The position numbers and the translations under genes are program-made. From IMG/VR virus record IMGVR_UViG_3300037558_003011, positions 1 to 39,878 of that record: a DNA stretch of 39,878 nucleotides, one strand, 5' to 3'. Under the pieces are notes generated by a model. That model worked only from the letters and a program-made list of their open reading frames with translations, was not told where the DNA came from and ran no database searches. Shown here one piece after another: positions 1-39,878 of the stretch (the first letter of the stretch is position 1; each line of letters opens with the position of its first letter). The stretch is from a virus.

Positions 1-172
1 TTATATAGCGCCTTGAAGGCTGTTTGAAAACAGGCATATTTTGGAATATTTTACGGCATCCGGACGAGTGAGTTCAAGCAGAAATGAACGGCGCGCCCAA
101 ATGGTTTTATGCCCGGTTCGAAAGCGGCTTGCGCCGCCGTCTATTCTTTTGTATGTATATTCCTCACATGGA

Positions 173-264
<92 letters not shown>

Positions 265-306
265 GACTACAAACGAACTTTCATATGCTAGAAATGGCAT
301 AGCCTC

Positions 307-333
307 AAAAGCCCAGCATTTGCAGGCTTTTTT
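307..333 (+). terminator. Rho-independent terminator after tRNA-Ser
   Basis: AAAAGCC (307-313) pairs with GGCTTTT (325-331) around an 11-nt loop and runs into a T tract. It lies 45 bases after the tRNA end and would stop tRNA transcription. Confidence 0.7.
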
Positions 334-411
334 GCTGGTTGCAATTGACTTCCTCTCTATAAAAACACCCCGTTTTTCTCTAATTTTCCTCCTATATATG
401 CCCCTTTCCTG

Positions 412-443
412 AAAAACACCGTACTTGGAAAAGCGAAGTACGG
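412..443 (-). terminator. Terminator of the lysogeny operon
   Basis: CCGTACTT (419-426) and AAGTACGG (436-443) form a perfect 8-bp stem with a 9-nt loop. Read on the minus strand the hairpin is followed by TGTTTTTC, so it suits termination of the leftward operon that ends at 513. No gene is seen between here and the tRNA (263-512). Confidence 0.65.
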
Positions 444-512
444 AGCTTTTAGTCATGGGAAATCAAGGATTTGGCAATTGACCAGTTCGCACCAGTCTAT
501 GCCTGTCATTGA

Positions 513-1616
513 CTACTGGTGAATATCGCTGATCCAATCGTTAAGATCGCAATTCGTATCTTGCCGGATCATTAGGATTGGCTGGTACTCATACACTGAC
601 TTGTTATAAGGAATCGGCTCATCATCAAGCCCAAAGAACTGCTTCAAAGATTTACTCAATGCCGACTTTTGCGTCCTCATGCGATTCCAGTCATCATGGC
701 CAAATAACGTTCGTAGGTTCTCGCGGTTCAATCCCGGCCCCCATAGGGCAAACGCCATTAACAAGAACCATTTGTCAGACGGCTTTTTCTCTCGCTGAGA
801 AGCGACAAACATGCCCGGGATATGGAGGCGTTCATAATTTACGGCTGTCTCTTCGCCACACTTAATGGAAACAACATCCCTAGCAAGGAATGTAATTGAT
901 ATGTCTTTCCAAGTTGTTCCCGGAGGCAGCACCAGCTGGTTAGTTTCACTGGGTTTGGCTGATTTTGGTAACACTGTTTCCAACCAATTGGAGATGATGG
1001 TTTGGGCGCTATCTTTCGTCGTGACTTTGCCTGCGCCATCAACGGCAAGCACATCATCTATGCCGATGAGCTTGGATTTATGCCTGCTGCTCGCATCAGA
1101 GCTGGCAGTGCTGATGAGACTGCTGGTTGCGGCAATCAACAGAAACTTCTGCTCGCCCATGCAAAGCTGATTGACAACTTTATCCAGCTGCGAGGATGTC
1201 TGGCCCAAAAAGCAATAGACAGGAAAGCTATGTTCGGCTTGTGGATTCAGCACACCAAATTTCCAAAGGGCCGTATGACCTGTGACCTTTTCATGATCCT
1301 CAGTAAAACCAATAGCCTCAGCAATCTTGGTAGCCAGCTTTTTGTGATCAATGCGATACAACGCCAGTTCTGATTTTTTAAGCGTGCGACGGTCGCATTG
1401 CTTTGTCTCAGATGTACAAACGCCCACAATATCGCTTGGGCCATGCCGCACGACATTCATATAGCATCCGGATCGGCCATTACATGGTATAGCGGATGCC
1501 TGCTCATTGGTGATGGCAAGCAGTTCTTCCGGAAACTCTTGCCATTCGGCTTTTACACCCTTGCCACCAGAAAGCTCGGTGAGTTTACGCCATGGCGGCG
1601 ATTGATACGGCGTCAT
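513..1616 (-). CDS. Uncharacterised protein of the lysogeny operon, four-cysteine N-terminus
   Basis: I do not recognise this 367-residue protein. Its N-terminal quarter has cysteines at 45, 51, 67 and 74 (pattern C-x5-C-x15-C-x6-C), probably a metal-binding knuckle, followed by the charged stretch CDRRTLKKSELALYRID. The middle (about 100-200) is mixed alpha/beta. The C-terminal part (about 240-360) resembles a winged-helix domain, with a helix rich in basic and serine residues (RTQKSALSKSLKQFF) that could contact DNA. There is no signal peptide or membrane segment. The gene is last in a leftward operon and its start overlaps the preceding gene by 32 nt, so the two are probably translated together. 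Co-transcription with the prophage repressor implies expression in the lysogen, which is where superinfection-exclusion and defence genes usually sit. A regulatory role is equally possible. The coding call is secure; the function is unknown. Confidence 0.8.
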   Translation of the reverse strand: MTPYQSPPWRKLTELSGGKGVKAEWQEFPEELLAITNEQASAIPCNGRSGCYMNVVRHGPSDIVGVCTSETKQCDRRTLKKSELALYRIDHKKLATKIAEAIGFTEDHEKVTGHTALWKFGVLNPQAEHSFPVYCFLGQTSSQLDKVVNQLCMGEQKFLLIAATSSLISTASSDASSRHKSKLIGIDDVLAVDGAGKVTTKDSAQTIISNWLETVLPKSAKPSETNQLVLPPGTTWKDISITFLARDVVSIKCGEETAVNYERLHIPGMFVASQREKKPSDKWFLLMAFALWGPGLNRENLRTLFGHDDWNRMRTQKSALSKSLKQFFGLDDEPIPYNKSVYEYQPILMIRQDTNCDLNDWISDIHQ

Positions 1617-2811
1617 GGCTCTCCTGATGCGTTACGGGTTGTGTGCTGTCTTCTTCCTCTTTCTGCTCATTCACAAAGCCACGCTTCCGCAGCCAAGTTT
1701 CAATCAGGTGAGAATCTTCCTTGCGGTCAAAATTGGCCACATTCGGTGTTCGTACCTTGACCATGCGTGGACGTTTAGCATTTTCAAACTTCACCGAAAA
1801 GCTAGCGGATACCAATCTGCCAAAGTTTGGAAATTCACGATCTCTTGAGGCTAATGATGCGAAAATATCGTTTGAGCGCAGTGTTTGCTTGTCATTATAA
1901 GGCCCAAGAAACTGGTGCTGGATTTCTATCAGCTTTACATCCTCCAGTCCGTCAATATCGGCACAAGCCAAAGCATCAACGCCGTTATCGATCAGCGGCT
2001 GTAATGTATATTTTTCTGCGCCCGGAAAATATTCAGCCTGACCGAAGAGATGCTGGCTGAATAAATCCAAATACATAGTGCGCTCTTTCTTGGCACCGGA
2101 CTTGTTAAAGACGGCCAGTTCATTATTGGCGCGGTCATAGACGATCACGTCATGAAACTCCGGGCGATAAAAAATCGTCTTGGATTGTCCGGATTCAATC
2201 TTGCCCTCACGTTTGAAAGGCATGCCATGACGGATCAGGAAGTATGTCTTGTCTTCGTCCTCTGCGCTGACAGGCAAAATACGACAGCCAGTCCCGCGTT
2301 TGTTTTTCAAAAACCATGCATCCATATCCGCTTCCAGCGTTCGCATGGTCTCTGGCTTTGGAAGCGCAAATGTATCCGGGGACTTTTGATCCGACTGAAA
2401 ATACATGAATGATTTTGGTTTGAGAATCATTGCCTCTGCATGAGGGCGCTTTAAAAGCTCGGGGTCATGTAACCAAAGAGCTAAGGCCAAATCGGCTGCA
2501 GTTGAATCCTCATGCGTATCAATATTGTTGGCTTCGGCCTGTTCGCTCAGCTCTTCAAAATGCTCATCATCGGACATCTCCTGAATAAAGAACAAGGCTT
2601 CAACAAACTCGATATCCATGTCCTCGGATGGATTCATCAATACTTGGCACAGTGTTTCAAAATCCAGCTCATTATCTTCATTAAGTTCAAAGCTGAACCC
2701 GCGCCCGGTCAGGTAGCTTTCATAACGCTTAAGAAAAGTGATCAGATTATCTTGCTGGATGTGTTTCAAAACATCAGGTTGGGCAAAACGTCGTAAATTA
2801 TAAGTGCTCAT
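1585..2811 (-). CDS. Uncharacterised 408-residue protein of the lysogeny operon
   Basis: I cannot place this protein in a family. The first 150 residues are acidic and helical. The middle (about 180-330) looks like an alpha/beta core with conserved-looking blocks such as IFYRPEFHDVIVYDRANNEL and LFGQAEYFPG. A later block, KVRTPNVANFDRKEDSHLIE, precedes a C-terminal segment (WLRKRGF) and a low-complexity acidic tail. It is cytoplasmic by composition. Its ATG overlaps the repressor stop codon (ATG at 2811, repressor end at 2808), giving a coupled operon of repressor, this gene and the 367-residue gene. The tight coupling of two unknown genes to a LexA-type repressor suggests a two-component module expressed in lysogeny, for example immunity, exclusion or control of induction. 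That is inference only. Confidence 0.82.
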   Translation of the reverse strand: MSTYNLRRFAQPDVLKHIQQDNLITFLKRYESYLTGRGFSFELNEDNELDFETLCQVLMNPSEDMDIEFVEALFFIQEMSDDEHFEELSEQAEANNIDTHEDSTAADLALALWLHDPELLKRPHAEAMILKPKSFMYFQSDQKSPDTFALPKPETMRTLEADMDAWFLKNKRGTGCRILPVSAEDEDKTYFLIRHGMPFKREGKIESGQSKTIFYRPEFHDVIVYDRANNELAVFNKSGAKKERTMYLDLFSQHLFGQAEYFPGAEKYTLQPLIDNGVDALACADIDGLEDVKLIEIQHQFLGPYNDKQTLRSNDIFASLASRDREFPNFGRLVSASFSVKFENAKRPRMVKVRTPNVANFDRKEDSHLIETWLRKRGFVNEQKEEEDSTQPVTHQESHDAVSIAAMA

Positions 2812-3461
2812 TTGGTTATCCTCCTTGGGGGTTCGTCTAGGAGGGCCTCCGTGTCAACACCCGAGCAGACGTGTAAGACCTTCCCAATTATTTTAAGTTC
2901 ATCCTGTTGTCCTATGATGATGGGTTTTAGTTTCTGATTTTCAGGGCGCAGCTCAATATGCTCCCCTTCAATACTCAGCCGCTTTACAGTGGCTTCTTCG
3001 CCGACCATGGCCACAACAATATCGCTGTTTTCAGCAATTGGTTGCTGACGCACAACAACGTAATCTCCCTCGAAAATATCAGCATCAATCATGCTGTCGC
3101 CTTGCACTTTGAGGGCAAAGCACTTCCCGCGCAGAACATTATTTGGGACCATGACCTGACCAATCTTGTTTTCAACGGCAAGAATCGGTTGGCCAGCTGC
3201 AACCATTCCCAAAACAGGAACAGCCGTCAGATTGGTTTTATCCGGTGTTTGTGCGTGGAGGATTTCGATGGATCGCGCTTTTCGCGCCTGCCTGCGAATA
3301 TAGCCTTTGTCTTCCAGCCGCTTGAGCCCTTCAAACACACTGGGCGCTTTTACACCCAATTCCACAGCAAGCTCCTGTACCGTGGGTGACATCCCCATGG
3401 CACGTTTCAGGCGTTCAATGGCCTGTAATAGCGTATTCTGTGCGTTTGTCAGTTGCTCCAT
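2808..3461 (-). CDS. LexA-like self-cleaving prophage repressor (S24 family)
   Basis: A 217-residue protein with the full LexA layout. A winged helix-turn-helix (about 1-65, with SPTVQELAVELGV and SVFEGLKRLEDKGYI) is followed by an S24 peptidase domain. The cleavage site is Ala89-Gly90 in VAAGQP, the nucleophile is Ser123 in QGDSM, and the general-base lysine is Lys160 in EATVKRL. The spacing matches Escherichia coli LexA (84/85, 119, 156) within a few residues. Family knowledge: RecA filaments on damaged DNA provoke autocleavage, which releases the regulon. The gene is transcribed leftward, divergent from the integration operon, with the palindromic operator directly upstream. It therefore most likely acts as the phage CI equivalent, though a second copy of the host SOS regulator captured by the phage is possible. 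AAAGGA upstream of ATG 3461 is the RBS. Confidence 0.93.
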   Translation of the reverse strand: MEQLTNAQNTLLQAIERLKRAMGMSPTVQELAVELGVKAPSVFEGLKRLEDKGYIRRQARKARSIEILHAQTPDKTNLTAVPVLGMVAAGQPILAVENKIGQVMVPNNVLRGKCFALKVQGDSMIDADIFEGDYVVVRQQPIAENSDIVVAMVGEEATVKRLSIEGEHIELRPENQKLKPIIIGQQDELKIIGKVLHVCSGVDTEALLDEPPRRITK

Positions 3462-3480
3462 AGCATCCTTTCAATTTTGG

Positions 3481-3528
3481 CTAATGACCTAATATAAATT
3501 AGGCTTATGATTTTCACAAGCCTAATTT
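3481..3528. promoter_or_regulatory. Operator region with repeated CCTAAT/ATTAGG half-sites
   Basis: AAATTAGGCTT (3496-3506) and AAGCCTAATTT (3518-3528) form a perfect 11-bp inverted repeat with an 11-bp spacer. A further CCTAAT (3488-3493) forms a second dyad with ATTAGG (3498-3503), and CTAAT recurs at 3481-3485. The block lies 20 to 67 bases upstream of the repressor start, between divergent operons, where an autoregulating repressor would bind. The AT-rich stretch TTTATATTA on the minus strand may include the repressor -10 box. Confidence 0.75.
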
Positions 3529-3553
3529 GATTCAATGCACAGCATTGACTGAA

Positions 3554-3593
3554 CCGACAGTTTTCAAGTCATTTCAGTAAGTAACTCCTTGAA
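3554..3593 (+). repeat. Early leader element, copy 1
   Basis: Forty bases beginning CCGACAGTTTT and ending GTAAGTAACTCCTTGAA match 6810-6849 at 34 of 40 positions without gaps. Both copies lie upstream of the first gene of an early operon. Five of the six differences are transitions. It may be a promoter, a protein-binding site or the 5' part of a structured leader RNA. Confidence 0.8.
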
Positions 3594-3616
3594 CGACGCA
3601 ATAATTCTCAAGGAGG
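3585..3616 (+). promoter_or_regulatory. Hairpin masking the Shine-Dalgarno of the integration operon
   Basis: CTCCTTGA (3585-3592) pairs perfectly with TCAAGGAG (3608-3615), closing a 15-nt loop. The 3' arm contains the AAGGAGG ribosome binding site of the gene starting at 3624. Folding would hide the site from 16S rRNA, so translation of the operon should depend on opening this hairpin. Confidence 0.65.
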
Positions 3617-3623
3617 TTCGCCC

Positions 3624-3833
3624 ATGTCTTCACTTTCCCCAAACCTTATAAATGAACGAGATCGCCGCACCGAAGTTGCGCGTTTGCTGGCACTTGGCAT
3701 CCTGCGCCGCAAGATCCGTCTGAACCGTCAGAAAGAAGCAGCACATCCCTCTAATTCATTGGACTTCAGGGTTTTTCCAAGCGTTCATGCCCATGACGAA
3801 GAACCAAAAAACCAAGGAGAAACAGATGGATAA
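3624..3833 (+). CDS. Small basic protein, first gene of the integration operon
   Basis: A 69-residue protein that I do not recognise. It has a basic, helical middle (RDRRTEVARLLALGILRRKIRLNRQKE) that could bind nucleic acid, and a polar C-terminus. The AAGGAGG ribosome binding site lies 7 bases before ATG 3624 and is held in the hairpin just upstream. The stop codon overlaps the next gene's start (ATGGATAA), so translation of the DUF2924 gene is probably coupled to it. From its place at the head of an integrase operon it may be a small regulator or simply a leader gene. Confidence 0.65.
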   Translation: MSSLSPNLINERDRRTEVARLLALGILRRKIRLNRQKEAAHPSNSLDFRVFPSVHAHDEEPKNQGETDG

Positions 3834-4281
3834 AACACTGCTTGCACGTGTGGCCGCACTTCCAAATATGCCGTTATCAGACCTAAAAGAATTATGGCGC
3901 GATGTATATCAGGATGAACCACCCAGCGGACATAAGAGCCACATTGTTCGCAGACTTGCCTACCGCCTGCAGGAGCTTGCATATGGCGTTGATCCGCAGA
4001 TTGAGAACCGGATCGAACAGCAGGCCAATGATTTATTCGGATCGGGCAAGAAAGCAAAATCGAAGCGTAAAACACAATATCAGCGGCCCATCCCCGGCAC
4101 CAAACTCGTCCGGGAATATAAGGGCATCGAATATCAGGTCACCATTTTAGAAGAAGGCTACGAATATGCAGGCTGTTTATACAAAAGCCTGTCGAAAGTT
4201 GCGCTGGCTATAACGGGCAGCAGCTGGTCAGGACCTGCCTTCTTCGGATTAAACAACAAAGCACAAGGAGGCAAACATTGA
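3826..4281 (+). CDS. DUF2924 protein
   Basis: A 151-residue protein with the DUF2924 signature. An N-terminal helical region begins ARVAALPNMPLSDLKELWRDVY and contains SHIVRRLAYRLQELAYG. A basic linker (GKKAKSKRKTQYQ) follows, then a beta-rich tail, IPGTKLVREYKGIEYQVTILEEGYEYAG, resembling a small DNA-binding barrel. I chose ATG 3826 over an in-frame ATG at 3787 because AAGGAG sits 8 bases before it. Proteins of this family are found next to serine recombinases in many alphaproteobacterial mobile elements. The likely role is as an accessory or directionality partner of the recombinase, which is inferred from that pairing. Confidence 0.88.
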   Translation: MDKTLLARVAALPNMPLSDLKELWRDVYQDEPPSGHKSHIVRRLAYRLQELAYGVDPQIENRIEQQANDLFGSGKKAKSKRKTQYQRPIPGTKLVREYKGIEYQVTILEEGYEYAGCLYKSLSKVALAITGSSWSGPAFFGLNNKAQGGKH

Positions 4282-5663
4282 GCACAACCACACCGAAAAA
4301 ACGCTGCGCGATTTATACGCGCAAATCTACTGAAGAAGGCTTGGACATGGAATTCAACAGCCTTGATGCTCAGCGCGAGGCTTGTGAATCCTATATTGCC
4401 TCACAAAAACATGAAGGCTGGTTCCAGCTTCCTGATGAATATGATGATGGCGGCTTTACAGGCGGCAATATGGATCGCCCGGCCTTAAAGCGTCTGATGG
4501 ACGATATCAAAAGCGGCCTGATTGATACGGTTGTTGTGTACAAGGTTGACCGCTTGTCGCGCTCCTTGGCTGATTTTGCCAAACTGATCGATCTGTTCGA
4601 TGAGCACAAAGTGTCCTTTGTCTCTGTTACCCAGCAATTCAACACCACCACATCAATGGGTCGTCTAACGCTGAATATTCTACTCAGCTTTGCCCAGTTT
4701 GAGCGTGAAGTAATTGGCGAACGCATCCGCGATAAATTGGCAGCCTCCAAACGCAAAGGCATGTGGATGGGTGGTGTCACGCCCATGGGCTATGTGGTGA
4801 AAAACCGTGAGCTTGTGATCGAGCCTGATGAGGCTGAGGGCATCCGCAAAATATTTGATCTGTTTTTGATGACCAAGTCACCCACGGAAATGGCCAAGAT
4901 GCTGCCGCGCATGGGAGTGTTAAGCAAGAAGCGTACAACAAAGAACGGACGCGTTATCGGTGGCAAGGCACTGGATAAAGGCGGTCTCTATAAAATTCTG
5001 CAAAACCCCATCTATATCGGCAAGATCAAACATAAAGATAAAATCTACGAAGGCCGCCATCCAGCCATCATCGATATGGATACGTGGAATAAAGTCCGCG
5101 CAGTCATGAAAGAAAACACCATCAACCGAGGTGCCATCACGCGTAAGAAAACCAAGGCCATTTTAATGGGGCTTTTGAAGTGCGGCGAATGCGAATGTGG
5201 ATTGGTAGCCAATCACACCCGTAAAAAAGGTGGCAGGCTTTATCGCTATTACACCTGTGAGCATTACCGCAAAGGCATCAACCCGGATTGCAAGGTTCGC
5301 AATGTCAGCGCGAATGAAATGGAGGCATTGATATTAAATCAGCTCCAAGCCGTATTTGCCGCACCAGAGATGATCATGGAAACGTGGCGAGAAGCACAAA
5401 AAGAGGATGAGACCATCACGGAGCATGAGGTTTACAGCAACCTGAATGACATTGTCCCGATCTGGAAAGAGCTTTATCCAGCTGAAAAGCAGCGCATCCT
5501 TGAGCTAATGATAGAAAAAGTCATCGTGAATTATGAGTTTGTCGACATCCGTATCAGGGCTGCAGGCATGGATAGTCTGGCCCGAGAGTTGGATGAGCAA
5601 GACAAACGGCTGCAAGGCATTTCAACCAAAAAACTGGAGGAGCAAGCATGGATAAATGCGTAA
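4278..5663 (+). CDS. Large serine recombinase (phage integrase)
   Basis: A 461-residue site-specific recombinase. The resolvase domain (about 8-155) carries the catalytic serine at position 17 in YTRKS, and the conserved VVVYKVDRLSRS and FAQFEREVIGERI segments. A recombinase domain (about 170-280) follows. A zinc ribbon has cysteines near 302, 305, 327 and 338. The end is coiled-coil-like. It would cut and rejoin attP and attB through a covalent serine link with no tRNA-like long core. It starts at TTG 4278, preceded by AAGGAGG at 4265-4271; the TTG overlaps the stop of the DUF2924 gene. A weak start codon in a coupled operon would keep integrase levels low. Confidence 0.95.
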   Translation: MSTTTPKKRCAIYTRKSTEEGLDMEFNSLDAQREACESYIASQKHEGWFQLPDEYDDGGFTGGNMDRPALKRLMDDIKSGLIDTVVVYKVDRLSRSLADFAKLIDLFDEHKVSFVSVTQQFNTTTSMGRLTLNILLSFAQFEREVIGERIRDKLAASKRKGMWMGGVTPMGYVVKNRELVIEPDEAEGIRKIFDLFLMTKSPTEMAKMLPRMGVLSKKRTTKNGRVIGGKALDKGGLYKILQNPIYIGKIKHKDKIYEGRHPAIIDMDTWNKVRAVMKENTINRGAITRKKTKAILMGLLKCGECECGLVANHTRKKGGRLYRYYTCEHYRKGINPDCKVRNVSANEMEALILNQLQAVFAAPEMIMETWREAQKEDETITEHEVYSNLNDIVPIWKELYPAEKQRILELMIEKVIVNYEFVDIRIRAAGMDSLARELDEQDKRLQGISTKKLEEQAWINA

Positions 5664-6058
5664 AAATGATGGCGAACAACACCATCTCAATTCGAGTACC
5701 CATGCGGATCAAGAAATGCGGTGGTAAGAAAATGATTATTTTGCCCGAAGGCTATCAAATGACCCCGCCACAAGAAGCACCCAAGCAAGACGAAACGCTC
5801 GTAACGGCCTTGGCCAAAGCCTATTACTGGCAAAACCTGCTTGATACCGGACGCTATAAATCCATTGATGATATGTCGCGCCAACGCCAGATTAATTCCT
5901 CTTATATGTCGCGGATACTGCGCCTCAATCAACTCGCTCCACAGATTAAAAAAGCCATCTTGGATGGTACTCAGCCGCGCCAGTTGAGCTTACAGGATAT
6001 GCAAACCCCATTTCCTGATATTTGGGATGAGCAATTAAAGCATTTTGGATTTGCCTAA
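5648..6058 (+). CDS. HTH protein linked to the recombinase
   Basis: A 136-residue protein. Its C-terminal half looks like a helix-turn-helix of the kind found in ParB/KorB-like proteins: SIDDMSRQRQINSSYMSRIL followed by LAPQIKKAILDG and LSLQDM. Its start overlaps the recombinase end by 16 nt, and GGAGGAG precedes ATG 5648. Small DNA-binding proteins directly downstream of serine integrases often include recombination directionality factors, so an excision role is a reasonable guess. It could also bring the recombinase to att sites. Confidence 0.85.
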   Translation: MDKCVKMMANNTISIRVPMRIKKCGGKKMIILPEGYQMTPPQEAPKQDETLVTALAKAYYWQNLLDTGRYKSIDDMSRQRQINSSYMSRILRLNQLAPQIKKAILDGTQPRQLSLQDMQTPFPDIWDEQLKHFGFA

Positions 6059-6064
6059 TCTCCC

Positions 6065-6147
6065 TTCGGTGAAATTTCACCGAACACCTTGAAATTTTTT
6101 TCAAAAAAAATTGCACCCACCAAAGCCCCGCATGTCGGGGCTTTTTT
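6065..6147 (+). terminator. Terminator of the integration operon with upstream palindrome
   Basis: AAAGCCCCG (6122-6130) and CGGGGCTTT (6136-6144) form a stem with loop CATGT, followed by a run of six T, a classic intrinsic terminator. Upstream, 6065-6084 is a perfect 20-base palindrome (TTCGGTGAAA/TTTCACCGAA) only six bases after the stop codon. It may be a second hairpin that protects the mRNA 3' end or an operator. Confidence 0.85.
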
Positions 6148-6194
6148 CGTTTTTGTGCCCTGAGTAACGCACCGATTTTCAGGGCCTTCAGTGA

Positions 6195-6255
6195 GTTTTC
6201 GCCAGTCCCAGTTGACCCGCCCGCGTGGCGGCTAACCGCAACTGGAGACGAAAAC
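6195..6255 (+). promoter_or_regulatory. Leader hairpin over the sigma-like gene RBS
   Basis: Three nested perfect stems: GTTTTCG (6195-6201) with CGAAAAC (6249-6255), CCAGTTG (6208-6214) with CAACTGG (6239-6245), and CCGCC (6217-6221) with GGCGG (6227-6231). The outer 3' arm ends one base before ATG 6257 and the middle arm covers the only RBS-like bases (TGGAG, 6243-6247). In RNA this would block ribosome binding; in DNA it could be an operator. Confidence 0.65.
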
Positions 6256-6256
6256 C

Positions 6257-6805
6257 ATGAGCAAAAACAACTATGAAGGAATCCATCCTTATGTCGTAAA
6301 CCAAGTCCGTTATCACGCACGCAGCCTGATGCGGCACTCTGCCATTCATGGCGTAGAAGTCGAGGACCTCGAGCAAGAGCTAATGCTGGATTATCTATCC
6401 CGCAAGCAGGCTTATGATCCCGAAAAAGCAAAATGGTCGACCTTTGTTGACCGCATCCTCAACCACAAATGTGCCAGCCTGATTGAAGCAGCCCGCGCAC
6501 AAAAACGTGGCTCAGGCATCAGTGATTTTTCACTTGATGCATGGCTTGAGGACAAGGACGGCGAAGACAACGCTTTGCCTGATCCTGCAACCGAAGATCT
6601 GACCAGCCGCGATCTTCAAATCGACCTAGAACAAGCAGTCCAGCAGATGCCGCCACATCTGGTGTTGCTGCTGGTCGATCTGCGAACGCTCAGCATCAGT
6701 GAAATCTCACGCAAAACCAAAACTCCACGCTCAACCCTCTACGGGACGCTGTCCGAACTGCGCGGATCGCTGAAGGAGCGTGGCTTTGCGGAATATCTGC
6801 ACTGA
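6257..6805 (+). CDS. Phage sigma-70-like regulator
   Basis: A 182-residue protein with two regions like a minimal sigma factor. The N-terminal part (about 10-80) resembles region 2, with VEDLEQELMLDYLSR and WSTFVDRILNHKCASLIE. The C-terminal part (about 120-175) resembles region 4, with the helix-turn-helix LSISEISRKTKTPRSTLYGTL. The middle is acidic. It stands alone between two terminated or structured regions, so it is probably transcribed from its own promoter. The role is likely to redirect RNA polymerase to phage promoters or act as an HTH activator; the 40-nt elements at 3554 and 6810 are candidate targets. The hairpin immediately before its ATG suggests controlled translation. Confidence 0.8.
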   Translation: MSKNNYEGIHPYVVNQVRYHARSLMRHSAIHGVEVEDLEQELMLDYLSRKQAYDPEKAKWSTFVDRILNHKCASLIEAARAQKRGSGISDFSLDAWLEDKDGEDNALPDPATEDLTSRDLQIDLEQAVQQMPPHLVLLLVDLRTLSISEISRKTKTPRSTLYGTLSELRGSLKERGFAEYLH

Positions 6806-6809
6806 GCCG

Positions 6810-6849
6810 CCGACAGTTTTTGAGCCCTCTCGGTAAGTAACTCCTTGAA
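6810..6849 (+). repeat. Early leader element, copy 2
   Basis: Second copy of the 40-nt element, matching 3554-3593 at 34 of 40 positions. It begins 5 bases after the stop of the sigma-like gene and leads into the structured leader of the replication operon. Confidence 0.8.
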
Positions 6850-6995
6850 GGCAAGAAAACATGCCGGGTTCTCGCGGAAATACAAGACCTGAATCAGGAA
6901 ATACCGCGACCGCTTTGCTCTTTGGGCGGCGTCAGAACCCGGCAGCCGAAACGACACGACCAAAGAGCAAATTTTAACCCACGAAATCAAGGAGG
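6841..6995 (+). ncRNA. Candidate structured leader RNA with pseudoknot, upstream of the replication operon
   Basis: An outer stem pairs CTCCTTGA (6841-6848) with TCAAGGAG (6987-6994), which contains the ribosome binding site of the gene at 7000. Inside, TGCCGGGTTCT (6862-6872) pairs with AGAACCCGGCA (6934-6944) and closes a junction of two arms. One arm is CGCGG/CCGCG (6873-6877, 6904-6908) capped by CCTG-AAT-CAGG. The other is CCGC/GCGG (6910-6913, 6926-6929). The whole 12-nt loop of the second arm (6914-6925) is complementary to 6960-6971, outside the junction, which makes a pseudoknot. No reading frame fits here. It could be a cis-regulatory RNA or a protein-sensing leader. I do not recognise it as a known riboswitch class. 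Confidence 0.6.
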
Positions 6996-6999
6996 TTTC

Positions 7000-7293
7000 A
7001 TGTTTAAACCATCGTTACAAAAGCTGATTAAAGACAGCTACTACGCCAAACATGTTCCGGCATTTATTCAAATTCCAGAGCTTGGTGCCATAGAAGAAGA
7101 CACCACCAAACCAATCCATGAGGCAACTCTGGATGATCTGGCCTTTGCCGCACAGGCTTTGGATAAAGAACAAAGCGCCATTTACAAGCGCTTGTCTGCC
7201 ATCCGTGAGCTTTATACGGAAGCACGTTCCAAAGGCGCATTAGGCGCTGAAAACATTGTGGACGCACTCTCCCGCAAAGGAGGTGCCCAATGA
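7000..7293 (+). CDS. Hypothetical phage protein, first gene of the replication operon
   Basis: A 97-residue soluble protein without a recognised domain. The second half is a predicted helical pair (LDDLAFAAQALDKEQSAIYKRLSAIRELYTEAR) that may form a coiled coil. ATG 7000 is preceded by TCAAGGAGG at a 4-base spacing, so I prefer it to an in-frame TTG at 6922 that would lie inside the leader structure. It overlaps the next gene by 4 nt. Position suggests a partner of the Sak4-like ATPase that follows. Confidence 0.8.
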   Translation: MFKPSLQKLIKDSYYAKHVPAFIQIPELGAIEEDTTKPIHEATLDDLAFAAQALDKEQSAIYKRLSAIRELYTEARSKGALGAENIVDALSRKGGAQ

Positions 7294-8189
7294 GCCTTCC
7301 TATCATCTCAGCCGATGAACGCTTGAAAGAAACCAAGGGCATTAAAGGGTGCATCTTCGGTAAAAGCGGTATCGGCAAAACATCACTGCTCTGGACGCTT
7401 CCCGCTGAAAAGACACTGTTCTTTGATCTTGAGGCTGGCGATCTGGCTATCGAAGGTTGGCAAGGCGATACCATCCGTCCGCGCACATGGCAGGACTGCC
7501 GTGATATTGCAGCCTTTATTGGCGGTCCAAACCCGGCTTTGCGTGATGAGCAGCCTTACAGCCAAGCCCATTATGATGCCGTCACGGCCAAGTATGGTGA
7601 TGCCGGAGCGCTAGATAAATACGACACGATCTTCATCGACAGTATCACCGTTGCGGGACGCTTGTGTTTCAACTGGTGCAAGGGCCAACCACAGGCATTT
7701 TCTGACAAAACAGGCAAACCCGACACACGTGGTGCTTACGGCCTGCATGGTCAGGAAATGATCGCGTGGCTTACGCATCTACAACACACACGCGGCAAGA
7801 ATATCTGGTTTGTCGGCATCTTGGACGAAAAGATCGACGATTTTAATCGCCGTTTCTTCCAGCCGCAAATTGAAGGCAGCAAAACCGCATTAGAGCTTCC
7901 CGGCATTGTCGATCAGGTCATCACCATGACCGAGATGACAAGCCCCGATGGCAAGTCATTCCGCGCCTTTATCTGCCACACCATCAATGATGCCGGATAT
8001 CCAGCCAAGGATCGCTCCGGTCGTCTTGATCTGATGGAAGAACCACATCTTGGCCGCCTCATGCAGAAGATTGCAGGCAAAGCCAAGCCTGCTGCCGAAC
8101 GCCTCACGTTCTCAATTGAACAGGACGCGCCTGCCAGCAGCACCCCTGATTCCCAACACAACAACGAAACACAAGGAGACCAAGAATGA
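7290..8189 (+). CDS. Sak4-like RecA-fold ATPase (recombination mediator)
   Basis: A 299-residue ATP-binding protein. Walker A is GKSGIGKTS at about 24-32 and Walker B is YDTIFIDSITVAG near 110. The core belongs to the phage AAA_24/Sak4 group of RecA-like single-strand annealing ATPases. The last 30 residues are polar and disordered. It starts with ATGA overlap on the preceding gene and ends with the same overlap on the next one. Its neighbour encodes a probable ssDNA-binding protein, and Sak4 proteins typically need such a partner. The expected role is annealing or strand exchange during phage replication. Confidence 0.85.
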   Translation: MSLPIISADERLKETKGIKGCIFGKSGIGKTSLLWTLPAEKTLFFDLEAGDLAIEGWQGDTIRPRTWQDCRDIAAFIGGPNPALRDEQPYSQAHYDAVTAKYGDAGALDKYDTIFIDSITVAGRLCFNWCKGQPQAFSDKTGKPDTRGAYGLHGQEMIAWLTHLQHTRGKNIWFVGILDEKIDDFNRRFFQPQIEGSKTALELPGIVDQVITMTEMTSPDGKSFRAFICHTINDAGYPAKDRSGRLDLMEEPHLGRLMQKIAGKAKPAAERLTFSIEQDAPASSTPDSQHNNETQGDQE

Positions 8190-8776
8190 GTTGGAACGAT
8201 TTTAATAGTGCAGATGATCAAAGCGGATTTGATGTCATCCCCAAAGGAACGCTGGCTAAGGTCCGTATGACCATTAAGCCCGGTGGCCATGATGATGCAT
8301 CACAAGGCTGGACGGGTGGCTGGGCCACGCGCAGCAATACCACAGGTGCCGTCTATTTGAACTGTGAATTTGTGGTGCTGGAAGGCAAATATGCCCGCCG
8401 CAAAATCTGGAGCCTGATCGGGCTTTATAGTGCCAAAGGACCGGACTGGGCTAATATTGGCCGCGCCTTTATCAAAGGGATATTGAACTCCTCTCGCGGC
8501 GTGTCCAACAAGGATAATTCGCCAGCCGCCCAGAATGCTCGCCGTATCAACGGCCTTGGTGATCTGGATGGCGTCGAGTTTGTAGCTCGGATTGATATTG
8601 AGAAAGATCAAAACGGTGACGACAAGAACGTCATCAAACTGGCTATCACACCGGACAACAAGGAATACGCCTCTCTCATGGGCGCTGTATCCGGTGCGGC
8701 TTCTGCGCCTCAGTCCAATAGTGATCAGTCCGCATCTGCGAGTTCTGCCAGCAACCTGCCGTCATGGGCGCAATGA
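8186..8776 (+). CDS. Probable phage single-strand DNA-binding protein (DUF669-like)
   Basis: A 196-residue protein with a beta-rich core and a flexible Ala/Ser-rich tail (SGAASAPQSNSDQSASASSA) ending in NLPSWAQ, the architecture of an SSB with a partner-binding tip. Core segments include AKVRMTIKPGG, YLNCEFVVLEGKYARRKIW and GVEFVARIDIEKD, similar to phage DUF669-type proteins. Coupling to the Sak4-like ATPase gene (4-nt overlap) supports the role. The assignment rests on layout and context rather than a sure sequence motif. Confidence 0.65.
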   Translation: MSWNDFNSADDQSGFDVIPKGTLAKVRMTIKPGGHDDASQGWTGGWATRSNTTGAVYLNCEFVVLEGKYARRKIWSLIGLYSAKGPDWANIGRAFIKGILNSSRGVSNKDNSPAAQNARRINGLGDLDGVEFVARIDIEKDQNGDDKNVIKLAITPDNKEYASLMGAVSGAASAPQSNSDQSASASSASNLPSWAQ

Positions 8777-8788
8777 TAAGGGGGCGGC

Positions 8789-10453
8789 ATGTTACTCAGA
8801 CCAAGACAAAAGGAGCTCGTCTCCAAGACTGTTGATGCGCTTTACACCCACGGCAACACGCTAGCGGTCGCACCAACAGGTGCAGGCAAGACGATCATGC
8901 TATCAGCAGTGCTGGGACGCATGTTTGACCGCGATATTGAGCGTGCCTGCGTGCTTGCTCACCGTGATGAGCTGACCTTTCAAAATGAAGGCAAGTTCAA
9001 GCGCGTAAACCCATCCATTTCCACCAGTATTTTTAATGCGAATGAGAAAAGTTGGGATGGCCAAGTGGCCTTTGCCATGGTGCAAACCCTCTCGCGGGAG
9101 AGCAATCTGCGCTCATTGCCATCGCTGGATGCGTTGGTGATTGATGAAGCCCATCATGCCAGAGCCGACAGCTATATGCGGGTGATTGAGCACGCTCAAA
9201 ACATCAATCCAAACATGAAGCTTCTGGGCATGACCGCCACGCCGAACCGTGGTGATAAAAAAGGTCTGCGCCCGATATTCTCCAACGTGTCGGACCAGAT
9301 CACGGTCAAAGAGCTGATCGCTTCCGGTCACCTTGTGCCGCCGCGCACCTTTGTCATGAATGTCGGTGTTCAGGAAGAGCTGAGTAAAGTCCGTAAAACT
9401 GCCCTTGATTATGATATGGGCGCGGTTGCCGACATCATGAACACCCGCCCGATCAATGATGCGGTGGTTCAGCACTGGAAGGAAAAAGCCGGAGACCGTC
9501 AAACCGTCGTATTTTGCTCAACCGTCGAGCATGCGCGAGATGTCATGGCCAGCTTTATCAGTGCAGGCATTGCCACAGGCATGATCTGGGGTGATATGAG
9601 TGAAACAGATCGCGCTGATACCTTGGCAGCTTACGGCAAAGGCGATCTGCAAGTCATCGTGAATGTCGCGGTACTGACTGAAGGCTGGGATCACCCGCCA
9701 ACATCCTGCATCGTTTTACTGCGACCAAGTTCCTACAAATCCACAATGATCCAGATGATTGGGCGTGGGTTGCGAACAGTCGACCCGGCTGAGTTCCCCG
9801 GCATCATTAAAAAAGACTGCGTTGTGCTGGACTTCGGCACATCGACACTGATGCATGGCTCGCTGGAACAGGAAGTCCAGCTGGATGATCAGTTTATTGA
9901 AGGTGATGCGCCCTATAAAGACTGCCCGGAATGCGGCGCTGATGTGCCGCTCGCCAGTAAGGAATGTCCGCTATGTGGCTATATCTGGGAAGGACAGCCA
10001 GAGGCTGACACCACGCAGACCGCCGATTTCCACATGACGGAGATCGACATTCTCAAACGCTCCAGCTTCCTTTGGTGCGATTTGCGTGGTGATGATCAGT
10101 ATTTCATTGCAACCGGCTTTGAGGCTTGGGGCGGCGTCTTTTACCGCGATGGCGAATGGTACGCCGTTGGTGGTCGCAAAAACCATGCGGTTAAGCTCTT
10201 GGCTGCGGGTGAACGTATTGTGTGCTTCGCCGCTGCCGATGACTGGATTAACCTGTTTGAAACCGAAAGCGCTGCTCACAAAACCAAGAACTGGTTGCAC
10301 CAGCCTGCCACCGAAAAACAGCTGCGTCATCTTCCTCCTGAATACCGCAATGATTACAGCCTGACCCGTTACAAGGCATCCGCGCTGATGACCATGCGGT
10401 TTAACAACACGGCCATCCGTCAGGTCATTGAAAACGGGAGGATCGCCGCATGA
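8789..10453 (+). CDS. SF2 DEAD/DEAH-type helicase with zinc finger
   Basis: A 554-residue superfamily 2 helicase. Motif I is APTGAGKT (28-35), motif II is IDEAHHA, motif III is GMTATP and motif VI is QMIGRGLR. Between motifs lie the usual VFCSTVEHA (Ia/IV region) and LTEGWDHPP (V). After the core, CPECG and CPLCG form a four-cysteine zinc knuckle. The last 150 residues are an unassigned C-terminal domain. The RBS is GGGGGCGG before ATG 8789. It resembles phage UvsW/RadD-like helicases and would unwind or remodel replication and recombination intermediates. Confidence 0.93.
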   Translation: MLLRPRQKELVSKTVDALYTHGNTLAVAPTGAGKTIMLSAVLGRMFDRDIERACVLAHRDELTFQNEGKFKRVNPSISTSIFNANEKSWDGQVAFAMVQTLSRESNLRSLPSLDALVIDEAHHARADSYMRVIEHAQNINPNMKLLGMTATPNRGDKKGLRPIFSNVSDQITVKELIASGHLVPPRTFVMNVGVQEELSKVRKTALDYDMGAVADIMNTRPINDAVVQHWKEKAGDRQTVVFCSTVEHARDVMASFISAGIATGMIWGDMSETDRADTLAAYGKGDLQVIVNVAVLTEGWDHPPTSCIVLLRPSSYKSTMIQMIGRGLRTVDPAEFPGIIKKDCVVLDFGTSTLMHGSLEQEVQLDDQFIEGDAPYKDCPECGADVPLASKECPLCGYIWEGQPEADTTQTADFHMTEIDILKRSSFLWCDLRGDDQYFIATGFEAWGGVFYRDGEWYAVGGRKNHAVKLLAAGERIVCFAAADDWINLFETESAAHKTKNWLHQPATEKQLRHLPPEYRNDYSLTRYKASALMTMRFNNTAIRQVIENGRIAA

Positions 10454-10644
10454 TTGATCCTACCGATTTTGAACGTGATTGCATGAATAAGGCTCTGCGT
10501 CCCCTTGGCGAATATGTCGCCGAGATTGGCACCGACAAAGCCTTCCAAGATTTAACCCGTGAGCAAGTCCTGACGCTGATTGAAGTCGTTGTGACGGCCT
10601 ACATGGACGAGCTTTCCAAAAGCTCGGAGGAGATTCCGTTTTAG
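10450..10644 (+). CDS. Small acidic hypothetical protein
   Basis: A 64-residue acidic, helical protein with no family that I can name. It overlaps the helicase stop by 4 nt (ATGA) and its own stop is immediately followed by the next ATG, so it is embedded in a tightly coupled operon. The C-terminus SEEIPF resembles the acidic-hydrophobic tips of SSB-like proteins that recruit partners. A small adaptor of the replication apparatus is possible, but there is no direct evidence. Confidence 0.75.
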   Translation: MIDPTDFERDCMNKALRPLGEYVAEIGTDKAFQDLTREQVLTLIEVVVTAYMDELSKSSEEIPF

Positions 10645-11397
10645 ATGCTTGATTTTAACCACAGGCCCAGTTTTACCGAGCGTGTGTCTGAATTGATTGA
10701 TCAGGCATTGTGCGCGGAACATAAAGCCCAGCCAGAACGCGATTATCTGGGGGCTTCCCGCCTCGGGGAAAACTGCAGCCGCAAATTACAGTACGAATAT
10801 ACCAACACGCCTAAAGACGAAGGCTTTTCCGGTCAGACTTTACGGATATTTGCCGCAGGACATGTATTTGAAGATCTGGCTATTCGCTGGCTACGCCTTG
10901 CCGGGTTTGAACTTTTCACTGAAAAACCGAATGGCTATCAGTTTGGTTTTTCTGTCGCCGATGGCCGCATCCGTGGTCATGTCGACGGCATTATTAATGG
11001 CGCACCCGAAGCACTGGGCCTGACATTCCCGATGCTTTGGGAGTGCAAGTCGCTGAATGCCAAGTCATGGAAAGACACCGTCAAACGCGGCGTTGCTAAA
11101 TCAAAGCCTGTCTATGCCGCGCAGATGGCCACCTACCAAGCCTATATGGAAGGCAGTGTGCCGGGCATCAGTAAAAACCCGGCACTATTCACGGCCATTA
11201 ATAAAGATACGGCAGAGCTGCATTTTGAGCTTGTGCCTTTTGATGCCAGCCTTGCTCAAAAGGTCAGTGATGGTGCGGTGACCATCTTAAAAGCAGCCGA
11301 GGCTGGTGAATTATTGCCGCGCCATACCGCTGATCCTGAACATTTTGAATGTCGTTTCTGTGCCTACCGCAATCGATGCTGGGAGGTGCCTGCATGA
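10645..11397 (+). CDS. Cas4/RecB-like PD-(D/E)XK nuclease
   Basis: A 250-residue nuclease of the PD-(D/E)XK superfamily. The active-site strands are GHVDGIING and LWECKSLN, followed by the QxxxY motif in AAQMATYQAYM. Cysteines 44, 236, 239 and 245 (CSRK near the N-terminus; CRFCAYRNRC at the end) match the iron-sulfur cluster arrangement of Cas4 and AddB. Phage enzymes of this type act as 5'-3' exonucleases that feed single strands to an annealing protein, which fits the Sak4-like ATPase upstream. There is no CRISPR array nearby, so a replication role is more likely than an adaptation role. Confidence 0.9.
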   Translation: MLDFNHRPSFTERVSELIDQALCAEHKAQPERDYLGASRLGENCSRKLQYEYTNTPKDEGFSGQTLRIFAAGHVFEDLAIRWLRLAGFELFTEKPNGYQFGFSVADGRIRGHVDGIINGAPEALGLTFPMLWECKSLNAKSWKDTVKRGVAKSKPVYAAQMATYQAYMEGSVPGISKNPALFTAINKDTAELHFELVPFDASLAQKVSDGAVTILKAAEAGELLPRHTADPEHFECRFCAYRNRCWEVPA

Positions 11398-13583
11398 CAG
11401 TAAGCTGGTCCGACTTCAACGATGCGCCAAGCCAATATCCGGAATTTAAAGACGCTACTGTTCCAACGGATGATATCCGTCAGCAACTGATTGGACGGCT
11501 GGATCAAGTCTTGTCTTACTTGCTGCCTGCAGGCCGCATCAAACGCGGCGTGTATGAGATCGGTGATATTCAAGGCAGTAAGGGTGACAGCCTCAAGATT
11601 GAGCTGAATAGCGGCAAGGCTGGCATGTGGCATGATTTTGCCACGGGCGAAGGCGGTGACATCTTTGATCTGTGGGCTGCTTGTCACAATCTGGATACCA
11701 AACATCAATTCCCGCAAGTGGTCAGCTCAGCCAGTGAATGGCTTGGACTGGCTTCACCTGCGCCGATGCCTATTCCTCAAAATAAATCTGCTAAACATAT
11801 CCCCGAGGATGAGCTTGGCCCACATACAGCCAAATGGGACTATCTGGACGGTGATGGCAAACTGATTGCCTGCGTCTATCGCTATGATACAGCCGATGGC
11901 AAGGAATTCAGGCCATGGGATGTGCTGGCAAAAAAGCACCGCGCTCCCACACCAAGACCGCTTTTTAACCAGCCGGGTCTCAAGGAAAACCAGCATGTGG
12001 TGCTGGTCGAAGGCGAGAAAGCTGCTGAAGCTTTGATGACCCTTGGCATCACCGCTACAACAGCGATGAATGGCGCGAAAGCCCCACCGGAAAAAACAGA
12101 CTGGTCACCGCTTAAAGACAAGCACCTGCTGATCTGGCCGGATCATGATGAGGCTGGTCGCGCTTATGCCGAGGCCGTCAGCACATATCTTGGCTCGCAA
12201 GGTATTGCTGCCTCACTCACCGTTCTGGATGTACCAAATGATAAGCCCGAAAAATGGGACGCAGCCGATGCTGTGTCTGAGGGCTTGGACATACGTGCCT
12301 TTATTGCTGAGTGCATCAAAACCGAAAAAGCCGCTGTCACCGCTGTGCCTGCCTTCACGGTTGGGCATTTTCTCGATGACACATCGCCCATGCCGGAAGA
12401 TCTGATCCTGCCGCGTGTGTTAACGCCGGGTGGGCTGATGGTCTTCGGCGGTGCGCCCAAGGTCGGCAAGAGTGATTTTCTGCTCTCGTTGCTGGCCCAT
12501 ATGGCGGCGGGCGTTCCCTTCCTTGGCATGAAGCCACCACGCCCTTTGCGGATATTTTATCTGCAGGCAGAGATTGGCTACCACTATTTACGCGAGCGCC
12601 TACAAAACATGGCGTTTGATAAAAACTTGTTGCCATTGGTTCGTAAAAATCTGGTTGTCACGCCGCAATTTAAGATGCTGCTCAATGATCATGGCGTGGC
12701 CGCCACCTGTGAATCTATTCGTAGCCATTTTAGCGATCTAGGCGTTGATATTATCGTTGTTGATCCGCTGCGTAATGTGTTTGACGGCGGCGAAGGTGAT
12801 GCAGGTGAAAATGATAATGCCGCCATGCTATTTTTCTTGCAGCAACGGCTCGATGCTTTGCGTGATGCCGTTAATTCTGACGCCGGGATCATCCTTGCCC
12901 ACCACACACGCAAAATCCAAAAGAAGCAGCTGGAAGAAGATCCGTTTCAGGCACTCTCCGGTGCGAGCAGCTTGCGAGGCTATTACACGACCGGGCTGAT
13001 CATGTTCCAGCCGGATGAAAACCAGTCTTATCGTCAGCTGATTTTTGAACTGCGAAACGGCCCACGCCTGCGCTCCAAAGTGATCGATAAGGTCGATGGT
13101 GCGTGGCAAGAGATGGAATACAGCTCGGATCGTTTGGTCAATCGCGACTATGGCCAGAAGCTGGATGCGGAGCGCCGTCGCAAGCGCGATGTCATCCTTG
13201 AAATCATCTATGCAGAATCCCGCGCTGGTCGTGTCTACACGATGAACCAGTTTTGTCAGGCGTTTGAAAACCGCGCCGGGCTTGGCGGCAAAGACACCAT
13301 TCGTGGTCGCTTGGATGTGCTCTCCACAAAGGGCTACGTCAAGTTTTTCAAGGATGCAGACAATTACGGTCTGAGCAGTCCCTCTCGTACCAAATACGGC
13401 TTTTTGTGCGTTGAAGATATGCATCTTGGCACTGGTGAAGAGATGGTTGACCCGCACACAGGCGAAGTCTCTGCCAAGCTGCAAGCGGTCTATCCAACTC
13501 ATTACAAATGCCGCCAAACAGCAGCCGTTCTGCCTGTCGAGAACCCTCGTGTGTGGATTTATGACGAGGAGGATCAGGCATGA
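11394..13583 (+). CDS. Primase-helicase: TOPRIM domain fused to RecA-like ATPase
   Basis: A 729-residue replication protein. The N-terminal domain (1-110) contains a DNA-binding section with WHDFATGEGGDIFDLW. A TOPRIM domain starts near 204 (VVLVEGEKAAEAL) with the acidic pair in WPDHDEAGRA. A RepA/AAA_25-type ATPase follows, with Walker A GGAPKVGKS near 353 and Walker B-like DIIVVDPLRN, then ILAHHTRK. The C-terminal region is probably a winged helix. ATG 11394 is preferred over an upstream in-frame ATG at 11349 because GGGAGG lies 7 bases before it and it gives the usual 4-nt overlap. It would prime and unwind at the phage origin; the repeat cluster immediately downstream may be that origin. 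Confidence 0.92.
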   Translation: MTVSWSDFNDAPSQYPEFKDATVPTDDIRQQLIGRLDQVLSYLLPAGRIKRGVYEIGDIQGSKGDSLKIELNSGKAGMWHDFATGEGGDIFDLWAACHNLDTKHQFPQVVSSASEWLGLASPAPMPIPQNKSAKHIPEDELGPHTAKWDYLDGDGKLIACVYRYDTADGKEFRPWDVLAKKHRAPTPRPLFNQPGLKENQHVVLVEGEKAAEALMTLGITATTAMNGAKAPPEKTDWSPLKDKHLLIWPDHDEAGRAYAEAVSTYLGSQGIAASLTVLDVPNDKPEKWDAADAVSEGLDIRAFIAECIKTEKAAVTAVPAFTVGHFLDDTSPMPEDLILPRVLTPGGLMVFGGAPKVGKSDFLLSLLAHMAAGVPFLGMKPPRPLRIFYLQAEIGYHYLRERLQNMAFDKNLLPLVRKNLVVTPQFKMLLNDHGVAATCESIRSHFSDLGVDIIVVDPLRNVFDGGEGDAGENDNAAMLFFLQQRLDALRDAVNSDAGIILAHHTRKIQKKQLEEDPFQALSGASSLRGYYTTGLIMFQPDENQSYRQLIFELRNGPRLRSKVIDKVDGAWQEMEYSSDRLVNRDYGQKLDAERRRKRDVILEIIYAESRAGRVYTMNQFCQAFENRAGLGGKDTIRGRLDVLSTKGYVKFFKDADNYGLSSPSRTKYGFLCVEDMHLGTGEEMVDPHTGEVSAKLQAVYPTHYKCRQTAAVLPVENPRVWIYDEEDQA

Positions 13584-13648
13584 CAAACCAGCCCCAAAAC
13601 ACCCGCAAAAACCAATTTTCCCAGCCGGGAAAAATGGTCTGTCACGCT

Positions 13649-13832
13649 CCCAAACTGGAGCAGTTTCGGCCCAATCTGAAACTGCAGCAAGTCTGCCCAA
13701 ACTGGAAAACGCCAGCCATATCAACGGTTTCAGCGCAGTTTCGGCCCAGATTCCAGTTTTGGTCATCCAGTTTCGTTCCAAACTGCCCAAACTGGCGGGA
13801 AAGCCTTTTATTTCAAGGCTTAGCCAGTTTGG
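13649..13832. repeat. Cluster of CCAAACTGG-type repeats (candidate origin or operator array)
   Basis: CCCAAACTGG occurs at 13649, 13696 and 13786. CCAGTTTGG occurs at 13824, and variants CCAGTTTTGG at 13753, CCAGTTTCG at 13767 and CCAAACTGC at 13778 lie in both orientations. GCAGTTTCGGCCCA is repeated exactly at 13660-13673 and 13735-13748. CAGTTTC (13661-13667) faces GAAACTG (13678-13684). Such short, two-directional repeats next to a primase gene resemble iterons. They are found nowhere else that I noticed in the window. Confidence 0.7.
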
Positions 13833-13854
13833 AAGTGTTTAGGAAAAAGACTCC

Positions 13855-13895
13855 CTCTCCCTACGGGAGAGAGTGCCCCTATGGGGGCAACTCTC
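13855..13895. promoter_or_regulatory. GC-rich hairpins before the resolvase gene
   Basis: GAGAGTGCCCC (13869-13879) pairs with GGGGC and ACTCTC (13884-13888, 13890-13895) with one bulge. An alternative hairpin pairs CTCTCC (13855-13860) with GGAGAG (13866-13871). The two are mutually exclusive. They may act as an attenuator-like pair or as part of the origin region. Confidence 0.4.
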
Positions 13896-13957
13896 CCCGG
13901 TCGAGGGTTTTGTGTGTGCTCATTTCATCTTTCTCAACAACCAAACAGGAGGTCTCC

Positions 13958-14443
13958 ATGGAAAAAACCAACCAACCCATTTTGCTCAGTCTCGATCTGG
14001 GCACAGCCACAGGGTGGGCGCTCTCAAACAAACATGGACGCATCATGAGCGGCACAGCACATTTTCGTCCCCGTCGCTTTGAGGGTGGTGGCATGCGTTA
14101 TCTGCGCTTTGAACGCTGGCTGAATGAAACCCGCGATGTGTCTGGTGAGATCAGCGCGGTCTATTTCGAAGAAGTCCGCAGGCATCTCGGTGTCGACGCT
14201 GCCCATGCTTACGGCGGCTTTCTGGCATCACTTACCGCATGGTGTGAGGAGCACAGCATCCCTTACGAAGGCGTTCCTGTCGGCACGATCAAGAAGTTCA
14301 TCACAGGCAAAGGCAATGCGGGCAAACAGGCTGTTATCGCTGCCGTCAAAGCCCTTGGCCACCAGCCCGAAGATGACAATGAAGCTGATGCGCTGGCTCT
14401 CCTGCATTTTGCTCGTGAACAGATGATGGGAGGCCAGTCATGA
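13958..14443 (+). CDS. RuvC-like Holliday junction resolvase
   Basis: A 161-residue RNase H-fold nuclease. The first strand LLSLDLGTATGWA carries Asp13. FEEV (Glu71/72) follows the third-strand region, and DDNEADALALL supplies Asp140 and Asp144, giving the D-E-D-D pattern of RuvC-type metal sites. GKGNAGKQAVI is the helix also seen in phage RuvC homologues. The RBS AGGAGG is seven bases before ATG 13958, which is why I start here and not at 13580. It would cut branched DNA before packaging. Confidence 0.88.
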   Translation: MEKTNQPILLSLDLGTATGWALSNKHGRIMSGTAHFRPRRFEGGGMRYLRFERWLNETRDVSGEISAVYFEEVRRHLGVDAAHAYGGFLASLTAWCEEHSIPYEGVPVGTIKKFITGKGNAGKQAVIAAVKALGHQPEDDNEADALALLHFAREQMMGGQS

Positions 14444-14703
14444 GACATGCCAATCGACTTTTGGAGGAAGCCACACGCACGCTGGCAGATCGTGGTGAAA
14501 GCTATGGATCGCCGCAGCCGCTATTTGAAAACGTGGCCAAACGCTGGTCATTGACATTAGGCACAGAGGTGAGCGCCGCACAGGTCGTTCTCTGCCTGAT
14601 TGAGCTGAAGTTAGCTCGACTAAACAGCAATTCCAAGCATCATGACAGCATGGTTGATGTCGCAGGATATGCAGGAATTTTAAATGAAATCAATAATAAC
14701 TAA
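14440..14703 (+). CDS. DUF6378-type protein
   Basis: An 87-residue helical protein with the family blocks LADRGESYGSPQPLFENVAKRW, LCLIELKLARL and HHDSMVDVAGYAGIL. Proteins of this type are common in phage early regions and resemble small MazG-like helical bundles, but their role is unknown. It overlaps the resolvase by 4 nt. Confidence 0.8.
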   Translation: MRHANRLLEEATRTLADRGESYGSPQPLFENVAKRWSLTLGTEVSAAQVVLCLIELKLARLNSNSKHHDSMVDVAGYAGILNEINNN

Positions 14704-14713
14704 GGAGGTTCGT

Positions 14714-15097
14714 ATGGATCAAAACTGGACAGAAAAAGACGTGGCTAATCAATTTGAAGAAGCAATTACAACGCTGAACAGATTACCCGCCGTTCGCGTG
14801 CAAGGCTATTTCAACTCATGGCCTGATGTTATCAGAACGCAGGAGGAAATCGATGCGAGTGAGCCGATGCCACTGCGCCTTCGTGCTACCCCTGATCAGA
14901 TCACACGCATGGAACAAACCTTGCGCTGGGCCATTTGGGTGGAGGTTAACGAGCGCAAACTGATCTGGCACCGCGCTGCACGTAAGCCGTGGAAAACGAT
15001 CTGCTGGGAGCTTGGCTGTGACCGCAGCACAGCATGGCGTAAATGGAGTATCGCGCTGGCTAAAATTGCTGCGCGTTTGAATGCAGGACAGAAGTAA
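14714..15097 (+). CDS. DUF6362-like HTH protein
   Basis: A 127-residue protein. The C-terminal part has a helix-turn-helix-like segment, RAARKPWKTICWELGCDRSTAWRKWSIAL. The N-terminal part has QFEEAITTLNRLPAVRVQGYFNSWPDV. The layout matches the phage DUF6362 family. ATG 14714 follows TAAGGAGGTTCG, a strong RBS; an upstream in-frame ATG at 14684 is less likely. It is the last gene of the early operon and probably a DNA-binding regulator of late expression, but this is inferred from position. Confidence 0.8.
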   Translation: MDQNWTEKDVANQFEEAITTLNRLPAVRVQGYFNSWPDVIRTQEEIDASEPMPLRLRATPDQITRMEQTLRWAIWVEVNERKLIWHRAARKPWKTICWELGCDRSTAWRKWSIALAKIAARLNAGQK

Positions 15098-15099
15098 GC

Positions 15100-15147
15100 T
15101 GTTGCAACACATTAGTATTCGACACTTGCAACATTTTTCGCTATCCT
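15100..15147 (+). promoter_or_regulatory. Possible promoter and TTGCAACA repeats
   Basis: TGTTGCAACA (15100-15109) is a perfect palindrome and TTGCAACA recurs at 15126-15133, 24 bases on. A loose -10 (TATCCT, 15142-15147) stands 17 bases after TCGACA. The gap between the early operon and the methyltransferase needs a promoter, but these boxes are weak. Confidence 0.35.
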
Positions 15148-15167
15148 GAAAGGCATAATCGGCAGAC

Positions 15168-15344
15168 ATGCACCCAACGCACAGCCGCTCTATTTCCCCC
15201 TCCCAAATTTCACGTATTCCGAGCCACGGGTCCTTCCTGTGGCTGGAACGTATGCGGGCGGGCTGGGCGCAGTATTTCGCTAGCGTCAGGGCAGCAAAAG
15301 AGGTTCGCAGTTCGCACCCGGGTTCGCACGTCACTAACACATGA
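15168..15344 (+). CDS. Possible small protein upstream of the methyltransferase
   Basis: A 58-codon frame from ATG 15168 to TGA 15344, ending 12 bases before the methyltransferase start. The product is basic, with Ser/Pro/His-rich N-terminus and a possible amphipathic helix (WLERMRAGWAQYFASVRAAKEV). The RBS is poor (AAAGG is too far upstream). The end contains three TTCGCA copies. It may be real or a chance frame. Confidence 0.3.
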   Translation: MHPTHSRSISPSQISRIPSHGSFLWLERMRAGWAQYFASVRAAKEVRSSHPGSHVTNT

Positions 15345-15356
15345 AAAGGTTTAACA

Positions 15357-16649
15357 ATGGATTTGAATATTCAGCAAATTGAGCTGGAGCAGCTGGTTCC
15401 CTATGCCCGCAACGCCCGCACACACAGTGAAACGCAAGTGGCGCAGATTGCAGGCTCGATTGCTGAATTTGGATTTGTGAATCCTGTTCTGGTTGGTGGC
15501 GATAACATCATTATCGCAGGCCATGGTCGTGTGATGGCGGCTAAGAAATTGGGACTAAAAACGGTTCCGACAATTAAGCTGGATCACCTGACAGAAAACC
15601 AGCGCCGCGCATTGGTGATTGCCGATAACAAAATCGCCGAGAATGCCGGATGGGATGAAGAATTATTGCGATTAGAATTACAAAATCTTGCGGATGAGGA
15701 TTTCGATCTTGATCTGCTGGGCTTTGACGATGTGGAGTTGGATGATTTATTGACATCACTGGATGACGATGAAGCAGCCGCACTTGATGAAAACATTCCA
15801 GAAGTACAGGAAAACCCTGTCAGCCGTACAGGCGATGTCTGGATTATGGGTGAGCACCGTTTGCTCTGCGGCGACTCCACAAGCGAAGCCGACATGAAAA
15901 AACTGATGGATGGGGAACTGGCCGATATGGTCTTTACCGATCCACCCTACAATGTGAATTACGGCGACACGGCCAAAGATAAGCTGCGTTCCAAAGGTGG
16001 AGCCAAAGCCGGACGCAAGATTATGAATGATAATCTGGGCGATGACTTTGAAGCATTTTTAACCGCAGCCTGCAAAAATATGTTGGCTTATACCAAGGGT
16101 GCTCTTTACATCTGCATGAGTTCCAGCGAGCTGGATACTCTGCAAAGTGCTTTCCGCAATGCGGGTGGCAAATGGTCAACCTTTATCATCTGGGCGAAGA
16201 ACACCTTCACCCTTGGCCGCTCTGATTATCAGCGCCAATATGAGCCCATCCTTTATGGCTGGAAAGATGGCAATGATCGCTACTGGTGCGGTGCGCGTGA
16301 TCAGGGTGATGTCTGGTTTTATAACAAACCGCAGAAGAACGACCTGCACCCGACTATGAAGCCTGTTGATCTGGTGGTGCGCGGGATTAAAAACTCCAGC
16401 AAGACTCTGGACATTGTGCTTGATCCCTTTGGTGGATCTGGCTCAACACTGATTGCAGCGGAACATACCGGGAGACAGGCGCGATTGATTGAGCTTGATC
16501 CCAAATATGTGGATGTGATTGTGCGCCGCTGGCAGGAGATGACCGGATTACAGGCAACGCTATCTGGTACCGATCAGGAATTTAAGGCTGTTGAAAAAGA
16601 TCGTCTTGGCGGTAAGGCCGAAGCCTCACTGCCTGTGGAGGGCGAGTGA
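15357..16649 (+). CDS. ParB-like domain fused to a DNA methyltransferase
   Basis: A 430-residue fusion. Residues 1-95 are a ParB/sulfiredoxin-like domain, with VPYARNARTHSETQVAQIA and IIAGHGRVMAAKKLG. An acidic linker follows. The methyltransferase domain has TDPPYNVNYG (DPPY 195-198, motif IV) before DPFGGSGST (356-364, motif I), the beta-class order, so it should make N6-adenine or N4-cytosine methylation. No restriction endonuclease gene is adjacent, so it is an orphan enzyme. Phages use such enzymes to evade host restriction or mark DNA for packaging or regulation. A GAAAAGG lies 10 bases before ATG 15357. Confidence 0.93.
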   Translation: MDLNIQQIELEQLVPYARNARTHSETQVAQIAGSIAEFGFVNPVLVGGDNIIIAGHGRVMAAKKLGLKTVPTIKLDHLTENQRRALVIADNKIAENAGWDEELLRLELQNLADEDFDLDLLGFDDVELDDLLTSLDDDEAAALDENIPEVQENPVSRTGDVWIMGEHRLLCGDSTSEADMKKLMDGELADMVFTDPPYNVNYGDTAKDKLRSKGGAKAGRKIMNDNLGDDFEAFLTAACKNMLAYTKGALYICMSSSELDTLQSAFRNAGGKWSTFIIWAKNTFTLGRSDYQRQYEPILYGWKDGNDRYWCGARDQGDVWFYNKPQKNDLHPTMKPVDLVVRGIKNSSKTLDIVLDPFGGSGSTLIAAEHTGRQARLIELDPKYVDVIVRRWQEMTGLQATLSGTDQEFKAVEKDRLGGKAEASLPVEGE

Positions 16650-16844
16650 AGCTTCGTGTAAGGCTTTGGCATCGCCAAGCAGCCGATCAAGATCAATGAT
16701 GGAGCCGATGGCAGCGTTACGATTGCCGTCATCCATGTAACCGCAGCCCTCTTGTGCGAGGGTGGCAGCTTTTTCCAGCATATCACGCATGGCGTTCATG
16801 TTGGCTTGGATGGCGTTATTGATCACGGGGTTTTGGGTGCTCAT
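16626..16844 (-). CDS. Small helical hypothetical protein
   Basis: A 72-residue helical protein without a known domain. It contains INNAIQANMNAMRDMLEKAATLAQEG, probably a coiled coil. It overlaps the DUF3489 gene by 4 nt and its 3' end runs 24 nt into the convergent methyltransferase gene. It is the last gene of the minus-strand trio. Confidence 0.7.
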   Translation of the reverse strand: MSTQNPVINNAIQANMNAMRDMLEKAATLAQEGCGYMDDGNRNAAIGSIIDLDRLLGDAKALHEASLALHRQ

Positions 16845-17068
16845 GCTTGGGTCTCCTTTTTCTCGGTTGGTTTGAGGTAATAACGGCGGTCGGCATCCTG
16901 TTTTTCTGAGCTCAGTTCAAAGCCTTCGAGCTTTTTGATGACTCGGGATAAAACGCCGCGCACCGTGTGTTTTTGCCAGCCCGTCAGTTTCATCATCTCA
17001 TCGATGCTGGCTCCTTCCTTGGTGCTGAGTGTGTCTATGATCTGGGCTTGTTTGGTGGTCTTACTCAT
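16841..17068 (-). CDS. DUF3489 winged-helix protein
   Basis: A 75-residue protein matching the DUF3489 pattern: TKQAQIIDTLSTKEGASIDEMMKLTGWQKHTVRGVLS, a helix-turn-helix, followed by a wing (KLEGFELSSEKQDADRRYYL). It is likely a small DNA-binding regulator. It is transcribed against the phage's main direction in a three-gene operon between early and late genes, which would suit control of the switch between them. The GGAGG of its RBS (CTTACCTCC on the plus strand) lies within the preceding gene. Confidence 0.88.
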   Translation of the reverse strand: MSKTTKQAQIIDTLSTKEGASIDEMMKLTGWQKHTVRGVLSRVIKKLEGFELSSEKQDADRRYYLKPTEKKETQA

Positions 17069-17265
17069 TACTTACCTCCTTTGGCGGTAGATTGTTGGCC
17101 CGCTTCATAAGCGGCTTCTAATGCGGCCTTGATGGACCAGACCGCGCAGTCGTGAAAATCGAGGCTATCGCTCTTGCGGGTATCAAGGGTTTCAAGGTGC
17201 AGCTCGTCTTTGGCGATCTGCGCCAGTATTTGGTCTTTTTGGGTGTGTTTTATGTGGTTTGTCAT
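17068..17265 (-). CDS. DUF6900-like small protein
   Basis: A 65-residue protein with the block LHLETLDTRKSDSLDFHDCAVWSIKAALEAAYEAG, which I recall from DUF6900-type proteins of phages and plasmids. I chose ATG 17265 because AAAGGAG is 6 bases before it; an upstream in-frame ATG at 17322 would run into the terminase promoter region. It is the first gene of the minus-strand trio and overlaps the next start by one base. Confidence 0.75.
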   Translation of the reverse strand: MTNHIKHTQKDQILAQIAKDELHLETLDTRKSDSLDFHDCAVWSIKAALEAAYEAGQQSTAKGGK

Positions 17266-17349
17266 GGTTGCTCCTTTGCTTGTTGACGTGTTCATGAACG
17301 CTTGGAAACCAAGGATTATCAAGTCAATTCAAGGGATTAATCAAAGAAT
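17266..17349. promoter_or_regulatory. Divergent control region of the minus trio and the late operon
   Basis: An 84-base gap between divergent starts holds the palindrome GTTCATGAAC (17290-17299) and the inverted repeat CTTGG-AAA-CCAAG (17301-17313). These may be operators for DUF3489 or the HTH regulator. No strong sigma-70 promoter is clear. Confidence 0.5.
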
Positions 17350-17898
17350 ATGGGCGTATCGATCCGAGAATATGCAAGACAGCGCGGCGTCAGCGACACC
17401 GCCGTCAGAAAGGCGCTAAAACAAGGCCGCATTACCGCTGAGCCTGATGGCACTATTGATGTGGAACGCGCTGATCGGGAATGGTCATCCAATACGGCCA
17501 AACCGCAAACAAAGCGGCCTGTAAAGACTAAACCAGTGCCTGCGGCTGCGGTGGAAGCCGTTGAAGAAACCTTAAAGGAAAGCGGTACCCCGTTTTCATC
17601 GGGTGGCACGACCTACATGCAGGCCAAAACCGCCAATGAGGTTTTAAAGGCGCAAACCAACCGGGTGCGCCTCAAGCAATTAAAGGGTGAGCTTATCGAC
17701 CGCAATGAAGCCATTGCTCATGTGTTTCGGCTTGCGCGTCAGGAACGCGATGCGTGGCAAACATGGCCTGCAAGGATTTCAAGCCAGATGGCAGCAGAAC
17801 TCGAGACCGATGCCCACCAATTACATGTGACGTTGGAGCGTTATGTCCGTGAACACTTGGAAGAACTTGGAGGTATCAAAGCAAACTTCAAACAATAA
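17350..17898 (+). CDS. Terminase small subunit
   Basis: A 182-residue protein like lambda Nu1. The N-terminal winged-helix motif is SIREYARQRGVSDTAVRKALKQGRI. A linker follows, then a helical oligomerisation region, ANEVLKAQTNRVRLKQLKGELIDRNEA. It recognises the phage packaging site and delivers DNA to the large subunit, whose gene overlaps its 3' end by 56 nt. The RBS before ATG 17350 is weak (AAGGG). Confidence 0.9.
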   Translation: MGVSIREYARQRGVSDTAVRKALKQGRITAEPDGTIDVERADREWSSNTAKPQTKRPVKTKPVPAAAVEAVEETLKESGTPFSSGGTTYMQAKTANEVLKAQTNRVRLKQLKGELIDRNEAIAHVFRLARQERDAWQTWPARISSQMAAELETDAHQLHVTLERYVREHLEELGGIKANFKQ

Positions 17899-19873
17899 TG
17901 GATATGACGGCACTTTGTACGATGGATCGCAAACACTTGAACAGGCTTGGTTTGAAGGATTAAAGCCCGATGCCTTTATGACCATTTCTGAATGGTCGGA
18001 TGAATATCGCTTTCTCTCTCCCAAGGCTGCTGCCGAACCCGGTCGCTGGCGAACAGAACGCACACCATATTTGCGCGAAATCATGGATCAGCTCTCGCCC
18101 CATAAACGGGCGCAACGGGTTGTCTTCATGAAAGGTGCACAGATCGGCGGGACAGAGGCTGGCAATAACTGGATTGGCTACGTCATCCACATGGCACCCG
18201 GCCCGATGATGGCTGTTGCGCCGACCGTGGAAATGGCCAAACGGAACTCTAAACAGCGGATTGACCCGCTTTTGGAAGATTCCAAGGAATTAAAAGCGCG
18301 GGTGAAACCTGCACGCTCAAGAGATTCCGGCAACACTGTATTGTCAAAAGAGTTTCCGGGCGGTGTTCTGGTTATGACAGGCGCGAATTCGGCTGTGGGA
18401 CTGCGGTCTATGCCTGCGCGGTATCTGTTTATGGATGAAGTGGATGGCTATCCCGGCGACGTCGAGGGTGAAGGCGATCCAATTTTGCTGGCAGAGCGCC
18501 GAAGCGCCACATTTCAGGGGCGACGTAAAGTTTTTCTTGTGAGTACACCAACATTGAAAGGATTATCGCGCATTGCCCGGGAATTTGACAACTCAGATCA
18601 ACGTTATTTCCATGTTCCTTGCCCTCATTGCGGGCATGAGCAGCCATTAAGGTTTTCACAGCTCCGCTGGGCTGAAGGCAAGTCTTCGGATGTGACGTAT
18701 GAATGTGAATCTTGCGAAGAACTGATCGCAGAGCATCACAAAACAGAGATGCTTGCCAAAGGTCAGTGGAGGGCAACAGCCAAAGGCGATGGGCAGACGG
18801 TCGGTTATCACCTGTCGTCGCTTTACAGCCCGGTCGGCTGGTTCAGCTGGTCCGATGCAGCGGCCATGTTTGAGCAAGCCAAGGAACATCCGGAGTTGAT
18901 GAAAAGTTTCGTCAATACAGTGTTGGGTGAGCCGTTTGAAGAAGAACATGAAGCGCCAGACTGGGAGCGACTTTATGCGCGGCGGGAAACTTACGCGCAA
19001 GGTGTTGTGCCTAAAACAGGGTTATTTCTAACCGCTGGTGTGGATGTTCAAAAGGACCGCCTTGAATGTGAGGTGGTGGCATGGGGCCGCGATAAACAAA
19101 GCTGGTCTGTCGATTATATCGTGCTGGATGGCGATACCGCCCGCCGCGATGTGTGGCAAAAGCTGGAAGATGTCTTGCGCCGGGACTGGCCGCATGAAAC
19201 CGGACACACCATGCCCATCCGCGTGATGGCGGTGGATTCTGGTTACGCGACACAGGACGTTTATGCATGGGCTAAAGGTCATCCCCAAGCTGTTTGGGGT
19301 GCTGGTGGTGCCAGAGCCAGCCAGCCGCGCACTGTTGTAGCGATTAAAGGCCAAGATCGAGATACAGCGCTTATTTTGAGCGTATCTAAAGCTGATGTTG
19401 GCGGTCGCAGGCGCGGTCTTAGGGTGTGGAATGTTTCCGGTCCGGTAGCCAAGGTTGAACTTTACCGTTGGCTGAAACTGGACTGGCCATCAGAGACTGA
19501 ATTGAAAGACGGCATGCCATATCCGGCAGGAAGCTGTCACTTTCCGCAATATGCGGAAGAATATTTCAAACAGCTGACGGCTGAGAAACGCATTATCCGG
19601 GTGCATCGCGGTTATCCCCGCGCTGTGTGGGAGAAAGACCCCACCCGCAATAATGAGGCGCTGGATTGCCGGGTGTATGCCCGCGCCGCCGCCAGTATTT
19701 ATGGATTGGATCGTTTTTCAGAGCGCCATTGGCTACAGCTAGAGGAAGCCTTGGGCAAACCTGTGCCAACGGCGCAGATTCAAGCCCAACCAACAGAAAC
19801 AAAGGAACCAACGTCTTTGAACGAGCGCTTGAAACAGCGCCCCGTTCAGATGGCTGATGATCCGTATTTGTAA
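17843..19873 (+). CDS. Terminase large subunit (GpA family)
   Basis: A 676-residue packaging motor like lambda gpA. The ATPase has the Walker A-like VFMKGAQIGGTEAGNN and Walker B RYLFMDEVD, then VSTPT as coupling motif. CPHCG and CESCEE form a zinc site. The nuclease domain has GVDVQKDRLECEVV and VMAVDSG with metal-binding aspartates. The start is uncertain: ATG 17843 lies within the small subunit gene, and shorter starts near 17867 or later are possible because the first ~50 residues are poorly defined. It cleaves concatemers, probably at cos sites, and pumps DNA into the prohead. Confidence 0.95.
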   Translation: MSVNTWKNLEVSKQTSNNNGYDGTLYDGSQTLEQAWFEGLKPDAFMTISEWSDEYRFLSPKAAAEPGRWRTERTPYLREIMDQLSPHKRAQRVVFMKGAQIGGTEAGNNWIGYVIHMAPGPMMAVAPTVEMAKRNSKQRIDPLLEDSKELKARVKPARSRDSGNTVLSKEFPGGVLVMTGANSAVGLRSMPARYLFMDEVDGYPGDVEGEGDPILLAERRSATFQGRRKVFLVSTPTLKGLSRIAREFDNSDQRYFHVPCPHCGHEQPLRFSQLRWAEGKSSDVTYECESCEELIAEHHKTEMLAKGQWRATAKGDGQTVGYHLSSLYSPVGWFSWSDAAAMFEQAKEHPELMKSFVNTVLGEPFEEEHEAPDWERLYARRETYAQGVVPKTGLFLTAGVDVQKDRLECEVVAWGRDKQSWSVDYIVLDGDTARRDVWQKLEDVLRRDWPHETGHTMPIRVMAVDSGYATQDVYAWAKGHPQAVWGAGGARASQPRTVVAIKGQDRDTALILSVSKADVGGRRRGLRVWNVSGPVAKVELYRWLKLDWPSETELKDGMPYPAGSCHFPQYAEEYFKQLTAEKRIIRVHRGYPRAVWEKDPTRNNEALDCRVYARAAASIYGLDRFSERHWLQLEEALGKPVPTAQIQAQPTETKEPTSLNERLKQRPVQMADDPYL

Positions 19874-19882
19874 GGAACCGTA

Positions 19883-20110
19883 ATGACAGATTTGGCCACA
19901 TTACAAAGCCGCTTATGCGAAGCCGAAAACGCCTATCACCTGTTGATGACAGGCGGCAAAGAAGTTTCGGTCAATATCGGCGGGTATGGCGCTGTCACTT
20001 ATCAGGCAGCAGATGCACCCAAGTTGGAAAAATACATTGCCCATTTGAAGCTGGAAATCAGGCGCAAACAGGGAGGTTCCGGTCGCAAGGCAATTTATGT
20101 GGAGTTTTAA
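19883..20110 (+). CDS. gpW-like head-tail joining protein
   Basis: A 75-residue protein of the lambda gpW family, with two helices and a beta hairpin: LATLQSRLCEAENAYHLLMTGGKEVSV, then VTYQAADAPKLEKYIAHLKLEIRR. It binds the portal after DNA packaging and is needed for tail attachment. It follows the terminase gene and precedes the portal gene, exactly as in lambda. Confidence 0.93.
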   Translation: MTDLATLQSRLCEAENAYHLLMTGGKEVSVNIGGYGAVTYQAADAPKLEKYIAHLKLEIRRKQGGSGRKAIYVEF

Positions 20111-20112
20111 AC

Positions 20113-21600
20113 ATGACAAAAAGCAATGGTCAGCCAGATACAGCGCATCGGGCAGCATCCCTGTCTGCCAGAGAGCTGGCATCATGGCTGCCACCTGCTG
20201 GATCTGCCGATAGTGATTTAATACCAGAACTTGGCACCTTGGTATCACGCTCACGCGACCTTGTTCGCAATCACGGCGTGGCCTCTGGTGCGTTTCAGAC
20301 CCTGACGGATAATGTTGTCGGCACTGGGCTGCGATTGGCAGCACAGCCAGATTATAAGTCATTGGGAAAGGATAAAGCGTGGGCTGATGAATGGTCACGC
20401 CATGTGGAATCATTATGGCGCAGCTGGGCCGAAACCACGGAATGTGATGCGGCAAAGTCCCTGACTTTTGCTGGATTAACATCGCAGGTATTCCGCTCCT
20501 CCATGCTCAATGGTGAAGCCTTGGCTTTGCCGCTTTGGCTGAAAGAGCGTCGATTTTCAACAGTGCTGCAGTTGGTGGAGCCAGATCGCCTCAGTAACCC
20601 TGACGGCAAACTTGATTCCAAATGGCTGCGCGGCGGTATTGAGATTGATGGCTATGGGGCCGCCAAAGCCTACTGGATCAGAAAAAACCATCCCGGTGAT
20701 TATTTGTTATCAGCAGGATCAGAAAAAGATTGGCAACGCATCCCGGTGGAAACACCATTCGGTCGCCGCCGTGTGCTGCACATCGCCGATCTGGAACGCA
20801 GTGGGCAAAGCCGAGGTAAACCGCTCCTGACCAGCATCATGCCGTTGTTCAAGATGCTTGATCATTATGAGCGTAGCGAACTGCAAGCGGCTGTGGTCAA
20901 TGCCATGATCGCCGCATTCATTGAAACTCCGCTTGATAGTGAGGCCATCGGTGAAATGTTTGGCGGCAGCGTGGATGATTACATCGCTGCCCGCAATGAA
21001 TGGAAAGTCCGTTTGCAAGGAGGTGCCATTATCCCGGTCTTTCCCGGCGATAAGGTCTCACCTTTCACGCCAAGCCGCCCCAATAGCGGATACGGTCAGT
21101 TTGTTGAAAATGTACTGCGGCATATCGGAACGGGCTTAAACATTCCGTTTGAATTGCTGATGAAGGACTTTTCCAAAACCAACTATTCCAGTGCGCGAGC
21201 CGCGCTTATGGAAGCATGGCGTTTTTTCATGGGACGCAGGCAATGGCTTGCAACCTACTGGGCACGCCCGGTTTATGAATTGTGGCTGGAAGAAGCGATT
21301 GGCAAAGGCTTGATTGAGGCTCCCGGCTTTTATCAAAACCGCGCCGCATGGACGCGCTCTAAATGGATTGGCCCCGGTCGCGGTTGGATTGATCCGGTCA
21401 AAGAAGCTGAAGCCTCACGCATCCGCATGGAAAATGGCCTCTCCACTTTGGAAGAAGAATGTGCCTCACAAGGCTTGGACTGGGAAGAAGTATTGGAACA
21501 GCGTGCGCGTGAACAAGCCAAGATGAAAGAGCTTGGTCTGAGCACCCCGGCCATGGCCGCAACATTAAAACAGGATGATAAAGATGAGAGTATGGAATAA
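20113..21600 (+). CDS. Phage portal protein (lambda gpB family)
   Basis: A 495-residue portal protein. Family features are RSRDLVRNHGVASGAFQTLTDNVVGTGLRL near the N-terminus, GEALALPLW, LQLVEPDRLSNP, GVE-type loop positions, and FELLMKDFSKTNYSSARAALMEAWR near the C-terminus. It forms the dodecameric ring through which DNA enters and leaves the capsid. ATG 20113 is chosen because the in-frame upstream region overlaps the gpW gene and has no homology. The 3' end overlaps the protease gene. Confidence 0.95.
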   Translation: MTKSNGQPDTAHRAASLSARELASWLPPAGSADSDLIPELGTLVSRSRDLVRNHGVASGAFQTLTDNVVGTGLRLAAQPDYKSLGKDKAWADEWSRHVESLWRSWAETTECDAAKSLTFAGLTSQVFRSSMLNGEALALPLWLKERRFSTVLQLVEPDRLSNPDGKLDSKWLRGGIEIDGYGAAKAYWIRKNHPGDYLLSAGSEKDWQRIPVETPFGRRRVLHIADLERSGQSRGKPLLTSIMPLFKMLDHYERSELQAAVVNAMIAAFIETPLDSEAIGEMFGGSVDDYIAARNEWKVRLQGGAIIPVFPGDKVSPFTPSRPNSGYGQFVENVLRHIGTGLNIPFELLMKDFSKTNYSSARAALMEAWRFFMGRRQWLATYWARPVYELWLEEAIGKGLIEAPGFYQNRAAWTRSKWIGPGRGWIDPVKEAEASRIRMENGLSTLEEECASQGLDWEEVLEQRAREQAKMKELGLSTPAMAATLKQDDKDESME

Positions 21601-22783
21601 AGCCGCTGATGAGCCTTGGGCAATCACATCATCGGCGCTGACAACAATTTTGGATATTGCCGCAAGGCAAAACGCACCGCCTGAAGCGGTCGCAGCCAAG
21701 CTGGGGCGAGAGCTGCAAAACAGTTATCGCCTTGAGATACGAGATGGAATAGCGGTCCTGCCAGTGGTTGGACCGCTTTTTCGTTATGCCAACCTGTTTA
21801 CGCAGGTGAGCGGCGCATCTTCTTATGAATTGCTGGCCAAGGATTTCACGCAAGCGGTCGAGAACCCCGATGTGAAAGCCATTGTCTTAAACATCGATTC
21901 ACCGGGCGGTGAAGTGAATGGCTGCGCCGAATTTGCTGACATGATCCATGAGGCACGCGGGGTTAAGCCCATTGTCGCCTATGCCTCTGGCGATGCGGCC
22001 TCCGGTGCCTACTGGATTGCAGCCGCAGCTGACGAGATCGTGGTTTCAAAAACAAGTGCTCTAGGCTCCATTGGCGTGGTCGGTGTTTATCGCGGCAATA
22101 AGGGTGAAGATGCGGTGGAAGTCGTGTCATCACAAAGCCCTTATAAGCGGCTTGATCCGGATACGGATGATGGTCGCGCCCGTTTGCAAAAGCGCATTGA
22201 TGCGATGGCAGATGTGTTTGTGGATGCGGTAGCCAAGTATCGCGGCGTGGCCTCCAGCCATGTGCAAAACCATTACGGCAGTGGCGATGTGTTCATTGGG
22301 GATGCTGCTGTAAAGCAAGGTCTGGCCGACCGTATCGGCTCTTTTGAAAAGCTCCTCAGTGAAATCAGCGGCAATCCGGTCTCAGAGCCTTCCCCGCATT
22401 CTATCAATCCAAACCAACAGGAGAAAAGCATGGATGATATCCAAAGCCTGCGGGAGGCTTATCCCGATTTAACGGCCAGTCTTGAACAAGATGCGGTCAA
22501 ACAAGGTGTCGCAACCGAGCGCAGCCGTGTGCAAGGCATTCTCTCTCATGATGAGGCCAATGCACGCACATTGCTGGCACAGCATCTGGCCTTTGAAACC
22601 GATATGGAGGTGGAAGCTGCTGTATCGGTTTTATCCAAAGCGCCACTTGAAACGCCCACACGCGATGATGTGTCGGGCTTTAGTGCAGCGATGGAGGCAA
22701 CGCCCAACCCTGAAATCACCCCGTCACCCGAGGCCGAGGATGACAGCGAGGAAGCTGTCGCCAAGCGTCTGGCAACTTACTAA
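21584..22783 (+). CDS. Prohead protease (S49/SppA-like, gpC family) with scaffold domain
   Basis: A 399-residue fusion like lambda gpC. The S49 peptidase (about 40-260) has NIDSPGG, the nucleophile Ser140 in DAASGAYWIA and the lysine base Lys188 in SPYKRLD, 48 residues apart as in SppA. The C-terminal 117 residues are helical and acidic and correspond to the scaffold (Nu3-like) part, which can also be made alone from ATG 22430. I chose ATG 21584 over 21575 because AGGA lies 8 bases upstream. It would degrade scaffold and mature the prohead. Confidence 0.93.
   Translation: MRVWNKAADEPWAITSSALTTILDIAARQNAPPEAVAAKLGRELQNSYRLEIRDGIAVLPVVGPLFRYANLFTQVSGASSYELLAKDFTQAVENPDVKAIVLNIDSPGGEVNGCAEFADMIHEARGVKPIVAYASGDAASGAYWIAAAADEIVVSKTSALGSIGVVGVYRGNKGEDAVEVVSSQSPYKRLDPDTDDGRARLQKRIDAMADVFVDAVAKYRGVASSHVQNHYGSGDVFIGDAAVKQGLADRIGSFEKLLSEISGNPVSEPSPHSINPNQQEKSMDDIQSLREAYPDLTASLEQDAVKQGVATERSRVQGILSHDEANARTLLAQHLAFETDMEVEAAVSVLSKAPLETPTRDDVSGFSAAMEATPNPEITPSPEAEDDSEEAVAKRLATY
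22430..22783 (+). CDS. Nested scaffold protein (Nu3-like) from an internal start
   Basis: ATG 22430 lies in frame inside the protease gene, preceded by ACAGGAGAAAAGC, a good ribosome binding site not needed by the longer product. The 117-residue product begins MDDIQSLREAYPDL, is helical and acidic and ends in EEAVAKRLATY. It matches the lambda arrangement of gpC and Nu3, where the scaffold is made from an internal start in the same frame and is more abundant than the protease. Confidence 0.8.
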   Translation: MDDIQSLREAYPDLTASLEQDAVKQGVATERSRVQGILSHDEANARTLLAQHLAFETDMEVEAAVSVLSKAPLETPTRDDVSGFSAAMEATPNPEITPSPEAEDDSEEAVAKRLATY

Positions 22784-22801
22784 CGATAAGGAGAAATCGA
22801 T

Positions 22802-23200
22802 ATGAACGCATATTCTAATCATGCCGGAGGCTTTACCGACCAAGGTGGCTATACCCCGGATAACCTGGTTGCAGGTGAGTTTCCTACGGTCCAACGCATT
22901 GAAACCATCACAGGTGGTGCAGCCTATCCACGCGGCGCTGTCTTGGGCCGTATCACGGCATCCGGCCTTTATGTGCTGAGTGACGCCAGTGCAACCGATG
23001 GATCACAAAAGCCTGCCGCCATTCTGGCTGAGCCAATTGACACGACATCGGGTGATGCCGAGGCGGTTGTCTATCACTCAGGCGAATTTAACAGCAATGC
23101 ACTGACCTACGGTGCTGGCCATGACGCAACGAGCCTCTGGAACAGTCTCCGCAGCGATGGGCCAAGCACCATCTTTCTACGCAAAAATCAGGAGGTATAA
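22802..23200 (+). CDS. Head decoration protein (gpD family)
   Basis: A 132-residue protein of the lambda gpD type. Characteristic blocks are PDNLVAGEFPTVQRIETITGGAAYPRGAVLGRIT and KPAAILAEPIDTTSGDAEAVVYHSGEFN. It trimerises on the outside of the expanded capsid and stabilises it. It sits between scaffold and major capsid genes, as in lambda. The RBS AAGGAG is 8 bases before ATG 22802. Confidence 0.92.
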   Translation: MNAYSNHAGGFTDQGGYTPDNLVAGEFPTVQRIETITGGAAYPRGAVLGRITASGLYVLSDASATDGSQKPAAILAEPIDTTSGDAEAVVYHSGEFNSNALTYGAGHDATSLWNSLRSDGPSTIFLRKNQEV

Positions 23201-23202
23201 TC

Positions 23203-24237
23203 ATGGTTGATATTTTTTCTACATTTGTGCTGAACCGCACCGTTGAGCATCTGGAGCGACCAGCCTCCTTTTTGCTGGACACCTTTTTTGGCTCGATCCA
23301 GACGGAAGAGTCCGAAGAAATCCACTTTGACATTGATCAGTCAAAGCCGCGCCTTGCACCATTTGTCTCGCCATTGGTCGCGGGCCGTGTGGTGGCCAAT
23401 GAAGGCTTCACGACCCAGAGCTTTAAGCCTGCTTACGTGAAGGACAAGCGCCGCTTTGATGCCAATACACCACTTAAACGCAGCATTGGTGAAAAGATTG
23501 GTGGCTCTCTTCCAGCAAGTCGGCGTTTGGAAGCAGCCGTCAGTCGCTCGCTGCGTAATCAGCTGGAAAATCTCACACGCCGTGAGGAAGTGATGGCAGC
23601 GGAAGCCTTGATCAAAGGTACTGTTACCGTTGCAGGTGAAGATTATCCGACCAAGGTCGTTGATTTTAAACGCGATCCAGCTTTGACACTGGCACTTACA
23701 GGTGCTGCCAAATGGGATAGCGTGGATGCGCCAGCTTTGGATCATCTGGAAGACTGGGCCAGCTTGGTGCAGGAAAAATCGGGTGCCGTGGCGCGTGTTG
23801 TGATTATGGACCCGAAGGCATGGCGACATTTCCGCAAGAATAAGCAGGTTGTCGGCCAGCTTGAAATTCGTCGTGGTACAAATGCGACGATCTCCACCGA
23901 TCCTATCGTGCGTGGTCAAGGCAATGAGAAAGCACGTTATGTCGGCTCCATCGGGGATTTTGATTTCCATGTCTATAACGATGTCTATGTCGCCGATGAT
24001 GGCACAACGCAAAACTTGCTGCCTGATTACACGGTCTTACTTGTTAGCCAAGGTCAGCTCGAAGGTACGCGTTGCTACGGCATGATCATGGATGAAAAAG
24101 CGGCCTTTAAGGCACTGCGCTATTTCTCCAAATCTTGGCTGGAGGAAGACCCTGCGGTTCGCTGGTTGTTGATGCAGTCTGCGCCGTTGGTGGTGCCGTA
24201 TCGTCCCAACGCATCTTTGTGTGCAACAGTCGCTTAA
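23203..24237 (+). CDS. Major capsid protein (gpE family)
   Basis: A 344-residue HK97-fold capsid protein of the lambda gpE family. Recognisable parts are LLDTFF near the N-terminus, RLAPFVSPLVAGRVV, YVKDKRRFDANTPLKRS, ARVVIMDPKAWRHF and the C-terminal ALRYFSKSWLEEDPAVRWLLMQSAPLVVP. It builds the icosahedral shell. The RBS GGAGG lies before ATG 23203. Confidence 0.96.
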   Translation: MVDIFSTFVLNRTVEHLERPASFLLDTFFGSIQTEESEEIHFDIDQSKPRLAPFVSPLVAGRVVANEGFTTQSFKPAYVKDKRRFDANTPLKRSIGEKIGGSLPASRRLEAAVSRSLRNQLENLTRREEVMAAEALIKGTVTVAGEDYPTKVVDFKRDPALTLALTGAAKWDSVDAPALDHLEDWASLVQEKSGAVARVVIMDPKAWRHFRKNKQVVGQLEIRRGTNATISTDPIVRGQGNEKARYVGSIGDFDFHVYNDVYVADDGTTQNLLPDYTVLLVSQGQLEGTRCYGMIMDEKAAFKALRYFSKSWLEEDPAVRWLLMQSAPLVVPYRPNASLCATVA

Positions 24238-24251
24238 GGGAGGTTAGAAAC

Positions 24252-24593
24252 ATGAATATTATTGCAAAAATCTCCCTTCAAACGCCCGATGGCACTGTGC
24301 AGCCGGGTGAGACAATCAAGCTGGACGATGCAGAAGCCAAAGCGCTGATTGCGCGTGGCTTTGCTGAGCCTGCTGGAAAGTCAACGGCGGCCAAAACGCC
24401 TGAAACCAAAACCGATGAGCCTGATGCTGATATTTTGGCAATCATTGATGCCATTGCGGTACTGGATGAAAGCGGCTTTGGTAAGGACGGCAAACCTTTG
24501 GTGAAAGCACTGGAAGATGTGCTGGATCGTGACATCAGCCAAGAGCAACGCGATCAGGCTTGGAAACGCTATGAACAGGACAATGCCTCATGA
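24252..24593 (+). CDS. Hypothetical head-completion protein
   Basis: A 113-residue protein with a beta-rich N-terminal part (IAKISLQTPDGTVQPGETIKLDDAEAKALIARGFAEP), an acidic linker and a helical C-terminus. The first part resembles small phage domains with a ligand-binding-like fold found after capsid genes. It fills the place of lambda FI. ATG 24252 follows GGGAGG; an upstream in-frame start at 24135 lies inside the capsid gene. Confidence 0.7.
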   Translation: MNIIAKISLQTPDGTVQPGETIKLDDAEAKALIARGFAEPAGKSTAAKTPETKTDEPDADILAIIDAIAVLDESGFGKDGKPLVKALEDVLDRDISQEQRDQAWKRYEQDNAS

Positions 24594-24892
24594 TCCCAAG
24601 TTTCAAGCAGGCGTTAGATCGGCTGTTTGATCGCTTGGGGCTCGATGCGCTCTACCGAGTGAATGGCGAAGATATACCTGTCAAAGTCATTCTGAAATCA
24701 CCGGATCAGATCATTGATTTTCGGGAAGCGCAAATCCACACCCCCACCAACATGATGGAGGTTCGGGTAACGGACATCGCCAAGCCAAAGGCCGGAGATG
24801 AAATCATCCTTGATGGCGCAAGCTACCGAGTTCAGGGCGAACCTGTTCAAGATACGCATCATCTGGTGTGGAAAATGGAGGTTCTGAAATGA
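24590..24892 (+). CDS. Head-tail joining protein (gpFII-like)
   Basis: A 100-residue beta-rich protein: VNGEDIPVKVILKSPDQIIDF, TNMMEVRVTDIAKPKAGDEIILDGASYRVQGEPVQ and a final strand. This layout matches the FII-type connector of siphophages. It overlaps both neighbours by 4 nt, placing it in one translational unit with the head-completion and tail genes. Confidence 0.82.
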   Translation: MIPSFKQALDRLFDRLGLDALYRVNGEDIPVKVILKSPDQIIDFREAQIHTPTNMMEVRVTDIAKPKAGDEIILDGASYRVQGEPVQDTHHLVWKMEVLK

Positions 24893-25539
24893 GATTGCGT
24901 GCGGCTATAAATGGTGATCTGGATAAATACCTGAAAGCTGAATTGCTGGAAGCCGAGCAAGCTGTGACCGGAGCTATCCGCACAGCCACAACGGGCCTTA
25001 AAAACAGTATGCGTGCTCAGGTGACAGCGGCAGGTCTTGGTCCGCGTTTGGCAAAGTCATGGCGCGGCGACGTTTATCCCAAACAAGGCAAAAGCCTGAA
25101 AGCCGCTGGCATGGTTTACACCAAAGCCACCAAGATCATGGAGGGTTTTGAAGAAGGTCAAGTGATCAAAGGCAAAGACGGCTTTTGGCTGGCTATTCCA
25201 ACCCCGAATGCTCCAAAGAAGGTTCTGGGGAAGCGTGTTACGCCCGGCAATCTTGAAAAGGCGCGTGGGATCAGGCTGCGGTTTGTTTACCGCAAAAATG
25301 GGCCATCCCTGCTTGTTGCTGAAAATATGCGAGCCTCTTACAGCCGTAAAACAGGTGATCTGCGAGGTTTCAGAAAAGCCAGTCAATCAGCATTAAAATC
25401 TGGACGTGGGCTCACATCGGTAGTGATGTTCTGGATGGTTCCTCAAGTCAAAATGCCGAAGCTCATCCGTTTTGAACCGGAGGCCGCAAAATGGCACAGG
25501 CGTATTCCTGAGCTGATCGTCAAATATTGGAAAGATTAG
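24889..25539 (+). CDS. DUF6441 protein (minor tail, gpZ-like position)
   Basis: A 216-residue protein of the DUF6441 type. It begins MRLRAAINGDLDKYLKAELLEAEQAV and contains AKSWRGDVYPKQGKSLKAAGMVYTKATKIMEGFEEG, GFWLAIPTPNAP and RFVYRKNGPSLLVAENM. In alphaproteobacterial phages it occupies the gpZ position between connector and tail terminator. ATG 24889 gives the 4-nt overlap with the preceding gene. Confidence 0.88.
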   Translation: MRLRAAINGDLDKYLKAELLEAEQAVTGAIRTATTGLKNSMRAQVTAAGLGPRLAKSWRGDVYPKQGKSLKAAGMVYTKATKIMEGFEEGQVIKGKDGFWLAIPTPNAPKKVLGKRVTPGNLEKARGIRLRFVYRKNGPSLLVAENMRASYSRKTGDLRGFRKASQSALKSGRGLTSVVMFWMVPQVKMPKLIRFEPEAAKWHRRIPELIVKYWKD

Positions 25540-25541
25540 AA

Positions 25542-25976
25542 ATGACATCAAAACGCGAACAGGCCCTGCAGGGTCTTTTTTTATGTCTGCAAACAGGACT
25601 GCCCGGCATCAGAGTGCTTCGCAATGAAGTGCTGACCACGGCTATTCCTGAAACCGGGCTTGTCGTGCTGCGCGATGGTGATCCCGGAGAGCCGGATATT
25701 TTGCTCTCACCGCCGCGCTACATTTACAAGCACCGCGCTGATATTGAGGTGTTCGTACAAAACGCCGATGCCGTTCAGCGTGAGGCTGATCTTGATCAGC
25801 TGATCACACAAATTGGCGCTGCGCTGGAAACCGCAGGCACCCTTGATGGTGTCATCGATATTTTAAACCCCGGAAGCCCTGAATTACTGACGGAACCGAT
25901 TGAAGGTGCCGCTGCAATCAAGGCTGCCACACTGCCTGTCACGCTGGAATATGTGACGGCAAACCCACTCATTTAA
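25542..25976 (+). CDS. Tail terminator protein (gpU-like)
   Basis: A 144-residue protein with an alpha/beta layout: KREQALQGLFLCLQ, ETGLVVLRDGDPGEPDILLSPP, YKHRADIEVFVQ, then READLDQLITQIGAALE. It matches gpU-type tail terminators, which cap the tail tube and set its end. ATG 25542 starts two bases after the previous stop; a slightly upstream ATG at 25527 would overlap it. Confidence 0.82.
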   Translation: MTSKREQALQGLFLCLQTGLPGIRVLRNEVLTTAIPETGLVVLRDGDPGEPDILLSPPRYIYKHRADIEVFVQNADAVQREADLDQLITQIGAALETAGTLDGVIDILNPGSPELLTEPIEGAAAIKAATLPVTLEYVTANPLI

Positions 25977-25998
25977 CCAAACAAACAGGAGAAAACAT

Positions 25999-26943
25999 AT
26001 GGCTCGCGCTTATGGTTGGAATGCCCGGCTTTTGCTTGGCTTTGAAACAGCATACGGACAGCCGCCAGTAAGCGGCGATTATAACGTGGTTCCGTTCATC
26101 TCAAGCTCATTGGATTCTGAGCAAGGCTTGATTGAATCCAGCGTTCTGGGGCTGGGGCGTGATCCTACGGCTCCCTTTCAGGATGTGATCAATGTTGACG
26201 GCGATATTGTTGTGCCTGTCGATCTTCGCAATATCGGCTATTGGCTAAAATCGCTCTTTGGTACGCCTGCAACCAATGGCTCTGGTCCTTACGCCCATGA
26301 TTTTGTTTCGGGCGAAGTCAATTTGCCGAGCTTGAGCTTGGAAGTTGGCTTGCCTGATGTGCCGGACTATCCGCTTTTTACAGGTGTTCGTGCCAATAGC
26401 TGTGCTTTTAACTTTCAGCGATCAGGCGAAGCGCAAGTGACTATCGGCTTGATTGGTCAGGGGGAAACGCCCGCCAGCAGCACACGCGATGCCAGTCCGT
26501 TGGAAGCGGTTTATAGCCGTTTTTCTCAATTCCAAGGCTCAATCAAACGTGCAGGTTCAAACCTTGCCGATGTCACAGCAGCCTCGCTGACCTACAGCAA
26601 TAATCTTGAGAAGATTGAAACCATCCGTGATGACGGCAAAGTTGAGGGTATTGACCCCGGCATGAGTTCGCTTTCGGGTTCTATTTCTGTGCGCTATGGC
26701 GATAACACGCTGATGGATTTAGCCAGAGCCGGAACGCCAATTGATATTGAGCTGGCCTACACCATCGATGCAGATCGCAAGCTGCAGATCACCGCGCATG
26801 AAGTGTATCTGCCCAAACCCAAACGCAGCATTAACGGCCCCGGCGGGATTGAAGCCTCTTATGACTTCCAAGGCGCTAAAGATGCCAGCCTCGGCAAAAT
26901 GCTGACCATAACGCTAACCAATGATGTGGAGGATTATCTCTAA
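25999..26943 (+). CDS. Tail tube protein
   Basis: A 314-residue beta-rich protein matching phage tail tube proteins: GWNARLLLGFETAYGQPP at the start, VVPFISSSLDSEQGLIESSVLGLGRDP, YPLFTGVRANSCAFNFQRSGEAQVTIGLIGQGE and a C-terminal domain with LQITAHEVYLPKPKRSINGPGG. It polymerises into the non-contractile tail tube. The RBS AGGAG is 8 bases before ATG 25999. Confidence 0.9.
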   Translation: MARAYGWNARLLLGFETAYGQPPVSGDYNVVPFISSSLDSEQGLIESSVLGLGRDPTAPFQDVINVDGDIVVPVDLRNIGYWLKSLFGTPATNGSGPYAHDFVSGEVNLPSLSLEVGLPDVPDYPLFTGVRANSCAFNFQRSGEAQVTIGLIGQGETPASSTRDASPLEAVYSRFSQFQGSIKRAGSNLADVTAASLTYSNNLEKIETIRDDGKVEGIDPGMSSLSGSISVRYGDNTLMDLARAGTPIDIELAYTIDADRKLQITAHEVYLPKPKRSINGPGGIEASYDFQGAKDASLGKMLTITLTNDVEDYL

Positions 26944-27500
26944 TGCTTAAATTATCTCTGCCCAAAGAACCCTATTGGATTGACGTCGGACTTGATGTCC
27001 GCTTGAAAGTCCGTCCTTGCACAAGTGCTGTGTTTTATCAGGCGCGTGCCTTTATGAATCAAAAACTGCAGAAACTCGGTGATGCCTACCGCGCTGAAAA
27101 AGATGTTGGCGTGGAGCGTTCAGAGTTACCTGACCTTGAAGACAGCAATGTGCGTGAAGCCTTGGCTGAACAATACCTCACGGTTGGACTGGCTCGCGCC
27201 GGTATTATCGAATGGGAAGGTATTTTCGAAGCCGATGCAGATCAACCCGCTCCGGTGACCGATGAAAAGATTCATGAGCTTTTCGGAGCCTATTGGGTTA
27301 TCGCTGAGACCTTCCGTCAACAATACACAGGCATGCGGGAGTTGTTGGAAGCGGAAAAAAACGCACGCGGGCTCGTATCCGGTGGCACTTCGGAGACGGG
27401 CCAAGATATTGCGGCAACTGCGCCGAACAAGGCCGAGCCTGCGCCCAAGGGCAAAAAGGCGAAACAGGTGAGCGATGCCCCTATCGCGAGCACAGCCTAA
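26943..27500 (+). CDS. Tail assembly chaperone (gpG-like)
   Basis: A 185-residue protein in the place of lambda gpG, directly before the tape measure gene. The core has MLKLSLPKEPYWIDVGLDVRLKVRPC and the tail is lysine- and alanine-rich (APKGKKAKQ). A C AAA AAG site at 27452-27458 precedes its stop by about 40 bases, where a -1 shift would give the GT fusion. The start overlaps the tube protein stop. It would bind and solubilise the tape measure protein. Confidence 0.85.
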   Translation: MLKLSLPKEPYWIDVGLDVRLKVRPCTSAVFYQARAFMNQKLQKLGDAYRAEKDVGVERSELPDLEDSNVREALAEQYLTVGLARAGIIEWEGIFEADADQPAPVTDEKIHELFGAYWVIAETFRQQYTGMRELLEAEKNARGLVSGGTSETGQDIAATAPNKAEPAPKGKKAKQVSDAPIASTA

Positions 27501-27703
27501 AAACTTTAGAAGGCTGGCAGGCTTGGGATGTGGCTTGCAAATTAATCACACAATCATATGAACGCTTTCCCCTAGAGACCGCTCTGCAGCTCAGTGCCTC
27601 GCTTGGCTATGAACCGCAGGCGATGGCTGAACTGTTGCCAGAAGTCGCGATGGGAACGCTGTTGGCAATAAAAGATATGGGCGACAATAATGGCAGCAAC
27701 TAA
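27455..27703 (+). CDS. gpT-like extension made by -1 frameshift (GT)
   Basis: After the C AAA AAG site (27452-27458) the -1 frame is open to TAA 27703 and encodes 82 residues, including LEGWQAWDVACKLITQSYER and ALQLSASLGYEPQAMAELLPEVAMGTL. This block reads as an ordered domain, not a chance frame. No ATG lies near its beginning, so it is most easily made as a fusion to gpG. The -1 direction matches lambda G-T. It overlaps the tape measure start (27690) by 14 nt. The heptamer is imperfect, since the P-site re-pairs with a mismatch. Confidence 0.75.
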   Translation, partial: KGETGERCPYREHSLKTLEGWQAWDVACKLITQSYERFPLETALQLSASLGYEPQAMAELLPEVAMGTLLAIKDMGDNNGSN

Positions 27704-30590
27704 AAAACTATCGATCCGCTTGTCAGCAACGGGTGGAGAGCAGTTGCGCCGTGAGTTTGGCAAGCTCGGCAAGGAAGGCCAACAAGCCTTTCATAAAATC
27801 AGCCATGCTACCGCTCCTGCGAGTGCTGGGCTAAAAGCCGTTGATGCATCAGCCCGGGCGTTAAATGGTGTATTGCGTCAGGCTGCCGGATTGATTGGTG
27901 CATACGCAGGTATTCAAGGCATTAGCCGCTCGCTTGGGTTTATCGTTTCGACTAACCGTGAGTTTGAGCGTTTACATGCCAGTTTGAAAACCGTGACAGG
28001 CTCGGCACAAGGGGCAGATCGCGCCTTCAAAATGATTGAGGATTTTGCCTCCTCCACACCGTTTAATGTGGAGCAGATCACCGAAGCCTTTATCAAGCTT
28101 AAAGCCTTGGGGCTTGATCCCTCACAAGAAGCGCTGATGTCATACGGCAATACCGCTTCTGCGATGGGTAAAAACCTGATGCAGTTTGTGGAGGCTATTG
28201 CAGATGCGGCCACAGGTGAGTTTGAACGCCTGAAAGAATTCGGGATTAAAGCCAGAACCCAAGGTGAGCAAGTCTCATTCACCTTTCAGGGTGTGACCAC
28301 CACGGTTGGCAAAAACGCTGCTGAAATTGAGAGCTATCTGCGCCAGATTGGTAATGTCCAGTTTGCCGGAGCGATGTCCGAGCAAATGAATACGCTCGGC
28401 GGTATATTTAGCAATATTCAGGATAACTTTTCCAAACTAGCCCGTGAGGTTGGTGCGGGTGGCCTAAATGATGCCGTTCGTGATGTGGCCATCAGTTTGA
28501 AAGAAACAACCGATAGCGGCAAGCAAGCAGCGCGGGCTCTGGGTGAAACCTTGGGCGGCGTTGTGCGCGTTGCTGCAGATGGTCTCGGGTTTTTGGTTCG
28601 CAATGCTGATCTGGCGGTTGAAGGTTTGACAGCGTTGCTGATTGCTAGAACGGTCGGTGGTGCAATCACGACCATGAACGCAGCCATGTTGGGTAATGCC
28701 GGGGCCATTGTCGGTTTTCGCTTAATGGCGCAAGTCTCTGTGGCAGCAGCGGCCAAAATGGTAATTGCCGAAGGAGCCGCTAAATTGGCCACCTTGGCGA
28801 TGGTCGGGCTTCGCAATGTCATGCTGTTACTGGGCGGCCCCGCGGGGATTGCCATTATTGCAGGACTTGCCCTCTATAAGCTGGCCCAAGGTCATGACGC
28901 AGCCGGAAAAGCTGCCAAAGATCATGCCGCCGAAATGGAGGAATTGCGCGAGACCGTTCAAAAAACAACGGATGACATCGAGGAGTTGAATGCCGCCTCA
29001 CGCAATGAAGCTTTGGCGCGGTGGACTGAAAAACTCAATATTGCCCAAGAGAATATCCGCGAAGTCACCAAGCAACTGAAATACGGTGCGATTGGTGGTT
29101 TTTGGGATCAGTTTTCTCGCTTTGGCAGTGATTTACAGGCTGATCTCTTTCAAGTGCGCCGCGCCTTTCAAACAGGCCGGATCACGGTTGAAGAATATCA
29201 GGATGCGTTATGGGCCTTGGCCGTTAAATATCCGGACTTCACGGAAAATGCCAAGGAAATCCAAGAGCAGGTTTTGGCATTGCAGGCTGCAGAATTGGCT
29301 GCACAGCGTGCGGGTGATCAATTGGATCGATTGCGCTCAGGCGTTACACAAACGGCAGCAGCGCAGGCTAATCCGCAACCTCCACAAACACCGACCCAAC
29401 CAACAGCAACGCAGCAGTTGGGCGATAAGGAGGAAGAGAAAATCCGCTCCTACATTCAAGAGTTGGAAGCCGAAGAAGCGGCCTTACGCCGTGTTATTGC
29501 CGCCCGTTCTAGCGAAGGTGCAGCAGTTGAAAACGCACTTGTTTTGAATGAGCAAGAGCAAGCACTCCGCCGTTTGGGTATTGATCTCAGCAACAATCAA
29601 AACGCTAGCGCTCAAGAATATGAGCAACATATTCGTAACCTGATCAGCCGCAAATACGAGCTGGAGGAAGCTGATACGCGTGCGCGGGAAGCCGCAGAAC
29701 GCCATGAGGATACGGTGGAAGAGATCACGCGGGCTTTCAATGCTCTGAAATCTGAAACTGAACAGGCCACCCTCAAAGCCATTGAATGGCGCGAAGAAGC
29801 CTTGGCAGGACTGGATAAAACCCGTGTTGGCTATGATGAATTTCGCGCTCAAGTCGAAGATGTTTATCAAAACATGCTGCGAGAAGCGCGTGAAAAAGAC
29901 CTGCAAAGCTCAAAGCATTGGGAAGATGGTCTCAAACGTGGCTTTCGTGATGTTCTGAGTGAAGCTGAAGACATGGCCTCACAAACTGAGCGGCTGGTTA
30001 AAAATGCATTCAAAGGCATGGAAGATGCGCTGGTTGAATTTGTGACCACGGGCAAGCTGGATTTCAAATCCTTAGCGGATTCCATCATTGCTGATTTGGT
30101 GCGGATACAAATTCGCCAAAGCATCACGCAGCCATTGGCCAATGCATTGGGATCGATTGATTTTGGTTCCTTCTTTGGGGCGGCGCATACGGGTGGTGTC
30201 ATCGGCGGTGATGTTCTCGCCAGCCGCAACGTTAATCCTGCTGTCTTTGCCGGGGCGCACAAATTTCATAGTGGCGGCGTGATTGGCAATGAAGTGCCGA
30301 TTATCGCTAAACGCGGTGAGACGGTGTTCACACCCGGACAGATGCGCCTGCTTGGGGCTGGCCTTTCTGGGCGTGAGCCCGTGAAAGTTGAGGTCAATGT
30401 TCACAATAATGCTGCTGGTGTTCAAGCCAGAACTGAGACGTCACCTCTACCGGGTGGTGGTAGCAGGCTCGATATTATTATCGAACAGATCGAAGGCCAA
30501 ATGACCCGCAATGTCGCTCGAGGGGAAGGATTGGCCCCAACCTTGGAGCGGCGTTATGGACTTAATCCAGCAGCGGGGAGTTACCGATGA
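27690..30590 (+). CDS. Tape measure protein
   Basis: A 966-residue tail length ruler. The N-terminal region has SIRLSATGGEQLRREFGKLGKEGQQAFHKI, followed by a TMP domain with FERLHASLKTVTGSAQGADRAFKMIEDFA and FNVEQITEAFIKLKALGL. A hydrophobic zone (about 340-410, with MLLLGGPAGIAIIAGLALYKLA) can insert into the host membrane. Coiled coils lie at about 410-720, and LDFKSLADSIIADLVRIQIRQ is typical of the C-terminal part. The length suggests a tail near 145 nm by the usual 0.15 nm per residue rule. Confidence 0.95.
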   Translation: MAATKKLSIRLSATGGEQLRREFGKLGKEGQQAFHKISHATAPASAGLKAVDASARALNGVLRQAAGLIGAYAGIQGISRSLGFIVSTNREFERLHASLKTVTGSAQGADRAFKMIEDFASSTPFNVEQITEAFIKLKALGLDPSQEALMSYGNTASAMGKNLMQFVEAIADAATGEFERLKEFGIKARTQGEQVSFTFQGVTTTVGKNAAEIESYLRQIGNVQFAGAMSEQMNTLGGIFSNIQDNFSKLAREVGAGGLNDAVRDVAISLKETTDSGKQAARALGETLGGVVRVAADGLGFLVRNADLAVEGLTALLIARTVGGAITTMNAAMLGNAGAIVGFRLMAQVSVAAAAKMVIAEGAAKLATLAMVGLRNVMLLLGGPAGIAIIAGLALYKLAQGHDAAGKAAKDHAAEMEELRETVQKTTDDIEELNAASRNEALARWTEKLNIAQENIREVTKQLKYGAIGGFWDQFSRFGSDLQADLFQVRRAFQTGRITVEEYQDALWALAVKYPDFTENAKEIQEQVLALQAAELAAQRAGDQLDRLRSGVTQTAAAQANPQPPQTPTQPTATQQLGDKEEEKIRSYIQELEAEEAALRRVIAARSSEGAAVENALVLNEQEQALRRLGIDLSNNQNASAQEYEQHIRNLISRKYELEEADTRAREAAERHEDTVEEITRAFNALKSETEQATLKAIEWREEALAGLDKTRVGYDEFRAQVEDVYQNMLREAREKDLQSSKHWEDGLKRGFRDVLSEAEDMASQTERLVKNAFKGMEDALVEFVTTGKLDFKSLADSIIADLVRIQIRQSITQPLANALGSIDFGSFFGAAHTGGVIGGDVLASRNVNPAVFAGAHKFHSGGVIGNEVPIIAKRGETVFTPGQMRLLGAGLSGREPVKVEVNVHNNAAGVQARTETSPLPGGGSRLDIIIEQIEGQMTRNVARGEGLAPTLERRYGLNPAAGSYR

Positions 30591-31060
30591 TCGCATGGCC
30601 AGAAACATTACCGTTACCGACTGTTGAGGGATATGGCATCCAGCCCGGCGATGCCATCCTCCGCACAGAAATGGAAGCGGGTCCAGCAAGGCAACGCAGG
30701 CGATTTACGCAAGTACCAAGCCGCGTATCAGTCCGCTGGATTATGCGGCGTGATCAGTTTGCCCTGTTTGAAGCATGGTATCGCTGGCAAGCTAAGGAAG
30801 GTGGCGCATGGTTTGAAATTGAATTGTTGGGTGGGCTTGGTTTACTTACGCAGGAAGCCCGTTTCACAAGGCAATTTCAAGCTCAGCTACTTGGTGGCAC
30901 GCTCTGGGAAATCCGCTCCGAGCTAGAAATCCGCGAACGGCCTGTTCTGGATGAAGGATTGCTGAACTTGCTCTTAAGCGAAGATGCTCAAGGGATTATT
31001 ACCGCTGGTGATAGCCTGCATATTCTTGTGCATCAGACTTTGCCACTCCGCCTTTATTAA
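30587..31060 (+). CDS. Minor tail protein
   Basis: A 157-residue protein in the slot of lambda gpM. It has WPETLPLPTVEGYGIQPGDAILRTEME, RVSVRWIMRRDQFALFEAWYRWQ and GGAWFEIELLGG, giving a beta-rich layout common in phage tail-tip proteins. It overlaps the tape measure end by 4 nt. I cannot give a more exact family. Confidence 0.75.
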   Translation: MIAWPETLPLPTVEGYGIQPGDAILRTEMEAGPARQRRRFTQVPSRVSVRWIMRRDQFALFEAWYRWQAKEGGAWFEIELLGGLGLLTQEARFTRQFQAQLLGGTLWEIRSELEIRERPVLDEGLLNLLLSEDAQGIITAGDSLHILVHQTLPLRLY

Positions 31061-31084
31061 CCACTCAAACAAAAGGAAGATATC

Positions 31085-31615
31085 ATGACCTTGCAGACCG
31101 ATCTGCAGGATGCGGTGGCGCGTGTCCAAACGGACAGCCAGCTCCTGCACAATATCGTCCATGGCGACGATCAAACCACCGTTCCGACCGACGGCGGTAA
31201 TGTCAAAAGCGCCGCCAAAGCCATTAAGGATATGGAAGATACCATCCAGGCGGGATTGACCGACCTTGGCGCATCGGCTGATCAACTGAATCAGGCTGTA
31301 TCACAAACCGAAACCTATCGGGATGAAGCGCAATCCTCGGCGCAGTCAGCCTTACAGACAGCCAATGCCCTTAATTTGCCGACCAATATCAATGGTCAGG
31401 CAGGTAAATTACTAGCGGTCAAACAGACAGAAGACGGGTTTGAGGTAATTGAATCCGTGGGGGTGTTTTATGGCCTGCGTGCCGATGGTTCAAAGCTCAC
31501 GGCGATCACAGGGCAAGGCACATACAACGCCAAAGATTTTGACACATGGTTCATCACGCTGCCGGGGGTGGATTTCAACATCAACGAGGATGGCCACCTC
31601 ATCATCAATATTTAG
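31085..31615 (+). CDS. Coiled-coil tail fibre or baseplate protein
   Basis: A 176-residue protein. Residues about 35-100 form a heptad-like coiled coil (KAIKDMEDTIQAGLTDLGASADQLNQAVSQTETYRDEAQSSAQSAL), followed by a beta-rich tail (YGLRADGSKLTAITGQGTYNAKDFDTWFITLP). Trimeric fibre-stem proteins look like this. It precedes the propeller gene and may form the stalk to which that protein attaches. Confidence 0.7.
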   Translation: MTLQTDLQDAVARVQTDSQLLHNIVHGDDQTTVPTDGGNVKSAAKAIKDMEDTIQAGLTDLGASADQLNQAVSQTETYRDEAQSSAQSALQTANALNLPTNINGQAGKLLAVKQTEDGFEVIESVGVFYGLRADGSKLTAITGQGTYNAKDFDTWFITLPGVDFNINEDGHLIINI

Positions 31616-31643
31616 GGTCTAAACCCACACAGGAGATAAAAAC

Positions 31644-33308
31644 ATGACACAGATTGATCTGGGCAATATCCGCATTAATTGGCGCGGAGCCTATAACAGC
31701 GCTGGCAATTACGTACGCCATGATGCAGTTTCCTATCAAGGCTCAAGCTATATCGCCAAACGGACAGTGTCCGCCGTCACGCCCGTTCAAGGCGATGATT
31801 GGGATTTGATGGCGGCGGGTACGGATCAACTTACCCAAGAAGGTGATCTGCTGATCCATAACGGCGCTATTCCTGCCCGTCTTGCCCGTGGCAGTAACGC
31901 TCAAGTGTTGCAGATGGTGGGCAATCAACCAGCTTGGCGGAATCAATCGCTCGACCCATCGCGCCGTGTATGGAAGCTGGCTAAGGTCAATGGTTTGGGT
32001 GGTTGGCACACCCGTGTTTATCTTATGGCCGATGGTACGATTAAAGCCTGCGGTTATGGCGGGAATTATTCCAATGGGGATTCTAACGGCTCTCATATTT
32101 ATACACCAAAGCGTGTGGCAACGGATAATCCCGATGTGCGCTTTGTTGATGTGTTTTCGGGTGGGATGCAGCATTACGCTCTAACCGCTGATGGTGAAGT
32201 CTGGTCATGGGGATACAACAATTATGGGCAATTGGGGCATGGCAATACTGTTAATTTGGCAGTAGCCAAGCGGATTGATTATTTTGTTCAAAACAATATC
32301 CAAATTGCCAAAATTATCCCCGGTCGTCCGAATTACTACGACCATGCCTGCGCTTATTTCTTAACCACTGATGGCCGTGTTTATGCCTGCGGGATTAACA
32401 GCAACGGCAATCTGGGCAATGGAACATCCGCCAATCAATATACGCCCATTCGTTGCGGTGCGTTGACCAATATTATCGATGTTGCGACTTCTGGTTTGCC
32501 CCATACGACCTATGCTGTTCAGGATGACGGCTCACTGTGGGTCTGGGGCTATAATGGCTATGGGCAGCTTGGCCTTGGGGATACGACCAATCGGGAAACC
32601 CCCATTTTGCATCCCGCCTTCAATAATGTGATTAAGGCCTTGCCATCTTGCGGATATAACACCGCTGGTTCTGGCCCGACAGGCTCCGGCCTTGTTTTGT
32701 TAAGTAACGGTACATTATGGAGCGCAGGATTTAATGGGAATGGAGAGCTTGGCTTGGGTGATACCACCCAAAGGACAAGCTTCACGCAAATCGCTCTGCC
32801 CGCCGTTACCTTCACGGATATTTTTGTCGGCGATGGTCGTTATGCAAGCGGTGGCGGCATTACCGATCAAGGTGAGGTTTACCTCTGGGGGTATAACGGC
32901 TACGGCCAGATGGGAACGGGTAATTCAACCAATCAGCTCTCCCCGCAAAAACCAGCAGGAAGTTTCCAAGGCAGTGTGACCAAGGCCGCATTTGGCGGTG
33001 GGTGCAGTTATGAGGGCTGTATTTTGCAAGCAGGGAATGATCTCTGGGGCGCTGGGTATTCCGGTAATGCCAATCTGGGGATCAACAGCTTTGCCGCTAC
33101 CAATAACACATTCCAACGCGTGCTTGGGCAATCGGGCGTGATTGAGGATTGGAATTGCTATGGCCAAGGCACAGCCTCATGGGGGATTGGTGTTTTGTAT
33201 GACGACGGTCGCGTTGATGCCTGCGGTGACAATAATTCCTACGGCGAAACAGGCACACAAGTCGGCAATCTGCATGATGTCGCCACATTAACCAATGTCA
33301 TTTTCTAG
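31644..33308 (+). CDS. RCC1-repeat beta-propeller tail protein (receptor binding)
   Basis: A 554-residue protein. Residues 9-60 resemble a carbohydrate-binding module (WRGAYNSAGNYVRHDAVSYQGSSYIAK). Residues about 110-550 hold seven or eight RCC1-type repeats, with a core such as WGYNGYGQLGLGDTTN, WSWGYNNYGQLGHG and WSAGFNGNGELGLGDT, which fold into a seven-bladed propeller. There is no signal peptide, as expected for a virion protein. Its place between tail genes suggests the adsorption protein that binds a cell-surface sugar or protein. Propellers are unusual as phage receptor-binding proteins. Confidence 0.82.
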   Translation: MTQIDLGNIRINWRGAYNSAGNYVRHDAVSYQGSSYIAKRTVSAVTPVQGDDWDLMAAGTDQLTQEGDLLIHNGAIPARLARGSNAQVLQMVGNQPAWRNQSLDPSRRVWKLAKVNGLGGWHTRVYLMADGTIKACGYGGNYSNGDSNGSHIYTPKRVATDNPDVRFVDVFSGGMQHYALTADGEVWSWGYNNYGQLGHGNTVNLAVAKRIDYFVQNNIQIAKIIPGRPNYYDHACAYFLTTDGRVYACGINSNGNLGNGTSANQYTPIRCGALTNIIDVATSGLPHTTYAVQDDGSLWVWGYNGYGQLGLGDTTNRETPILHPAFNNVIKALPSCGYNTAGSGPTGSGLVLLSNGTLWSAGFNGNGELGLGDTTQRTSFTQIALPAVTFTDIFVGDGRYASGGGITDQGEVYLWGYNGYGQMGTGNSTNQLSPQKPAGSFQGSVTKAAFGGGCSYEGCILQAGNDLWGAGYSGNANLGINSFAATNNTFQRVLGQSGVIEDWNCYGQGTASWGIGVLYDDGRVDACGDNNSYGETGTQVGNLHDVATLTNVIF

Positions 33309-33317
33309 GAGGCTTTT

Positions 33318-33770
33318 ATGAATCTGAAATCTTACTTGCATGATCGTGCGCCACATTTTGATGAAAGTGAAATCGCGCCAATCCATCTGGCTGACCTAGA
33401 CGGTCGACATTATTACGCCTTTGCGGAAAATGTCACCCCACCATCGGGTGGCAAGACTGTCAGCGAAGATGAGCTTAGCGATGTTCTTTCAAACAGTCAG
33501 CTTATTCGCCAGATCAAGGAAGAAGCCGGACGGCGTATCACCGATATTGCCCCTGTATGGAAGCAGCAAAACGCGCTCGCTGATTTGTATCTGCTCGGCG
33601 TGCGCTCTGATCTCACGGACGATGAACAGGCAACGCTGACAAAAGCACAAGCACTATTAACTGAAATCTCACGTCTGCGCTCACGATCCGATGCCATCGA
33701 AGCTTCTTTCTTGGAAGGCGTGGCGGTTGATTACATCACCGATATAGCGTGGGAGGATGAAGATGCCTGA
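33318..33770 (+). CDS. Tail-fibre-associated hypothetical protein
   Basis: A 150-residue acidic protein. A segment EEAGRRITDIAPVWKQQNALADLYLLG, followed by heptad-like helices (ATLTKAQALLTEISRLRSRSDAIEASF), resembles tail fibre assembly proteins. It overlaps the DUF1833 gene by 8 nt. The most likely role is as a chaperone or attachment factor for the propeller protein directly upstream. Confidence 0.65.
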   Translation: MNLKSYLHDRAPHFDESEIAPIHLADLDGRHYYAFAENVTPPSGGKTVSEDELSDVLSNSQLIRQIKEEAGRRITDIAPVWKQQNALADLYLLGVRSDLTDDEQATLTKAQALLTEISRLRSRSDAIEASFLEGVAVDYITDIAWEDEDA

Positions 33771-34305
33771 TCCCACATTGAATGCGGCGATTGCGGAAGC
33801 CTATGCTTCTGCGCCCAGTGATATCGTGATTTTACACACGCTGGAACTTCGCCATCCTGATTTCACAAATGATGAAGGCCAGCCCATTGCTGTGCGTTTG
33901 GTGCGGGATCATCAGGATTTATCAGCCAAGCTGGAGGATACTGCGCCTTTAAATCCAGACGAATATGTCACCTTTATTGCCATGGGATTTGATCTGGAGC
34001 TGCCGCCTGTCGACACATCACCAGTGCCGGAAATCACGGTCACTATCGATAATGTCAGCCGCGAGCTGATCAAGCATCTGGATGCTGCGGTTGAAAGCGC
34101 AGAAAAAATTGAGATCACCTATCGCCCGTATTTAAGCAATGATCTGTCTGGGCCACAGATGGACCCGCCGATCACGCTAATCTTGAGTGAAGTCGAAGCG
34201 GATGTCAGCCGCGTTGTTGGCCGCGCCCGTATGCTGGATATTGGCAATAAGAGTTTCCCGTCAGAGACATACACCGCCACGCGCTTCCCCGGCCTGACCC
34301 GCTAA
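33763..34305 (+). CDS. DUF1833 tail-tip protein
   Basis: A 180-residue protein matching DUF1833, with YASAPSDIVILHTLELRHPDF, TFIAMGFDLELPPVDTSPVPEITVTIDNVSRELI and ITYRPYLSNDLSGPQM. Family members lie next to NlpC-type peptidase and TipJ genes in lambda-like tails and replace gpL. ATG 33763 is preferred over 33757 because GGGAGG lies six bases before it. Confidence 0.9.
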   Translation: MPDPTLNAAIAEAYASAPSDIVILHTLELRHPDFTNDEGQPIAVRLVRDHQDLSAKLEDTAPLNPDEYVTFIAMGFDLELPPVDTSPVPEITVTIDNVSRELIKHLDAAVESAEKIEITYRPYLSNDLSGPQMDPPITLILSEVEADVSRVVGRARMLDIGNKSFPSETYTATRFPGLTR

Positions 34306-34324
34306 ACAAAGCAAAGGACATATC

Positions 34325-34768
34325 ATGAATGAATTGACCCGGCAGCCAGATGAGCTGCACTGGGCGTGTCGCTATATCGGCTTGCCATGGCAGGCTGGCG
34401 CGAAAGGCCCGGATGTTTTTGATTGCTGGAGCCTCGTGGTTTGGGTGCAAAAGCATCATTTTGGCCGAAACCTGCCCAACATTCCTGTCGCTGAAGGGAA
34501 TTTAAAGCGGCTGGCACTGACCTTTCGAGATCACCCAGAACGCAAACGCTGGCAGCTCACCGATACACCAGAGCAAGGTGATGCAGTGTTGATGCGCCAG
34601 TCACGCCATCCCATCCATGTGGGCATTTGGATAACCATAAGTCCCACCGAACAAGGGGTTCTTCACTGCGTGAAAGGCAATGGTGTGGTGTTTCAGAATA
34701 TGGCTAGTCTCAAACTCGCAGGCTGGCAAATTGAAGGATTTTATCGGTTTCAGGGGGATGCCCCCTAA
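34325..34768 (+). CDS. NlpC/P60-type tail peptidase (gpK-like)
   Basis: A 147-residue peptidase. The nucleophile is the cysteine in VFDCWSLVVWVQ and the histidine is in HPIHVGIWI. QGDAVLMRQ lies between, as in other NlpC/P60 proteins of phage tails. It probably cleaves peptidoglycan cross-links to let DNA pass. The neighbours (DUF1833 upstream, TipJ downstream) are the usual partners. Confidence 0.88.
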   Translation: MNELTRQPDELHWACRYIGLPWQAGAKGPDVFDCWSLVVWVQKHHFGRNLPNIPVAEGNLKRLALTFRDHPERKRWQLTDTPEQGDAVLMRQSRHPIHVGIWITISPTEQGVLHCVKGNGVVFQNMASLKLAGWQIEGFYRFQGDAP

Positions 34769-34795
34769 ACCAGTTTAATAAATTATGAGGTTCTC

Positions 34796-37066
34796 ATGTT
34801 TGCTTGCGTCCACATGCTTCACAATCCATTTATGCCAGCACGCGGACGCGATATTTTTGCGGTCGATCATCCCATCACCATTCGTGAATGGCTGGATGAA
34901 GCGGGCATTACAGAATTTGAACGTCCTACAATTTGCCTATTTAATGGCGAAGCCGTGTTACGGGATCAATGGCATAAAATCACCATTGGTCTGTCTGATA
35001 TCGTCACCTTTATCACACTGCCTCAAGGTGGCGGCGGTGGGGGTGGCAAGATTTTACGATCCGTCCTGACCATTGCTGTCATGGTTGCGGCTCCTTATGC
35101 CGGAGCTGCGCTCGCTGGGGCGATTGGTGTAACCAGCACTGTAGGAATTGCACTAGTAACCGCTGGTGTGGCCTTTGCCGGAAGTGCGCTGTTGAATGTA
35201 TTGGTGCCTCCACCATTGCCATCAACGAGTCTGAATAGTGGCTTTGGGAATACGCCTGCAGCCAGCCCAACCTATTCATTGCAGGCACAGGGTAATCAGG
35301 CACGCTTAAGTCAACCCATCCCAGTGGTTTACGGTCGGCACATTGTCTATCCCGACTTGGCCGCAACGCCATATTCGCTGTATCAGAATAACGAGCAGTA
35401 TTTGCATCAACTGCATTGCATCGGTCAGGGTGAATATGATCTGGAGCAGATCCGTATTGAGGATACGCCGATCAGCTCCTTTGAAGAAATTGACTATGAA
35501 ATCGTGCAGCCCGGCGATGCCGTTACGCTATTTGATACGGATGTGGTCACCGCTCCCGAGGTCGCCGGACAGGAATTACTCAGCACAGGCGATGGTGGTG
35601 ATTGGGTTGGGCCTTTTGTGGCCAACCCCGCACAAACCAACTGCCACCAGATCAGCGTCGATATTGTCATGCCGCGTGGAGTCTATTACGCTAATGATAG
35701 CGGCGGCTTGAACAATCGAACGATCACATGGCAATTTGAAGCGCGTCAGATCGATGATGACGGTACAGCGATTGGCGCATGGCAAACATTGGGGAGTGAA
35801 ACCCTCACAGCAGCAACCAATACGCCGCAACGCATGACATTTGATTATGCGGTGGCGGTGGGGCGCTATGAAGTGCGGGCTCTGAGAACCGATGCCAAGG
35901 ATACATCTGCCAGAGCTGGGCATGAGCTTCGCTGGGGTGGCTTAAAAGCTGTCTTGGATCAAACACCGGATTTCGGTGATGTCACGCTCATCGCTATGAA
36001 AATGCGGGCCACAGATAATTTGTCTCAACGCTCATCACGGATGGTGAACTGCCTTGTCACGCGCAAATTGCCTGTTTGGGATGAAGCCACCGGATGGTCA
36101 GCACCACAAGTCACGCGCTCCATTGCATGGGCTCTCGCTGATATTGCTCGCAGTCAATATGGTGGGAAGCTGGATGATGGCCGAATTGATCTGGCGCAGC
36201 TCAAAGCGCTGGATGCCAACTGGCAAGCTCGCGGCGATTATTTTGATGCGGTGTTCGATCAGACGGTCACGGTCTGGGAAGCACTGAGCCGAACAGCACG
36301 TTGTGGCCGCGCTGTGAGCTTTATGCAAAGCGGTACTGTTCGCTTTGTTAGAGATGAGCAACGCTCAATCCCGGTCGCGTTATTCAGTCCCCGCAATATC
36401 GTGAAGAACAGTCTCAAAATCCAGTATCTGCTGGCCAGTGATGATACAGCGGATAGCGTCACAGTGGAGTATTTCTCAAAAGAGACATGGCAAACGGCAG
36501 AAGAAACCGTCAGCCTGCCTGATAGCACCAGCGATCAACCCGCCCGGGTGCGATTGTTTGGCTGCACTGAAAAAGCCCAAGCTATCCGCGAAGGCAAATA
36601 TATGGCCGCCGCCAATCGCTATCGTAGGCGCTTGGTGACCTTTCAAACAGAATTGGAAGGCTTGATCCCCACCTATGGTGATCTGATCGCTATAGCCCAT
36701 GATATGCCGAGCTGGGGCCAAGGTGCCGAGGTTATTGCGGTTGATGACAATGTTCTGAGCCTGTCGGAGCAATTGGAATGGTCTGAGGAGCTTGGCGATC
36801 ACTTTATCAGTCTGCGTAAAGCTGATGGCAGCGTTTCTGGTCCGTGGCTTGTTCTACCCGGCGAAGCACCCAATCAGGTGGTTTTACAGGATGAACTGGA
36901 CTTCACGCCTTACACCGGAGAGCTACAGGAGCGCACGCATATTGCCTTTGGCGCTGGTGAGAAATGGAGCACGCTGGCCCGCGTAACGGCTGTTCGGCCT
37001 CGGGGCGAGCTGGTTGAAATCAGCGCCGTTGCAGAAAACCCGGTCGTTCATACCGCCGACCAATAA
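34796..37066 (+). CDS. Tail-tip host specificity protein (TipJ/gpJ-like, with gpI-like N-terminus)
   Basis: A 756-residue protein. The N-terminal 80 residues resemble a MoaD-like gpI domain, ending in a seven-glycine linker (QGGGGGGGK). A hydrophobic region follows (about 85-140, with AVMVAAPYAGAALAGAIGVTS). The rest is the TipJ region, with RLSQPIPVVYGRHIVYPDL, SIAWALADIARSQYGGKLDDGRIDL and AANRYRRRLVTFQTELEGLIPTYGDLIAIAHDMP. It would form the central tail tip and trigger ejection. A separate lambda-like J fibre is absent, so receptor contact may rest on the propeller protein. Confidence 0.92.
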   Translation: MFACVHMLHNPFMPARGRDIFAVDHPITIREWLDEAGITEFERPTICLFNGEAVLRDQWHKITIGLSDIVTFITLPQGGGGGGGKILRSVLTIAVMVAAPYAGAALAGAIGVTSTVGIALVTAGVAFAGSALLNVLVPPPLPSTSLNSGFGNTPAASPTYSLQAQGNQARLSQPIPVVYGRHIVYPDLAATPYSLYQNNEQYLHQLHCIGQGEYDLEQIRIEDTPISSFEEIDYEIVQPGDAVTLFDTDVVTAPEVAGQELLSTGDGGDWVGPFVANPAQTNCHQISVDIVMPRGVYYANDSGGLNNRTITWQFEARQIDDDGTAIGAWQTLGSETLTAATNTPQRMTFDYAVAVGRYEVRALRTDAKDTSARAGHELRWGGLKAVLDQTPDFGDVTLIAMKMRATDNLSQRSSRMVNCLVTRKLPVWDEATGWSAPQVTRSIAWALADIARSQYGGKLDDGRIDLAQLKALDANWQARGDYFDAVFDQTVTVWEALSRTARCGRAVSFMQSGTVRFVRDEQRSIPVALFSPRNIVKNSLKIQYLLASDDTADSVTVEYFSKETWQTAEETVSLPDSTSDQPARVRLFGCTEKAQAIREGKYMAAANRYRRRLVTFQTELEGLIPTYGDLIAIAHDMPSWGQGAEVIAVDDNVLSLSEQLEWSEELGDHFISLRKADGSVSGPWLVLPGEAPNQVVLQDELDFTPYTGELQERTHIAFGAGEKWSTLARVTAVRPRGELVEISAVAENPVVHTADQ

Positions 37067-37090
37067 CCTTTAAAAACAGGAAGAATAATC

Positions 37091-37384
37091 ATGACCGCTG
37101 ATAGCCATCAGCGGCAGGACGATATGGTGTGCCTGCCGCGTACAGAATTTGAGTCTCTGCTGGAGCAAGCTGCCTGCCGAGGGGCCAGAAAAGCCCTGAA
37201 AGAAGTTGGCTTAGCCGATGAAGAAGCCGCTCACGACATCCGTGATTTACGTGATCTGGCGGGCTCAATCAAAACCATGCAACGCACCTTTCTGCAAACC
37301 ATCGTGCGCTGGATCACCATTGGTCTTCTGGCTCTCTTGGTCGCAGGTGTGGCTGCAAAAATTGGACCCTTCACCCCAAAATAA
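37091..37384 (+). CDS. DUF6127-like small membrane protein
   Basis: A 97-residue protein with a soluble N-terminus, a helix (FESLLEQAACRGARKALKEVGL) and one transmembrane helix near the C-terminus (WITIGLLALLVAGVAAKIG). It resembles phage DUF6127 proteins and lies before the holin gene, so it may be a holin partner or antiholin. Confidence 0.75.
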   Translation: MTADSHQRQDDMVCLPRTEFESLLEQAACRGARKALKEVGLADEEAAHDIRDLRDLAGSIKTMQRTFLQTIVRWITIGLLALLVAGVAAKIGPFTPK

Positions 37385-37398
37385 ATAGGAGAAAAACT

Positions 37399-37857
37399 AT
37401 GCTGACATTACTTGGAAGCTTGCTGGGCTTTTTATCATCCGCGTTCCCGGATTTTTTGAAACTCTGGCGTGATCATGCCGACCGCAAACACGAGCTGGCC
37501 ATTCTGGATCGCCAGATGGAGGCGCAACGCCAAGGCCATACGCAGCGCCTTGAAGAAATACAGGTGCAGGCTGATGTTGCCGAAAGCAAGGCGCTATATG
37601 CTCATGCCAGCCAACCCAGCGGTGTGAAATGGGTTGAGGCTTTGCGTGCATCGGTGCGCCCGATCATCACCTATGCGTTTTTCATTCTGTTCGCCACCGT
37701 CAAAACCGCTGCGCTTTTCAAGTTATTGGATCAGGGTGTCGATTTGACCTCCGGACTGATTGCCGTATGGGACGGCGAAACACAGGCGTTGTTTGCAGCA
37801 GTCATGTCCTTCTGGTTCGGGCAACGTGCCTTGGCCAAGTTTCGCTCAAAACCTTGA
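37399..37857 (+). CDS. 3TM-type holin
   Basis: A 152-residue protein of the GTA_holin_3TM type. A short hydrophobic N-terminus (LTLLGSLLGFLSSAFPDFL) precedes a charged helix (about 30-65). Two C-terminal membrane helices follow (PIITYAFFILFATVKTAALF; LFAAVMSFWFGQRAL). It would make membrane holes that let the lysozyme reach the wall. The RBS AGGAG is before ATG 37399. Confidence 0.87.
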   Translation: MLTLLGSLLGFLSSAFPDFLKLWRDHADRKHELAILDRQMEAQRQGHTQRLEEIQVQADVAESKALYAHASQPSGVKWVEALRASVRPIITYAFFILFATVKTAALFKLLDQGVDLTSGLIAVWDGETQALFAAVMSFWFGQRALAKFRSKP

Positions 37858-37876
37858 AAAACATGATCTTATTCAC

Positions 37877-37922
37877 TTGATAAGCGCCCGGAATGAAGCG
37901 TTACTGTAAGTGTAAAAAGCAA
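37877..37922 (+). promoter_or_regulatory. Possible internal promoter before the last lysis genes
   Basis: TTGATA (37877-37882) is followed 19 bases later by TACTGT. CACTT (37874-37878 region) and AAGTG nearby form a loose dyad. The 87-base gap to the next gene is the longest in the late operon, so a promoter or processing site is plausible but weakly supported. Confidence 0.3.
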
Positions 37923-37944
37923 TATAAAACAAGGAGATAACGCC

Positions 37945-38238
37945 ATGAGCCAACTATTTTACAAGGCCATGATTGAAGATATTCAAAACGAAAAATGCAC
38001 CGATGCCGAGCTGGAAGCACTGCTCAACGCTTTTGAATACACCGTCAAGAAAATGGCCACCACACTGGCCCGTAAAGCTTGGTACGCACTGGAAGATTAC
38101 GCCACTGCCAAACAATACGGCATTGATCGCTTTACGTTGATGATCGAGCGCAAAGAAGTCCTTGGGCAAGAGCAATGGCATGGCGTTTTTGAATATGGAA
38201 GCAAGAACCTCAAAGTTATAGGAACACTGGAAAAATGA
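37945..38238 (+). CDS. Hypothetical protein of the lysis cassette
   Basis: A 97-residue soluble, helical protein that I do not recognise. It has YKAMIEDIQNEKCTDAELEALLNAFEYTV and DYATAKQYGIDRFTLMIERKEV. It lies between holin and lysozyme and overlaps the lysozyme start by 4 nt. AAGGAG is 8 bases before ATG 37945. It has no signal peptide or membrane helix, so it is not an obvious spanin. Confidence 0.75.
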   Translation: MSQLFYKAMIEDIQNEKCTDAELEALLNAFEYTVKKMATTLARKAWYALEDYATAKQYGIDRFTLMIERKEVLGQEQWHGVFEYGSKNLKVIGTLEK

Positions 38239-38672
38239 GACATATCACACAAAACGGACTGGACCTGATCAAACGGTTCGAGGGCTTCTCTCGGACCGTT
38301 TATTTTTGTCCGGCTGGTTATCCTACCATTGGCTATGGTCATGTTGTCAAAGACGATGAGGATTTTTCAGCGGGTATTGATGAAACACAGGCCGAAGAGC
38401 TTTTACGCCAAGATGCCCAGATTGCAGAGCGTGCCGTCCTGCGCTTAATCAATGTGCCGCTGACAGACGGCCAGTTTGATGCGCTGGTGTCATTCACCTA
38501 TAATCTGGGCGGTGGTGCGCTCCAGCGTTCAACACTGCGCCGCAAAATCAACCGTGAGGAACATGGCGAAGTGCCAGAACAATTTATGCGCTGGGTCTGG
38601 GCTGGTGGCCGTAAGCTCAAAGGGCTTGTTCGGAGGCGTGAGGCTGAGGCTGTGCTTTACTTAAGCGCTTGA
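38235..38672 (+). CDS. Phage lysozyme / endolysin (GH24)
   Basis: A 145-residue T4-type lysozyme. Glu16 in KRFEGF is the acid; Thr31 in PTIGYGH matches the catalytic threonine. The T4 Asp20 position is Cys25 (FCPAG), a change known in some GH24 endolysins. FDALVSFTYNLGGGALQRSTL and the C-terminal WAGGRKLKGLVRRREAEAVLY are family blocks. There is no signal peptide, so it depends on the holin. ATG 38235 overlaps the preceding stop (ATGA). Confidence 0.95.
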   Translation: MRHITQNGLDLIKRFEGFSRTVYFCPAGYPTIGYGHVVKDDEDFSAGIDETQAEELLRQDAQIAERAVLRLINVPLTDGQFDALVSFTYNLGGGALQRSTLRRKINREEHGEVPEQFMRWVWAGGRKLKGLVRRREAEAVLYLSA

Positions 38673-39134
38673 GTTTTATTCATAACAGATGGCGCGCTTA
38701 TAACGATACACCCATCAATGCCGTCAATGCTCATAACACCTTCTTTAAATTTCGCATGCTCTTGTGTACAACAACTGCTTCAGAGCGCATTGAAGAGATA
38801 TCAAAAATCATTGCGCTAGCGATTATTGCCAAAAAGAAACGAAATATATGACGGTTAAAACATTCTTTTGTATGACAAAAATGCAATTGAAACGCTTTTT
38901 GCGCTCAAAAGACAATTGCAATTTCAGCTAACACAAGGGTTTTATCGTTGTTTTAGTCACATGAACGATAAAGCCTGTCAGTTTGAGTAAGGTGGGTTTT
39001 GGTTTTTCTTAGAATGCGATGTTTGTGTTCGCCGTGGCTAACTAAAGCTTTTATTGTTGTGATACTTAAAAGTTTAGAGTGATTGGCTAGTTTAAAAATT
39101 ACAAAAATAGAAATATTTCTATGAAATTCGCTTT
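38673..39134. other. AT-rich gap holding the right prophage end
   Basis: No convincing gene. A 60-codon frame at 38669-38851 has no family resemblance. Three dyads stand out: TGCAATTG (38882-38889) with CAATTGCA (38913-38920), TTTATCGTT (38941-38949) with AACGATAAA (38964-38972), and the 16-base palindrome at 39107-39122. The first two are of a size that suits a serine recombinase att site; the last may end the leftward lpxR-like transcript. Confidence 0.55.
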
Positions 39135-39878
39135 CTAAAACCTGTATCCCAGAGAAATCGCGCCAAATAAAGACGGATCGTCTTGCCCGTCAAATTCTTT
39201 TGATCGCCAGTTGATCGTATAAGACAGTTGCGCCTTGCCGTAGGTAAAACTTACGCCTGCATTGGCGTCGGCCACCAGATATTTTTTGTCAACCGAGGGG
39301 CTGTCCTCAAACGTATTCCCATCTAGAAAGATATTTCGCCCCATCGCGCGACCTTCCGCGCCTGCAAATAAAGACCAGGCAAAATGGTCTTCTGGCACGG
39401 CGAAAAATCCGCTACCCGGAATGGCGGGGCGTACCCGCAAAGGTGTAGATTGCCATTTATACTGACTGGGCGTGAGTTGAAAACTCAAACCACCGGAGCC
39501 GTATGTATAAACATTGCCAAGCGTGATACCCGCATGGGGCGTGGCACGGAAAGTGAAGCCATCAATGTCGGCGGCGTAGGCTTCTGGCCAACGGCGTTGC
39601 CAGGATACCATCAGCCCCGGTTCGTTCTCAAGCTGGTAATCCCAGCCGGAAGGATCGTCCGCATCCAGAACATCATGAACAAATTTCTGTGTTTGCTCAC
39701 CCAAGGCCCAAGGTCCGACGATTCCGATCGTAGCCTCCAGATCGTCTACATGATTATCAGTTAGGCTTGTTAAGCCAGAAGAAACATACAGGAAGGCAGC
39801 ATAAGGACGATCTTTCGGATCGGGCGTGCGCGCCGTGATATTTTGGGTATCCGGAATTTCTGGTTGATAAAATGCCAA
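39135..39878 (-). CDS. Lipid A deacylase, LpxR family (5' part outside the window)
   Basis: The C-terminal 247 residues of an outer-membrane beta-barrel; the start lies beyond 39878. KDRPYAAFLYVSSGL is the conserved block of LpxR (DUF2219) proteins, and ATIGIVGPWALGEQTQKFVHDVL with GWDYQLENEPGLMVSWQRR follows. The chain ends in a barrel strand with terminal Phe (SLGYRF), the outer-membrane insertion signal. LpxR removes the 3' acyloxyacyl group from lipid A. It is probably a host gene flanking the prophage and not cargo, since it faces leftward and is separated by the AT-rich gap. Confidence 0.85.
   Translation of the reverse strand: MAFYQPEIPDTQNITARTPDPKDRPYAAFLYVSSGLTSLTDNHVDDLEATIGIVGPWALGEQTQKFVHDVLDADDPSGWDYQLENEPGLMVSWQRRWPEAYAADIDGFTFRATPHAGITLGNVYTYGSGGLSFQLTPSQYKWQSTPLRVRPAIPGSGFFAVPEDHFAWSLFAGAEGRAMGRNIFLDGNTFEDSPSVDKKYLVADANAGVSFTYGKAQLSYTINWRSKEFDGQDDPSLFGAISLGYRF

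Follow-up and report, generated by a model that had tools for sequence, protein, structure and literature searches.

This work identified an RNA (about positions 6862-6947) in the leader of the early replication operon of a 39,878-base IMG/VR virus record, the whole of which is called the window hereafter. Judged by its sequence, this RNA is a diverged relative of sRNA-Xcc1 (RF02221) and not a riboswitch-like orphan. We class the leader as a variant among antisense leaders of the c4/sRNA-Xcc1 kind, and its RNA very probably regulates the early replication operon. c4 is the immunity antisense RNA of phage P1, where RNase P yields an RNA of ~77 nt. We consider it probable that the window RNA is a diverged, cis-encoded antisense RNA of the sRNA-Xcc1 type that acts on its own operon, like P1 c4 and the CI RNA of phage P4. 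An earlier note on this DNA had described a pseudoknotted leader that hides the ribosome binding site and senses a ligand or a phage protein. The RNA is real, and comparison bears out a structured RNA in the leader of the early replication operon, one loop of which pairs outside the junction, but the mechanism had been mis-assigned: the loop of the supposed pseudoknot is the antisense loop in the related family.

A three-helix RNA in the leader

All the features of the leader and operon described here, the sigma-factor-like gene and the region at 3556-3615 lie on the plus strand. Twenty distinct window-type leaders were gathered and aligned (alignment A1). In the window, the fold of the leader region beats those of 200 dinucleotide shuffles (z -3.8). 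All the pairings listed in the earlier note are present: an outer stem of 8 bp (6841-6848/6987-6994), an 11-bp stem (6862-6872/6934-6944, P1), two arms within its junction (6873-6877/6904-6908, P2, and 6910-6913/6926-6929, P3) and the perfect complementarity of the P3 loop (6914-6925) to 6960-6971, outside the junction. The assertion that they exceed chance holds for P1 and the arms (covariation) and for the loop match (shuffles), but not for the outer stem, which does no better than slid controls.

The P1/P2/P3 core has 98.0% of its cells paired in the 20 leaders, with 9 of its 20 pairs changed on both sides; its covariation was reached by 0/500 shuffles, and slid controls were 33-46% paired. 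P1 (5′ strand 6862-6872, 3′ strand 6934-6944) is paired in 98.2% of the cells and shows double changes at 6 of its 11 pairs, for example TGCCGGGTTCT/AGAACCCGGCA versus TGTCGGGCCTT/AAGGCCCGACA in leader L139. P2 (5′ strand CGCGG, 6873-6877; 3′ strand 6904-6908) is paired in 96% of the cells and has two doubly changed pairs out of five, CGCGG/CCGCG being replaced by CGGGG/CCCCG in L138 and by TGCGG/CCGCA in L141. By this covariation among aligned sequences, P1 and P2 are real RNA helices. The P3 hairpin (6910-6929) has its stem paired in 100% of the cells, and its loop occupies the position of the antisense loop b′ of sRNA-Xcc1 and c4. The J strand (6930-6933) lies at the position of a′ in these two RNAs, and only about 3 nt of it can pair. 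P2 encloses a conserved core, AAATACAAGACC...AGGAAATA (6878-6903), made of an internal loop and a short hairpin, which is a signature common to sRNA-Xcc1. This AAUACAA...GAAUA core, present in all sRNA-Xcc1 RNAs, is conserved far beyond the needs of antisense pairing; a protein or a tertiary contact may bind it.

An AUG stands at the 5′ foot of P1 (6861-6863) in window-type leaders and in all the sRNA-Xcc1 rows used for our model. It is equivalent to the AU/G cleavage site of RNase P in phage P1 c4, and an RNase P-like cleavage may occur there in the window. On the 3′ side, P1 is followed by GC (GGCAGC) where the sRNA-Xcc1 family has RCC. The region had been said to contain no reading frame; although an ORF that starts at the ATG at 6861 stays open in the window up to about 6977, the statement is right in effect. 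A coding leader was rejected, the ORF being frame-shifted in relatives (e.g., its frame is lost in L006).

Kinship with sRNA-Xcc1

No known riboswitch or leader matched the window leader in Rfam at gathering thresholds, and no DNA similar to it was found within the phage collection. A permissive Rfam scan, which likewise gave no riboswitch, matched sRNA-Xcc1 at 6862-6952 with 41.4 bits (E = 3e-6), which is below the RF02221 gathering cut-off of 53 bits; leaders L135 and L150 also matched RF02221 (E 0.001-0.003). Matches to SNORA43 and mir-4677 in the same permissive scan lie on the minus strand and were judged to be due to chance. A covariance model (R1) was built from 25 phage sRNA-Xcc1 RNAs (99.6% of cells paired) that included no window-type sequence. 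In a search of 212 kb, R1 matched the window leader with 35.1 bits (E = 9e-9) and all 16 other window-type leader loci searched (the weakest being L171, E = 0.0025) and had no other match, including in phage P1 and in three operon relatives that lack the RNA (L007, L211 and L212); its next best match within 12 kb scored 9.2 bits. Because R1 finds window-type leaders and nothing else in these 212 kb, we consider the window RNA to be a diverged relative of sRNA-Xcc1, of which it has the P1/P2/P3 structure with the AAUACAA core.

The two RNAs share the P1-P2-P3 architecture, the AAUACAA...GAAUA core, the AUG at the foot of P1 and complementarity between the P3 loop and the adjoining downstream gene's leader. 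However, the strong loop target in the window lies upstream of the Shine-Dalgarno sequence and is not accompanied by a target for a′ (J), the 3′ motif is AGC instead of RCC, the loop is nearly invariant, and the gene that follows belongs to a replication/recombination operon instead of encoding an anti-repressor.

The sRNA-Xcc1 family

A signature search of IMG/VR revealed more than 100 sRNA-Xcc1-like places, and 17 of the 20 such loci that were scanned pass the Rfam cut-off. The RNAs are also present in 58 of the 398 sampled genomes of the phylum. Most of the examined family loci directly precede anti-repressor genes (KilA-N/BRO/Ant kinds); in the E. coli phage Rac-SA53, the gene after the sRNA-Xcc1 RNA is annotated ant. 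The sequence of the P3 loop in the family changes between phages and is complementary to the region around the next gene's Shine-Dalgarno; the J strand, which joins P3 to P1, has its match immediately upstream of the loop target. In L009, for instance, the loop CTCGTTGA is complementary to TCAACGAG, 6 nt before the ATG, and the J strand TTCGAA to another TTCGAA.

Ranking of the cognate leader against all leaders by duplex energy was uninformative because all targets share an SD-like sequence, and it was replaced by helix-length tests with permutations. For 80 viral RNAs, the longest Watson-Crick helix between loop and leader has a median of 7 nt with the cognate leader versus 4 with other leaders, and the helix between J and the upstream site a median of 6 nt versus 4. 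None of 2000 permutations reached the cognate means (80 viral loci, 62 distinct loops), and the result was replicated in a separate data set of 15 RNAs from other bacterial genomes (0/5000 permutations). This comparison of about 95 relatives suggests that the whole family works like P1 c4, i.e., that the loop would pair with the message of the neighboring gene and keep this gene off.

Four sRNA-Xcc1 RNAs from bacterial genomes (L242, L252, L253 and L263) precede short genes that do not look like anti-repressor genes, with a loop/SD complementarity of 7-8 nt; the proteins of L252 and L253 have no Pfam match. The sRNA-Xcc1 module may therefore guard genes other than anti-repressors too. In the literature, sRNA-Xcc1 is a discrete 88-nt RNA of Xanthomonas (PMC2996969) that is termed trans-acting with many predicted targets (PMC2996969, PMC12189769) and treated as a virulence-linked sRNA with hundreds of predicted targets (PMC12189769). 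Its location upstream of symE in Xanthomonas integrons has been noted as divergent, with an unexplained mechanism (PMC12444791). Our incomplete check of the literature found no paper giving sRNA-Xcc1 a c4-like two-site antisense role and none joining it with anti-repressors.

Complementarity of the P3 loop to the operon leader

The strongest partner of the P3 loop in the window is site U (6960-6971), its perfect 12-nt complement, which is followed by UUUU; none of 1000 leader shuffles gave as good a match. The loop-U helix keeps 8-13 bp in 16 of the 20 leaders. Leaders L137, L139 and L140 have a weaker, GU-rich equivalent of site U, and L171 keeps the RNA and has no site U. Comparison of the relatives revealed covariation in the 11-bp stem and the arms, none above slid controls in the outer stem, and a loop-U helix that is nearly invariant; with so little variation in loop and site, covariation speaks neither for nor against this helix. 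A second possible partner is the Shine-Dalgarno sequence itself (TCAAGGAGG, 6987-6995), with which the loop can form 8 bp (2 GU) in the window and 9-10 bp in L137, L139, L140 and L189. This match ranks only second among 36 start sites of the window and is only modestly above background. No convincing partner of the J strand (a′) was found in the window leader, and the second contact is missing. Elsewhere in the window, the P3 loop can pair over 10 bp, GU included, with the SD region of gene 5648 (5624-5647), which is more than with the Shine-Dalgarno of gene 7000; this is possibly a second target or chance.

Site U stops 28 nt short of the ATG of gene 7000 and does not overlap the Shine-Dalgarno. 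Therefore, direct blocking of the latter by the loop-U helix is unlikely. In the antisense reading, a short RNA would accumulate, released by cleavage at its 5′ AUG in the way that RNase P releases c4, and would pair in trans with new leader transcripts; this pairing would lower the translation or the transcript elongation of the replication/recombination operon. The loop-U helix could interfere with ribosome standby or with elongation, or could cause termination at the U-run found in most leaders. As a result, the prophage would stay quiet or the cell would be immune to relatives. Such antisense control of the window operon is our interpretation of the sequence comparisons.

Folding predicts a bistable nascent leader, a property that could time a switch. 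When folded from about 6847, a loop:U hairpin (-47.9 kcal/mol) competes with P1/P2/P3 (-47.0 kcal/mol), where the loop is free; when folded from the G of the AUG (6863), P1/P2/P3 is favored. The near-equality of these two energies, together with the 3-6 U that follow site U in 16 of the 20 leaders, would also suit a purely cis-acting attenuator, in which P1/P2/P3 alternates with a loop:U hairpin that forms a transcription terminator with the U-run, no trans RNA being involved. We consider this unlikely: the U-run is absent in L137, L139 and L140, L171 has a T8 run and no U site, the loop of the terminator-like hairpin exceeds 30 nt, and relatives in the family make a discrete sRNA (PMC2996969).

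The operon and its promoter-like element

The first gene of the operon (7000-7293) encodes a 97-aa protein of unknown function (phrog_36009), with near-identical copies of the gene in L209, a genome of Pseudovibrio, and in further genomes, most of which are alphaproteobacterial. The operon body (7290-10453) encodes a Sak4-like/AAA_24 ATPase (7290-8189), a phrog_2300 protein (8186-8776) and a helicase (8789-10453). A gene encoding a sigma-factor-like protein of 182 aa (6257-6805; PHROG sigma factor, E = 2e-10; weak Sigma70_r2) lies immediately upstream of the RNA in the window. Such a gene is found upstream of the RNA in 21 out of 21 RNA-bearing loci, with 34-100% identity; among the RNA-less relatives, L214 alone gave a (partial) match to it. 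A scan predicted no sigma-70 promoter. A promoter-like element, GACAG-N16-GTAAGTAA(C), located at 6812-6841 between this gene and the RNA, is conserved among the leaders, where its spacing is fixed. The window contains only one more mismatch-free copy, at 3556-3584, before an operon encoding a DUF2924 protein and a serine recombinase. These observations suggest, without proof, that the sigma-factor-like protein drives both operons from the two elements.

The gene content around the RNA varies between loci. In L007, L211 and L212, which have no RNA, a small excisionase/HTH-like gene occupies the same place upstream of the 97-aa gene, an arrangement that is an RNA-for-protein module swap. In L134, L137, L139, L140 and L189, the leader with the RNA and the 97-aa gene are separated by an inserted small gene of another kind, so the first gene changes without displacing the RNA. 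The left end of the window carries a tRNA-Ser gene (173-262) and a LexA-like gene (2808-3461), and is possibly the host flank of a prophage.

The outer stem over the Shine-Dalgarno

The 5′ strand of the outer stem, CTCCTTGA (6841-6848; partner 6987-6994), is complementary to its partner only in the window and its close relatives. Compensatory changes in 6841-6848/6987-6994 were sought in the 20 leaders and none was found beyond slid controls, the covariation score of the stem (0.153) being equal to theirs (0.154-0.163). For the majority of its pairs, 5 to 9 of the 20 leaders cannot form the pair, and divergent relatives lose the stem. When the outer strand is left out, most of the Shine-Dalgarno is largely unpaired in the predicted fold.

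One argument that we had raised against the stem, namely that 6841-6848 would lie upstream of the transcription start and thus outside the RNA, is weakened by the sister promoter. The second promoter-like copy is part of a region (3556-3615) in which CTCCTTGA and TCAAGGAG form a simple hairpin that covers the Shine-Dalgarno of ORF 3624; this hairpin is kept through double changes in L222 (CCCCATG/TGTGGGG) and through changes of spacer length in L216. Because this covarying hairpin includes the same CTCCTTGA, the transcription start may lie upstream of CTCCTTGA. The outer stem was thus judged on its conservation and not on an assumed transcription start.

The covarying hairpin at 3556 also implies that a 5′ anti-SD device exists in the window phage. 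It lends some weight to the cis-acting riboswitch or protein-sensing leader of the earlier note, with its RBS-hiding pseudoknot, as do the presence of the outer stem and loop pairing in the window and the AAUACAA core, which could be a binding site. This reading is nevertheless improbable, as the outer stem is not conserved, most of the Shine-Dalgarno is predicted to be largely unpaired without the outer strand, and the RNA is akin to a family of the antisense type in which the loop follows the RBS of the neighboring gene.

Comparison with antisense RNAs of phages P1 and P4

Very improbable, in our view, is a trans-acting sRNA with its main targets elsewhere (host or other phage genes) and a secondary link to the operon, for although the literature calls sRNA-Xcc1 trans-acting and the SD of gene 5648 pairs with the loop over 10 bp (with GU), the RNA stays directly before the operon also in the five loci with an inserted gene, where the first gene is a different one, and the loop-U match is kept.

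The antisense reading has precedents in two phages. The P1 record marks C4 with its target sites a2 and b2 before icd, the c4 RNA starting at the G of an AUG, and the two-site layout of the sRNA-Xcc1 family (loop at the SD, J just upstream) is that of P1 c4. Like C4 (RF01695, phages P1/P7), the window RNA has its loop b′ in P3, is encoded within the leader that it would target, carries at P1 the AUG at which c4 is cleaved and has a putative target near the start codon. In contrast, c4 is devoid of the AAUACAA core and has the second contact a′, and it guards icd/ant, whereas the window RNA precedes replication genes. The window has the AUG at the foot of P1 and not the RCC 3′ motif (AGC beside the presumed RNase P site). 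The C4 model gave no match in the window region with a threshold as loose as E ≤ 10, the C4 and sRNA-Xcc1 models do not find each other, and the two families belong to no common clan in Rfam. Since there is neither a common clan nor a cross-model match, common descent of C4 and sRNA-Xcc1 is not claimed.

The CI antisense RNA of satellite phage P4 confers immunity by silencing the replication genes through antisense-directed termination of the replication operon (PMC4825925). Like CI, the window RNA would be processed from the leader of a replication operon and would silence that operon by antisense action, but the target sites of P4 flank CI on both sides. Model R1 has no match in P4, and the likeness of the window RNA to CI would be one of function only.

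Beyond the window, we propose that sRNA-Xcc1 is a widespread c4-like two-site antisense module guarding the adjoining gene (phage anti-repressors, symE-type integron cassettes and others), and that rewiring gave rise to the branch of the window clade, in which a phage sigma factor drives the RNA and one loop with two tandem leader sites controls a replication operon; we regard the case for and against this broad proposal as evenly balanced. As a by-product, which is the more important outcome, this work offers a function for the sRNA-Xcc1 family that can be tested. If the loop of sRNA-Xcc1 is antisense to the RBS of the next gene, targets could be read straight from the sequence. If true, phage c4 would be joined by sRNA-Xcc1 as a second large family with this mode of action, and the window would provide an example of such an RNA controlling phage DNA replication, as does P4 CI, in Alphaproteobacteria.
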